Virus record (IMG/VR): IMGVR_UViG_3300024346_000126
Span: 1 to 46,211 of that record
Length of the DNA stretch: 46,211 bases
From: a virus
Direction: 5' to 3' (one strand)
Part shown: positions 1 to 46,211 of the stretch, one piece after another
Numbering within the stretch: position 1 is the stretch's first letter
Layout of the letters: each line of letters opens with the position of its first letter
The notes under the pieces: model-generated
The model's database searches: none
Seen by the model: only the letters and a program-made list of their open reading frames with translations
What the model was told of the DNA's origin: nothing
Program-made: the position numbers and the translations under genes

Positions 1-1531
1 GAACAGATTGTTTCTCATCTTTATCAGCCAGTTTTATAAGTTCTTTTTCAACGGACTTAAGTGATTTCTTTTCTTTCTTAAGTTCTTTCTCTTTTTGTTT
101 AATTTCGTCAGTATGGTCAACATCATCCAACGCTCTTTTACAGGTAGGACAAATTTCCCCCTCTTTAAGTTGGGTAATCATATCTTCCAATTCTTTAACT
201 ACCCTCTCACTTATCGTCTGATTAACTTTACCCTCATTGATTGAATCTCTAACTTCATTATGTTCGTCACCGTGATAATATTCAGATGGTTCGGTTACCT
301 TAATCTCTTCAAAATAATGTTTGGTTACCGTAACCTTATCTTCAAATTCCTTAATCTCTGTTAAGTATCTCTCAGGGTTTAGCTTGGTTAATTCTTCATC
401 GATATCAGAATGTTTCTTCTCAATCAATAAATCTTTCTTATCAATTGCGTTTTTTAACTCACCTTCTTTAATCCCCAATAGTTTTGTCTTATCAACAATT
501 AAAACCTTATTCTCTTTGATGGTTTCTTTACAGTCCAATATAGTCTGTTTTAAATCCTGAGAGTTATAGACGTTTGAGATTAACGATTTGTTCCATTCTG
601 AAAATATCTTTTTAGCAACATCTTCTTTTTCTCTTAACGATTCTAATCCAATAAACTTAGTAAATACCTGACCCAACGCGGTAGGTTTGGAATCGATTAA
701 CTCCTCCAAATTTGTACCTGTTGTTAATATTGTGGTTAAGAAATCATCTTCAGTACCAATGGCCGACTTAATAAACTCCTCCGTTTCTCTTCTTTGTTCA
801 CCTGAAAGATTAACCAGTGAGCCGTCACTCATTTTCTTAATAAACTCCAATGAAGAGGTTACGGTAAACCCACCCGCTCTTTTTGGTTTTCTCTTAATGT
901 TTCTGACAATAACATATTCATCACCATCAATCATAACATCACCCCTCACATGAACCTCATCTTTGGTCGTAAATTGATTGAATATCTCTTCGTTCTTTTT
1001 GGTCTTTGTTGTTCTATTGAAGAATAAGAACATTAATAAATCCACTGCTAATACAGTTTTACCACCAAAGTTTGGTGGGTCAGACTCAATACAGGTTATA
1101 CCACCTAAGTCGTCAAACGGAACTGTGTTACCCTCACCATAAGATAAGAAGTTTGAAAACTCTAATCTCTTAATATACCATTGTCTAAAACGTATTGTAT
1201 TCTGGTGTGACTTATCAATTTCATTATTAACACGGTCGTCTAACTTAGATAACAAATCCCAATCAACTTTAATTTCATTAGTCTTTATGTAGTCCTTTAC
1301 CAACTCTTTTTGGTATTGTGTGTCTAAGATATTATCCGCCATATCAATGGAATCCAATTTTGTTTCATTTTTGGATACCACTACTTTGGTCACAACCGTA
1401 ACATTCTTTGATTTGTACTTCTTCGCAAAATAAGATTTAATACGAGCGATTCGTTCTTGAGTAAATGACTCAGCAACGTCTTCCCACACTATCTTTATCT
1501 TTGGATTTTCCAATTTATCTTTATCTAACAT
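1..1531 (-). CDS. SbcC / T4 gp46-like recombination nuclease ATPase subunit (3' end outside window)
   Basis: This is the ATPase subunit of an SbcCD/Mre11-Rad50-type complex, which in T4 (gp46/gp47) resects DNA ends for recombination-dependent replication. About 510 residues are visible from the ATG at 1529-1531, and the frame is open to the window edge, so the C-terminal ATPase lobe is missing. A segment RLEFSNFLSYGEG near residue 120 matches the usual N-terminus of the family. It is followed by a P-loop-like PPNFGGKT (K158) in which the first glycine of GxxxxGKT is replaced by proline. Lysine/glutamate-rich coiled-coil sequence follows and contains a zinc-hook motif CPTC (C461, C464). The first roughly 115 residues form an extension not usual for the family. 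The partner nuclease is encoded at 7884-8663. The gene has its own candidate promoter and follows a terminator. The family call is confident. Confidence 0.85.
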   Translation of the reverse strand, partial: MLDKDKLENPKIKIVWEDVAESFTQERIARIKSYFAKKYKSKNVTVVTKVVVSKNETKLDSIDMADNILDTQYQKELVKDYIKTNEIKVDWDLLSKLDDRVNNEIDKSHQNTIRFRQWYIKRLEFSNFLSYGEGNTVPFDDLGGITCIESDPPNFGGKTVLAVDLLMFLFFNRTTKTKKNEEIFNQFTTKDEVHVRGDVMIDGDEYVIVRNIKRKPKRAGGFTVTSSLEFIKKMSDGSLVNLSGEQRRETEEFIKSAIGTEDDFLTTILTTGTNLEELIDSKPTALGQVFTKFIGLESLREKEDVAKKIFSEWNKSLISNVYNSQDLKQTILDCKETIKENKVLIVDKTKLLGIKEGELKNAIDKKDLLIEKKHSDIDEELTKLNPERYLTEIKEFEDKVTVTKHYFEEIKVTEPSEYYHGDEHNEVRDSINEGKVNQTISERVVKELEDMITQLKEGEICPTCKRALDDVDHTDEIKQKEKELKKEKKSLKSVEKELIKLADKDEKQSV

Positions 1532-1547
1532 AAATCGTATTTTGTTT

Positions 1548-1578
1548 TAAATATAACAGAAAAAACCCCCACTTTCAA
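1548..1578 (-). promoter_or_regulatory. Candidate Bacteroidota-type promoter for the gp46-like gene
   Basis: On the minus strand TTG is followed after exactly 20 bases by TATATTTA, close to the TTG-N20-TAnnTTTG pattern seen at four other starts in this window, but with A in place of the last G. It lies 16 bases upstream of the ATG. The TTG falls in the loop of the preceding terminator hairpin, so promoter and terminator overlap. Confidence 0.4.
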
Positions 1579-1594
1579 TAGTGAGGGTCTTTTA
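1560..1594 (-). terminator. Rho-independent terminator after the GIY-YIG-like gene
   Basis: Read on the minus strand, CCCTCACT pairs with AGTGGGGG (one G-U wobble) around a short loop and is followed by six T residues. The wobble pairs only in the minus-strand RNA, which fixes the direction. It closes the 2600-1604 transcription unit just upstream of the gp46-like gene. Confidence 0.85.
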
Positions 1595-1603
1595 TTTTAT
1601 CAG

Positions 1604-2332
1604 TTAATCGATAATTTCACACTCCACATTTTCCACACCCAACTTCTCACAAACCATATTAATTCGTTTGATTTTGGTTACATTAGAACCCCATGTGGAC
1701 ATAAACATCCCACAATCCATCATAACCTTATTGTGGTCACTAAGTGAGTCTCTAAACTCATCCTCGTCGTTTTTAAAGAAAGATGAGAAATTGTATTCTA
1801 TAACTGACCTATCAACTCCTTTAGTGATTTCATTGATAACTGACACATACGTCTCTTTTGCCGTTTTGTTGGTGATAACTCTATCCCCAATGGTAACCTT
1901 AAGATTCGTAGACTTTGCTCTACCTATTTTATTTTTAACCTCAACCTTTTCTTCATCCGTTAGAGTTTCGTCATTATCAATACTAAGTCCTAAATCCAAT
2001 TCCTTAACTGAAAGATAGTTCACCATCTTATCCAATCTTGAATGAAAGGTGTCGATGTCTGAAACATCAAACCACTCTGTTGTGATATTCCTACGGTCAT
2101 CGTACTCTTTGATAACTCTATGGTCCTCGAAACAAACGTGAAGAATACCCTCTAATTTGTTCATATCTTCCGTCTCAAAGACTCTTACCATCATAACATC
2201 AAAAGGTAAGTGTGTGGAATTTAACTGTGTCTCACGGACTTTATACTGTTTTGAGAGACCAATCTTATGGTACCCATTTACGAATTTACCTCCGTGGTCA
2301 ATGATTCTTGCTATGTATACGTAACCTTCCAT
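1604..2332 (-). CDS. GIY-YIG / T5orf172-type domain protein
   Basis: The 242-residue product starts with a compact domain resembling T5orf172/MUG113, a branch of the GIY-YIG nuclease superfamily. YVYI (4-7) stands for the GIY strand, HKIGLS (22-27) for the YIG strand, R33 for the conserved arginine and E61 for the helix glutamate, and TEWFDV (85-90) is the usual end of the domain. The remaining 150 residues are charged, not recognised, and could be a DNA-binding or regulatory tail. Known relatives include phage proteins of unknown role and homing-type nucleases. No intron or interrupted gene is seen next to it, so a homing role is not supported here. The ATG overlaps the stop of the upstream small ORF by one base (TAATG). 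A terminator follows. Confidence 0.65.
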   Translation of the reverse strand: MEGYVYIARIIDHGGKFVNGYHKIGLSKQYKVRETQLNSTHLPFDVMMVRVFETEDMNKLEGILHVCFEDHRVIKEYDDRRNITTEWFDVSDIDTFHSRLDKMVNYLSVKELDLGLSIDNDETLTDEEKVEVKNKIGRAKSTNLKVTIGDRVITNKTAKETYVSVINEITKGVDRSVIEYNFSSFFKNDEDEFRDSLSDHNKVMMDCGMFMSTWGSNVTKIKRINMVCEKLGVENVECEIID

Positions 2333-2466
2333 TAATCTGATTTTTTATTATTTTCTTTCACCTCTTCTTTGTATTCATACCACGACGGGTTTGGCAATTC
2401 AGAGTAGTGGTCCCATAGTTCTCTCTCAACTATCTCAGACTCTTTGTCCTTATCCTTTCCCGTCAT
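2332..2466 (-). CDS. Small hypothetical protein (44 aa)
   Basis: A 44-residue highly charged open frame runs from the ATG at 2464-2466 to a TAA at 2332-2334. It begins MTGKDKDKESEIVERELWDH and is rich in K, E and D with aromatic residues in the middle (LPNPSWYEYKEE). Its start overlaps the stop of the upstream ORF (ATGA) and its stop overlaps the next start (TAATG), so the three frames form a translationally coupled chain. This tight coupling is the main reason to believe it is real. No function can be given. Confidence 0.6.
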   Translation of the reverse strand: MTGKDKDKESEIVERELWDHYSELPNPSWYEYKEEVKENNKKSD

Positions 2467-2600
2467 ATACTGAATATTAACTCTTTGTTAAACCAACCGA
2501 TTATGAATTCAATATCACCGTTAAGCCATCGACTATGAGTCACCTTAACGTAAGGTAAGATATAAACCTGACCCATTACTGTACATATATTTACTTTCAT
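2463..2600 (-). CDS. Small hypothetical protein (45 aa), first gene of a short early operon
   Basis: A 45-residue open frame runs from the ATG at 2598-2600 to a TGA at 2463-2465. The product starts MKVNICTVMGQVYILPY and is mildly hydrophobic and beta-prone, with no clear signal peptide or membrane helix. The start is the first ATG after a good Bacteroidota-type promoter (2623-2653), and the stop overlaps the next start as ATGA. Position and coupling support it as a real gene. Its function is unknown. Confidence 0.55.
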   Translation of the reverse strand: MKVNICTVMGQVYILPYVKVTHSRWLNGDIEFIIGWFNKELIFSI

Positions 2601-2622
2601 ATTATATCGTTTTATTAGACTA

Positions 2623-2653
2623 CAAATATAGTCATTATGTTTGTATTACACAA
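2623..2653 (-). promoter_or_regulatory. Bacteroidota-type promoter (TTG-N20-TATATTTG)
   Basis: On the minus strand TTG at 2651-2653 and TATATTTG at 2623-2630 are separated by 20 bases, the arrangement used by the Bacteroidota primary sigma factor. It lies 22 bases upstream of the 2598-2600 ATG. The stretch TTGTGTAATACAAAC at its upstream end is identical in the promoter at 3275-3305. Confidence 0.75.
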
Positions 2654-2663
2654 CTATTATCTC

Positions 2664-2693
2664 AAAAAATAAGGGGGACTTTCGTCCCCCTTT
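2664..2693 (-). terminator. Rho-independent terminator with GAAA tetraloop
   Basis: On the minus strand GGGGGAC and GTCCCCC form a perfect 7-bp stem closed by a GAAA tetraloop, followed by TTATTTTTT. It lies directly after the stop codon of the 2698-3231 gene and immediately upstream of the next promoter. Confidence 0.9.
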
Positions 2694-2697
2694 GGTC

Positions 2698-3231
2698 TTA
2701 CTTCACTAAGTGAAGACCTCCTCTGTATCGGTAGTGATATCTTTGGATGTATCCTCCTGCGAATATTGCGTTGGTTCTAAAGTTTCTTAACCCTTCAGTT
2801 GTGTTAACCTCCGCTGACACCTCAACACCTTTCACACCTTCGTTGATGTATACCTCACCTTTCACGGTCATGTCTTCAGTGATGTACTTCTCAATCGCTC
2901 GAACCAATTTAACTTTGTTTAGTTCTCTGTAGTTTTCAAGGTATTTAACCATCCCTTTCGTATCAGTCGCCATTCTTACCTCTTCGAGTAATTTAACCGC
3001 TCCTCTGTTGTGGTAGAAATACCTTACGTTTGTATAGTCAGATTCTCCATTCTCAGATAAACTGTAGTACTTCTTTCTGTCATAAGGACCGTACTGATAT
3101 ACTGACGGATTTTCCTTTAAGAAAAGTTCGTAACTTTCTTTGATGTCGTTGAAACGAGACTCTTCTTTCTGAACTAAGTAGTCGATTAATTCTTCTGCTT
3201 TTTTTACGATGATGTTTTTGGCGTTTGTCAT
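2698..3231 (-). CDS. Hypothetical phage protein (177 aa)
   Basis: I do not recognise this 177-residue protein. The N-terminal half is helical and charged (KNIIVKKAEELIDYLVQKEE). The C-terminal third appears to be beta-rich, with GEVYINEGVKGVEVSAEV, and ends in an aromatic, basic tail with YIQRYHYRYRG (residues 161-171). No membrane segment, signal peptide or cysteine motif is seen. It is a one-gene transcription unit, with a promoter at 3275-3305 and a strong terminator directly behind its stop, which suggests early and independently controlled expression. Confidence 0.7.
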   Translation of the reverse strand: MTNAKNIIVKKAEELIDYLVQKEESRFNDIKESYELFLKENPSVYQYGPYDRKKYYSLSENGESDYTNVRYFYHNRGAVKLLEEVRMATDTKGMVKYLENYRELNKVKLVRAIEKYITEDMTVKGEVYINEGVKGVEVSAEVNTTEGLRNFRTNAIFAGGYIQRYHYRYRGGLHLVK

Positions 3232-3274
3232 TTGAATCGGATTTTTTAGGTTTATATCTTTCTTATTGATAGTA

Positions 3275-3305
3275 CAAAGATAACATTTAAGTTTGTATTA
3301 CACAA
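3275..3305 (-). promoter_or_regulatory. Bacteroidota-type promoter (TTG-N20-TATCTTTG)
   Basis: TTG (3303-3305) and TATCTTTG (3275-3282) on the minus strand are 20 bases apart, upstream of the 2698-3231 gene. The upstream half, TTGTGTAATACAAAC, also contains the last codons of the preceding gene and repeats the element seen at 2639-2653. Confidence 0.75.
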
Positions 3306-3552
3306 TCTTTTCTATAGGTATTTTAAATAAACTTTCATACCACACCCTAACCGTGTAATCCTCACAATAATCCTTAAACATTTTCTCAATGATGTCCGCC
3401 TGTGGATTTACCGTTGGAAACATCGATAAGAAAACCATCATAACCGCTTTATCGAAATCCGTAATTTCCTGTATTGTCCTCGCCAACATAAGTTCGTCTA
3501 GGACCACGTCCATTATATGTTGGTTATTTTCATATCCGTATTCATTTTCCAT
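3298..3552 (-). CDS. Small acidic hypothetical protein (84 aa)
   Basis: This 84-residue, predominantly helical and acidic protein has no motif that I recognise. It contains VVLDELMLARTIQEITDFDK and a central hydrophobic patch AVMMVFLSMF that is too short and amphipathic for a confident membrane helix. The ATG (3550-3552) overlaps the TAA of the papain-like gene by one base, so the two are probably co-translated from the promoter at 4122-4152. Its last codons contain the -33 element of the next promoter. Confidence 0.65.
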   Translation of the reverse strand: MENEYGYENNQHIMDVVLDELMLARTIQEITDFDKAVMMVFLSMFPTVNPQADIIEKMFKDYCEDYTVRVWYESLFKIPIEKIV

Positions 3553-4100
3553 TACCCTACCTTTACCACATAGTGGATTCTTCTACGAAATCCGTTAAAC
3601 TGCTCACTACCGTTACCATATAATACTCCGTCAACCAAAGCCAATGCGTGACCTTTAACGATGATGAAATAACGTCCCTTCGGATAGTTCTCCATGAAAG
3701 ACTTAACCGTATAACAAGTCTTTTTCCCTTTGTACTTAGGATTGTACAACTCTTTCTTACCGAAAGAATATCTACGACCTGGTGACACACCGAACAAACT
3801 AATCTTTTTGTAGTTTTTTCTTTTACCTAAGATATTAGTTAAGTAACGACTAGTGTACGTCCCTTTTCGGTGAACTCTGTTAAAGTTATCAGTAACCCAT
3901 TTGTGAGTCTTATCATAAGACAAATCTAAAACAACCATAAACGCACGTACCACACAGTCATTCTTTTCTGACATCGCCAATGTACTTCCATTCTGAGCTA
4001 TTGTGTTACTATCACAGAATAACTCATCCTTGATTTTCTTAGTATCCTGAGTTTGACCCCAATAGTTCACAGTTGTATTTTCGATTATTTGTCTTGTCAT
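3552..4100 (-). CDS. Putative papain-like cysteine peptidase-fold protein
   Basis: The 182-residue protein has the layout of small phage papain-fold proteins. A cysteine lies at the start of a helix, in NDCVVRAF (C49) followed by the helix YDKTHKWVTDNF, and a histidine lies on a strand, in FIIVKGHALALVDG (H151), followed by D157 and N163 as possible third residues. The middle is rich in lysine and tyrosine. Such proteins could be peptidases, transglutaminase-like enzymes or inactive folds, and the substrate cannot be named. The start follows a good promoter (4122-4152), and the stop overlaps the start of the next gene. Assignment rests on motif order only, so confidence in the fold is moderate and in activity low. 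Confidence 0.5.
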   Translation of the reverse strand: MTRQIIENTTVNYWGQTQDTKKIKDELFCDSNTIAQNGSTLAMSEKNDCVVRAFMVVLDLSYDKTHKWVTDNFNRVHRKGTYTSRYLTNILGKRKNYKKISLFGVSPGRRYSFGKKELYNPKYKGKKTCYTVKSFMENYPKGRYFIIVKGHALALVDGVLYGNGSEQFNGFRRRIHYVVKVG

Positions 4101-4121
4101 AGTTTCCTTATTTTGATACTA

Positions 4122-4152
4122 CAAAGATAAGTCAAATATCTGACCCTCACAA
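4122..4152 (-). promoter_or_regulatory. Bacteroidota-type promoter (TTG-N20-TATCTTTG)
   Basis: TTG at 4150-4152 and TATCTTTG at 4122-4129 on the minus strand are separated by 20 bases, 21 bases upstream of the 4098-4100 ATG. It sits in the gap after the small membrane protein gene. Confidence 0.75.
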
Positions 4153-4159
4153 ATTTTTT

Positions 4160-4408
4160 TTAACCTAAGTCTTCGATATCATCGAAATCTAAACCATCGA
4201 CATTCATTTCTTTTAACTCCCCCACTATTTTACGGTATAACATATAAAACAAAATTACGTGTGTAAATGTCGCAACGACTAAAGACCCCATTAACGATAG
4301 ATTAGACACAAAAAACACTAATAACGATATAAAACCGAGAGAAATTCCCAACACTGATATTATAACCACCACGAGAAATAACGTATATAAATCATCTTTT
4401 CTAATCAT
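4160..4408 (-). CDS. Small inner-membrane protein (two TM helices)
   Basis: The 82-residue product has a short charged N-terminus (MIRKDDLY), a long hydrophobic helix around residues 9-33, a second around 37-60, then a basic turn (YRKIVGEL) and an acidic tail (DGLDFDDIEDLG). This predicts a two-helix hairpin with both ends in the cytoplasm. It could be a superinfection-exclusion, antiholin or other membrane accessory protein. The sequence does not choose between these. It follows the 78-residue gene after two bases and shares its promoter. Confidence 0.65.
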   Translation of the reverse strand: MIRKDDLYTLFLVVVIISVLGISLGFISLLVFFVSNLSLMGSLVVATFTHVILFYMLYRKIVGELKEMNVDGLDFDDIEDLG

Positions 4409-4410
4409 AA

Positions 4411-4647
4411 CTACAATAAGATTTCAGTTGGTTGACTATTAGAAACCACCCCATTAAGTGAGTTGGAGTATGTAAACGGCATGATTGTGGCAGTTTTACC
4501 GTCACCCCATTCTGCCAATACGGTATACTCATCCCATACTGACGATGCGTCAATATGTGTTTTCTCTATGTTTTCTTCTTGAATGTCTAAAGGATATTCG
4601 GTGATTAGTTTCCCACCGTCCCAAATGCTAAATGTTACTGTCGTCAT
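4411..4647 (-). CDS. Small hypothetical protein (78 aa)
   Basis: A 78-residue soluble protein that appears beta-rich (VTFSIWDGGKLITEY at the N-terminus, TVLAEWGDGKTATIMPF in the middle). No family is recognised. It has its own promoter at 4672-4702 and is followed two bases later by the small membrane protein gene, so the two probably form an operon. Confidence 0.65.
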   Translation of the reverse strand: MTTVTFSIWDGGKLITEYPLDIQEENIEKTHIDASSVWDEYTVLAEWGDGKTATIMPFTYSNSLNGVVSNSQPTEILL

Positions 4648-4671
4648 ATAAGTGTCTTTTTAATTAGAACA

Positions 4672-4702
4672 CAAAAGTATGACTTTATTTTTTATTATCC
4701 AA
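4672..4702 (-). promoter_or_regulatory. Bacteroidota-type promoter (TTG-N20-TACTTTTG)
   Basis: TTG at 4700-4702 and TACTTTTG at 4672-4679 on the minus strand are 20 bases apart and lie 24 bases upstream of the 4645-4647 ATG. The -33 part overlaps the last codons of the acetyltransferase gene. Confidence 0.7.
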
Positions 4703-5116
4703 ACGCATTTGTATCTCTTTCTGGTAAAACCCATTTTTCTCATAAAATGGTACCAATTTTTCATCACAATTTAAAATAACCTTATAACATCGTAATTCTT
4801 TTGAGGATTCAACTAATTGGTTAACTAACATTTGTCCTAACCCTTTACCTCCGTGTGATTTTGATATACAAACATCCTCGATTTGTCCAACATATGAACC
4901 TCCACCGATTAGTTTTTCTAATACGTGTAATGTAGCCGTACCCACAATATATCCTTCACTCTCAACCACATATGTATGTATCGATGTGTTCTCCATTATT
5001 CTCCACCAATACCTAATTGGTTCTTTGGTTTCAATAAACGATTCGCTTAATAATTGACAAATTTCTTCTAAATCTTCGAAGACCGCCTTTCTAATATTAT
5101 AACTTTCCATATTCAT
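4685..5116 (-). CDS. GNAT acetyltransferase resembling glucosamine-6-phosphate N-acetyltransferase (GNA1)
   Basis: A 143-residue single-domain GNAT enzyme, presumably transferring acetyl from acetyl-CoA. The acetyl-CoA loop is GGKGLG (89-94). Three further segments match the eukaryotic GNA1 signature unusually well: GQIEDVCIS (77-85), CYKVILNCDEK (110-120) and FYEKNGFYQKEIQMRL (124-139). In yeast GNA1 the equivalents are GHIEDI, CYKIILDCDEK and FYEKCGF (from memory). GNA1 makes N-acetylglucosamine-6-phosphate on the route to UDP-GlcNAc, and length (about 145-165) also fits. Bacteria normally use GlmU instead. A phage copy could supply amino-sugar donors for the glycosyltransferases at 13152-21106. 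This link is inference, and another small amine could be the substrate. Confidence 0.75.
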   Translation of the reverse strand: MNMESYNIRKAVFEDLEEICQLLSESFIETKEPIRYWWRIMENTSIHTYVVESEGYIVGTATLHVLEKLIGGGSYVGQIEDVCISKSHGGKGLGQMLVNQLVESSKELRCYKVILNCDEKLVPFYEKNGFYQKEIQMRLDNKK

Positions 5117-5129
5117 TATATTAAACTTG

Positions 5130-5155
5130 AAATCCCGTCATTTCTGACAGGATTT
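5130..5155 (-). terminator. Hairpin after the endolysin gene, possible terminator
   Basis: On the minus strand an 11-bp stem, AAATCCTGTCA with TGACGGGATTT (one wobble), closes a GAAA tetraloop. The following sequence is AT-rich but lacks a continuous T tract, so termination may be partial. It separates the endolysin gene from the acetyltransferase gene. Confidence 0.55.
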
Positions 5156-5172
5156 ATTAGTATTTGTATTTT

Positions 5173-6102
5173 TTATAGACTGAGTAACATCTCAATCAGT
5201 TTGGGTTGGGGAGACATATCTGACTTACCTTTTTTGGTATTCGTATGTGTCCACATACCCTTAATTCTACCATAATATGCGTCTGAATTCCATTCAAATG
5301 ATTCCAAACCATTTTTTTTATATTCACTAATTAACCCCTTTTGTATGTCAATACCATCTCTTTCTTTGATGTAAAGTATTAACTCCTTTAAAGACTCAAT
5401 TTGCTTGTCTGTGTATGCGTGCCACGCAGTATAACCTCTAAATTCCTCAGTAAACACAATATCCTCTTCACGTATTTTACTACCTGTGTATGCGTAATAA
5501 GAATCAGGGTCTCTATCCACCCAAACACGTTTACCATTAATTTTCTTTTTGTACCCACCTTTAGTTAGATAACCATAATTACAAACCTCAATACCTACTG
5601 AGTGTACGTGCATATGTTGTAAACCATTCTTACCCAAATGCCATGAATAACCCCCTTCAGGAAATGATTGAACTATCTCACCATCGTATTGGTCATCACC
5701 ATCAATTGACTTACCACCAATAACAAATTCAGTAGCAATTCTACCTCTACTGTCTCTACCCCAATGTATTATAGTTCGATATGGATTATTACCACCAGCA
5801 GTGTGGTGTAAAAATAAGTATTCTTTATCTACAGGTCCTTTATAATATTCACCGTCAGGTAAATAGGACTTATTGATAACTATTTCATCTGTTAACGCAA
5901 TTTCCGATATATCAGTAGTAGCAATACCCATAGCGTTCCAAGTGGAAGGACCAACAATACCATCAACAAATAGTCCTTTTGTCTTTTGCCATTCTTTAAC
6001 TGCTCTCTCAGTTTTTGGACCGAAATCTCCATCCATTGTAATACCGAGAAACTCTTGTATTTCTTTAACACTCTCACCTTTAGAACCTAATTTTAGTATC
6101 AT
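5173..6102 (-). CDS. Endolysin: peptidoglycan-binding domain plus N-acetylmuramoyl-L-alanine amidase
   Basis: A 309-residue lytic enzyme. Residues 1-58 form a PG_binding_1 module (LGSKGESVKEIQEFLG, DGDFGPKTERAVKEWQ, VDGIVGPSTWNAM). From about residue 93 there is an Amidase_2 zinc amidase: FLHHTAGG (H99 as first zinc ligand), SWHLGKNG (152-160), HSVGIEVCNYG (167-177) and AWHAYTDKQ (H228 as the probable second ligand). It should cleave the amide bond between MurNAc and L-Ala to release progeny. No signal peptide is seen, so export would need a holin. The gene overlaps the upstream lectin-like gene by four bases (ATGA), and a small membrane protein lies two genes upstream, giving a plausible lysis unit. 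Confidence 0.9.
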   Translation of the reverse strand: MILKLGSKGESVKEIQEFLGITMDGDFGPKTERAVKEWQKTKGLFVDGIVGPSTWNAMGIATTDISEIALTDEIVINKSYLPDGEYYKGPVDKEYLFLHHTAGGNNPYRTIIHWGRDSRGRIATEFVIGGKSIDGDDQYDGEIVQSFPEGGYSWHLGKNGLQHMHVHSVGIEVCNYGYLTKGGYKKKINGKRVWVDRDPDSYYAYTGSKIREEDIVFTEEFRGYTAWHAYTDKQIESLKELILYIKERDGIDIQKGLISEYKKNGLESFEWNSDAYYGRIKGMWTHTNTKKGKSDMSPQPKLIEMLLSL

Positions 6103-6710
6103 TTTTTTCTGTAATAGTCTAAACTAATCAACCTTAAAGTATCGTTACCTTTAATGTGGGTACCTTCAACCGAAGGATTTAATCCGTGCTTAATTCTTAA
6201 CTTCACCTCAGAACCTATATTACCGTTCTTAATCTTCTTAACTAAAACATTGTCGTGGTAAAGTTCTATTTTCTTGTTTAAATATAATAAACCAATTTTT
6301 TTAACCCCATAATTACCTATAACTAATTCAATGTTACTTTCAGGGTTGAATATCTCAACAGTCGGTGTATGTGAACCTTTGTTTGGTAAGTCTACTGAGA
6401 ACTCATAATAACCATAACTAAAAAAACGTGTTGTTGTTACCATACCTGTTTTATAGTCAAAGATTTCTCCCCCAACATTAATTGGTCTATGTATAGACGT
6501 TATGTGTATTTCTTCATTTTCTAAACTTACCGATTCAGGAGATAACCATTCATAGTTAACACCTTTAACGTAATCAGAAACACCATCACCTGTCATCCAG
6601 TCCTTTTCAAACCCATCTAAGTATAATTCATAGTCTTTAACAAACCCATCAATCTTTGATAAGTCAAATAAAACATCTTTACTAAATAATCTCTTTAAAA
6701 ATTTAATCAT
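6099..6710 (-). CDS. Concanavalin-A/GH16-like beta-sandwich protein, probably non-catalytic
   Basis: The 203-residue protein contains TGMVTTTRFFSYGYYEFSVD (residues 88-107) followed by LPNKGSHTPTVEIF. This matches the GH16 laminarinase/lectin pattern in which a substrate-groove strand reads 'YGyfEvrvklP...wpAfwl'. The GH16 catalytic ExDxxE motif is not found, so a carbohydrate-binding or degenerate role is more likely than hydrolysis. The N-terminus (MIKFLKRLF) is basic and hydrophobic but too short to be a clear signal. The gene sits directly upstream of the endolysin with an ATGA overlap, which suggests a role in lysis or in glycan binding at the envelope. The fold call is tentative. Confidence 0.45.
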   Translation of the reverse strand: MIKFLKRLFSKDVLFDLSKIDGFVKDYELYLDGFEKDWMTGDGVSDYVKGVNYEWLSPESVSLENEEIHITSIHRPINVGGEIFDYKTGMVTTTRFFSYGYYEFSVDLPNKGSHTPTVEIFNPESNIELVIGNYGVKKIGLLYLNKKIELYHDNVLVKKIKNGNIGSEVKLRIKHGLNPSVEGTHIKGNDTLRLISLDYYRKK

Positions 6711-6714
6711 AATA

Positions 6715-7035
6715 TTAATCTTCGAACCACTCTATAAGTGTGTTTATTCCCCATACTATTCCCGCTGAAAACATTCCGTCAAAGAATATTGTCATTGGTA
6801 GGGATATACCATAAATAGTGTTAGTTGGTGAAAACATCGTTATTGATAAGAAGAACCCTACCCATGTCGATGTACATAACACACAACCTACTAAGTCTGA
6901 GAAAAACTTCATAAACGAATTATTTTTCCCCTTTTTATGTATGAAATTACGAATTCCTTCAAATATAGAACCGTAAACTATTATTGTGGTCATACCATAT
7001 GCCACAAACGCAAATAATATTAAACTACTCATCAT
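6715..7035 (-). CDS. Small membrane protein near the endolysin, holin candidate or DUF1360-like
   Basis: The 106-residue protein has about three hydrophobic segments: residues 4-24, 47-68 (with LVGCVLCTSTWVGFF) and 74-98. The CxxCxxxW arrangement in the middle helix resembles DUF1360-type phage and bacterial membrane proteins. Position between the coiled-coil gene and the lectin-endolysin pair makes a holin role possible, but the paired cysteines are not typical of holins. The gene begins with two ATGs (7033-7035 and 7030-7032). The start overlaps the end of the upstream gene by 11 bases. Confidence 0.55.
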   Translation of the reverse strand: MMSSLILFAFVAYGMTTIIVYGSIFEGIRNFIHKKGKNNSFMKFFSDLVGCVLCTSTWVGFFLSITMFSPTNTIYGISLPMTIFFDGMFSAGIVWGINTLIEWFED

Positions 7036-7912
7036 ATAAATTATCTCTTTTTGATTTTTTAACGCTTATTTTCTGTTCAAATTTACTAAACATTTCGTCA
7101 TATTTAGCTAATGACTCAATTAATTCTTTATTATGTTTAGTCAATTTTTCTATTTCAGAGTTATCCTTAATCTTGACGATTTTTTCAACAGGAACCTCTA
7201 CTTTTACCTCTTTAATGACTTCCTTTATCACTTCAATAGGTTTTTCAACTATTTTCTCAACCTCTTTTATCACTTCAACAGGGACTTCCCTGTCGACTAT
7301 TTTAATTTTCTCAATCGGTATTTCTTTTTCCACAATTTTAGGTGGAATTGTCATCAATTTAATCACTTTTTGTGACAAATCCTTATTTTCTTTCTCTAAT
7401 TGTGTTATTTTATCACCAAGTTCCTCAACCTGTTTGTCATCCGTTATATAGACCTCTTTAATTACTTCAATTTCCTTAATTTTCTCTATTGGGACTTCTA
7501 TTTCAACTATCTTCTCAACCTCTTTTACGACTTCTACGGGTCTTTCTTTATAGACCACTACCTCTTTCTCCACTTCTACTATTTTGTCGACTGGTACCTC
7601 TTTAATGACTTCCTTTATCACTTCAATAGGTTTTTCAACTATCTTTTCCACTATTTTCTCAACAGGGACCTCTACTATCACTTCCTTAACCACCTCGATA
7701 GGTATTTCAACCTCTTTGATGACCTCTTTCTCCACTTCTTTGATTACTGTCTGTATTTCTTTAGGCATGAGTAAAGGTGTCTCACCATACTTCTCTATAG
7801 TCAGACCCTTTTCAAAACATTTTATCGCAAATTCCCTAACATCCTCAATGTCATTTAATTTACAAAAATCTAAAACGTTTTTATCAAGCGTTAAGCAAAA
7901 CTTCTTTCCCAT
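7025..7912 (-). CDS. Repetitive EVPVEKIVE-type rod or coiled-coil protein
   Basis: From the ATG at 7910-7912 the product has 295 residues. A TTG 15 bases upstream is possible, but the ATG has a GAGG-containing purine stretch before it. The N-terminal 40 residues (KKFCLTLDKNVLDFCKLNDI) look like a small folded domain. Residues about 50-260 consist of degenerate repeats of the type V-P-V-E-K-I-V-E-K, K-E-V-I-K-E-V and I-E-V-I-K-E-V, alternating charged and beta-branched residues. The middle segment EELGDKITQLEKENKDLSQK is a classical coiled coil. The C-terminus is charged. This suggests an elongated scaffold or tethering protein, and the function is unknown. The gene overlaps the SbcD-like gene and contains a 47-base exact direct repeat. 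Confidence 0.65.
   Translation of the reverse strand: MGKKFCLTLDKNVLDFCKLNDIEDVREFAIKCFEKGLTIEKYGETPLLMPKEIQTVIKEVEKEVIKEVEIPIEVVKEVIVEVPVEKIVEKIVEKPIEVIKEVIKEVPVDKIVEVEKEVVVYKERPVEVVKEVEKIVEIEVPIEKIKEIEVIKEVYITDDKQVEELGDKITQLEKENKDLSQKVIKLMTIPPKIVEKEIPIEKIKIVDREVPVEVIKEVEKIVEKPIEVIKEVIKEVKVEVPVEKIVKIKDNSEIEKLTKHNKELIESLAKYDEMFSKFEQKISVKKSKRDNLYDE
7206..7252. repeat. Direct repeat, copy 1 (47 bp)
   Basis: These 47 bases are identical to 7596-7642. Both copies lie inside the repetitive rod-protein gene, in the same frame, 390 bases apart. Recombination between them would delete exactly 130 codons without a frameshift. Confidence 0.85.
7596..7642. repeat. Direct repeat, copy 2 (47 bp)
   Basis: Second copy of the exact 47-base repeat at 7206-7252. 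Identity ends at 7642/7252, where C replaces T. It encodes the same peptide segment around KPIEVIKEVIKEV. Confidence 0.85.
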
Positions 7913-8663
7913 TCTCAATGTCCTCAATATCCGTAATCTTAAATTGTAAAAACGGTGACTTATTATCTAAGTCCGTAAACGAATATTCATCTTTATCTAT
8001 ATAGTAGGTACCATACCCGTGTTTTGAAACTGACTCCCCAAAGTTTTGTTGTATTGTCGAACCGACCATATACGCCTTACCTTCAGGAATATCAAATATC
8101 TGTCTTTTATGTATGTCACCACACAATACCAAATCACAACCTTTAAATTTAAACGGGTCATAACCTTCTGAAAATTCATAACCAACGTCAGTCGTTAATC
8201 CATGCACTGGTCCGTGAAATAATCCAATATGTTTCTTACCCTCAACTCTTTCAATAACAGGAGGTTCGTTATGTGTCCTTAACGAATACACAACCCACAC
8301 TACATTCTCATCTTCATACAAACCCTTATCCATATAATAGTCAATATTATCATTATTCATAGAATCTAAAATAGGACTGATTGAATCCATCCTATCCATA
8401 TTGTTTTCTAAGAAATCATGATTACCAATTATTAATACAGTCCTCGCAATTTTAGAACATTCATCTAATACCCACCTTGTTACATCAATAAGTTCAGGTG
8501 TAATTTGATTTTTTGAATGTACTAAATCTCCAGTAAAAACTATACGGTCAGGTTCCTCGTCTTTAAATTGTTGTAACATATCAGTCAATATTTCTTTATA
8601 CTGAGCATGATATTGATATAATCTTAAATGTAAGTCTGAGAAATGTACTATCTTATTTATCAT
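7884..8663 (-). CDS. SbcD / T4 gp47-like nuclease subunit (metallophosphoesterase)
   Basis: Mre11-type calcineurin-like nuclease, partner of the gp46-like ATPase at 1-1531. From the ATG at 8661-8663 the protein has 259 residues. An upstream in-frame TTG at 8687 would only add eight residues, so the ATG is preferred. Metal-binding motifs appear in order: FSDLHLR (D10, H12), FTGDLVHSKN (D46), IIGNHDF (N81, H82, D83), GLFHGPVH (H150) and LCGDIHKRQ (D183, H185). The protein is shorter than bacterial SbcD and ends soon after the phosphoesterase domain, as in T4 gp47. It overlaps the dioxygenase gene upstream and the rod-protein gene downstream. Confidence 0.9.
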   Translation of the reverse strand: MINKIVHFSDLHLRLYQYHAQYKEILTDMLQQFKDEEPDRIVFTGDLVHSKNQITPELIDVTRWVLDECSKIARTVLIIGNHDFLENNMDRMDSISPILDSMNNDNIDYYMDKGLYEDENVVWVVYSLRTHNEPPVIERVEGKKHIGLFHGPVHGLTTDVGYEFSEGYDPFKFKGCDLVLCGDIHKRQIFDIPEGKAYMVGSTIQQNFGESVSKHGYGTYYIDKDEYSFTDLDNKSPFLQFKITDIEDIENGKEVLLNA

Positions 8664-9342
8664 TATAGAATCCGTTTTCGTTAGCAAATCTTTCTAAGTC
8701 ATTAATGTGGTTTTCTCTATTTTTATCGTCATTCATAAATGAAACAATAATATATCGAGTTCCTTTGTTTGTCGGCATCCCTCCGTGTTTGTGTGTTATC
8801 TGTCCCGGATGAAATGTAACATAACCCGTTCCTTTAGCTTTCGCCAATACCTTATGTCTTGAGAAGTACGTACCACCACCCTCAAAGTCGTCGTTTAATG
8901 CCACGTTACACGATATTGACGATTGGTCATAATGTAATGATAAGTGTCCCTGTTCTTCAGGTGAATAACGTATCATAAAATTCTCGGAATATACATTTCC
9001 TTGGTCCCAATTCTGACCATTTAATTGGTAAATGTGTCTCGCAGCTCCCATAATATATTCATCCATAATCTCATGATATATCTCTTCAAACCCAAAGGTC
9101 TCTACTAACATATCCGTAGTGGGATAAAACGCATGTCTCTTATGTGTCCACGCCTGTTTAGCTTCAGCTTCTTCAATTAACTTAGCACATAATTCTTCCT
9201 TAAATAATGGGAATTGGAATACGTCAGGACCGACTTCTTCCAACATCATATCCCACTCCATTGATAAAGCCTCAGGTCTCATATACTTTCTTTTCCAAGC
9301 CTCCTTATCATCAAAATAACTGTAAATTTCTGGATGTATCAT
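8653..9342 (-). CDS. PLOD/prolyl-4-hydroxylase-like 2-oxoglutarate Fe(II) dioxygenase
   Basis: The 229-residue protein carries the complete iron/2OG signature of the lysyl/prolyl hydroxylase family: HYD (H137, D139), then VALNDDFEGGGTYF (147-160), FHPGQITHKHGGMP with H186, and GTRYIIVSF with R196 binding 2-oxoglutarate. The H186-to-R196 spacing and the GG-G-xxF element match the C-terminal catalytic domain of collagen lysyl hydroxylase (PLOD). Phage homologues are common in T4-like marine phages, but their substrates are mostly unknown. Candidates are lysine, proline or other residues on virion proteins, or nucleobases. The gene lies between the primase and SbcD-like genes, a replication context, while the glycosyltransferase cluster is 4 kb upstream. 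Confidence 0.85.
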   Translation of the reverse strand: MIHPEIYSYFDDKEAWKRKYMRPEALSMEWDMMLEEVGPDVFQFPLFKEELCAKLIEEAEAKQAWTHKRHAFYPTTDMLVETFGFEEIYHEIMDEYIMGAARHIYQLNGQNWDQGNVYSENFMIRYSPEEQGHLSLHYDQSSISCNVALNDDFEGGGTYFSRHKVLAKAKGTGYVTFHPGQITHKHGGMPTNKGTRYIIVSFMNDDKNRENHINDLERFANENGFYNDK

Positions 9343-9352
9343 ATCTTTTTTT

Positions 9353-10294
9353 TTATCTTTCTAATTCTAACACCGAACCTTCAGGTAACACACCTCTTAG
9401 GTCACCGATGTCTTTATCTTCAGGTAGTTTAACAACCTTAACCCTTCCGTAAAGTCTACCACCATTTAATTTATAATATAGTTTTTCAGCATCTGCCCAA
9501 GCATCACCGTCTAAACATATAATTATATCACCTTTTGCGTCATCGTAAAGTCGACCCCATAGATAATCATTTATAAACTTACCCAATAACGGTATTGAGT
9601 TAGGTAAGAATATACTATCAAAGACACCTTCACAAATATATATGTCTTTATTCCAATCGATTAAATATTCGTTAAAGATTAACGTGTCTTTAGAGGCTTT
9701 AGGGTTCTTATATTTTAAGAAACCATTACCGTACAATCTTGAAACAAAAAAGTTTAACTCCATATCCTGAGTGTAGGAAGGAACAATAATCCTACCCGAA
9801 TATGGTCCGTCATAACAAAAACCCATATGGTGTTTGTCAATAACCTCGTCACTAATACCACGACCTTTCAAATAGTTATATGCGTATTTGTAATGGTGAG
9901 TCATCTTTAACCCAACAGTCGCATCTTTAAATCTAACATATTCTTTTGGTAATTTAACAACCTCATACTTAATCTCACCTCTATCCATAAAGGTATCTGG
10001 CATGACCAAAGAAAGTTGTTTCTTTTGATATGGGGTTCCCCACATATTAACTAACTTATATATTGAACCGTGTGTCCCGTGTGTTTCTGAACATGCCCAA
10101 CATTTAAATACATTACGATGATAGTTAACTTCCAAGTTACCTTTTCCGTCACCATCATCTAATCCTTTTATATCATAAGAACAGGTAGGACAGTCAAACG
10201 ATATTTGACCCTGTCCGTCATTGTGTTTACGGTATTCACCTAAAACATCCTCAACTAACGATAATAATAAATCTGTATCTAAGTTTTCACTCAT
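9353..10294 (-). CDS. DnaG-type DNA primase (zinc finger plus Toprim)
   Basis: A stand-alone primase of 313 residues that should make RNA primers for lagging-strand synthesis with the gp41-like helicase encoded at the right edge. The N-terminus has a CHC2-like zinc ribbon, here four cysteines: CPTC (C35, C38) and CWAC (C65, C68). The segment SGRIIVPSYTQ (166-176) is typical of the RNA-polymerase core. The Toprim motifs follow: YICEGVFDS (E222, D226) and ICLDGDAWADAE (D262, D264). The C-terminal helicase-interaction domain of bacterial DnaG is absent, as in T7/T4-type phage primases. A 12-bp palindrome (10318-10329) lies in the gap upstream of the start. Confidence 0.9.
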   Translation of the reverse strand: MSENLDTDLLLSLVEDVLGEYRKHNDGQGQISFDCPTCSYDIKGLDDGDGKGNLEVNYHRNVFKCWACSETHGTHGSIYKLVNMWGTPYQKKQLSLVMPDTFMDRGEIKYEVVKLPKEYVRFKDATVGLKMTHHYKYAYNYLKGRGISDEVIDKHHMGFCYDGPYSGRIIVPSYTQDMELNFFVSRLYGNGFLKYKNPKASKDTLIFNEYLIDWNKDIYICEGVFDSIFLPNSIPLLGKFINDYLWGRLYDDAKGDIIICLDGDAWADAEKLYYKLNGGRLYGRVKVVKLPEDKDIGDLRGVLPEGSVLELER

Positions 10295-10317
10295 AGGGTA
10301 AAAATAAAGAATTATAC

Positions 10318-10329
10318 TTGACTAGTCAA
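10318..10329. promoter_or_regulatory. Perfect 12-bp palindrome TTGACTAGTCAA
   Basis: A perfect inverted repeat without a spacer, in the 37-base gap between the resolvase stop and the primase start. It could be an operator for a dimeric regulator. A TTG within it is also followed 20 bases later by TATTTTTA, a weak promoter match. Chance occurrence is not excluded. Confidence 0.3.
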
Positions 10330-10331
10330 AT

Positions 10332-10946
10332 CTATTCCCCTTTTTCTTCCTTTTCTTTAAGAACGTTAACATAACCCAACACACACGTATACGCATCAGT
10401 CATATCAAAATTCTCTTTCTTCAGAGTGTTGTTTCTCGTATATAACCAAGTGATTTGTGGTTCCTTTTCGGCAACTTGCTCCCAAATAATGTGTTTCTTA
10501 TCACATCCTTTTGGATAACCCCCAAACAACACCTTTTTACCCCTTACGTTCTCTGCGTATAAGTTAGGGTATGCGTATTTTCTTGAGTCGTAAGTTGATA
10601 TGTATTTAGGCACTACACCCAATACATCATATACAATTTTAGAAACCAATGCGTTAAACTTCATTAAGGTTCCAACCGTATATATATTATTAGAATTTAG
10701 TAGTGGTTGTTCTATCACCACCATCTCAATACCAATATCTTGATAAGTTGTTAATTTCTTAGAAAACGCATCCGCCTTTTTAATTAATTCTTCAATAAGG
10801 TCTTCGGGTCTTGGTTTGATAATTGGTGAATAGTGGGTGAGTTCTAATAAACTCATATCTGATTTTTCGAACAAAGCAAATCCAATTGTCTTTGTTGATA
10901 TATCTAACCCCAATAATTTTGGGCTCTTTTTCTGACTAGGTCTCAT
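10332..10946 (-). CDS. RuvC-like Holliday-junction resolvase / RNase H-fold nuclease
   Basis: The 204-residue protein has the four acidic positions of the RuvC superfamily in order: GLDISTKTIGFALF (D15), MVVIEQPLL (E79), and DMTDAYTC near the C-terminus (D181, D184). The first strand, with Asp followed by S/T-K-T-x-G, is diagnostic. The family resolves branched DNA during recombination and packaging, a role played in T4 by an unrelated nuclease (gp49). It lies between the last structural gene and the primase gene, consistent with a DNA-processing role. Whether it cuts Holliday junctions or other structures cannot be told from sequence. Confidence 0.8.
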   Translation of the reverse strand: MRPSQKKSPKLLGLDISTKTIGFALFEKSDMSLLELTHYSPIIKPRPEDLIEELIKKADAFSKKLTTYQDIGIEMVVIEQPLLNSNNIYTVGTLMKFNALVSKIVYDVLGVVPKYISTYDSRKYAYPNLYAENVRGKKVLFGGYPKGCDKKHIIWEQVAEKEPQITWLYTRNNTLKKENFDMTDAYTCVLGYVNVLKEKEEKGE

Positions 10947-11001
10947 ATGTATTATATCTTTTGAGTTATAAACTTAACAATATTTAGAACTAAATAAAGT
11001 C

Positions 11002-13113
11002 TTAAAAATCTAATTTAACCGATATAACCTGATTACTAGCAGGGTCAACCTTTCTTTTGTGTGGTTTTGACACCTTACCAATAGCAACCATATCCTTATC
11101 GTCGTTGTATAAAGCAACTTCGGTAATATATAAGTCCTGTTTTTTAGCGTCAGTGTCTTGGTCCCATGTCGGGTTTTGTGACCTTATAAACTTATTACTT
11201 GGTAGGTCTACTATGTAGTTCATCACATAAACACTGTGTTGTTTGTTTAGTGTAACATCACCCATTAACATAAACTCATCACCAAATATTAGATTGTTTC
11301 TTTCATTTTGATTAGGATAACCAATTAACTGTCTGTAGTTGAACGCATTTGCGTTATTATATGATTCAGAGCTGACTATGAATCTAGTTCCCGTTAAGTG
11401 AGAACTTAATATGTTACCACCAGAAAACCCATTTAAACTATCAGTATACTCAATATATCTCCATTCGTCAGGTGATGGTTTGTCTTTGGTATCAACCTGT
11501 TGTACTAAAATATAAAAATTAGTCGCTTGAAACCCTGGATTGTTGTCCGTGATAATTTTATCTCTTAAGAAATTAAAACCATCTTTAAATGAAACCGCAA
11601 CATCAAAATCGTCAGTACCACTAGGGTCAACCCTAACGTATTGTGCCGATGGTGCCGAATACATTTTATTATTCTTATTGTAGAACATATAAGAAATAAA
11701 AACTTGTTTTGTTAAGTCTTTAGGTAACATAACATCATCAGGTGAATCGATACAATCAGCATCTGACGATATTCTAACCGCCTTTGGTGCTGGTAACGTC
11801 CAATTCCTATTAGACTTCATTGATAATGCCATTAATATCTCTTCATCGTCGATAACAATCGCTTGTTTGTGTGGGAATATCTTACCAACAATATTTTGAT
11901 TACTTGTTGTATCAATTAAATCGAAATAAACTTCACCTTCAGAATCCATTTCATCATTCACTAACGACTTAACGTAGTTATTGATAGAACCCATTTTAAA
12001 TTTATGTCCCATTTTATTGTCTTCATCTCTATGGTACATTAACGTTGGTAGGTTCAATTCGAATTCACTGTCAAATTCTTTCCACCATTCACCCGTTCCA
12101 TAATAGTCTTCCCATTTAGTATAGTGTATTACACCAATAAATTTTTGTTCGTCAGGATATACATAAACCTCTTTACCGTAAGAATCGACATAAGAAGAAC
12201 AATAATCCCAACTCTCTCCACTTACTTCAACATTACTAAATAATTGTACTGTAGGTTCTCTTGTTAGGTCCAATGATAAAAACTCAGGAGGACATATTGT
12301 CGTTGTAGTGGTCGTTGTTGGTTCAGGGTTACATGAATAATAATTGTCTCCATGCTCGTATGACGTATAACCGAACATCTCTTTAGCTGATAGATATTTA
12401 GACCCTTCAGCAAATGTTCTTGGTAAGTTAACATCAAACCCAGCGAACTCCTCAGTCCACGCAACATTGAAATCTAAATATTCTGTAGTCTCTCTTTTTG
12501 CGTACTCAAATAATGTGGCCTCTTTACTAAGGTCAGTAACAAAAGAATAGTTAGGTAAAGGTCTGTCTAATTGAATCGTGTTTTCATCAATAAACGAAAC
12601 GACTTTATACCATAAACAAGGACCATCAGTATCTAAAACGTTTGATGGGTCTTGCGGAAATTTGATTAGAATATATTCACAAGATATTAACTTGTTAGTC
12701 ACCAAAGTATCTGTCCCATCAAAGTTCATCAATGGTACACATATACCTAACGGTGTTTTAATATTTTGATTTTGCGTCACACCTAAAAACTCTACTTTCT
12801 TACTTACAACCTCTTCTTGATGATTCGGGTAAACCCTACCATAAGTATTACAACTTAATGGGTCATCAGGATTTTCACTACCGACAGGTATCGGATATTT
12901 AACATCCGAATCTTTATCTTTAGCTCTAAACACTATCTGTGTATCCTTCTTCCCATCTCTCTTAAAGATGTCTTCGTTTTTATAGTCAAATTCAGAATCA
13001 CCAACCTGAAAATACTCAATGTTACAGAACTTACCAGTAGAAATTAACTCTCTACCTTTGTCTGTAATCTTAATATCAATTAATGTTTCTATATTTTTCT
13101 TTAGATATGCCAT
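11002..13113 (-). CDS. Virion structural protein with poly-Thr linker (703 aa)
   Basis: A 703-residue protein with no recognised enzymatic motif. The N-terminus (ETLIDIKITDKGRELISTG, then IEYFQVGDSEFDY) is a pattern seen in uncharacterised tail/baseplate proteins of Bacteroidota phages, to my recollection. Around residues 265-272 a run of seven threonines preceded by NPEP and followed by ICPPEF separates two parts, as in the threonine-stalk proteins at 21135-29799. The C-terminal half appears beta-rich and acidic, ending KVDPASNQVISVKLDF. It has its own AATATTTATA box (13128-13137) 14 bases before the ATG, shared with other structural units. Most likely a tail accessory or fibre-associated protein. 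Confidence 0.65.
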   Translation of the reverse strand: MAYLKKNIETLIDIKITDKGRELISTGKFCNIEYFQVGDSEFDYKNEDIFKRDGKKDTQIVFRAKDKDSDVKYPIPVGSENPDDPLSCNTYGRVYPNHQEEVVSKKVEFLGVTQNQNIKTPLGICVPLMNFDGTDTLVTNKLISCEYILIKFPQDPSNVLDTDGPCLWYKVVSFIDENTIQLDRPLPNYSFVTDLSKEATLFEYAKRETTEYLDFNVAWTEEFAGFDVNLPRTFAEGSKYLSAKEMFGYTSYEHGDNYYSCNPEPTTTTTTTICPPEFLSLDLTREPTVQLFSNVEVSGESWDYCSSYVDSYGKEVYVYPDEQKFIGVIHYTKWEDYYGTGEWWKEFDSEFELNLPTLMYHRDEDNKMGHKFKMGSINNYVKSLVNDEMDSEGEVYFDLIDTTSNQNIVGKIFPHKQAIVIDDEEILMALSMKSNRNWTLPAPKAVRISSDADCIDSPDDVMLPKDLTKQVFISYMFYNKNNKMYSAPSAQYVRVDPSGTDDFDVAVSFKDGFNFLRDKIITDNNPGFQATNFYILVQQVDTKDKPSPDEWRYIEYTDSLNGFSGGNILSSHLTGTRFIVSSESYNNANAFNYRQLIGYPNQNERNNLIFGDEFMLMGDVTLNKQHSVYVMNYIVDLPSNKFIRSQNPTWDQDTDAKKQDLYITEVALYNDDKDMVAIGKVSKPHKRKVDPASNQVISVKLDF

Positions 13114-13127
13114 CTATATTCTTTTAT

Positions 13128-13137
13128 TATAAATATT
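13128..13137 (-). promoter_or_regulatory. Candidate late promoter box AATATTTATA (unit 13113-)
   Basis: The minus strand reads AATATTTATA, 14 bases upstream of the ATG of the 703-residue structural protein. Near-identical boxes occur at the same distance before four other structural genes. Confidence 0.55.
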
Positions 13138-13151
13138 CAGTTAATATTTTT

Positions 13152-14603
13152 TCAGCCTAACATACTGAAAATTCCAAACCTTTCATATATGGTATTATAA
13201 ACCTCTGATGAAAAATGTGTATATCCATCGTTATTTTTTATATCTTTTATCGAATCTATAAATAGAACTTCATCATGTTTATTCGTTGATTTATAGTAAG
13301 CATCGTTAAACGGTCCTTCATAAAACTTTAATTTACCCACCGTTCTTAACTCACCGTTTGGTTCATAATCCGATTCAGAAACAAACCCAATAAGAATATC
13401 TTCTTTTACTTTTTGGGAATTTTCCATTCTAAATTCTCTGAAATAGTTAATATTATTGGTGTATAACACCTCAACAGTAATACCTATATAATCACCTGAC
13501 CTATGTAATAATAACATAAACTCTTCTAAATCTTTATCACTTATATTAACCCCTTCAGATGTTGATACAATTAAATCAATATCATTACCCAATATAGAAC
13601 CCCATATTGCAATATCAAATCGACTATCTTTAAGTGTCTTTACATTATCACCATACCACTTAGTAAATAATTCAGAACTTATCTTATCCCCCATATTTCT
13701 GGCGGTTGGTTTAACCCTTTGAGGTATTAAAGAGTTTCGGACCTTATCTCCTTCAAACGTTGTTAGGGAGAATAACTTTCCAAATTCAGGATAACCTAAC
13801 TCAATAATCTTTTCCTTAATAATATGGACGTATCTTTCTTTCGTCTGTGAATTACCGTGAGCCAATCGCTCTTTGTTATGACCTAAATGTACAAATGGTT
13901 CGTCACCATTAAACCTATAGTTTCCCCATTCATTTCTTTTAGACACTTTACCACAGTTATACTTATTATTTAAATAACCCAGGTTAACCTGTTCCATAAA
14001 AATAGTATACGAATCATATTCAAATTGACTTTCATATTCTATTGTTTTTATAGTGTCAACAACCTCTTTAGCGTTACGTAAAAATTCTGTTTTTAAATCA
14101 TAACTATTAAAAATTAATAAACTACCATTAACAATCTCAACACTGTCATCCACAGGTTGATAGAAACTTAAGTTTTTTAAACTATCTTTACGGTTAAACA
14201 TTTTATCTTTTAATTCTGAATCCCATAATTCATAATGATATGTTATCATATCATATTGTAACTTAGTAAATTCAGTGTTTCTAAAAAACGTATCGACATC
14301 AAATAAACAAACAGGTTCCCCAAATTCTTCTATTACTCGTATTTTATTGTACGACCAAAAACATTCGTGAATATCATTATCATAATTTCTAACCCTTATC
14401 TCATCATATAAATGACCAAAACCGTACTTGGTAACAAATTCATTAATTTTATCATCACAATATAGGTATAATGGATGTCCATCTCTTTTCCACGTTAATA
14501 TTGAATAAACCCACGTATATAACTCAACCGTACTAATGTCAGTATTTACGTTATAAATAAACCCCCTATTCTCATTACTAAAAACCGAATGTATACCTAT
14601 CAT
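13152..14603 (-). CDS. GT-A glycosyltransferase-like protein with possible nucleotidyltransferase domain
   Basis: Last gene of the glycosyltransferase cluster, 483 residues. The N-terminal half resembles GT-A-fold proteins of Bacteroidota (DUF6734-like layout): strand LYLYCDDKINEF, then EFGEPVCLFDVDTFF with a DxD motif (D102, D104) for metal and sugar nucleotide, then IVNGSLLIFNS (158-167). The C-terminal part contains FDIAIWGSILGNDIDLIV (329-346). Here GS followed by DID looks like the minimal nucleotidyltransferase signature, with a shorter gap than usual. A GT joined to a nucleotidyltransferase could activate and transfer a sugar, but the second domain is speculative. The start overlaps the upstream GT gene by four bases. 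Confidence 0.65.
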   Translation of the reverse strand: MIGIHSVFSNENRGFIYNVNTDISTVELYTWVYSILTWKRDGHPLYLYCDDKINEFVTKYGFGHLYDEIRVRNYDNDIHECFWSYNKIRVIEEFGEPVCLFDVDTFFRNTEFTKLQYDMITYHYELWDSELKDKMFNRKDSLKNLSFYQPVDDSVEIVNGSLLIFNSYDLKTEFLRNAKEVVDTIKTIEYESQFEYDSYTIFMEQVNLGYLNNKYNCGKVSKRNEWGNYRFNGDEPFVHLGHNKERLAHGNSQTKERYVHIIKEKIIELGYPEFGKLFSLTTFEGDKVRNSLIPQRVKPTARNMGDKISSELFTKWYGDNVKTLKDSRFDIAIWGSILGNDIDLIVSTSEGVNISDKDLEEFMLLLHRSGDYIGITVEVLYTNNINYFREFRMENSQKVKEDILIGFVSESDYEPNGELRTVGKLKFYEGPFNDAYYKSTNKHDEVLFIDSIKDIKNNDGYTHFSSEVYNTIYERFGIFSMLG

Positions 14604-16102
14604 ATTCTCACATCTTTAATAATTTCAGTTATTGATTTTTCCTTATAACAATAATCCAACACAAAAATACCTAACTCTCTTGCCGAGTATTGACATAAAT
14701 TCATTGTTTTAGTGAATTTATTATATATCTCCTCTAGCAATTGATAATGCCATTTAATATGAGCAACTTCAATCCAAGTATCCTCATTATCATTATAAGG
14801 TATTAAGACTCTCTCATCTTTTAAATTAAAATCATACATTTCGTTTAATACGACATGATGACCCACACCAATAATAACATAAGAACGCGTTAGTGGAATT
14901 TTAGACGCAGAACCATTTAACTTAAATCGTGTATAGTAAGTCCTAATTGGGAACTGTTTAAACATGTTATCATCCAATGGGACTATTAACCCATCTTCAG
15001 AAAACCTATCTATCATCCACCCGTTAACATAATTTGAGTCACTACTTATCACTTCCCTCACAAAATCTTGTGAGACATCAACAAATTCGTCAGCATCAAC
15101 ACACCACACCCATTCGTTCTCATCATCACATATTTCTCTCTTATATTTATTCTTTAGTTTACATTCCCACTCTGTCGTATATTTCTCATCCCAATGATGT
15201 ACAATCTCAGCGTTTTGTTTAACAAAGTCGTAAATAAAATTATCTTCCATACCGTAAGTATGAAAAATACAATAGAATTTGGTAACCCCTAAGTTTCTAT
15301 AATGAATGAAAAACTGCTTTAACATATTATAATCCTGAAGGGACCAAACAATAAACAATAACTTCATACCTAAAGGCTTGTCGTAGGTAATTATTCCATC
15401 ATAATCCAAAGACAACGCAACATTACATTCTTCTTTATAATCATCAGCACTTCCGTCATCTATTAATCTATTAGTCACTCTATCGTGTATAGTATAGATA
15501 ATATCACTATCCCATTTAAAGTGATTAACGTAACCATTTAAAGGGTGTTTTATTAACTTAACAACTTGTTCTTGTTCTCCAATGACATCGTGATAACCTA
15601 AACCAATAATGACTTCACGAACAGATAGAGGCACTTTAGATATCGCCCCCTCTAATAAACTATATGTAATAAAAGAATAATAGGGAAACGTTATTTCTAT
15701 GTCTTCTTCTATCGTAACCTCTTTAAGTGATGGTTTAGAAACTCTATCAATCAAACTAAACTTTACATAGTTCGCATCACTATCAACCACTTTATTTAAG
15801 TCATTAACACTAATATCTATAAATTCATCACAATCAACAGTAAACGACCATTCTCCATAACTTGAGAATTTTAACCTAGCATCATTTATGTGTTTTACTT
15901 TAATATGTTCATTAAAGACCCCGTCCCATATCTTAACAACCATGGCATTTTCCATCACATAATCTAAAACATCTTTAGTGTGTTCTTCATGCGCATGATA
16001 TATCGCATAAAAATTAGTTACCCCTAAATTTCTGTAATGTTTGAAAAAGTGGTGTAACTTAGGAATACTTTCTTTACTGTAAAAAGTAAAAAATAACTTC
16101 AT
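14600..16102 (-). CDS. Tandem-duplicated glycosyltransferase (two GT92/GT2-like domains)
   Basis: The 500-residue protein is an internal duplication. Each half starts with a strand and a conserved HYRNLGVT segment (22-29 and 268-275). About 65-70 residues later comes an acidic metal-binding motif: FTVDCDEFIDIS (D90, D92, E93) and WCVDADEFVDVS (D336, D338, E339). Both then have an SLIDR/WMIDR element and a V-I-I-G-(L/V)-G-(Y/H)-H motif (164-171 and the matching position of repeat 2). This layout fits the GT92 / glycosyltransferase family 2-like group. Both copies retain their acidic residues, so both may be active. Two catalytic domains could add alternating or successive sugars. No signal peptide is seen, so it should act in the cytoplasm. 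Confidence 0.75.
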   Translation of the reverse strand: MKLFFTFYSKESIPKLHHFFKHYRNLGVTNFYAIYHAHEEHTKDVLDYVMENAMVVKIWDGVFNEHIKVKHINDARLKFSSYGEWSFTVDCDEFIDISVNDLNKVVDSDANYVKFSLIDRVSKPSLKEVTIEEDIEITFPYYSFITYSLLEGAISKVPLSVREVIIGLGYHDVIGEQEQVVKLIKHPLNGYVNHFKWDSDIIYTIHDRVTNRLIDDGSADDYKEECNVALSLDYDGIITYDKPLGMKLLFIVWSLQDYNMLKQFFIHYRNLGVTKFYCIFHTYGMEDNFIYDFVKQNAEIVHHWDEKYTTEWECKLKNKYKREICDDENEWVWCVDADEFVDVSQDFVREVISSDSNYVNGWMIDRFSEDGLIVPLDDNMFKQFPIRTYYTRFKLNGSASKIPLTRSYVIIGVGHHVVLNEMYDFNLKDERVLIPYNDNEDTWIEVAHIKWHYQLLEEIYNKFTKTMNLCQYSARELGIFVLDYCYKEKSITEIIKDVRI

Positions 16103-16104
16103 CG

Positions 16105-17028
16105 TTAGAAATACTTACTTATAATACTTTGTTTATATTCACTGAATAAACTTTCGTAATTTTGTTTTGCGTTTTTTTCATATTCAAATTTACCTCCATT
16201 TACCATTTTTTTAACTATAAAAGGCTCTGGTATATTAAACTTACGACCGTGGTTCTCTAATATTAAAAATTTATTATTATAACATTGTTTAATATCCCAC
16301 CCTGATTTATTAAGAAAACGACAACATTCTTGAATCCAATGGTCATCAATACCATAAACCCCTAATTCTGTCGGTATGGTTACGTAATCGAAAATTGTTG
16401 TAGAAAAAACGTTAAACCATCCACCCCCAATCATAATGTCAGAAGTATATCCAACCTCATTTTTCTGAGTTTGGTGAAACCCATAAACACTCAAAGGGTT
16501 AATCTTAAAAGGAAATGACCTGTCAGTCACATTCTTAAATTTTTTATGTGTGAGACCATCAAAGTGTTCGTTCCACATCTTAGGTAATAAACCAGAGAAT
16601 ATAATAAATTCTCCCATCTCTTTTTCTAATGTTTTATATACATATTGAATCGCCGTTGGGTCAAAAAATATGTCACAATCAATAAAACTAATATAATCAA
16701 ACGTATCTTTGTATTCATTAATCACGTTTCTTCTAGTCGAATTAACTCCCCAATGCCCCGTATCTCTAACATTGTGTATTATATTTAAGTTCTTTCGAGA
16801 ATGTATTATGAAGTTTTGAAATAAATTATAAAAAGTTTCTTTAGTCATTTTAGAATTTGACCAATCATAATAGACATCCGAAAAATTCAAATCAATATAT
16901 AAGGTAACTCCCACATTTGAGTTTTCTTTTGTCGATATTTCAAAGTCTTTTATTATCCTACCAACATCTTGTATTTCTTCTGGCATGACGTGTAAAGCAT
17001 ACATTACAGTATAATCAGGTCTTTTCAT
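16105..17028 (-). CDS. GT-A glycosyltransferase (GT2-like)
   Basis: A 307-residue GT-A-fold enzyme. A donor-binding DxD appears in YISFIDCDIFFDP (D117, D119). The acceptor-side segment is MIGGGWFNVFSTTIFDYV followed by YGIDDHWIQECCRF, where the DDHW acidic pair is a likely catalytic-base region. The RDTGHWGVNSTRRNVINEY segment (88-106) corresponds to the helix region before the DxD in GT2 enzymes. There is no membrane helix. The donor sugar and acceptor cannot be predicted. It follows the 369-residue GT gene with a one-base stop/start overlap. Confidence 0.75.
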   Translation of the reverse strand: MKRPDYTVMYALHVMPEEIQDVGRIIKDFEISTKENSNVGVTLYIDLNFSDVYYDWSNSKMTKETFYNLFQNFIIHSRKNLNIIHNVRDTGHWGVNSTRRNVINEYKDTFDYISFIDCDIFFDPTAIQYVYKTLEKEMGEFIIFSGLLPKMWNEHFDGLTHKKFKNVTDRSFPFKINPLSVYGFHQTQKNEVGYTSDIMIGGGWFNVFSTTIFDYVTIPTELGVYGIDDHWIQECCRFLNKSGWDIKQCYNNKFLILENHGRKFNIPEPFIVKKMVNGGKFEYEKNAKQNYESLFSEYKQSIISKYF

Positions 17029-18137
17029 TATCTACTTAATTTATAATCTTCTACTATTTTATCATATAACTTTATTAGATTCATATTATAACAATGGTCT
17101 CCCTGTACAGGATGAATATAAGACAAAACATCTTCACTATTTTTCTCATTGCTCCAATACCTATCAAAATCATTCGCACCAACCCATCGTAAAAACCCTG
17201 TATTATTCATGTTCTCGATTTCATAATCGTGACCGAGACCCCACATCATCCAAACTGTTTCATCACAAAGTAATTCATCATATAAACAGGTCAATGCGTA
17301 TTTACCATAACCTGGTTCTCTAAATTGGTTTTTACCGTACACAAATAGACATGATAGGAACCAATTCTTATCATGGTCTACAAAATCAGTAAGTCTTTTT
17401 TCATCCGTATTCGCATTTCTGTAGAAATAGTTTTTATAATGTTCAGCCGGTATATTGGTGTTTAACGTATCTCTTCTTTGCCAAAACACTGAACTTGCCC
17501 AGTCAGGGTCTGGAGCCATAATAAGTCCGTCAAAACCTGAGTCATACAAATCTAACATTTGTTGATACACATTAGTTTTCTCACCTTTAGGGTGAAACCA
17601 AAATGCGTCTGTATCAACAACAGAAACCACATCATAGTTCTGTAAATGCGGATGGGAAGTTAAACCATATTTTAAAGACAACCCGTCATTAACAGGTATA
17701 ATAGAACCTTCAGGTAATAATCTGTCGATTAACGATGCTCCCACATCATTAACAAATCCTTTACCTAAAAATATTTTAACATCAAAATCTAAAATATCCG
17801 TATACACCAATTGCGATAAAATTGATAGATATAAAAACTTTAAATAGTTATGATTACCCCATACTTGATATACGACACATAATCTAGCGTTTTTTGCTCT
17901 TTTTGGTATATTACTATCATTCTCAAAAAACGGTAAATTATACCCATTCATTGTATGGAATTTCATATTATCACTAACACTCGAGTTTAGTAAATTAATT
18001 GCCCATTTTTCATTTGGTGATAGCGCAGTTCTTAGACATTCTTTCGCCTTTTCAATATCGTCAAAAGCTTCAATGTGTCTTAAAGCCTCAATAATACCTT
18101 CTTCTAATATTTCTTTATTGTATAACGGTTCCAACAT
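17028..18137 (-). CDS. Putative GT-A glycosyltransferase (369 aa)
   Basis: A 369-residue protein with a helical N-terminal region (1-60), then a Rossmann-like part: ARLCVVYQVWGNHNYLKFLY (84-103), FDVKIFLGKG, and VVSVVDTDAFW with a DxD motif (D175, D177). Downstream IMAPDPDWASSVFWQRRD and CDETVWMMWGLGHDYE (the C-terminal acidic region) fit a GT-A acceptor domain. No closer family is recognised. Position in an uninterrupted GT operon supports the call. The stop overlaps the next start by one base, so expression is likely coupled. Confidence 0.6.
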   Translation of the reverse strand: MLEPLYNKEILEEGIIEALRHIEAFDDIEKAKECLRTALSPNEKWAINLLNSSVSDNMKFHTMNGYNLPFFENDSNIPKRAKNARLCVVYQVWGNHNYLKFLYLSILSQLVYTDILDFDVKIFLGKGFVNDVGASLIDRLLPEGSIIPVNDGLSLKYGLTSHPHLQNYDVVSVVDTDAFWFHPKGEKTNVYQQMLDLYDSGFDGLIMAPDPDWASSVFWQRRDTLNTNIPAEHYKNYFYRNANTDEKRLTDFVDHDKNWFLSCLFVYGKNQFREPGYGKYALTCLYDELLCDETVWMMWGLGHDYEIENMNNTGFLRWVGANDFDRYWSNEKNSEDVLSYIHPVQGDHCYNMNLIKLYDKIVEDYKLSR

Positions 18138-18143
18138 AATTAT

Positions 18144-19097
18144 TTAATAATAAAACCAATCTGGTGTGATATTGTTATGACCGTGTTTCTTTAGAAAATC
18201 TATAATAATCTTTGGGAATTGTGGGTCGTATTTTCTGTCTCCTGTAAAATGTATTAACTTAGACTTGTTTACCGCCTCTTGTATTGGAGTGTCAAAGAAA
18301 TACCCTAACGCTCCACCTAACCTAAATAAATCTTTTGTCGCAAAACAGTGTAACATAATACTCATAAAACTTTGTTCTTGAGTATCGAATAAAACCTTAT
18401 CAGTATAATGGTAAGGTTCATCAATAGATTTTAAGTTTGGCGATTTGAAATCAAACAAAGATAATAACCCCATAAAATTATCTTTAAAAGAACTAAATAT
18501 CGATGAGGTTTCTATACCCATAAAACCAGCATTAGCACCAACACCCCTTACATTATTTCTATAATAATCAGGTGTTAAATCACGGTTAAAATAATTAGAT
18601 AACCCAACAAACATACTTTTGTCAGACATAGGGAAGTACTCTTCGTCAATAACAAATGGTGTCTTATTAGCTATTAAACCATCGATTTCATTTAACTCAG
18701 GACTAACCTTTTTATTAAACACGATATCATCATCATAAGACACTAAGTAATCGATACCTTTTTCAACATATAAATAAAAATACAACAGAAGATGATAAAT
18801 ATGTAAAAATCCTTTCATGTTATCAAAGACACTCTTATCTATAATATTATTACTATGGTACCATTGTTTTAATTCTTCTTTGGTATAAAACTCCACACTC
18901 ATCGGAAACCCTTCTCTATGTGGGTTATTAAGTTTTTCTATCTCCTTAGTCCAATCATCATCGTGTGTCCAATCGTCAATTAGAATATGTGCTTCTATTT
19001 CAAAGTCCCAAAATTCTTTAGATATTTGGAGTAATGAGAAGTACTGTTGTATGCCTCGTTTTGTCCACATTCGTGAAACTATTAATTTTCTATTCAT
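18144..19097 (-). CDS. Putative GT-A glycosyltransferase (317 aa)
   Basis: The 317-residue protein begins KLIVSRMWTKRGIQQYFSL and shows a GT-A donor site in YLVSYDDDIVFNKK (D122-D124). Downstream GANAGFMGIETSS (residues about 176-188) looks like the acceptor-binding loop, and the HFTGDRKYDPQFPK segment near the C-terminus is also typical of such enzymes (a conserved 'HF.G..KpW' in GT8-like families). This makes a GT8/GT-A assignment reasonable. The gene overlaps the GT-B gene upstream by eight bases. Confidence 0.65.
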   Translation of the reverse strand: MNRKLIVSRMWTKRGIQQYFSLLQISKEFWDFEIEAHILIDDWTHDDDWTKEIEKLNNPHREGFPMSVEFYTKEELKQWYHSNNIIDKSVFDNMKGFLHIYHLLLYFYLYVEKGIDYLVSYDDDIVFNKKVSPELNEIDGLIANKTPFVIDEEYFPMSDKSMFVGLSNYFNRDLTPDYYRNNVRGVGANAGFMGIETSSIFSSFKDNFMGLLSLFDFKSPNLKSIDEPYHYTDKVLFDTQEQSFMSIMLHCFATKDLFRLGGALGYFFDTPIQEAVNKSKLIHFTGDRKYDPQFPKIIIDFLKKHGHNNITPDWFYY

Positions 19098-20121
19098 TAT
19101 ATATTGTTTTCATTCTTTCAACCCAATGGTCTTTATTATCAAATTTCTTTAAAAATTCTTTTGCCGAATTAAAGATATTTTTTCTTGTTTCTTTGTTTGT
19201 CTTTTGTATTAACTTAACCATATTTTCAAACTCTTCCTTACTCGACGCTCGATACGGATAGTTAAACTCAGGACACCACCCTTTAGATATTATAGGTAAT
19301 TTACCAGCATCAACGGCTTGGAGAATTGAATACCCAAATGGTTCTTTAACATAAGCACCATGGAATATACCGAACAGACTACTATTGTAATATTCATCTG
19401 TTAAGTTTGGATTATACTCAATGATTTTAGTATTGTTGAACTTCATTTTAGTGTTTTTCTCCCATATCTTAACACCATTACTTGATGTAAAAGCATTGGA
19501 CCTAACATTCTCCAAAAAATGAATCGCTTTTCTTGTTTCTGCCCTTGCAGCAAACCCAACCACATTACTATGAAAATATTCCTTATTCCATATAAACTCA
19601 TAATAATTTGGTATTGTTATACAGTCGTTAAAAATATCATTAACTAAACCCTTTTGTGAACCGACCCAATATTTAGTTTCACACTCACGGATTAATTCGT
19701 CTTGCCATTCAACATTCCATAAAAAAGGGACTGAATCTCTTGAGAACCCTAACTCCTTATAAGAATTAACTATCTCTCTGGCGTATGCGTGAACCGCAAT
19801 ACTCTTAAACTTAAACCTATACTTCCATAAGTGAGGTCTTTTAGTGTAATGATTATGTAAGAAGTGAATGTGTCGACATTCCTGTAATAATCTTTTAGTT
19901 TCATCAGGTCTTTCGTTATAGAAAATATGTTCTATTGGTATTGAGTCCTCTTCAAACCCTTGGAATCTATAATTATCAATAAGTAGAATTGGTTTAATAT
20001 CCAAATGTTTAGGTATTAACTTTAACCAATTATTAACCCATACGTCTGAACCACCACCGACTGTGTTACCAGCACCTGTGGTTATATATATGTCAAATAT
20101 TTTACTTTTACGTCTTCGCAT
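19090..20121 (-). CDS. GT-B glycosyltransferase (GT4-like)
   Basis: The only GT-B-fold member of the cluster, 343 residues. The N-terminal lobe has the glycine-rich loop TTGAGNTVGGGSDVWVNNWL (14-33). The C-terminal lobe begins VVGFAARAETRKAIHFLE (187-204), with a basic residue pair for donor phosphate binding, and contains VKEPFGYSILQAVDAGKLPI (258-277). This is the GT4 donor-ribose site, where E260 is retained but the second glutamate of E-x7-E is a glutamine (Q268). That substitution occurs in some active GT4 enzymes. It would be a retaining enzyme using a nucleotide sugar. It is the second gene of the GT operon. Confidence 0.8.
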   Translation of the reverse strand: MRRRKSKIFDIYITTGAGNTVGGGSDVWVNNWLKLIPKHLDIKPILLIDNYRFQGFEEDSIPIEHIFYNERPDETKRLLQECRHIHFLHNHYTKRPHLWKYRFKFKSIAVHAYAREIVNSYKELGFSRDSVPFLWNVEWQDELIRECETKYWVGSQKGLVNDIFNDCITIPNYYEFIWNKEYFHSNVVGFAARAETRKAIHFLENVRSNAFTSSNGVKIWEKNTKMKFNNTKIIEYNPNLTDEYYNSSLFGIFHGAYVKEPFGYSILQAVDAGKLPIISKGWCPEFNYPYRASSKEEFENMVKLIQKTNKETRKNIFNSAKEFLKKFDNKDHWVERMKTIYNE

Positions 20122-20173
20122 AGCTCTATTGTATACGTAAAAGTATTAAATTAAAAAATAAAGTGAATGAAAA

Positions 20174-21106
20174 TTAAAGGAGTTCTATTAAGTTTTTGAA
20201 AGATTGGTCTTTCTTTAATTCTTCCATTTCTTCTATATAGATATTAGTGATAGAATTCTCTCTAATATAATCAAAATTAGTATTAAATGGTGCCTTTGTG
20301 ATAAAACCACCCTTAAAGAAAACGTCTTTCATACCTGCGGTTACACCAGCCATATGTAGTATCTTATTTGTTTTCCATAAAGAAATATCATCAGTAGCCC
20401 ATCTGAAATCTAATTCAGAATGTATTTCAGTCTTAACGTCTCGTTTCCATAGTAACCATAACACTGCCCACATCTCTGATGTCCATGCTTGTATTGTTGG
20501 TTTATAATCATTATACGTTGGGTGTTTAACCATCAAATCATATAATTTAGGGGCTTTGTCCTCAACCTCTTTAAAATACTCTAATAACCCATCAACACCT
20601 TTATAATATAATTGAGCACCACCTGAGTTATCATTTTGGTCTTTTACATCATCTAAAGTAATCCCCATAAAGTGACACATGTCTGTAACAATTTCATCCC
20701 CCTTAGTCTTTAGATATTGATAACCTAAATACCCTTTTGTGTTACTACAATATACCGTATTATTTTCAGTGAATTTACTGTAATCGATTTTTTCGTTAAG
20801 AATAATGTCCGAATCTATCAACATTAAATCTTGTTGTTTTCTGTCAGTCGTTAAGTACTTAACAACCCCGTGTATTTTAATTGTTGGGATGTAGTGTTTT
20901 TGTACCCTATCGTCCATATATATGAAAACGTTTTTAGGATATTGTTTTTTAAATTCTAAAACAAACTTAGAAGGAGATTTTCCTTGACTAACTAGAAAAA
21001 CAGCCCTATGGTCTTTTAAAATTCCTAACTTTTTAAAGTTATAGAATTGTATTAGGTTTTGCCAATGAAAATATATATTATCGGGTTGTGAACATATGGT
21101 CACCAT
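20174..21106 (-). CDS. Putative GT-A glycosyltransferase (310 aa), first of the GT cluster
   Basis: The 310-residue protein has a GT-A layout: VTICSQPDNIYFHWQNLIQF at the N-terminus, a donor-site DxD in LMLIDSDIILN (D98, D100), the loop DNSGGAQLYYKG (156-167), and a C-terminal AWTSEMWAVLWLLWKRDVKT (residues 211-230) with an acidic-aromatic acceptor region. LILHMAG-like KILHMAGVTAG near residue 260 parallels the nucleotide-binding histidine loop of GT8-type enzymes. It lies 28 bases after the threonine-rich 446-residue tail protein gene, placing the GT cluster immediately downstream of its likely protein substrates. Confidence 0.65.
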   Translation of the reverse strand: MVTICSQPDNIYFHWQNLIQFYNFKKLGILKDHRAVFLVSQGKSPSKFVLEFKKQYPKNVFIYMDDRVQKHYIPTIKIHGVVKYLTTDRKQQDLMLIDSDIILNEKIDYSKFTENNTVYCSNTKGYLGYQYLKTKGDEIVTDMCHFMGITLDDVKDQNDNSGGAQLYYKGVDGLLEYFKEVEDKAPKLYDLMVKHPTYNDYKPTIQAWTSEMWAVLWLLWKRDVKTEIHSELDFRWATDDISLWKTNKILHMAGVTAGMKDVFFKGGFITKAPFNTNFDYIRENSITNIYIEEMEELKKDQSFKNLIELL

Positions 21107-21134
21107 ATATTATTTTTTAATTATATTTTAATTA

Positions 21135-22475
21135 TTATTTAGTACAGTCTTGCTCACCAACACACCTATCATCAGTGTTATACGTAATATCAATATCATC
21201 AATCTGCGATATATATCTTGGACTATTCCCTTCTACCACGAAGAACGTCCCCGTGTCAGTACATTTGTTAAAGAATCCACCACCGTCTTCATTTTCATAT
21301 GTAAGCTGCTGCGAGATTAGAAATTCATGTATCTCACCACCAAGTGACGTTTGTAGTTTATCGGGACTGTTAGGTCCATATGTTATCTTAGCACAAAACG
21401 CTTCGCTTGAACCCCTTGTCGATGTTGTCGTGGTATCACCACCGCCTTGAGATACAATAACCTCATCACTCACACATTCTAAAGTTTCACCTGCGTTACT
21501 ATATCCATTTGGTACTGTAACACTAACAGTATAGGTACTCTGACCTAAAACATATTGACTAGGTGTTACCTGAGCAGGTATAAATAATCCGCTTCCACGA
21601 TTATAAGTAACTAGTCCTCCATTCTCCCCATTATTAACTGTGTATGATAATAAATCACAGGTTAATACCGGTAATCCTGTTGCACATTCTTCGATAAATT
21701 CAACAGTATAATCATCACTACTTGGTATACTTCCTGTACATACACATAAATCAACCACACTACCCTTAGTTGTGAAGGTATAAGTCTGACTATCATTATC
21801 ACAATCTATATAATCAAAACTAACACTATTCAATAAATTAATTCTACGAACCCTAACCGTAATACAGTTATCACACACATCTTCAGTTGTTGTCGTTGTT
21901 GTAACATCTTCAGTAGTAGTTGTAGTTGTTACATCTTTTGTAGTAGTAGTTGTAGTTGTTACATCTTTTGTAGTGGTAGTTGTAGTCGTTACAGAATTAT
22001 CTTCACCATCGATAACGAACACATAAGGACATCCACAACAATCAAACGTATATGTCCCATTTACACTATTAAACCCATGGTCTAAAGGGTCAAACTCGTA
22101 AGGAAAAGACACGTTGGGGATACTAACACTGTTAGGTTGTGTAGTTGTCGTATCAGTCGTATCCGTAGCGGCCTTAGACGTATTATTAGTCGTAGATGTT
22201 GTAGACGTTGTAGTCGTTGGGGTAAATGTTAAATCACATTTACCATTACTCATTCGTTCAAACCTAACCGTTTGAGTTGAAGGTCGTACTGTAGTAGTAT
22301 CAGTAACATCTAAACTACCATTCCCATTAACTGTTGTAGTATCAGTAGCGTCTAAACTACCATTCCCATTAACTGTTGTAGTATCAGTAGCAGCTAAATC
22401 ACCATTCCCATTACTATCAATAGACGTATTATTGATACTAACGTTATTGTTTTCTTTTTCGTTTATATTAGACAT
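21135..22475 (-). CDS. Threonine-stalk tail protein with N-terminal TDTTT repeats (446 aa)
   Basis: A 446-residue modular protein. Residues about 25-66 hold three copies of ATDTTTVNGNGSLD. A short PF-Y/E-F-type module with TYTFDCCGC (about 142-150) is shared with the neighbouring 297-residue protein. A stalk of VTTTTTT units follows (about 165-195). Then comes a cysteine module containing YIDCDN and ending in EECATG, like modules in the 2114- and 1458-residue proteins. Finally, after TTTTSTRGSSE, there is a C-terminal tip domain. DTT within the repeats matches the Bacteroidota O-glycosylation sequon D-(S/T)-(A/I/L/M/T/V). It is probably a fibre or decoration protein. The seven GT genes follow directly. 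Confidence 0.7.
   Translation of the reverse strand: MSNINEKENNNVSINNTSIDSNGNGDLAATDTTTVNGNGSLDATDTTTVNGNGSLDVTDTTTVRPSTQTVRFERMSNGKCDLTFTPTTTTSTTSTTNNTSKAATDTTDTTTTQPNSVSIPNVSFPYEFDPLDHGFNSVNGTYTFDCCGCPYVFVIDGEDNSVTTTTTTTKDVTTTTTTTKDVTTTTTTEDVTTTTTTEDVCDNCITVRVRRINLLNSVSFDYIDCDNDSQTYTFTTKGSVVDLCVCTGSIPSSDDYTVEFIEECATGLPVLTCDLLSYTVNNGENGGLVTYNRGSGLFIPAQVTPSQYVLGQSTYTVSVTVPNGYSNAGETLECVSDEVIVSQGGGDTTTTSTRGSSEAFCAKITYGPNSPDKLQTSLGGEIHEFLISQQLTYENEDGGGFFNKCTDTGTFFVVEGNSPRYISQIDDIDITYNTDDRCVGEQDCTK
21890..21990. repeat. VTTTTTT stalk repeats in the 446-residue protein
   Basis: About three near-identical 30-base units encoding (K/E)DVTTTTTT. In-frame and coding, so length change by slippage or recombination would alter stalk length without a frameshift. 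Confidence 0.75.
22288..22413. repeat. 42-bp tandem repeat encoding ATDTTTVNGNGSLD
   Basis: Three tandem copies, nearly identical in DNA, near the N-terminus of the 446-residue protein. Each encodes a DTT triplet and an NGNG turn. Confidence 0.8.
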
Positions 22476-22495
22476 GTCTTGTATTTTTTATATTT

Positions 22496-23389
22496 TTAAA
22501 GTTCCTGTCCACCACCTTGGTCTCCACAATTATGACTAACAACAGTACCAACACTACCATTTTCATCTACCCTTATTGCTAAGTGTTGCTGACCTGGTAC
22601 CGCACCTACATATGTACCATTAGGGTAACCCGGACTTCCGTGTACGTAATAATGTCCGACAGGTATGAAAGTATCCATATCACTATTGGTATATACTGTT
22701 TTATTAAGTAAAGATGATGTTATTGTTAAATTACCTTCCACCCAAAGAGCACCTGTTAAAAAGTATGTGTTGTCACAGAATCCAGTACCTTCGTTCGTTT
22801 CTTCATCATATACCCCAAGTATTGGTTTTCCTGCTGAAATATAAAAACGAGTAGTCGGTATTTCACTTGTCGTTGTAGTTGTTACATCCTCTGTGGTTGT
22901 TGTTGTCACATCTTCTGTCGTACTAGTTGTTGTTACATCTTCAGTTGTACTAGTCGTTGTTACATCTTCAGTTGTACTAGTTGTTGTTGTCGGCACTTCA
23001 GTAGTTGTTGTGGTAACAGAAGAACCTAATACTGTATATGATATATCATTATCATTACACACTCTCTCTATGTTTCTTATATATTCACAACCACCACAAT
23101 TAAATGTATATGTACCAAAAATATCATCAACTCCATGTTCTGAAGGATAAAAAGTGTAAGGGAAATTAATACCCGGTATTGTCACGGTAGGCGTATCAGG
23201 CGTGTCAGTAGCAGCCATAGACATATTATTATTAGTCGTTACCCCACCACAATCAGGGGTAAATGTTAAATTACACGGTCCATTACTAGGACTACTAAAC
23301 GTAACCGAAACTCCACCTGTGGTAGTAGTTGTAGTAGTATCTGGAGTGTCTGTGGCTAACCTGTTATTAGTATCGTTAATATTTCCCAT
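22496..23389 (-). CDS. Threonine-stalk tail protein, paralogue of the 446-residue protein (297 aa)
   Basis: The 297-residue protein shares its architecture with the downstream gene. There is an N-terminal TDTPDTTTTTTT run, a PCNLTFTPDCGG segment (compare KCDLTFTP in the paralogue), a module INFPYTFYPSEHGVDD followed by TYTFNCGGCEY (compare FPYEFDPLDHG and TYTFDCCGC), then a stalk of EDVTTTSTT units (about residues 133-180), and a different C-terminal tip of about 115 residues (YISAGKPILGVYDEE onwards). This same-stalk, different-tip pattern suggests receptor-binding or decoration proteins that diversify at the tip. A candidate late promoter box lies 12 bases before the ATG. Confidence 0.7.
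   Translation of the reverse strand: MGNINDTNNRLATDTPDTTTTTTTGGVSVTFSSPSNGPCNLTFTPDCGGVTTNNNMSMAATDTPDTPTVTIPGINFPYTFYPSEHGVDDIFGTYTFNCGGCEYIRNIERVCNDNDISYTVLGSSVTTTTTEVPTTTTSTTEDVTTTSTTEDVTTTSTTEDVTTTTTEDVTTTTTSEIPTTRFYISAGKPILGVYDEETNEGTGFCDNTYFLTGALWVEGNLTITSSLLNKTVYTNSDMDTFIPVGHYYVHGSPGYPNGTYVGAVPGQQHLAIRVDENGSVGTVVSHNCGDQGGGQEL
22870..23015. repeat. EDVTTTSTT stalk repeats in the 297-residue protein
   Basis: About five 27-30-base units encoding (E)(D/V)(V/P)TTT(S/T)TT. Several adjacent units are identical in DNA. Confidence 0.75.
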
Positions 23390-23401
23390 TTTCTTTTATT
23401 A

Positions 23402-23411
23402 TATAAATATA
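23402..23411 (-). promoter_or_regulatory. Candidate late promoter box ATATTTATA (unit 23389-)
   Basis: The minus strand contains ATATATTTATA ending 12 bases before the ATG of the 297-residue stalk protein. It matches the AATATTTATA box before four other structural genes. It lies in the 65-base gap after the 2114-residue gene, which holds no clear terminator. Confidence 0.5.
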
Positions 23412-23454
23412 TTTATTCTATTAAATCTTTTACTTATTGTCTTTATATTTTTAT

Positions 23455-26400
23455 TTAACTTAGTATTGGTTGTGTGAAACAGAAGTAATTCGGTTGATGA
23501 CATGGTAACCCTTCGGGCGCCTGTGTTACTGTTCCTGAGTTATAAGTAACCCCTAAAGTCCAATAGTTCATTTGACTATTGTTTGTCAACGAATTAAGAG
23601 TAAAGTTAGCCGTCGAATTACCTCTACTAACCGTAAGACCATAACCCGTGGTTAATGCGTTTGCTAATGTATCAAAATCACCATTTCCACAAGCGACATC
23701 ATATAAATAGAATTCAGTTATTTGACTAACTGTTGTACTATCAGCATATGCCTTACCTGAGGATTGTGGTATTACCTGAGAACCTAACCAATCAAAATTA
23801 ACACAATAAGTTGTTTCATTATTTCCTCTAGTTGTTGTCGTTGTAATCGGACCCGAACCACCGTCACCCATAGTGGTTGAAGTAGTTGTTGTTGGCTCTT
23901 CTGTAGTAGAAGTAGTCGTTGTCCTATCCTCTGTTGTACTAGTCGTTGTTGTTGGGTCGTCAGGTTCTCTAAAACTTGTCGTTGTTGTCGTTTCATCGCT
24001 TGGGCATTTTCTATTTTTGTCACATTCCTCACCTACTTGGTAAATTAATTTACCATCTGATGTTGATATATTTAACCCGTTACCACACACTTTTTCACTT
24101 TCTAATGGGTTTACCATTATCTCTCTCTGAATACCATCACAATCATCATAATACCCAATATATCTTGCAGGACCCGTAGAAGTATGTGTAAATTCTATAC
24201 AAACACATAACGGTTCAACTTCTGTCGTAGAAGTAGTCGTTGTCGGCTCTTCTGTTGTACTAGTCGTTGTTGTCGGTTCTTCCGTTGTACTAGTTGTTGT
24301 CGTTATATCCTTAGTCGTAGAGGTAGTCGTTGTCGGCTCTTCTGTCGTAGAAGTGGTAGTCGTCTTATCTTCTGTCGTACTAGTCGTTGTTGTCGGCACT
24401 TCTGTAGTAGAAGTAGTAGTAGTCTTATCTTCTGTCGTACTAGTCGTTGTTGTCGGCACTTCTGTAGTAGAAGTAGTAGTAGTCCTATCTTCTGTCGTAC
24501 TAGTCGTTGTTGTCGGAGCTTCTGTAGTAGAAGTAGTTGTTGTTTTATCTTCACAATCAACAATAAAAACTTCCGATTGTCCACTCACTATTTCCGTAGC
24601 TGAAAATTCAATCCCCTGACAGATAGTAGAGTTACATGTTTTATTTATTGTTATCTGATTTCCATCACAATTTTTGTAAACCACAAACATTCTACCATCA
24701 TAAGGGTTTGTCTTATAACAAACACATGGTTTTTCAGTAGTCGTAGTAGTCGTAACGGGTATTTCAGTAGTTGTGGTTGTTGTAACCTCCTCTGTGGTTG
24801 ATGTAGTCGTTGTAACGTCTTTTTCAGTAGTTGTGGTTGTTGTAACATCTTCAGTAGTAGAAGTAGTCGTTGTTGGTATATCACCAATAACGTAACTTAT
24901 ATCGTCAATACAAATATCACTAATAGTTATGTCGTCAATACACATCTCTATTTCATCACAACATATTAACTCACAATAAGGAACACATTTATCGTTGATA
25001 TATATTGTATCATATCCGTCTTTAGGTCTATACCACGCAAACATATCCTCATCAAACTTAATTTGATACTTGTCATTAAACAGACCCTCATCACAGTAAT
25101 CATCATAAACCAAACTCTTTACTTCAATTACACCACACTCTTCTGTTGTTATTATATAATCACCAATACCAATCTCATTAGCCGGTTTAGAGATTATCTG
25201 ATATTCATTATCGTAAAACACCTGTGATGGTGTCCCGTCTAAGTTATAAATCGTTCCAATTGGTTTTGTAGGCGCTTCAGTATAACACGTTGTTAATAAG
25301 TCGTTCGAATTCGTTTTGTTTAAATCCTCTAACACCAAAATATTATGATGGAATTCTACTTTAACCCTACCTTCATTAATATTAATGTATTTGTATATTC
25401 TTCCACATGATGTACTCATCACAGGAACCATTTTAATGTTTTTTGTGTAATTACACACAATACCTTCATTTCCATATTGAAACTCCGAGTAATCACAGAA
25501 ATCCATTTCTCCGTAATTAGGACTCGCAGCGATAATTAAATCACCGACATTAATATCCTGAACCCTAACTGTTTCAACATTTTCACCGACAATTACCTCA
25601 TCAATAGTTATTTCGTATGGTATTGTTTCTCCTTTAACCCTATAAAATTCAGTATCGGTTAAATAACCTTGACACTCAGGTCTTATCTCATAATCAAGTC
25701 TACCAACACAATAAGGGTTTATATTTGAATAAAACAGATATTCGTTTCCATAACAGAAATATCCTCCATATCCTCCGTAACCACCATACTGACCGTAACC
25801 TCCGTAAGACGTATAATCACCGTAACCTCCGTATCCACCATACTGACCGTAACCACCGTACTGACCGTAACCACCATATTCGTCGATAGTTTCTAAATCC
25901 GTTTCAAAATCAAGACCCACCAATATGGCGTTTCTTTCTTTTAAATATATATGTATCGGAGCACCTGATTGGTCGTACGCATGTATCAACCTATTCTCAC
26001 CTGATTTAATCTTAACAATAAAAACATCTCCCGCTTCGTCATACCATATAGACTCACCTTCAATTAAATCTTCTTTACAATCAAAGAACATATCATAAGG
26101 TAAAGTGGTACCGTCTTGAGCTTCAAAAGTCCCACCATGTAACCATATTTTCACATAATCAAACCCATCGTCATTAACTCTATCACAAATACCAATACTA
26201 TCGCCCGTAGCATAACGGTGTCTGATAACATTTTGGTCTTCTTCTAAATCATCAACTGTTATACAGTTGTCAATTTCCCATTCTAATGAATGTGTGAATA
26301 CGTTTGTGAAATCTAATAAGTTTTTATCTGATAATTTACCATATATTTGAGTATATGAACCTTTAGGTCCTTCAGTAAACATAAAGTCACCATTAACCGA

Positions 26401-29400
26401 TTCAGGTGCATCAGGATAACACGAAAGATAAATGTCTTCAGTTATGTGTTTATACACAGGAAACCTGTCTATTGTATCTAACCCACCAACATACTGATAC
26501 GTCCCATGATATACTTTATCGTAGTCCACGCATTTAACAACTTCAAACTTTTCAGTTAAAAATACAGTACCCCTCGGGTCTAAACTATCTATATGATGGT
26601 CAGGGTAATTTACGTCATAGTGAACACCTCCGAACTGACTTTGGTCAATACTAAACGGAATGTTCTCCAACACAAAACATCTGTCTTTACAGTCATCTTG
26701 TCCTTCACCCTCATTAATAATAACTTTCATCCCTATTTCTAACGAATCTATATCGAAACATTCTCCACAGTAACTATTGGTTATTAACTTTATCTCGTTA
26801 TGACAATCATAACAAAACTCACCATCTTTAAACCCTTCAATCTCAAAAGCACTTAACCCTTCAACCTCTGGACTAGTCGTCTTTATAGTAGAACCAAATA
26901 CTGTGTCAGCAACATACGTCAATCCATCGTCGTTATCACATAAAAAATCACAATCACTAACTTTATCAGCAATCTCATCTCTATATATGTCTTTAGATAT
27001 TTGTGACAACATCTGAACAATAGTGGTCACAAAATCTTTACATTCATCAGGATAACACGTTACGTATGTTTCAAAATCACATAACATATAAATCGGATTG
27101 TCGTATTGTGGACACGTGTCAGGACTACCAGGTTGAGCGTTATCCAAATTACACGAACCCATCTTATCAGACTCGGTCGAAGTAAAGAAATGTGTCCACT
27201 CTTCACCCCCTATTTGGTATATTTTGTCGTTTATTTTTACCTGTAAATACCAATTACCATAACGATATAATCTTTCGTAACAGTCAGGTATATTCTTATA
27301 TTTTTTTAATGAGTCAATTAATGTCTCATATAATGTCTTCGCTAATGATAAGTCTAATGACATAACATCGTTTCTACACGGTTCTTCCCAATTAAACTTT
27401 GGTCTATGTAGATTATGGTTCTCAACTTTTTCACCAGTAAACCATAAAGTAGTTGCCGGTATAAACTGTTCAACTAAACGTATCCAATATGTACTAATTT
27501 TGTTTAAGTACGCATACGTTAAGTCATAATCATACGCCTTACCTAACCCACTTTCATAGTAATCCTTAAATAATTCGATTAAATCCCAATATTTCTTTCC
27601 GTACTTACCTTTACCCACTTCAACTCCGTTCCAAAAACCATATTCAGAGAATTGAGCAAATGTTAAATTGTTTAATAATACACCTGAATACGATAATGAG
27701 TGTTTTTGATATGTCCTTACAAAATCAAATAACACCGCTCGACCAGGGTTAAGGAATATATCAACGTTCTTTCTGTTTAATATAAACTTGTTAGTATCCG
27801 AATCTGACTTCTTATTGTCGATGTCAGCCTTTAACTCCCACCCATCATCAAAGTTTGGGAAATTTTTATATCTATCATAGAATTTTTCACCATAAGTGAA
27901 ATCTTCAAATTTTGTCTTAATTGTTTTTGGAGAAGTTGTCAAATCAGACCTTTCTTCATCCAATACCGAAACAGACTTATGTGAATCTGTCCTTTCAAAC
28001 CAACCAGCACCCTTTTGGAAGAAGTAGTCGTTAGTTATCGTAGGAGTTTTAGGTATTGAATTGTCTGAAGTACCAACCCTCTCTATTGGATAGTCATCAA
28101 CATTATACACCCCACCCGATTTCTGTACTTCAACACTAATCAGTTCTTTATCTAAAATATAAGCATCACCATGGTTCTCACCGTCAGGTAGTTGACTATT
28201 CTCTAAATACCCTAATACGTCTATTTCAACATTTGGATATTTCTTTTGGAAATCCGACTTATCTAACCATTCCTCTTTAATTTCACTCCAAACTTTTATC
28301 GTTTTGAAGTCTACGTCAGATTCAAACCACTCACCATCAATAACGTTATCTAATTTTTCAGAAAACTTATCGTAATCAATTCGGTTTATAACCTTATAAA
28401 CGTATTCGTTTATCTCAACGAATGATTCAGGTGCCCCAATAAAACTCAATAAGAATCTAAGGGGTTTTCTTGTACCTTTAGATTTAAATAGGTACGCTGA
28501 ATTTAATATTATTCTTCTATATATTTCAATGTCAGTCTCAAATGGTGTTTTTCCTTTTGTTAACCCATCAAACTGACTGTCTTTTTTCTTATATAAGTAC
28601 TCTTCGATGTTACGGTCCGTAATTGAGGTTATCACATCCAATCCTAATAACCCAGCCAAGTTCTTTAATAGTAAATCGGGTACGTTATTAATCTTATCAT
28701 ACGTAACATTGTTCATATACGCAATATTGTCTATGAATTTCTTTACATCATCGAAAAACCTACCATATAGTTGGAATATTTTCTTAACTTTTTGACCTTC
28801 CGTATCAAACTCTTGTAAAGAAGCCGTACTTAAAAAACGAGCAATTAAATTCGCTTTGTAGTTATCAATAACTTCACACGTTTCAAATAACTTCTCTAAA
28901 TATCTTTCAAATTTATCCCCTTCAACTACAATATTAAAGTCATCAGACAATTCCCATTTTATCTTTTCATCACCAAAATACAATTTACCGTCACTCGTTT
29001 CTTTAGGGACTTTAAACTTAGCCTCGTATAATGGAACATTCTCTCTATCTAATAATAACTGTTCAAAATCATCCATTAGTTCAAACTTCTTCTCGAATAA
29101 GATGTCGTTTAACTTAATGTAGAATTCTTCCTGTGTTGGACCTGTAAATGGTTTTCCGTGAACAGTAATTGATAGTTCACCACTATACCTATCTTTTGGT
29201 AATGAAACCTTTTTAATTTTGTATTCAACACCCGAAAACAATAAAACGTACTTTGTAAATTCTTTAGCAAAGTTTCTATCAGTATCGTATTGTCCTTCGA
29301 AAACTTTTAAACCAATATTACTATATTCAATACCTAACGGATTTCTAATAGCTCTTAATGGTATTTTAAAGGTCGTGGTATTAAATTGTAGATTGTTTAC

Positions 29401-29799
29401 AACGTCATATGCCGTATCAACGGTCTGAGCGTCGGTTGTTGTTTTAAACACTCTTAAAGACGCTGGAAATGTGTTGGCAATATTCTCAACCGCAACCTTA
29501 GCCCTTAAAAAAGCAGACCCAAACAAATCTTTGGACCCCTTTTCAGTGTTAAACTTTATTTTTAATGATTGGTCAAATAATTTACTAACCTCTTTAATAG
29601 ATTCCTCACTGTTTAAGTCCTCTAAAGAAATTGGTTTAGAAAAATCTGAAGTGGTAAAACTTTTAGTATCTCTAACAACAGGTGTCCCTTCCTCAGAAAA
29701 GTTTTTCTGCGTGAAATCATTACCCTCAGTATTCTGACCCCCTACAAGACCATCTGAGAATGTACCACTACCGTTAGAAGGAAATCTAATGTTTGCCAT
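23455..29799 (-). CDS. Giant tail protein with Gly-Tyr repeat, Cys-rich modules and threonine stalk (2114 aa)
   Basis: The longest gene in the window. Residues 1-900 look like a tail/baseplate assembly region, with helical and beta segments including NVPDLLLKNLAGLLGLDVIT and PLRFLLSFIGAPESFVEIN, which recall P2 gpI-type tail proteins. Residues 900-1300 are acidic and cysteine-rich. A Gly-Tyr repeat (YGGYGQYGG) spans about 1307-1346. Further cysteine-rich sequence leads to stalk segments of VTTTTTTE and TTTTSTTE units alternating with two paralogous cysteine modules (PCVCYKT...YKNCDGNQ and LCVCIEF...YDDCDGIQ). The C-terminal tip begins after TTTTTTRGNNE. This suggests a tail fibre or baseplate-anchored adhesin whose distal stalk may be glycosylated. 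The start overlaps the upstream stop by one base. Confidence 0.75.
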   Translation of the reverse strand: MANIRFPSNGSGTFSDGLVGGQNTEGNDFTQKNFSEEGTPVVRDTKSFTTSDFSKPISLEDLNSEESIKEVSKLFDQSLKIKFNTEKGSKDLFGSAFLRAKVAVENIANTFPASLRVFKTTTDAQTVDTAYDVVNNLQFNTTTFKIPLRAIRNPLGIEYSNIGLKVFEGQYDTDRNFAKEFTKYVLLFSGVEYKIKKVSLPKDRYSGELSITVHGKPFTGPTQEEFYIKLNDILFEKKFELMDDFEQLLLDRENVPLYEAKFKVPKETSDGKLYFGDEKIKWELSDDFNIVVEGDKFERYLEKLFETCEVIDNYKANLIARFLSTASLQEFDTEGQKVKKIFQLYGRFFDDVKKFIDNIAYMNNVTYDKINNVPDLLLKNLAGLLGLDVITSITDRNIEEYLYKKKDSQFDGLTKGKTPFETDIEIYRRIILNSAYLFKSKGTRKPLRFLLSFIGAPESFVEINEYVYKVINRIDYDKFSEKLDNVIDGEWFESDVDFKTIKVWSEIKEEWLDKSDFQKKYPNVEIDVLGYLENSQLPDGENHGDAYILDKELISVEVQKSGGVYNVDDYPIERVGTSDNSIPKTPTITNDYFFQKGAGWFERTDSHKSVSVLDEERSDLTTSPKTIKTKFEDFTYGEKFYDRYKNFPNFDDGWELKADIDNKKSDSDTNKFILNRKNVDIFLNPGRAVLFDFVRTYQKHSLSYSGVLLNNLTFAQFSEYGFWNGVEVGKGKYGKKYWDLIELFKDYYESGLGKAYDYDLTYAYLNKISTYWIRLVEQFIPATTLWFTGEKVENHNLHRPKFNWEEPCRNDVMSLDLSLAKTLYETLIDSLKKYKNIPDCYERLYRYGNWYLQVKINDKIYQIGGEEWTHFFTSTESDKMGSCNLDNAQPGSPDTCPQYDNPIYMLCDFETYVTCYPDECKDFVTTIVQMLSQISKDIYRDEIADKVSDCDFLCDNDDGLTYVADTVFGSTIKTTSPEVEGLSAFEIEGFKDGEFCYDCHNEIKLITNSYCGECFDIDSLEIGMKVIINEGEGQDDCKDRCFVLENIPFSIDQSQFGGVHYDVNYPDHHIDSLDPRGTVFLTEKFEVVKCVDYDKVYHGTYQYVGGLDTIDRFPVYKHITEDIYLSCYPDAPESVNGDFMFTEGPKGSYTQIYGKLSDKNLLDFTNVFTHSLEWEIDNCITVDDLEEDQNVIRHRYATGDSIGICDRVNDDGFDYVKIWLHGGTFEAQDGTTLPYDMFFDCKEDLIEGESIWYDEAGDVFIVKIKSGENRLIHAYDQSGAPIHIYLKERNAILVGLDFETDLETIDEYGGYGQYGGYGQYGGYGGYGDYTSYGGYGQYGGYGGYGGYFCYGNEYLFYSNINPYCVGRLDYEIRPECQGYLTDTEFYRVKGETIPYEITIDEVIVGENVETVRVQDINVGDLIIAASPNYGEMDFCDYSEFQYGNEGIVCNYTKNIKMVPVMSTSCGRIYKYININEGRVKVEFHHNILVLEDLNKTNSNDLLTTCYTEAPTKPIGTIYNLDGTPSQVFYDNEYQIISKPANEIGIGDYIITTEECGVIEVKSLVYDDYCDEGLFNDKYQIKFDEDMFAWYRPKDGYDTIYINDKCVPYCELICCDEIEMCIDDITISDICIDDISYVIGDIPTTTTSTTEDVTTTTTTEKDVTTTTSTTEEVTTTTTTEIPVTTTTTTEKPCVCYKTNPYDGRMFVVYKNCDGNQITINKTCNSTICQGIEFSATEIVSGQSEVFIVDCEDKTTTTSTTEAPTTTTSTTEDRTTTTSTTEVPTTTTSTTEDKTTTTSTTEVPTTTTSTTEDKTTTTSTTEEPTTTTSTTKDITTTTSTTEEPTTTTSTTEEPTTTTSTTEVEPLCVCIEFTHTSTGPARYIGYYDDCDGIQREIMVNPLESEKVCGNGLNISTSDGKLIYQVGEECDKNRKCPSDETTTTTSFREPDDPTTTTSTTEDRTTTTSTTEEPTTTTSTTMGDGGSGPITTTTTRGNNETTYCVNFDWLGSQVIPQSSGKAYADSTTVSQITEFYLYDVACGNGDFDTLANALTTGYGLTVSRGNSTANFTLNSLTNNSQMNYWTLGVTYNSGTVTQAPEGLPCHQPNYFCFTQPILS
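24216..24545. repeat. Eleven tandem 30-bp units encoding TTTTSTTExx
   Basis: 330 bases encode eleven in-frame TTTTSTT(E/K)xx decapeptides in the giant tail protein. Within 24365-24545 the units pair into 60-base higher-order repeats (VP and DK/DR alternating) that are almost identical in DNA, suggesting recent expansion. Confidence 0.9.
25761..25880. repeat. Gly-Tyr repeat (YGGYGQ) coding tract
   Basis: About 120 bases encode a tract of YGG, YGQ and YGD triplets in the middle of the giant tail protein. Several 12- and 24-base units are repeated in the DNA. Confidence 0.85.
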
Positions 29800-30707
29800 T
29801 AATTCGCTATATTATCAAAACCTTTGGACGTGTCGATGTCATCAATTCTATCTTCACGGACCTCATATAATTTATTATTAATTTCATCACGTATTTCAAA
29901 TAAGTTATACTGTCTGTATATATTATTCTCTTTATCGTAAATCGTGTATATTCCGTCTTCAATTGACTTGGTTTGATTACCATACAATGCGTATGCTAAT
30001 GTTTGTTCGTCGTGTTCTACTAACTCAACCTCCATGTGTACAGGGTTAAAGTAAGTATTGGTTAAGATAACATTTTGGTTTGGTTCACCAATAAATGGAA
30101 TCTCATTTGGATTATTTGTTGGAGCAGTACTCGGAGTTACAGTACAATACACTAAACTCGTAGGATTACTCGTATATCTATATCTTAAAGATTTTTGATT
30201 TGTATTTGTTAAATTAGCAACAATCGGTTCACAGAAAAAACTACTCGTTATAACTCTATAGAAGTTACTAATCTTTTTACCACTATCGTCTAAGTATTCA
30301 ATTCTGTACCCAACCAATCCGTTATTTACAAATTTACCTCTATCTTCAGATGGTATACTTGATACATCAAATATTAACCCCTTAACGTTTGGTAATGTTA
30401 ATAACACACCACAATCTGTGATGTTTGTTCTTATTTCTTTTGGTCTGATGTATAAGTTATACACCCCTAAATCTGAAAATTCTCCACTTTCAAGTGTTAA
30501 GTTATATAAACCCCCTAACATCTCTGTTTCTTGAGTACCACCTGTCACATCGTTATGGAAAACAGGTGACAAAATATCACTAGCATTTAATTTTTTAAAC
30601 ACTGGTGCCGTATTCGAATCTCTATCTGAAGCATAATGTAAAAAAACCTCCACATCGGAAGGTGTAACATCTGCTGGTCTCTTTATTCCGTAATTACCTG
30701 TTGCCAT
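29799..30707 (-). CDS. Putative virion structural protein (302 aa)
   Basis: A 302-residue protein without a recognised family. It begins MATGNYGIKRPADVTPSDVE, contains beta-rich stretches (GLYNLTLESGEFSDLGVYNL, then YIRPKEI) and ends with a charged helix (NLFEIRDEINNKLYEVRED). The GDLGVYN-type motif recalls small baseplate or tail-connector proteins in which a peptide describes 'allowed' strand pairings, but this is weak. It is located between the PKD protein and the giant tail protein, with its stop overlapping the next start, and has its own AATATTTATA-like box. Structural role is inferred from context. Confidence 0.6.
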   Translation of the reverse strand: MATGNYGIKRPADVTPSDVEVFLHYASDRDSNTAPVFKKLNASDILSPVFHNDVTGGTQETEMLGGLYNLTLESGEFSDLGVYNLYIRPKEIRTNITDCGVLLTLPNVKGLIFDVSSIPSEDRGKFVNNGLVGYRIEYLDDSGKKISNFYRVITSSFFCEPIVANLTNTNQKSLRYRYTSNPTSLVYCTVTPSTAPTNNPNEIPFIGEPNQNVILTNTYFNPVHMEVELVEHDEQTLAYALYGNQTKSIEDGIYTIYDKENNIYRQYNLFEIRDEINNKLYEVREDRIDDIDTSKGFDNIAN

Positions 30708-30722
30708 CTCTTTTTATATTAT

Positions 30723-30732
30723 TATAAATAGT
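30723..30732 (-). promoter_or_regulatory. Candidate late promoter box ACTATTTATA (unit 30707-)
   Basis: The minus strand reads ACTATTTATA, 15 bases upstream of the ATG of the 302-residue structural gene. It differs from the AATATTTATA box at one position. Confidence 0.5.
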
Positions 30733-30747
30733 ATTTTATTAAATTTT

Positions 30748-31707
30748 TTAGTCCCTAATATCATCAGAATCGTTAATCTTGAAGAATTTATTTCCATTCT
30801 GTTCAAGTTCCTTCATATTGGATACCTCACCCATCTTATAATAGAACTCAAATGGAGCCTGTTTACCTCTCTCAATAAAGATATCTGATTGTATCTCAAT
30901 TTCGTTTGTTATTCCATGAAACACCTCTTGATGTACCACAGGACCTGTATCCATACTCAAAAGTTCATGAGTGAATCCTTCATTTTGACCATCCGTAAAT
31001 AAAGACGGATAAACACTAATCGTGGTGTATCCCGTTTCCTCATCATCCATATACTTAATCCCGTCAATGAAATATACATAAACCATATTTGTTGTTGATA
31101 ACCCACTAGTTATCTGAGATATACCGTCAATTCCCGATTTACCCTCAACCTCGGTAATAGTAGCCTGTAATCCATTTGCCCCATATCTTCTTAATTCATT
31201 TAAACGACTAACCCCACCATCACATATTATAACACCTGAAGTATTAACATACGATAACATTTCGTAGTCATACCCTAAACTCTCGGGAGTGGTCGCATTA
31301 ACGTCAAACGTAATATCAATATTTGAAGGGACTGTCACTTTCTTTACCTGTTTATTTCTACCCCACGGAGTATCAATTGTAAGTGTTATATCATACGAAC
31401 CATTACTACTATATTGATGCGTGTTTAATACACCGTTAACTTGGTATGTGTTTTGATTTCCGTCACCCCAATCAACATTATACGAAAGACTTTTCATAAA
31501 TTTATATTTATCGTCATTAACACTATCACGTAATTTAACTGTCGTATCATTCTCATTGGTTTGAACAACAAAATTACATAATACATCAATATGACCAATA
31601 TCACCATCAGTCGGAGTGTATAAACCAACATTGTCGTAATCTTGCTCTAAATAAACCTTAAGACGGTAATTAGTATTGTCTGATATTTTTTTAATTGTCT
31701 TTTTCAT
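30748..31707 (-). CDS. Structural protein with PKD domain (319 aa)
   Basis: Residues about 35-130 form a PKD-type immunoglobulin-like domain: YNVDWGDGNQNTYQV (76-90) with the hallmark WGDG, then NTHQYSSNGSYDITLTI (95-111) with the H-x-Y and G-x-Y strand. PKD domains occur on phage tails and cell-surface proteins, where they act as spacers or bind carbohydrate. The rest of the protein has no recognised fold. EVFHGITNEIEIQSDIFIER near residue 265 looks beta-stranded. The gene follows the Ca-binding-repeat protein with a one-base overlap and probably encodes a tail or baseplate accessory protein exposed on the particle surface. Confidence 0.7.
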   Translation of the reverse strand: MKKTIKKISDNTNYRLKVYLEQDYDNVGLYTPTDGDIGHIDVLCNFVVQTNENDTTVKLRDSVNDDKYKFMKSLSYNVDWGDGNQNTYQVNGVLNTHQYSSNGSYDITLTIDTPWGRNKQVKKVTVPSNIDITFDVNATTPESLGYDYEMLSYVNTSGVIICDGGVSRLNELRRYGANGLQATITEVEGKSGIDGISQITSGLSTTNMVYVYFIDGIKYMDDEETGYTTISVYPSLFTDGQNEGFTHELLSMDTGPVVHQEVFHGITNEIEIQSDIFIERGKQAPFEFYYKMGEVSNMKELEQNGNKFFKINDSDDIRD

Positions 31708-32624
31708 TATAACATTTGATAAAACATTAATGGGTTATCTTCTGAATCACCTACTCTTTCCCCTTCAACACCATCACTATAATCATAAATTTCATAAGTC
31801 AATTTCTGTCTATTTAATTTAACTTTATAGTAAAAATCTTTTTTAGGGTTTATCCCTGAATCAACTAATGGGTCATTAGTCATTCTAACCACATCACCCG
31901 TCTTCGCATTAAAAAATCTACAACCCATATAAAACTCGTTAAAGGGTTTTGTACTTAAACTTTTAAAAACAAATAAATCAGAAACTTCATTATTTTTAAC
32001 ATTATTCGAGTAAATATTTGGGACAATGTACGTTCCAACGTCTATTCGTGTTAATTTACTACTATCTTCAAATCTATCCCCAAACTCATCGATATAATCC
32101 TGCTCATTTGGACCACTGACACCTCCAGCAGTGTTATCATCAACACCGTCACCATCAATATCCACCATATCATCCTCATAATCCGCAATACCGTCATAAT
32201 CGGCATCATAAATTGATAAATTTGAAAGATATATCGGTATTATTTTAGTTAACTGTAATTTCTGTTTTTCTCTTGAGGTTGTGTCGAAAAAATCTAACTT
32301 AAAAAAACTGTTTTTAACCGCATTACTAAATAATACTAATTCTCGTTCTTCAAACCCCTGTGGATAATACTCGTCAATCCAAAATGGTGACTCCCCACTT
32401 TTATCTATAAATGAAGCTGCGATATATAACCCGTTATCCCCACTATCATCGTAATTATGTATAAATTTAGACACCTCATAATCTTTTACAGGGTTTATTA
32501 TATCCTGTAATACATCATCAGAAAACTTTTCAATCAAATCTTCCTGACCTGTAATATCAAACTTAGTCTCTAAATTAATAGGGATGTTTAAACTCTTACC
32601 TCTAACTATTCGTACTTTACTCAC
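31707..32624 (-). CDS. Structural protein with calcium-binding Asp repeats (about 305 aa)
   Basis: No ATG is available near the N-terminus. The best start is the GTG at 32622-32624, giving a protein beginning (M)SKVRIVRGKS that overlaps the upstream stop by eight bases. A TTG three codons earlier is the alternative. The middle has consecutive DxDxDG calcium loops, DADYDGIADYEDD and DIDGDGVDDN (about residues 155-180), like thrombospondin type 3 repeats. Such loops stabilise extracellular proteins and would require calcium for tail integrity. The surrounding sequence looks beta-rich and is not recognised. It belongs to the baseplate/tail operon that runs from 34365 to 30748. Confidence 0.65.
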   Translation of the reverse strand: MSKVRIVRGKSLNIPINLETKFDITGQEDLIEKFSDDVLQDIINPVKDYEVSKFIHNYDDSGDNGLYIAASFIDKSGESPFWIDEYYPQGFEERELVLFSNAVKNSFFKLDFFDTTSREKQKLQLTKIIPIYLSNLSIYDADYDGIADYEDDMVDIDGDGVDDNTAGGVSGPNEQDYIDEFGDRFEDSSKLTRIDVGTYIVPNIYSNNVKNNEVSDLFVFKSLSTKPFNEFYMGCRFFNAKTGDVVRMTNDPLVDSGINPKKDFYYKVKLNRQKLTYEIYDYSDGVEGERVGDSEDNPLMFYQML

Positions 32625-34365
32625 AATCGTCAATTAAGAATGGGTTTATTCGAGTATCTTCTACTCTACTATTAGTCACACCATCAATGGTGTCTGGTTT
32701 TATATATAAATTTTCAATATTATTAATGTAATGACATCCATTTATAAACGGATAATCGACACCTAATCCCTCAGCATTAACATAACCCTTTGACCATATA
32801 TCTCTCCATTTCCAAACATTTTCTTTTTGAAAGTATTTGGCATATGATGGTAAGTTATATATATTACTAGTGTCAGACTCTTCAATATAATCCGAATAGA
32901 CCCTTAACTTATATTCAAAATGTGGGTTATAATAGTAACCTTCAGGTCCATTAGGGTATGTAGTCCCATTTATCGTTTTTCTATCGAAAAAATCATCATT
33001 AAACGATAGTCTTAAGTGTCTGTCTGTTACCTTCCTTTCTATCATTTCATATGGGTTATACTCATAAATACCACCCATAATAGTATCACCAACCGATAAG
33101 TCTTTAACTACCTTATTATTACCATCATATAAACTTTCTTCAACCTTAGTTAACGCATCTTCGTTTCCATAACCGAATTGTCTTTCAAAACCATATTGTT
33201 GTTGGTTGAACATCTTCATATTATTTCTATGTAAGACACTAACGTTAATGTTTGTTAATGGTCTTTCTAAATGGTCAACTAACCCATCAACATCCACCTC
33301 ATCCTTTAAGATAAACATATACGTATTTCCGTTTTCTTGTGTTCTCACAACACCTTGCTCTTCGTATGATGGTACATTATCATCATTTAATCCGTATTTC
33401 TGTATATATTGTTCGTCCTCAAAAATTGAAGATTCAAATGCGTTTTTTTGTACCTCAAACGCCTCGTGGGTTCTAAGTATCTTATGTTTAATCATATAAT
33501 ACTCTGAGGTCGTTTCTTCAGGATTATTTTTCTCAATCACTCTCTTAAAACCACCCTCATCTAATACGACACCTTCTTCAAACTGTCCTTTATAAATTCC
33601 AAATATTCTATCTTCTGAACGATATTTTTGATTACCAATAACATCAACACTATAAACCACACCATTAATCTCGACAAAATCGTCCTTACTTAATCCATGT
33701 TTAAGTGGAGTATAAAATTCAAAATACGAACCGTTATCAGTAGCCTTGAATGGTAACCCATTAGTCAAATCAAATTCAATTGTCCCTTCTTGTTCAGGTA
33801 AGTTTAATTTAATCTTATCACCGACAATAGGTACAAATTTCTCACTAGGGTAGGTTAGGTATAAATTCCAATTGATTCTATCAGAAAAAACAGAACCAAA
33901 TCCATTACCGTTATTATACCACGAATAATTTTTATATCCTGTAATATCGAAAAATTCTTCAGATGCAATACCACCATTATAGTCTTCACGAATAAAAGAC
34001 ATTTCTTTCATCGGTATTCGACCTATTAACTCAGATAAATCTAAATCAGATGGAGAGTTATCCTCCGTTTCATTAATGATTTCTTCAATTTTCTCGTTTA
34101 CAAAAAATAAGTTATGTAATATTTCAAGGTTGGTTGTTGTTAAGTCAGTAATATTTTTCCATATGGGTCTTATAATACCCGTCAATCTATACTTGTCCGA
34201 TTTCTGTCTTTCAGTATCGTATTGTTCTGACTGACTTAAAATCACAGTTCTATCCCCTTCAACGATATGTCTACCTTCTTGGGCAAGTTCGACTTTTAAA
34301 GACATATCTGTCTCTTCAGAACCTTTGAACCTTAACTCGGGTAATATTATTTTTTTATTTTCCAT
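32617..34365 (-). CDS. Putative baseplate/tail structural protein (582 aa)
   Basis: A 582-residue protein that I cannot assign to a family. It begins MENKKIILPELRFKGSEETD, contains an acidic helical segment (LHNLFFVNEKIEEIINETED) and has long stretches rich in Y, N and G typical of tail fibre or baseplate beta-domains (for example YYYNPHFEYKLRVYSDYIEE near residue 475). The aromatic C-terminus ends INPFLIDDCE. Its size and place between the possible caspase-fold gene and the calcium-repeat gene support a virion role. Its start follows the upstream stop with a one-base overlap. Confidence 0.6.
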   Translation of the reverse strand: MENKKIILPELRFKGSEETDMSLKVELAQEGRHIVEGDRTVILSQSEQYDTERQKSDKYRLTGIIRPIWKNITDLTTTNLEILHNLFFVNEKIEEIINETEDNSPSDLDLSELIGRIPMKEMSFIREDYNGGIASEEFFDITGYKNYSWYNNGNGFGSVFSDRINWNLYLTYPSEKFVPIVGDKIKLNLPEQEGTIEFDLTNGLPFKATDNGSYFEFYTPLKHGLSKDDFVEINGVVYSVDVIGNQKYRSEDRIFGIYKGQFEEGVVLDEGGFKRVIEKNNPEETTSEYYMIKHKILRTHEAFEVQKNAFESSIFEDEQYIQKYGLNDDNVPSYEEQGVVRTQENGNTYMFILKDEVDVDGLVDHLERPLTNINVSVLHRNNMKMFNQQQYGFERQFGYGNEDALTKVEESLYDGNNKVVKDLSVGDTIMGGIYEYNPYEMIERKVTDRHLRLSFNDDFFDRKTINGTTYPNGPEGYYYNPHFEYKLRVYSDYIEESDTSNIYNLPSYAKYFQKENVWKWRDIWSKGYVNAEGLGVDYPFINGCHYINNIENLYIKPDTIDGVTNSRVEDTRINPFLIDDCE

Positions 34366-35036
34366 TACTGTATATTAAATAAATAATTCCTAATTGATTT
34401 TAATAACGTATATGGTTGTTTAGATTCTTCACAGATACCTCTTTCTTTCATAGTTTTGTCGTATTGATGTGCCATCCCACAACGTTCCCAATCAATCACT
34501 TCGTTTTCACCTCTTCTAATAGTATTCACCACCATAACCTCATCGTGTTCAAACCCGTACCTACTTTTGGGTATTTCATTTATTATTTTTTGACTTACCC
34601 CCTTTTCTTTACATTTACACTTAGTCATGTTAGATGTTAATCCGTAATTACTATACATTCCATAGATATCCATACCATTATAATGTTCTGATAATTCCAC
34701 AAGTTTTCGATAGGTAGACCCACTATAACAAGTGGTAAACATTATTTTAGTCTCTTTAGTGATAACAGAACTCAATGAGTCTATGATTTTAATAACATCT
34801 TCTTTAGTCAACCCCTCAACTAACCTATAACCAGAACCATAACTAGTCAGGTTGATTTGTTTAAGTTTAATACCATCGTATTTTTGAACAAACTTATTTA
34901 TATCTTGTATAATTCCATCAATATTTGTTGTTGTTCCTATAACACTATGGGTTATTTTGGATAAAAACCTATATAATAACTTTTCTTCCTCTTTATAAAG
35001 AAAATATATTATTAAATGACTCGGATTTCGTTTCAT
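34365..35036 (-). CDS. Possible caspase-fold protein with His replaced (about 223 aa)
   Basis: The chosen ATG at 35034-35036 leaves two bases between the genes. An ATG at 35070-35072 would add 12 residues and a 35-base overlap. The middle of the protein shows INLTSYGSGYRLVEGLTKED and, about 30 residues later, KIMFTTCYSGSTYRKLVE. Caspase/CHAT/clostripain-like enzymes have strand-HG-x-G followed by strand-(D/x)xCYSG at this spacing. The catalytic cysteine position is present, but tyrosine occupies the histidine position (YGSG). It could be an inactive pseudo-enzyme with a structural role, or the similarity could be fortuitous. A later CKCKEKG segment has two close cysteines. It is located in the tail operon. 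Confidence 0.5.
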   Translation of the reverse strand: MKRNPSHLIIYFLYKEEEKLLYRFLSKITHSVIGTTTNIDGIIQDINKFVQKYDGIKLKQINLTSYGSGYRLVEGLTKEDVIKIIDSLSSVITKETKIMFTTCYSGSTYRKLVELSEHYNGMDIYGMYSNYGLTSNMTKCKCKEKGVSQKIINEIPKSRYGFEHDEVMVVNTIRRGENEVIDWERCGMAHQYDKTMKERGICEESKQPYTLLKSIRNYLFNIQ

Positions 35037-35037
35037 A

Positions 35038-38000
35038 TTATTTAGGTCCATAATTTTCAACAAATTTATCATACGCCGTAGAACCTTTTCTCAACCCTAG
35101 TTGAAAATGGAACGGAACACCAATTTCCATTAAATGGGCTCGTTTTTGATTAACAGTATACTCTTTATAATTGTCATTCGCCTTTAGTTTTTCTCCATTA
35201 ACCTCAACACAGTCAATAATTGGAGGTAATAAATAAGGTTTAAGGTACTCATTATCCGATGGGTCATTATTTAAATCTTCATTAAGATTTGCTTTAAACA
35301 TTTGTATTCTTTGATTATAAACCTTATTCTCATAATAACTTTGTTTTTCACCCGACCTACCTAAAAGAGTCCCAAGTTCATCAAAAAATGGTAACGCAAC
35401 GTCATCAAATAATCCGTTAAGACCACTACCATCACCCACCGCTCTTTCACCAAAACCGTGACCTCTAGTATTCCATAAAAAATAAGGAACTCTTTGTGAT
35501 GTATCTCCTAACCTTCCAGGTTCATTAAGACACGCCCTTATTAACCCACCCAATTGTTCTAACTCAGGGGTGTCTGGGTCATCTTCAGAAAAGAACATTT
35601 TAATTCCTATAGGTCCTTTGGAATCAAAAAGACCATTATATAAGGACATGTATGGTGAGTCCTCTTCTTCAATTTCAAACGGATATATACCTGTTTGTGT
35701 GTTAAAATTCATTAACTGAGAAATATCACCATCAAGCTTACCTTTTCTACTATCAAATAAATCCCTAACCCTCAATCGACCTCTCTCTTTAATTTCTTTT
35801 GACTGTATAACATACTCCATTAGGTCATCAATACCTTTATATGAAGTAGCACCAATACTTCTACTTATTGAACAGTTAGGGTCTAATTCGTTATCTGCAC
35901 AAATTTCATTTAACCAAGTATTTCTAGGACCTAAATCCATAACAGTCGTTGGGTAGTTAATTTCTCTGTGCTTCCCGTCTCGAGAAGACCCATAAAACCC
36001 TTTAGTTTTATTCATATAGTCCTCAGTTAATTGACTATTTAAACCTAAATTATTTCCTTCATTACTGTAGTCATATTGATTTTCTCCTTGACTATAGTTT
36101 GGATTGAATGGTGATGACCTGTAATAATAGTGAACACCAGTTTCATCTACTTTCCTATATAAACAATCTTTACAATATTTATTTCTACCTCTTTTCATAA
36201 ACTGAAAGAAATATAACGCCCCATTTAACCATGAGTTAGAGAAGGTATATGAAACCACACCACCACACATTAATTTACCGAATAACTTTCTTCTTCTGTA
36301 GTCGTTTAACATCTCACCGGTTCTTCCGGCTAAAGGAACTAAGGTGTAAACACCATCTCTAAATTCAGAATAACCCGAAATCGTTCCTTTTTTTGCTACG
36401 TTTGGGTCAATACGATATGGTCCTTTTTTCTTTACCTCACCGTAATATCGACCTCTGTATATACAATGTAGTACCCCATTTCGAAATGTTGATGGAGAGG
36501 TTTCTAACCTACCAGATTTATTAAATTTAGATAAAACGGCTAAAACGTTATATGGAGGTCTTGGTTCACATTCATCTTCGTTCTCACCTAAAATATTTTC
36601 TTCATAATTTTCAGTCGTGTCATACTGTGTCCAAATCTGACCATTACTATTATTACCGAATATTCCACCCTCACCTGGAATGTTATTATCTAAAAAATCT
36701 TTACCATCCACATATGTTAACGCATCCTTAAGTCCGTCACCATCAGTATCAAATCCATCAACAAACGGATGTAGATTCATATCACCACCAAAAAAATTAC
36801 TACCTGGCTCATCCTCTATAATATAGTCGTACTTAGAACAACCCGACTCTATTTCAGTAAATACCACATCCTCAGGCTCAACATTATCAATCTTCCAAAG
36901 ATAATCAACCTCAACTAAACCACCACTAGGGTGACAAGTACCCGGTATAGGCACATCAACCTCTTTATTATAAACCTCAGCTAATACTTCCGCAATTTCA
37001 TCATAAATATCTTTTATAACCCATGTATTCCAAACCGTACTCCATGTTATATCAAATTGCTGACCTATTCCAATTGGTATCACTATATTTTCATCATCAA
37101 ACAAATTTATTCTTATAACCCATCTTTCATATAAATAAGTTTCGTCTCCGTTAGGATTAACAGATGTAGGGGGCGGTATCAACCCAACCGGAAGGTATAA
37201 ATCACCGTCAGGGTTATATGATTGTGGTTCTGTTAACTCTAAAGGGTTTGTGGTGTTATTTGTCGGTGTTGGGAATGTTAACCCATAACTAGTTAATAGA
37301 CCTTCTTGTGTCATATTAGCCCCTGATGGTAGAAACCTATTACCTCTTAACTCTATTTCTTCATTCGGAGATATAACAATAGGGGTAATTAAATTATCCC
37401 CTTCACAATCGTAAAACGTAGAAATTGTTATATCATTCGTTGTCTCATTTTTTACCGTATGTAACCAACAGTCATTAGAAACACGAGTATATTTTTCTTC
37501 ACAATCTATATTTTGATGTGTTGGTGTTGGTACATTATCCCCTTCATACGTAGATAGGATATCACCATCAATAACATCTACATTCGTAGTTGTTTGATTT
37601 GGGTCCTCGTCCTCTTGACAATCATAACAATCGGGGTAAGTGATTAACCTCAACTTCATAATATTATCAAATTGGTATTCTTTTGCGTTTCTATACATCT
37701 TAGCAGACGCCCTTTTAGCAACTTTAATACTTTCTAACGCTGCGGCAATAAGAAACAAAACTCTAGTTACAAATTCATTTATTAGTAACGATATAAATTT
37801 ACCGAGATAATCAACAAAACTAAGAATCGTTAATATAAAGAAATTAAATCTATGATTTCTAACCGCATCATTAATCGGAAAGAAGTTATTAGTATTAGCA
37901 CAATCATCTTTTTCTGACGGCCAAATCTCTTTTATTCCTATAAAAGACTCATTTCTATCTCTAACAAAAACCTTAAATACTTTCTCCCACCAACCTGTCT

Positions 38001-39414
38001 TCCAATATTGGTTGATAAAGCTAGACGCAGTATAAACCCTACCATAACGGTATTGGTAAAAATAGTCTTGTGGTACACCCACTTGGTTATTATTAATCGC
38101 CTCTTGACTCATACCCGCAATCTCAGATATTGCAGCCTCAGGATAATCATCTAAATTCGTACTGAATGAGTACGATTTACTATCTATCGTCGTACGACCA
38201 CCAACAAAATTAGTGTCATCATCAGTGTGATATTCCCTAACGTTAGGGATTAAATATTTACCTGTAAAACGATTTCTTTCTCCTGTATCTTCATTTAAAC
38301 TTATTCTAAACCTATAGTTACCCATAGTCGGTATACCCACATCCTCATCTTTAGATTCTACTAAATACCCGAACTCATCAGTGGTAACATATTTCATATT
38401 CATTGGAACTCTGAAAAAATACACCCCTTTCTCATCAACCTTAGTGTCTAACATGACACTTTCAAGTATTGGTCTTTTCATGTCAATCTCTCCAGAACCA
38501 TCCTGCTTAGTTTCATACTGACCACTAAAACGTATCGCTTCAACGTCTCCTTTGAATGTAGTTAATCGACATTTCTCACCCATCTGATTATCTACATTAC
38601 AACTCACTCGTAAAGCATCTTTACCTGAATCAGTAAACGTACCACCCATCATAATAGCATAAGGGTCTATCCTAACACCTCTTTCTTTTAAATCAAAATC
38701 TGAACGAGTTATACCTATTTGACATAATTCAGGATTACCCCAAAATGGTTCAACATTTACTGTTTTCTGTGTAGATACGATTTGAGGTAAGGAATCTAAA
38801 TTATCTGACGACATAAATGTGTACGCATTTTCAAATTTCTCTTCAGAAACCCCTTCATATTTCAAATCATAAGGAACTAAAGACTGACAACCAATGTCAG
38901 ATAAATCTAAGTCGTAATGTATTGTATGTATACCTAATGGAACCCCAAATAACATAAAGTCACCTGAGTCATTGGTTTTTGCAGAATATTTGTAATATTT
39001 GTCGTATACCTCTAATACGTGTTCTTGTGTAAGAACATCAACCTTAGACGGGAAAGTACCTGTCGGTGTATGTCCCGAATGTTGTCTTATATTAGGTAAT
39101 AAGTTATACCTGTACCCTTTTTCGTTTCTTGACGTGGATGTTTTGAAGGGGTAAATCTCATTAATCACTGGATTATCCTCATCGATATTATCAATAGGTA
39201 CAAATATAGACACACGGGCATTTGGTACTCCATACCCCCCGTTAGTAAATACTCTACCTACCACAACACCAAAGTCAGCACATAAACTTGTGTACTCACC
39301 TGTTTGTGTCATTTTTAAGGATAAGATGTCTAACGTATCAAAGTCTTGGTCGATATTGATTTTAATGTTAGTATCTACCCCTGGTGTTGTTCTTATTCTA
39401 TAGGATTTAGACAT
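35038..39414 (-). CDS. Large baseplate/tail protein with carboxypeptidase-regulatory-like domain (1458 aa)
   Basis: A 1458-residue structural protein. Near the N-terminus VVGRVFTNGGYGVPNARVSI (51-70) and NDSGDFMLFGVPLGIHTIHY (147-166) form a carboxypeptidase regulatory-like beta-sandwich, split by an insert. Residues about 522-558 are strikingly hydrophobic (FNFFILTILSFVDYLGKFIS, LLINEFVTRVLFLIAAALES), unusual for a virion protein. A cysteine module with NDCWLHTV and FYDCEGDN (about 655-690) is related to those of the threonine-stalk proteins. DGFDTDGDGLKD is a calcium-type loop. The gene sits directly after the gp6-like gene, so it may be a baseplate wedge or hub component (gp7/gp10-like position). 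The start is fixed by the AATATTTATC box 15 bases upstream. Confidence 0.75.
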   Translation of the reverse strand: MSKSYRIRTTPGVDTNIKINIDQDFDTLDILSLKMTQTGEYTSLCADFGVVVGRVFTNGGYGVPNARVSIFVPIDNIDEDNPVINEIYPFKTSTSRNEKGYRYNLLPNIRQHSGHTPTGTFPSKVDVLTQEHVLEVYDKYYKYSAKTNDSGDFMLFGVPLGIHTIHYDLDLSDIGCQSLVPYDLKYEGVSEEKFENAYTFMSSDNLDSLPQIVSTQKTVNVEPFWGNPELCQIGITRSDFDLKERGVRIDPYAIMMGGTFTDSGKDALRVSCNVDNQMGEKCRLTTFKGDVEAIRFSGQYETKQDGSGEIDMKRPILESVMLDTKVDEKGVYFFRVPMNMKYVTTDEFGYLVESKDEDVGIPTMGNYRFRISLNEDTGERNRFTGKYLIPNVREYHTDDDTNFVGGRTTIDSKSYSFSTNLDDYPEAAISEIAGMSQEAINNNQVGVPQDYFYQYRYGRVYTASSFINQYWKTGWWEKVFKVFVRDRNESFIGIKEIWPSEKDDCANTNNFFPINDAVRNHRFNFFILTILSFVDYLGKFISLLINEFVTRVLFLIAAALESIKVAKRASAKMYRNAKEYQFDNIMKLRLITYPDCYDCQEDEDPNQTTTNVDVIDGDILSTYEGDNVPTPTHQNIDCEEKYTRVSNDCWLHTVKNETTNDITISTFYDCEGDNLITPIVISPNEEIELRGNRFLPSGANMTQEGLLTSYGLTFPTPTNNTTNPLELTEPQSYNPDGDLYLPVGLIPPPTSVNPNGDETYLYERWVIRINLFDDENIVIPIGIGQQFDITWSTVWNTWVIKDIYDEIAEVLAEVYNKEVDVPIPGTCHPSGGLVEVDYLWKIDNVEPEDVVFTEIESGCSKYDYIIEDEPGSNFFGGDMNLHPFVDGFDTDGDGLKDALTYVDGKDFLDNNIPGEGGIFGNNSNGQIWTQYDTTENYEENILGENEDECEPRPPYNVLAVLSKFNKSGRLETSPSTFRNGVLHCIYRGRYYGEVKKKGPYRIDPNVAKKGTISGYSEFRDGVYTLVPLAGRTGEMLNDYRRRKLFGKLMCGGVVSYTFSNSWLNGALYFFQFMKRGRNKYCKDCLYRKVDETGVHYYYRSSPFNPNYSQGENQYDYSNEGNNLGLNSQLTEDYMNKTKGFYGSSRDGKHREINYPTTVMDLGPRNTWLNEICADNELDPNCSISRSIGATSYKGIDDLMEYVIQSKEIKERGRLRVRDLFDSRKGKLDGDISQLMNFNTQTGIYPFEIEEEDSPYMSLYNGLFDSKGPIGIKMFFSEDDPDTPELEQLGGLIRACLNEPGRLGDTSQRVPYFLWNTRGHGFGERAVGDGSGLNGLFDDVALPFFDELGTLLGRSGEKQSYYENKVYNQRIQMFKANLNEDLNNDPSDNEYLKPYLLPPIIDCVEVNGEKLKANDNYKEYTVNQKRAHLMEIGVPFHFQLGLRKGSTAYDKFVENYGPK

Positions 39415-39429
39415 ACGTGTTTCTTTTTA

Positions 39430-39439
39430 GATAAATATT
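39430..39439 (-). promoter_or_regulatory. Candidate late promoter box AATATTTATC (unit 39414-)
   Basis: The minus strand reads AATATTTATC, 15 bases upstream of the ATG of the 1458-residue gene, in an 80-base intergenic gap that otherwise holds only AT-rich sequence and a 16-bp palindrome at 39491-39506. Confidence 0.5.
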
Positions 39440-39490
39440 AAATTAAATATTTTCCTAATTAATAATAAGATAATACAAAGTAATGTAAAC

Positions 39491-39506
39491 TTGATTAATT
39501 AATCAA
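39491..39506. repeat. Perfect 16-bp palindrome at the end of the gp6-like gene
   Basis: TTGATTAATTAATCAA spans the stop codon of the baseplate gp6-like gene. As RNA it could form a 6-bp stem with a 4-base loop, but there is no following T tract. It may be a weak 3'-end structure or a protein site. Confidence 0.35.
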
Positions 39507-41330
39507 AGGTGCAGAAATTGTTTTAACTCTAACAACGATATCCTTACTTGGGAACCTAACTTGGTAAATCTGATTACTTCTCATATAAACCGTTTCATCA
39601 CCTAATTGAATTTGTTTGGTGTCTTCATCAATATACGGTTGAGCAGTTTTAGTATCTGAATACCCTTCACCCACTTTATTAATAACCCTTAAATCGACTA
39701 AGTTAACCACACCAGATTGTGAATTAACAATTTGTTTTAACTCACCAACATATAAATGTTCACCTAAGTCTCTACCATCAATCTCCAAATATGAAGACAC
39801 TTCTGATAAAATCGAAGATATGATTTCTGTTTGATTAACATTCTTATCTAATATAACATCTATCTCAAAACCTAAGTCAATAATCTCAGCAACTTCTGTC
39901 TCAATATAATCGTTAATCATTCGATATTCTGATAGATACTCAGCAATGTTTTGTCTTAAAACGTTAGAAACTTTATTTGTTAAACTACCATCAGAATCAT
40001 AAGACAATAAATTAATTCTTATCTTATTATCTTCTTCAAATACGTTCACCTTTGATGGTGCTCCATATTTTGCTGGCATTGTCTTTATTAATATTCTATA
40101 ATCATTCAATGTCACGGCTCTTTCTTGAGCGGCGAAATTAAACGCAACCATATTTCTAATTTCTTCTAATGATGGTTTGTCCGCCCCACCAATTGCGGCG
40201 GCTACGTTAGACGCAGTTAAAGAGTTAATAACTCGTGTGTTGATATTAGACGATGGTCCTGTTACCGAAAAATCATAATCACCTAAGTCGTTTAATGAAT
40301 TAACACCTACGTTAGATGTTATACCACCACCAACACGATATTTTATAAATAAAGTAGTGTTTGGTTTAACTGATTTACCTAACGATAAGTTATTTGTGAA
40401 ATCTAATAAATCGTAACTTCCTTCTAAGTCAACGAAAGTATCGAATTGGTCTTGAGCCGATGTATTACCACCACCAAAAGTCACAAACGCAAATCCTTCA
40501 GGAGTAAACTCAGATATAAATCTTCTATCAACTGTTTTATACTTACCCCTTACAACACCTGGTTGGTCTGAAGGAGATGTCGGGTCTTGAGTAAAAATTC
40601 TATCCTGTGATAAACTTTTAACCTCATACCACTTATTTTTAGTTTTTCTAAATTCTGCATCTGACGGTACTGTACTAAATGTTGTTCCTTGTTTTTCTAT
40701 AACATCCACAATCCCTAACACATCTTCATCCGGTAGGTATAATCTCATAAATGGTTTAACATCTGAAGGTCTAATAACTTTTTTAAACACCTTTGTTACC
40801 CCATTAACAACAACCTCTCTTTTTGTTATATTATACGATAATATTGTTCCCGAACCATCAACTATAGGAATTTTAGTCCTGTTTGGATTACCTTTCAAAT
40901 CATACTGACTTGAGAAGTCAATATCGTAAATCGTTTCAAATATATGTCCCGAACCCGACACCTGAGCTCCTCTTCTTAGGATACCCAAATATCTAGAATC
41001 TTCTTTATCCCCCGAAACAGGAACGTTAACTGTAAAGTCAACTAAAGTCACTGAAGGTCTTTTACCCGGTAACTTTAATCCGTAAGTTCTGGCGATATTA
41101 TATATTGATTGTTTTTGTTGTGCGTAGTCCAACACAGTCTCTTGCATTGTTCTATCAATATGATAATGTAAATTATCACCAATCGCAGCGTTCATATCTA
41201 AGAATACCGAGTATAATGACGCATCGTTATAATTTTGTATTAAATCTGGGTAATACTCTTTTGTTAGGTTAACTAATTCAGTTCTTAACCCCAAAAAGTC
41301 TCTTTCTACGTATGAAATCTTATCTGCCAT
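39495..41330 (-). CDS. Baseplate wedge protein, T4 gp6-like (baseplate J family)
   Basis: The 611-residue protein is a good match to the gp6/baseplate J-like group: an N-terminal FLGLRTELVNLTKEYYPDLI and VFLDMNAAIGDNLHYHIDRT segment, which anchors the wedge, then IARTYGLKLPGKRPSVTLVD (the typical 'G....g..Rpaa..' of baseplate J), and a C-terminal domain with ERAVTLNDYRILIKTMPAKY near residue 400. In contractile tails this protein forms the ring that holds adjacent wedges together. Its gene follows the gp25-like gene after two bases, the same order as in many myoviruses. This is the clearest evidence for a contractile tail. Confidence 0.85.
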   Translation of the reverse strand: MADKISYVERDFLGLRTELVNLTKEYYPDLIQNYNDASLYSVFLDMNAAIGDNLHYHIDRTMQETVLDYAQQKQSIYNIARTYGLKLPGKRPSVTLVDFTVNVPVSGDKEDSRYLGILRRGAQVSGSGHIFETIYDIDFSSQYDLKGNPNRTKIPIVDGSGTILSYNITKREVVVNGVTKVFKKVIRPSDVKPFMRLYLPDEDVLGIVDVIEKQGTTFSTVPSDAEFRKTKNKWYEVKSLSQDRIFTQDPTSPSDQPGVVRGKYKTVDRRFISEFTPEGFAFVTFGGGNTSAQDQFDTFVDLEGSYDLLDFTNNLSLGKSVKPNTTLFIKYRVGGGITSNVGVNSLNDLGDYDFSVTGPSSNINTRVINSLTASNVAAAIGGADKPSLEEIRNMVAFNFAAQERAVTLNDYRILIKTMPAKYGAPSKVNVFEEDNKIRINLLSYDSDGSLTNKVSNVLRQNIAEYLSEYRMINDYIETEVAEIIDLGFEIDVILDKNVNQTEIISSILSEVSSYLEIDGRDLGEHLYVGELKQIVNSQSGVVNLVDLRVINKVGEGYSDTKTAQPYIDEDTKQIQLGDETVYMRSNQIYQVRFPSKDIVVRVKTISAPLIN

Positions 41331-41332
41331 GG

Positions 41333-41791
41333 TTATATGTTAATTAAAATGTAATCTCTTTCTGCGAATTGACCAATACTATTTGTGTAATCAATTCTTA
41401 ATTTGGCCGTGTACTCTTCAGTACCTTTAGCGGCCACCCTATAAAGCCTTTCATCTAATCCTGTTGTAAACTCACCAGGACTTTCTTCTGTTTCTAAATA
41501 AGGAGTAACCTTTATACTATTAACCGTTAGTTGTGGTAAAAATTCTTTAACAGATTCATCAACATCTTGTTGTATCTTACTGAAAGTACTCTCATCCATT
41601 GGTTCAAATATATGGTCATATAGTTTAGTCCCAAAACTTGGTAAATAATAACGACTTCCTTTTCTTGTTAATAACAAATGAATCAATGCCGCCCTTACTT
41701 CTTTACTTGAAGTGTTCGTCATTTTTAAATACTTCCCATTCGTAGAATCCGAAAAAGGAAAATCAATCCCAAAATTATTTATATCCGCCAT
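41333..41791 (-). CDS. Baseplate wedge protein, gp25-like (GPW_gp25 family)
   Basis: A 152-residue protein of the gp25/GpW family, which links the baseplate wedge to the tail sheath and starts sheath assembly. Diagnostic features are NTSSKEVRAALIHLLLTRKG (27-46), followed by GSRYYLPSFGTKLYDHIFEP (46-65, the conserved R-x-x-x-P-x-F-G-x-x-L motif), and then DVDESVKEFLPQL. It is the first gene of the late structural block: a terminator lies upstream, and an AATATTTATA box sits 16 bases before its ATG. Confidence 0.9.
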   Translation of the reverse strand: MADINNFGIDFPFSDSTNGKYLKMTNTSSKEVRAALIHLLLTRKGSRYYLPSFGTKLYDHIFEPMDESTFSKIQQDVDESVKEFLPQLTVNSIKVTPYLETEESPGEFTTGLDERLYRVAAKGTEEYTAKLRIDYTNSIGQFAERDYILINI

Positions 41792-41807
41792 TTAGTTGCT
41801 TTATTAC

Positions 41808-41817
41808 TATAAATATT
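41808..41817 (-). promoter_or_regulatory. Candidate late promoter box AATATTTATA (unit 41791-)
   Basis: The minus strand reads AATATTTATA, 16 bases before the gp25-like ATG and downstream of the nrdA terminator, so it must start a new transcript. This makes it the strongest of the five boxes as a promoter candidate. Confidence 0.6.
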
Positions 41818-41855
41818 AAATTAACTATTTTCTCCCATTATTAAAGTCAATAAAT

Positions 41856-41884
41856 AAAAAAGAGGACCTAAGCCCTCTTTTTAT
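41856..41884 (-). terminator. Rho-independent terminator after nrdA
   Basis: On the minus strand AAAGAGG and CCTCTTT pair around an eight-base loop and are followed by six T residues. It closes the helicase-nrdB-nrdA unit before the late structural genes. Confidence 0.9.
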
Positions 41885-41901
41885 CAATCTGTTTTTTTTG
41901 G

Positions 41902-44379
41902 TTATGAACCACATGCTTCACAGTCGTCAGGATTGTCTAACGAACAAACCATATCATTCAATAACTGTTCATCGGTCATTGGTGTTGGTTGTGTCATTTT
42001 TGGTGTCTCAATTTGTGGGACAACAACTTCTTTTGGTGTCTCTTCTATTGTAGACATATCAATACCTAAACCTTTTAAAGCTTCTGCTTTTGGTCTCGTC
42101 CTCAAATAATACATACCCGTTTTAAGACCCTTCTCCCATGCGTGGAAGTGTGCTGCGGTTAGTTTAGCCGCGTTAACATCTTCCATAAATAAATTCATAG
42201 ACTGTGATTGGTCAATAAACGCACCTCTATCAGCTGCCATATCAATCAATTTCTTCTGTGAAATTTCCCAAACAGTCTTATACCTATCCTTAACCTCTTG
42301 TGGTATCTCATCAATGTGTTGTACTGAACCGTTACCAGCGAACATTTGTAACCTCACCTTATCACTCCAAAGACCTAAATTTACCAAATCCTGTATAAGA
42401 TGTTTGTTTACCATAACATACTCACCCGATAAAGTATTTCTTTTATAGATATTAGCAGTGAATGGTTCAAAACATTCATTATTTCCTAATATCTGAGCCG
42501 TAGATGCCGTTGGCATTGGTGCCATTAATAATGAATTTCTAACACCATGTTCCACCACCTCATCTCTTAACGAATTCCAATCCCATTTTCCTGACATATC
42601 AGAATCAGTGAAACCCCAAAGTTCATATTGGAATTTACCCTCAGAAAGTGGAGACCCTTTAAACGTCTCATAATGACCTTCGTCCTTCGCTCTATCTTTA
42701 GATGCGGTAACCGCCGCGAAATAAATTGTCTCAAAGATGTCTTTATTCAATTTAGACGCCATTTCAGAATCGAAAGGATATCCCATCATTGCGAATACAT
42801 CCGCAAGACCTTGGATTCCAATACCAATCGGTCTGTGTCTAAAGTTTGAACGTTTAGTTTCAGGGGTCGGATAATAATTAATATCAATCACTTGATTTAA
42901 GTTAACAGTCGTTTTGTATGCGACATCGTATAACATATCAAAATCAAATGTTCTCAAACCTTTGTTTTGTGAACGTACTTTACCTTCAGGTATGTTTACC
43001 ATTTTTGGTAATGCGATAGACGCTAAGTTACAAACCGCAGTTTCATCTTTATCCGTGTACTCTAAAATTTCAGTACATAGGTTAGACGACTTAATCGTTC
43101 CTAAATTCTTTTGATTAGACTTAGCATTCGCAGGGTCTTTATATAACATATAAGGAGTTCCTGTTTCAATTTGTGATTCCAATACTCTCGCCCATAACTC
43201 ACGTGCTTTAATTGTCTTACCCTTACCTTCAGATTCGTATTTCTGATATAAGTCAGAAAACGCCTTATTCTCTCCATCATCATAAGCATCTATCAATCCT
43301 GGTACTTCATTAGGTGAGAATAATGTCCAATCTCCATTGGTCTTAACTCTCTCCATGAATATATCTGAAATCCATAACGCCAAGAATAAATCTCTCGCTC
43401 TTAATTCTTCTTTACCGTGATTCTTTCTTAAATCTAAAAAGTCGTAGATGTCAGCATGCCATGGTTCTAAGTAAACGGCTATTGACCCCTTTCTTTTACC
43501 ACCACCTTGGTCTACATACCTCGCAGTTTCGTTGAATACTTTTAACATTGGTATAATACCATTCGATGTTCCATTAGTCCCTTTAATATAAGAACCTTTA
43601 GAACGAATCTTATGAATGTTAAGTCCAATACCACCCGCCGATTGTGAAATCGCTGCACAATCTGATAATGTTTTATAAATTCCTTGAATAGAATCATCGT
43701 CAATGTCTAATAAGAAACATGATGATAATTGTGGTCTTTTAGTTCCCGCATTAAACAATGTTGGTGTTGCGTGTGTCATAACTCCTGTTGATAACATATT
43801 GTAAGTCGATTCGACTTTTTCAATATTATCTCCCCATATCCCTACGGCCACTCTCATATACAAATGCTGAGGTGTCTCAGCAATTTTACCATCAATCTTT
43901 AATAAGTAAGACTTTTCTAACGTTTTGTAACCGAAGTAATCAAAGTTAAAGTCTCTATCATGAACAATCATTTTATCTAATTTATCACCATACTTTTCAA
44001 TTACTGAATAAGTACCGTCAGAAATCATACCTGCCTGTTCACCTGTTTTTGGTTCAATATAATTATATAATTTACTTGCCACCGACGTGAATTGTTTGTC
44101 GATGTTTTTGTACATCGCAGTAATTGCGATACGTGCCGCGAGTATAGAGTAGTCAGGATGTATCGTAGCCATAGACGCCGCAGTTTCAGATGCTAAATTA
44201 TCCAATTCATCTGTTGTTACACCATCATATAAACCGTTTACGACTTTAATTGCGACTGCGTTGTAATCAACATAATCGGTATTTAACCCGTAAGTTTGTT
44301 TTTTAATCCTTAATGAGATTTTGTCTAATCTAACTGTGTCAGTAGAACCATCTCTTTTTAATACTCTCATTTTACTCAT
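41902..44379 (-). CDS. nrdA: Ribonucleoside-diphosphate reductase large subunit, class Ia (NrdA)
   Basis: The 825-residue alpha subunit reduces ribonucleoside diphosphates to deoxyribonucleotides for phage DNA synthesis. Residues 1-90 form an ATP-cone. The active site has C221 (in SSCFLLDI), N433/C435/E437 (in NLCTEI) and C450 (in AVCNLAS). QSAGGIGLN (246-254) and PMPTASTAQILGNNECFEPF are conserved barrel motifs. The C-terminal CEACGS (C820, C823) is the redox tail that reactivates the enzyme. NLCTEI and FEPFTANIYKR resemble the eukaryotic/Bacteroidota R1 branch rather than E. coli NrdA (NLCLEI). No intron or intein is seen. It follows nrdB after 14 bases. Confidence 0.95.
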   Translation of the reverse strand: MSKMRVLKRDGSTDTVRLDKISLRIKKQTYGLNTDYVDYNAVAIKVVNGLYDGVTTDELDNLASETAASMATIHPDYSILAARIAITAMYKNIDKQFTSVASKLYNYIEPKTGEQAGMISDGTYSVIEKYGDKLDKMIVHDRDFNFDYFGYKTLEKSYLLKIDGKIAETPQHLYMRVAVGIWGDNIEKVESTYNMLSTGVMTHATPTLFNAGTKRPQLSSCFLLDIDDDSIQGIYKTLSDCAAISQSAGGIGLNIHKIRSKGSYIKGTNGTSNGIIPMLKVFNETARYVDQGGGKRKGSIAVYLEPWHADIYDFLDLRKNHGKEELRARDLFLALWISDIFMERVKTNGDWTLFSPNEVPGLIDAYDDGENKAFSDLYQKYESEGKGKTIKARELWARVLESQIETGTPYMLYKDPANAKSNQKNLGTIKSSNLCTEILEYTDKDETAVCNLASIALPKMVNIPEGKVRSQNKGLRTFDFDMLYDVAYKTTVNLNQVIDINYYPTPETKRSNFRHRPIGIGIQGLADVFAMMGYPFDSEMASKLNKDIFETIYFAAVTASKDRAKDEGHYETFKGSPLSEGKFQYELWGFTDSDMSGKWDWNSLRDEVVEHGVRNSLLMAPMPTASTAQILGNNECFEPFTANIYKRNTLSGEYVMVNKHLIQDLVNLGLWSDKVRLQMFAGNGSVQHIDEIPQEVKDRYKTVWEISQKKLIDMAADRGAFIDQSQSMNLFMEDVNAAKLTAAHFHAWEKGLKTGMYYLRTRPKAEALKGLGIDMSTIEETPKEVVVPQIETPKMTQPTPMTDEQLLNDMVCSLDNPDDCEACGS

Positions 44380-44393
44380 CTTATTTTCTTTTT

Positions 44394-45374
44394 TTAAAAA
44401 TCGATATCCATTCCACCAAATGGGTCAACTTCATCTTCTTTTTTATCTCCTACACCACTCTTAGAATATTCTGATACTCTTTTCTCAAAAAAGTTTGTTT
44501 TATTTTGTAATGCGATGTTCTGCATAAAATCAAACGGATTTGATGAACCGAACTCTTTTGGACATTCTAATGACGATAATAATCTATCAGTAACATATTC
44601 CAAATATTGTTTCATTAAATCTGAATTCATACCAATCAATGACACTGGTAACGATTCTGTAATAAATTCCTTCTCAATCTCTAAAGCTGAAAGAATAATT
44701 TCTTTGATTCTTTCTTGTGGTACTTTATTGATTAAGTGATTGTTGTGTAAGTGTACTGCAAAATCACAGTGTAATGCTTCATCTCTAGAGATAAGTTCAT
44801 TAGAAAAACTTAATCCTGGCATTAACCCTCTTTTCTTTAACCAAAAAATAGAGGCGAATGACCCTGAAAAGAAAATTCCTTCAACGGCAGCAAAAGCAAC
44901 CAATCTCTCAGCAAATGAATCAGAATCAATCCATTTTAATGCCCACTCGGCTTTCTTCTTAACCGCCGGTACCGTCTCAATTGCGTTGAATAATTTATTC
45001 TGTTCTTCCTTATCTTTAATATAAGAATCAATCAACAAAGAATATGTCTCTGAATGAATGTTCTCCATCATAATTTGAAAACCATAAAAGAATTTAGCTT
45101 CAGTATACTGTACTTCACTAACAAAATTCTCAGCTAAGTTTTCATTAACTATACCGTCTGACGCCGCAAAGAACGCCAATACGTTTTTAACGAAGTGTTT
45201 CTCACCTTCGTTTAGATTCTCCCAATGACCAAAGTCAGCGGATAAATCTATCTCCTCAGCAGTCCAAAAGGATGCTTCAGATTTTTTGTACCAATCCCAA
45301 ATGTCATGGTGCTTGATTGGAAAAAGGACGAAACGGTCCTTATTTTCCTGTAAAATAGGTTCTACTTGTTTCAT
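44394..45374 (-). CDS. nrdB: Ribonucleoside-diphosphate reductase small subunit, class Ia (NrdB)
   Basis: The 326-residue beta subunit holds the diiron-tyrosyl radical. Ligand motifs are present: [10 protein letters not shown] (D43), [11 protein letters not shown] (E104, H107, with Y111 as the radical tyrosine four residues later), FVAF-type [12 protein letters not shown] (E in AVEG), and [10 protein letters not shown] with glutamate and histidine ligands. The radical tyrosine is retained, so this is a canonical class Ia enzyme, not the Y-less class Ic. The WTAEEIDLS sequence resembles the eukaryotic R2 branch, as for its partner nrdA. The C-terminus ([10 protein letters not shown]) should dock with NrdA. 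Confidence 0.95.
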
Positions 45375-45383
45375 AATAATGTT

Positions 45384-46211
45384 TTAATTATTTGTTTTGT
45401 TTGATTTCCCTAAAGTTTGGTTCCTTCTTTGTAGTGCTTGTAACACACGGTCCCTTCTTTTCTCTTCTTTGTTTTCTTCAAACCCTAAGAATGTATTTGT
45501 TTGTTCAGTACTGATATCTAATAATTTATTATCAAACTTACAATTTTCAAATACAACACCGTCTTGTCCTAAACGACTCTTAGTAATAGCGATTGTCGCG
45601 AGTCCTAATTCTTTTTGTTGAAGTGTTTTTGCTACAGAAATAATTACGTGTCCAACCTGTGCCTTTTTAATCGACCCACCCATTTGGTCAGTCGTAACGA
45701 CCTCAGATGAAATCGAAGAACGGTTACCTTGCGTTGCAGTCCAAGCAGCAACATCAAATTCGTAACACATAGCCTCAAATTGTCTCATAATATTTCCTTC
45801 ACTTTTCCATTCGTCACCACTGAAATTCTTCTCAGCCGCCACACAATCAATATAATCCATTACAATTAAATCGATTTTAGTACCCTCTGCGATTATCTTT
45901 CTAACCTGACTCTTAATCTGTCCCAATGTAAGAGAATCAGATGGTAACTTTTTCAATATTAACTTACCTTCACTATTGGCCTTAATCTCATTTACTTTTG
46001 TCATAACATCATCTCGATTGTCTGACAATTCTTGAGGTGCGATACCTGTCCACATAGTGAAATGTTTTCTTTGTATAATCTTAGGATTATCTTCAAAGAA
46101 TATTTGAAGAACATTATATCCTAAATTATACGCGGAGTTCGCAATTTTACTAAGTATGGTTGTTTTACCAACACCTGTCGGTGCTAATATCACTCCAAGC
46201 TCTCCTTTCGC
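45384..46211 (-). CDS. Replicative DNA helicase, DnaB / T4 gp41-like (5' end outside window)
   Basis: The C-terminal RecA-like ATPase domain of a hexameric replicative helicase, with 275 residues visible. The frame is open through the right edge. The GTG near 46193 lies inside a conserved strand (GELGVILAPTGVGKTT), so it is not the start. Walker A is APTGVGKTT, Walker B is IDLIVMDYIDCV, and ATQGNRSS followed by DQMGGSIKKAQVGHVIISVA matches the sensor and DNA-binding loop region of DnaB/gp41. It unwinds the fork and recruits the primase encoded at 9353-10294. nrdB follows after nine bases. The C-terminal KRRDRVLQALQRRNQ tail is basic. Confidence 0.88.
   Translation of the reverse strand, partial: AKGELGVILAPTGVGKTTILSKIANSAYNLGYNVLQIFFEDNPKIIQRKHFTMWTGIAPQELSDNRDDVMTKVNEIKANSEGKLILKKLPSDSLTLGQIKSQVRKIIAEGTKIDLIVMDYIDCVAAEKNFSGDEWKSEGNIMRQFEAMCYEFDVAAWTATQGNRSSISSEVVTTDQMGGSIKKAQVGHVIISVAKTLQQKELGLATIAITKSRLGQDGVVFENCKFDNKLLDISTEQTNTFLGFEENKEEKRRDRVLQALQRRNQTLGKSNKTNN

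Follow-up and report, generated by a model that had tools for sequence, protein, structure and literature searches.

The stretch of DNA under study (the window) is a 46,211-base virus record from IMG/VR and is probably a fragment. It holds an open reading frame that is separated by 56 bases from the preceding amidase endolysin gene (5173–6102), has no internal stop, and is followed by two small genes of no assigned function. This reading frame and a glycosyltransferase gene of the same window are located as follows:

4685..5116, minus strand: predicted GNA1-family glucosamine-6-phosphate (GlcN-6-P) N-acetyltransferase gene, ATG start, 143 aa plus stop
14600..16102, minus strand: glycosyltransferase family 2 (GT2) gene (Glyco_tranf_2_4), over the Pfam cut-off

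Between the endolysin and GNA1 genes, a hairpin and then a T-rich stretch can be seen by eye, and this element is absent from the terminator scan list. Elsewhere the window encodes a ribonucleotide reductase, a baseplate wedge protein, a primase, RuvC, an SbcD-like nuclease and a 2OG oxygenase, and it contains no tRNA genes. Since its NrdA is closest to those of Tenacibaculum phages pT24 and Larrie and of Cellulophaga phages (57–52%), and since Flavobacterium phages account for four of the six phage records whose baseplate wedge protein is similar (28%), the phage host is likely a flavobacterium. The initial annotation had suggested that the acetyltransferase might feed a glycosyltransferase cassette. 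A six-gene run (13152–20121) holds the clear GT2 gene, two marginal glycosyltransferase matches and three genes without a match; these glycosyltransferase genes are ∼9.5 kb away from GNA1, and endolysin, nuclease and primase genes separate them from it. A role of the GT2 enzyme as a UDP-sugar consumer linked to the phage GNA1 is possible. The GNA1 gene does not sit in a UDP-GlcNAc pathway cassette: it has no other pathway genes beside it, and the 46,211-base record, probably a fragment, gives no SIS (glmS) match and no NTP_transferase match.

The encoded protein is an intact GNAT enzyme of the GNA1 family. It matches PF00583 at 64.4 bits (cut-off 20.7), and in a phmmer search of the PDB the eukaryotic GNA1 entries outrank all others, with Trypanosoma brucei 3fb3 at 2.4e-20, yeast at 4.6e-16, A. 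fumigatus at 8.5e-14, human GNA1 at 4e-13, Arabidopsis at 6.6e-13 and C. elegans at 8.9e-10; the best differently named entry, 6yug (1.9e-7), also carries the title C. parvum GNA1. These matches are far beyond chance and, as had been proposed from three short segments of the protein (GQIEDV, CYKVILNCDEK and FYEKNGF, all of which are present), place it closer to eukaryotic GNA1 than to generic GNATs. Identity to the eukaryotic enzymes is 28–38% over 126–135 columns. A profile built from viral and prokaryotic relatives only also retrieves GNA1 entries first (2.3e-35 to 8.1e-26), followed by 2dxq at 1.4e-23. Assignment as a generic GNAT was rejected because the NCBIfam models score far under cut-off (best PRK07757, 41 bits vs 154) while GNA1 structures rank first.

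The fold agrees with this assignment. An AlphaFold2 model of the monomer (pLDDT 90.4, pTM 0.86) returned GNA1 in all of the top 13 Foldseek rows, with 3fb3 the best at 1.2e-12. VIA-align gave Z scores of 17.5–18.9 for GNA1 structures, and 2dxq and 1z4e, two proteins of unassigned function, tie with them at 18.7 and 18.8, so the identity is decided by sequence rather than fold. In BFVD, the top match (28%) is to a 447-aa protein of Yasminevirus that bears the name UDP-N-acetylglucosamine diphosphorylase, and ordinary GNATs come next.

The initial annotation called for inspection of the GlcN-6-P pocket, and here the C. elegans enzyme (CeGNA1) provides the reference. The available text of PMC3413214 describes E104, D105, V106, K136, C141, Y149 and M161 as lining the site: E104 and D105 bind hydroxyls of the sugar, the backbone of D105 and V106 the acetyl group, and K136 together with R164 the phosphate; Y149 stabilizes the thiolate leaving group, and C141 is conserved in the active site though dispensable for catalysis. 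All seven site-lining residues are matched in the alignment of the phage protein (E80, D81, V82, K112, C117, Y125 and M137), in which the segment CYKVILNCDEK spans residues 110–120. From the alignment and PMC3413214, the site maps onto the window as follows:

4871..4888, minus strand: GQIEDV, residues 77–82; E80, D81 and V82 correspond to CeGNA1 E104, D105 and V106
4781..4789, minus strand: CYK, residues 110–112; K112 corresponds to CeGNA1 K136, the phosphate-binding lysine
4766..4768, minus strand: C117, corresponding to CeGNA1 C141, the cysteine non-essential for catalysis
4727..4747, minus strand: FYEKNGF, residues 124–130; Y125 corresponds to CeGNA1 Y149 (thiolate)
4703..4708, minus strand: M137-R138; M137 corresponds to CeGNA1 M161, and R138 stands at the Arg position of T. 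brucei GNA1

The catalytic and sugar-site residues compared are retained, the presumed phosphate-binding arginine is displaced, and neither a missing pocket nor a closest kinship to amino-acid or peptide acetyltransferases was found. Whereas CeGNA1 R164 comes three residues after the methionine, the phage R138 comes one after it, two positions earlier, as in T. brucei GNA1 (3fb3), with which the phage protein has the M-R-L-D ending in common; R138 may replace R164 in phosphate binding. In the main flavobacterial clade, the eight rows carry an Arg or Lys three positions past a Met or Leu, and the active-site Cys gives way to Ser, Thr or Ala. At position 116 the phage protein has Asn where the five eukaryotic rows have Asp or Glu; the CeGNA1 residue at this position, Glu140, makes a backbone contact only (PMC3413214). 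Lys occupies position 112 in 36 of the 38 GNA1-side rows, the other 2 having Arg, and in none of the 10 other GNATs, a contrast that is partly selected because the CYK and FYE motifs were the search patterns for most rows (the eukaryotic rows and L058–L064 were fetched without them).

A search of viral contigs with the single phage protein found no relative; a three-row profile later gave 14 matches among IMG/VR viral contigs and 34 among genome contigs. The best 10 of the 34 were GNA1-like by eye and comprised five DPANN archaea, one Nitrosopumilaceae, three flavobacteria and one bacterium; 21 of the 34 were translated, and 13 weak matches (L036, L038–L040, L042–L046 and L048–L051) were left out. 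The phage collection contributed two matches, both in huge phages. The tree was built from 47 rows, leaving out L007, L009 and L057 as copies of kept rows and L029 as partial. The nearest relatives are the phage contigs L004–L006, which are 46–48% identical to the window copy and form a phage clade with it (support 98/95). This clade is placed beside eight flavobacterial proteins (84/87), themselves a clade at 96/93. The separation between the GNA1 side and the ten other GNATs (87/91) is without firm support, and because a constraint joining the window clade to these ten outgroup GNATs was tolerated (p-AU 0.364), the rooting of the GNA1 side is uncertain. A constraint grouping the window clade with the five eukaryotic GNA1s was rejected (p-AU 0.007), and with it a eukaryotic donor of the phage gene. 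On this tree, then, the nearest cellular relatives of the phage GNA1 appear to be flavobacterial and not eukaryotic, so that the label ‘eukaryotic type’ holds for the family, GNA1 structures being the best matches, but not for the origin. Separately, one contig titled actinobacterium (L029, CAIMCU010000124.1) carries a partial GNA1 that looks eukaryotic by eye and may represent eukaryotic contamination of the bin.

The genes around these relatives point to hexosamine metabolism. Within the flavobacterial clade, GNA1 stands directly before glmS in seven of eight loci (L019, L024, L025, L059, L060, L061 and L062), while the available DNA of the L058 locus shows no glmS beside it. In the archaeal group, a phosphosugar mutase and a nucleotidyltransferase adjoin GNA1 in five of seven loci (L018, L020, L022, L023 and L026), a nucleotidyltransferase alone is near it in L021, and L027 has neither. 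A Nanoarchaeia contig (L020, 457–4877) carries glmS, GNA1, phosphosugar mutase and nucleotidyltransferase genes in a row, which by sequence would constitute a whole UDP-GlcNAc gene set in the eukaryotic order. The phage contig L011 (1584–6379) has GNA1 followed by a GlmS-like gene (530 aa), one gene of no assigned function, an FkbM methyltransferase and a GDP-mannose dehydratase, with head protease and terminase genes further along; the L008 record also has a GlmS-like gene, and the huge phage LR756511.1 has a nucleotidyltransferase 6.4 kb away from its GNA1. Three further contigs (L014–L016), which we guess to be giant-virus pieces, surround GNA1 with genes for sugar dehydratases or epimerases, aminotransferases, methyltransferases or glycosyltransferases. 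The phage records closest to the window (L004–L007) include neither glmS nor NTP_transferase in any of the four, and in L004 the gene sits between phoH and RNase HII genes rather than sugar genes.

The initial annotation stated that bacteria normally acetylate at glucosamine-1-phosphate with GlmU. We surveyed 199 flavobacterial genomes from the family of G021 with the Bacteroidota GlmU model (TIGR03991) and with a GNA1 profile (A2 at 1e-20). TIGR03991 scored over cut-off in 177 genomes and left 22 without. The GNA1 profile matched 10 genomes, nine strongly (105 bits or more) and one weakly (G177, 76 bits); all nine strong genomes fall among the 22 without Bacteroidota GlmU, and the weak match is in a GlmU-bearing genome. 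Fisher's test of strong GNA1 against GlmU absence gives 4.4e-10 (4.2e-9 with G177 added), and 2.0e-4 when restricted to genomes no larger than 2.2 Mb (9/0 vs 8/20, counted by eye with G211 left out), values that overstate independence because the genomes are related and whose strength is also limited by incomplete MAGs. Small genome size does not explain the absence, because GlmU occurs in 20 genomes within that 2.2-Mb limit; a further 13 GNA1-negative genomes also lack it. Two additional GNA1 genomes from the contig search (G016 and G022) are likewise without GlmU, and the Bacteroidota model is over cut-off in none of the eight genomes behind the main flavobacterial clade (G016, G021, G022, G044, G089, G173, G202 and G209; loci L019, L024, L025 and L058–L062).

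Canonical GlmU (TIGR01173) was over cut-off in none of 30 genomes. A eukaryote-type UDP-GlcNAc pyrophosphorylase (PF01704) was likewise over cut-off in none of 29, with a single weak match in the GlmU-bearing G088; the 14 control genomes also gave none, so this search had no positive control. Two divergent GNA1-like proteins, L064 (G079) and L063 (G091), have CYR for CYK (Arg for Lys) and fall outside the main flavobacterial clade; their genomes also lack GlmU, and the available DNA of both loci shows no glmS near GNA1. Together with G160, assigned by similar score only, G079 and G091 seem to be another, more divergent GNA1 subgroup, which makes up three of the nine strong-match genomes.

GNA1 thus apparently replaces GlmU, an essential step, in GNA1-bearing flavobacteria. 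Considering the flavobacterial glmS context and GlmU absence together with the mutase and nucleotidyltransferase context in DPANN archaea, GNA1 appears from these gene contents to be an existing prokaryotic route. The premise that bacteria use GlmU stands for most of the family (177 of 199) but apparently fails for these flavobacteria, so the ‘separate route’ expected from it may be mistaken where the phage's own host is concerned. A route derived from eukaryotes or foreign to bacteria is likewise unsupported, given that the nearest cellular relatives are flavobacterial, usually next to glmS and in genomes without Bacteroidota GlmU.

From the observed family, fold, site residues, nearest relatives, context of those relatives and GlmU absence, we consider it probable that the phage GNA1 acetylates GlcN-6-P to GlcNAc-6-P and so keeps or raises UDP-GlcNAc flow in a GNA1-type flavobacterial host; the substrate, the direction of flux, the use of the product and the GNA1-type host are what we infer. 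The enzyme would convert GlcN-6-P and acetyl-CoA to GlcNAc-6-P and CoA through a ternary complex in which the attack is direct, the mechanism that PMC3413214 describes for other GNA1 enzymes, in a host that already relies on GNA1, encoded beside GlmS, rather than on GlmU. It would supplement the host GNA1, such that flow to GlcNAc-1-phosphate and UDP-GlcNAc is kept or raised in infection. UDP-GlcNAc as the end of this flow is suggested by the hexosamine gene sets of the relatives, and it could serve to glycosylate phage parts or to maintain wall precursors until lysis.

If the host were instead a GlmU bacterium, the enzyme could act by diversion: GlmM would handle GlcNAc-6-P poorly, and phage-made GlcNAc-6-P that the host mutase could hardly use would lower wall synthesis or alter amino-sugar signaling. 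The survey makes a GlmU host the default assumption, and the window GNA1 has no glmS or nucleotidyltransferase, yet the phage clade stands beside the flavobacterial GNA1 clade, and in L011 glmS comes straight after the phage GNA1, an arrangement that speaks for synthesis, which leaves diversion unlikely. We assign a smaller probability still to a GNA1-derived enzyme that acetylates some other amine (a free amino sugar, a nucleotide-sugar amine, an antibiotic or a peptide). GNATs readily change substrate, and the displaced phosphate Arg, the N116 substitution and the fold scores tied with two proteins of no assigned function would fit such a shift, but the Glu-Asp-Val, phosphate Lys, Tyr and Met are all retained, T. 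brucei GNA1 has the identical ending, and N116-bearing relatives sit in hexosamine gene sets. That the gene is a passenger from a flavobacterial host, of no benefit to the phage, is very improbable: its placement beside flavobacterial genes and the lack of pathway neighbors in the window would suit a passenger, but the gene is intact in all four related phage records (L004–L007), and 46–48% identity is a long branch for a passenger, yet the catalytic residues are unchanged in the three read in the tree.

The phage enzyme has parallels among known systems. Eukaryotic GNA1 enzymes (1i1d, 4ag7, 2vxk, 3t90 and 3fb3) have the same GNAT fold, Glu-Asp-Val, phosphate Lys and thiolate Tyr, and the phage protein differs from them in its Asn116 and in falling outside their clade. 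GlmU and its Bacteroidota form, like GNA1, supply N-acetylglucosamine phosphate for UDP-GlcNAc; GlmU is a left-handed beta-helix enzyme acting on GlcN-1-P, with a fold unrelated to GNA1. Among viruses, Mimivirus L316 is a GNA1 with measured activity that prefers GlcN-6-P fivefold over GlcN-1-P, and its closest cellular homologues are reported to include the archaeon Nitrosopumilus (PMC9614988). Mimivirus, a giant virus of amoebae, encodes two more pathway enzymes (L619 and R689), whereas the phage fragment shows none; L316 is compared here by its description in the available text. ORF40 of phage DSL-LC06, from a lake metagenome, was annotated as GNA1 in 2023 with a similar idea of nucleotide-sugar supply (PMC10611076); it is a GNA1 by annotation only, is likened to the window gene by description in the available text, and is not among our two matches in the phage collection. 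Because the Mimivirus enzyme is proven and a phage GNA1 was already annotated, the phage gene is not the first of its kind. In the open-licence literature, PMC10611076, in its available text, was the one paper found naming a phage GNA1, and no description of a flavobacterial GNA1 replacing GlmU was found.

The apparent replacement of GlmU in flavobacteria is a more interesting result than the phage gene. We tentatively propose, at somewhat less than even confidence, that small-genome marine flavobacteria have swapped GlmU for a GNA1 placed before glmS, making UDP-GlcNAc by the eukaryotic step order, and that the sister GNA1 of the phage sustains this step in infection. The ‘eukaryotic’ GNA1 step is an ordinary prokaryotic and viral option, found in phages, giant-virus-like contigs, DPANN archaea and flavobacteria. 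Should the swap in marine flavobacteria prove real, these ocean bacteria would have exchanged an essential step of wall-precursor synthesis, their phages would carry the replaced enzyme, and a phage GNA1 gene could hint at the type of host.
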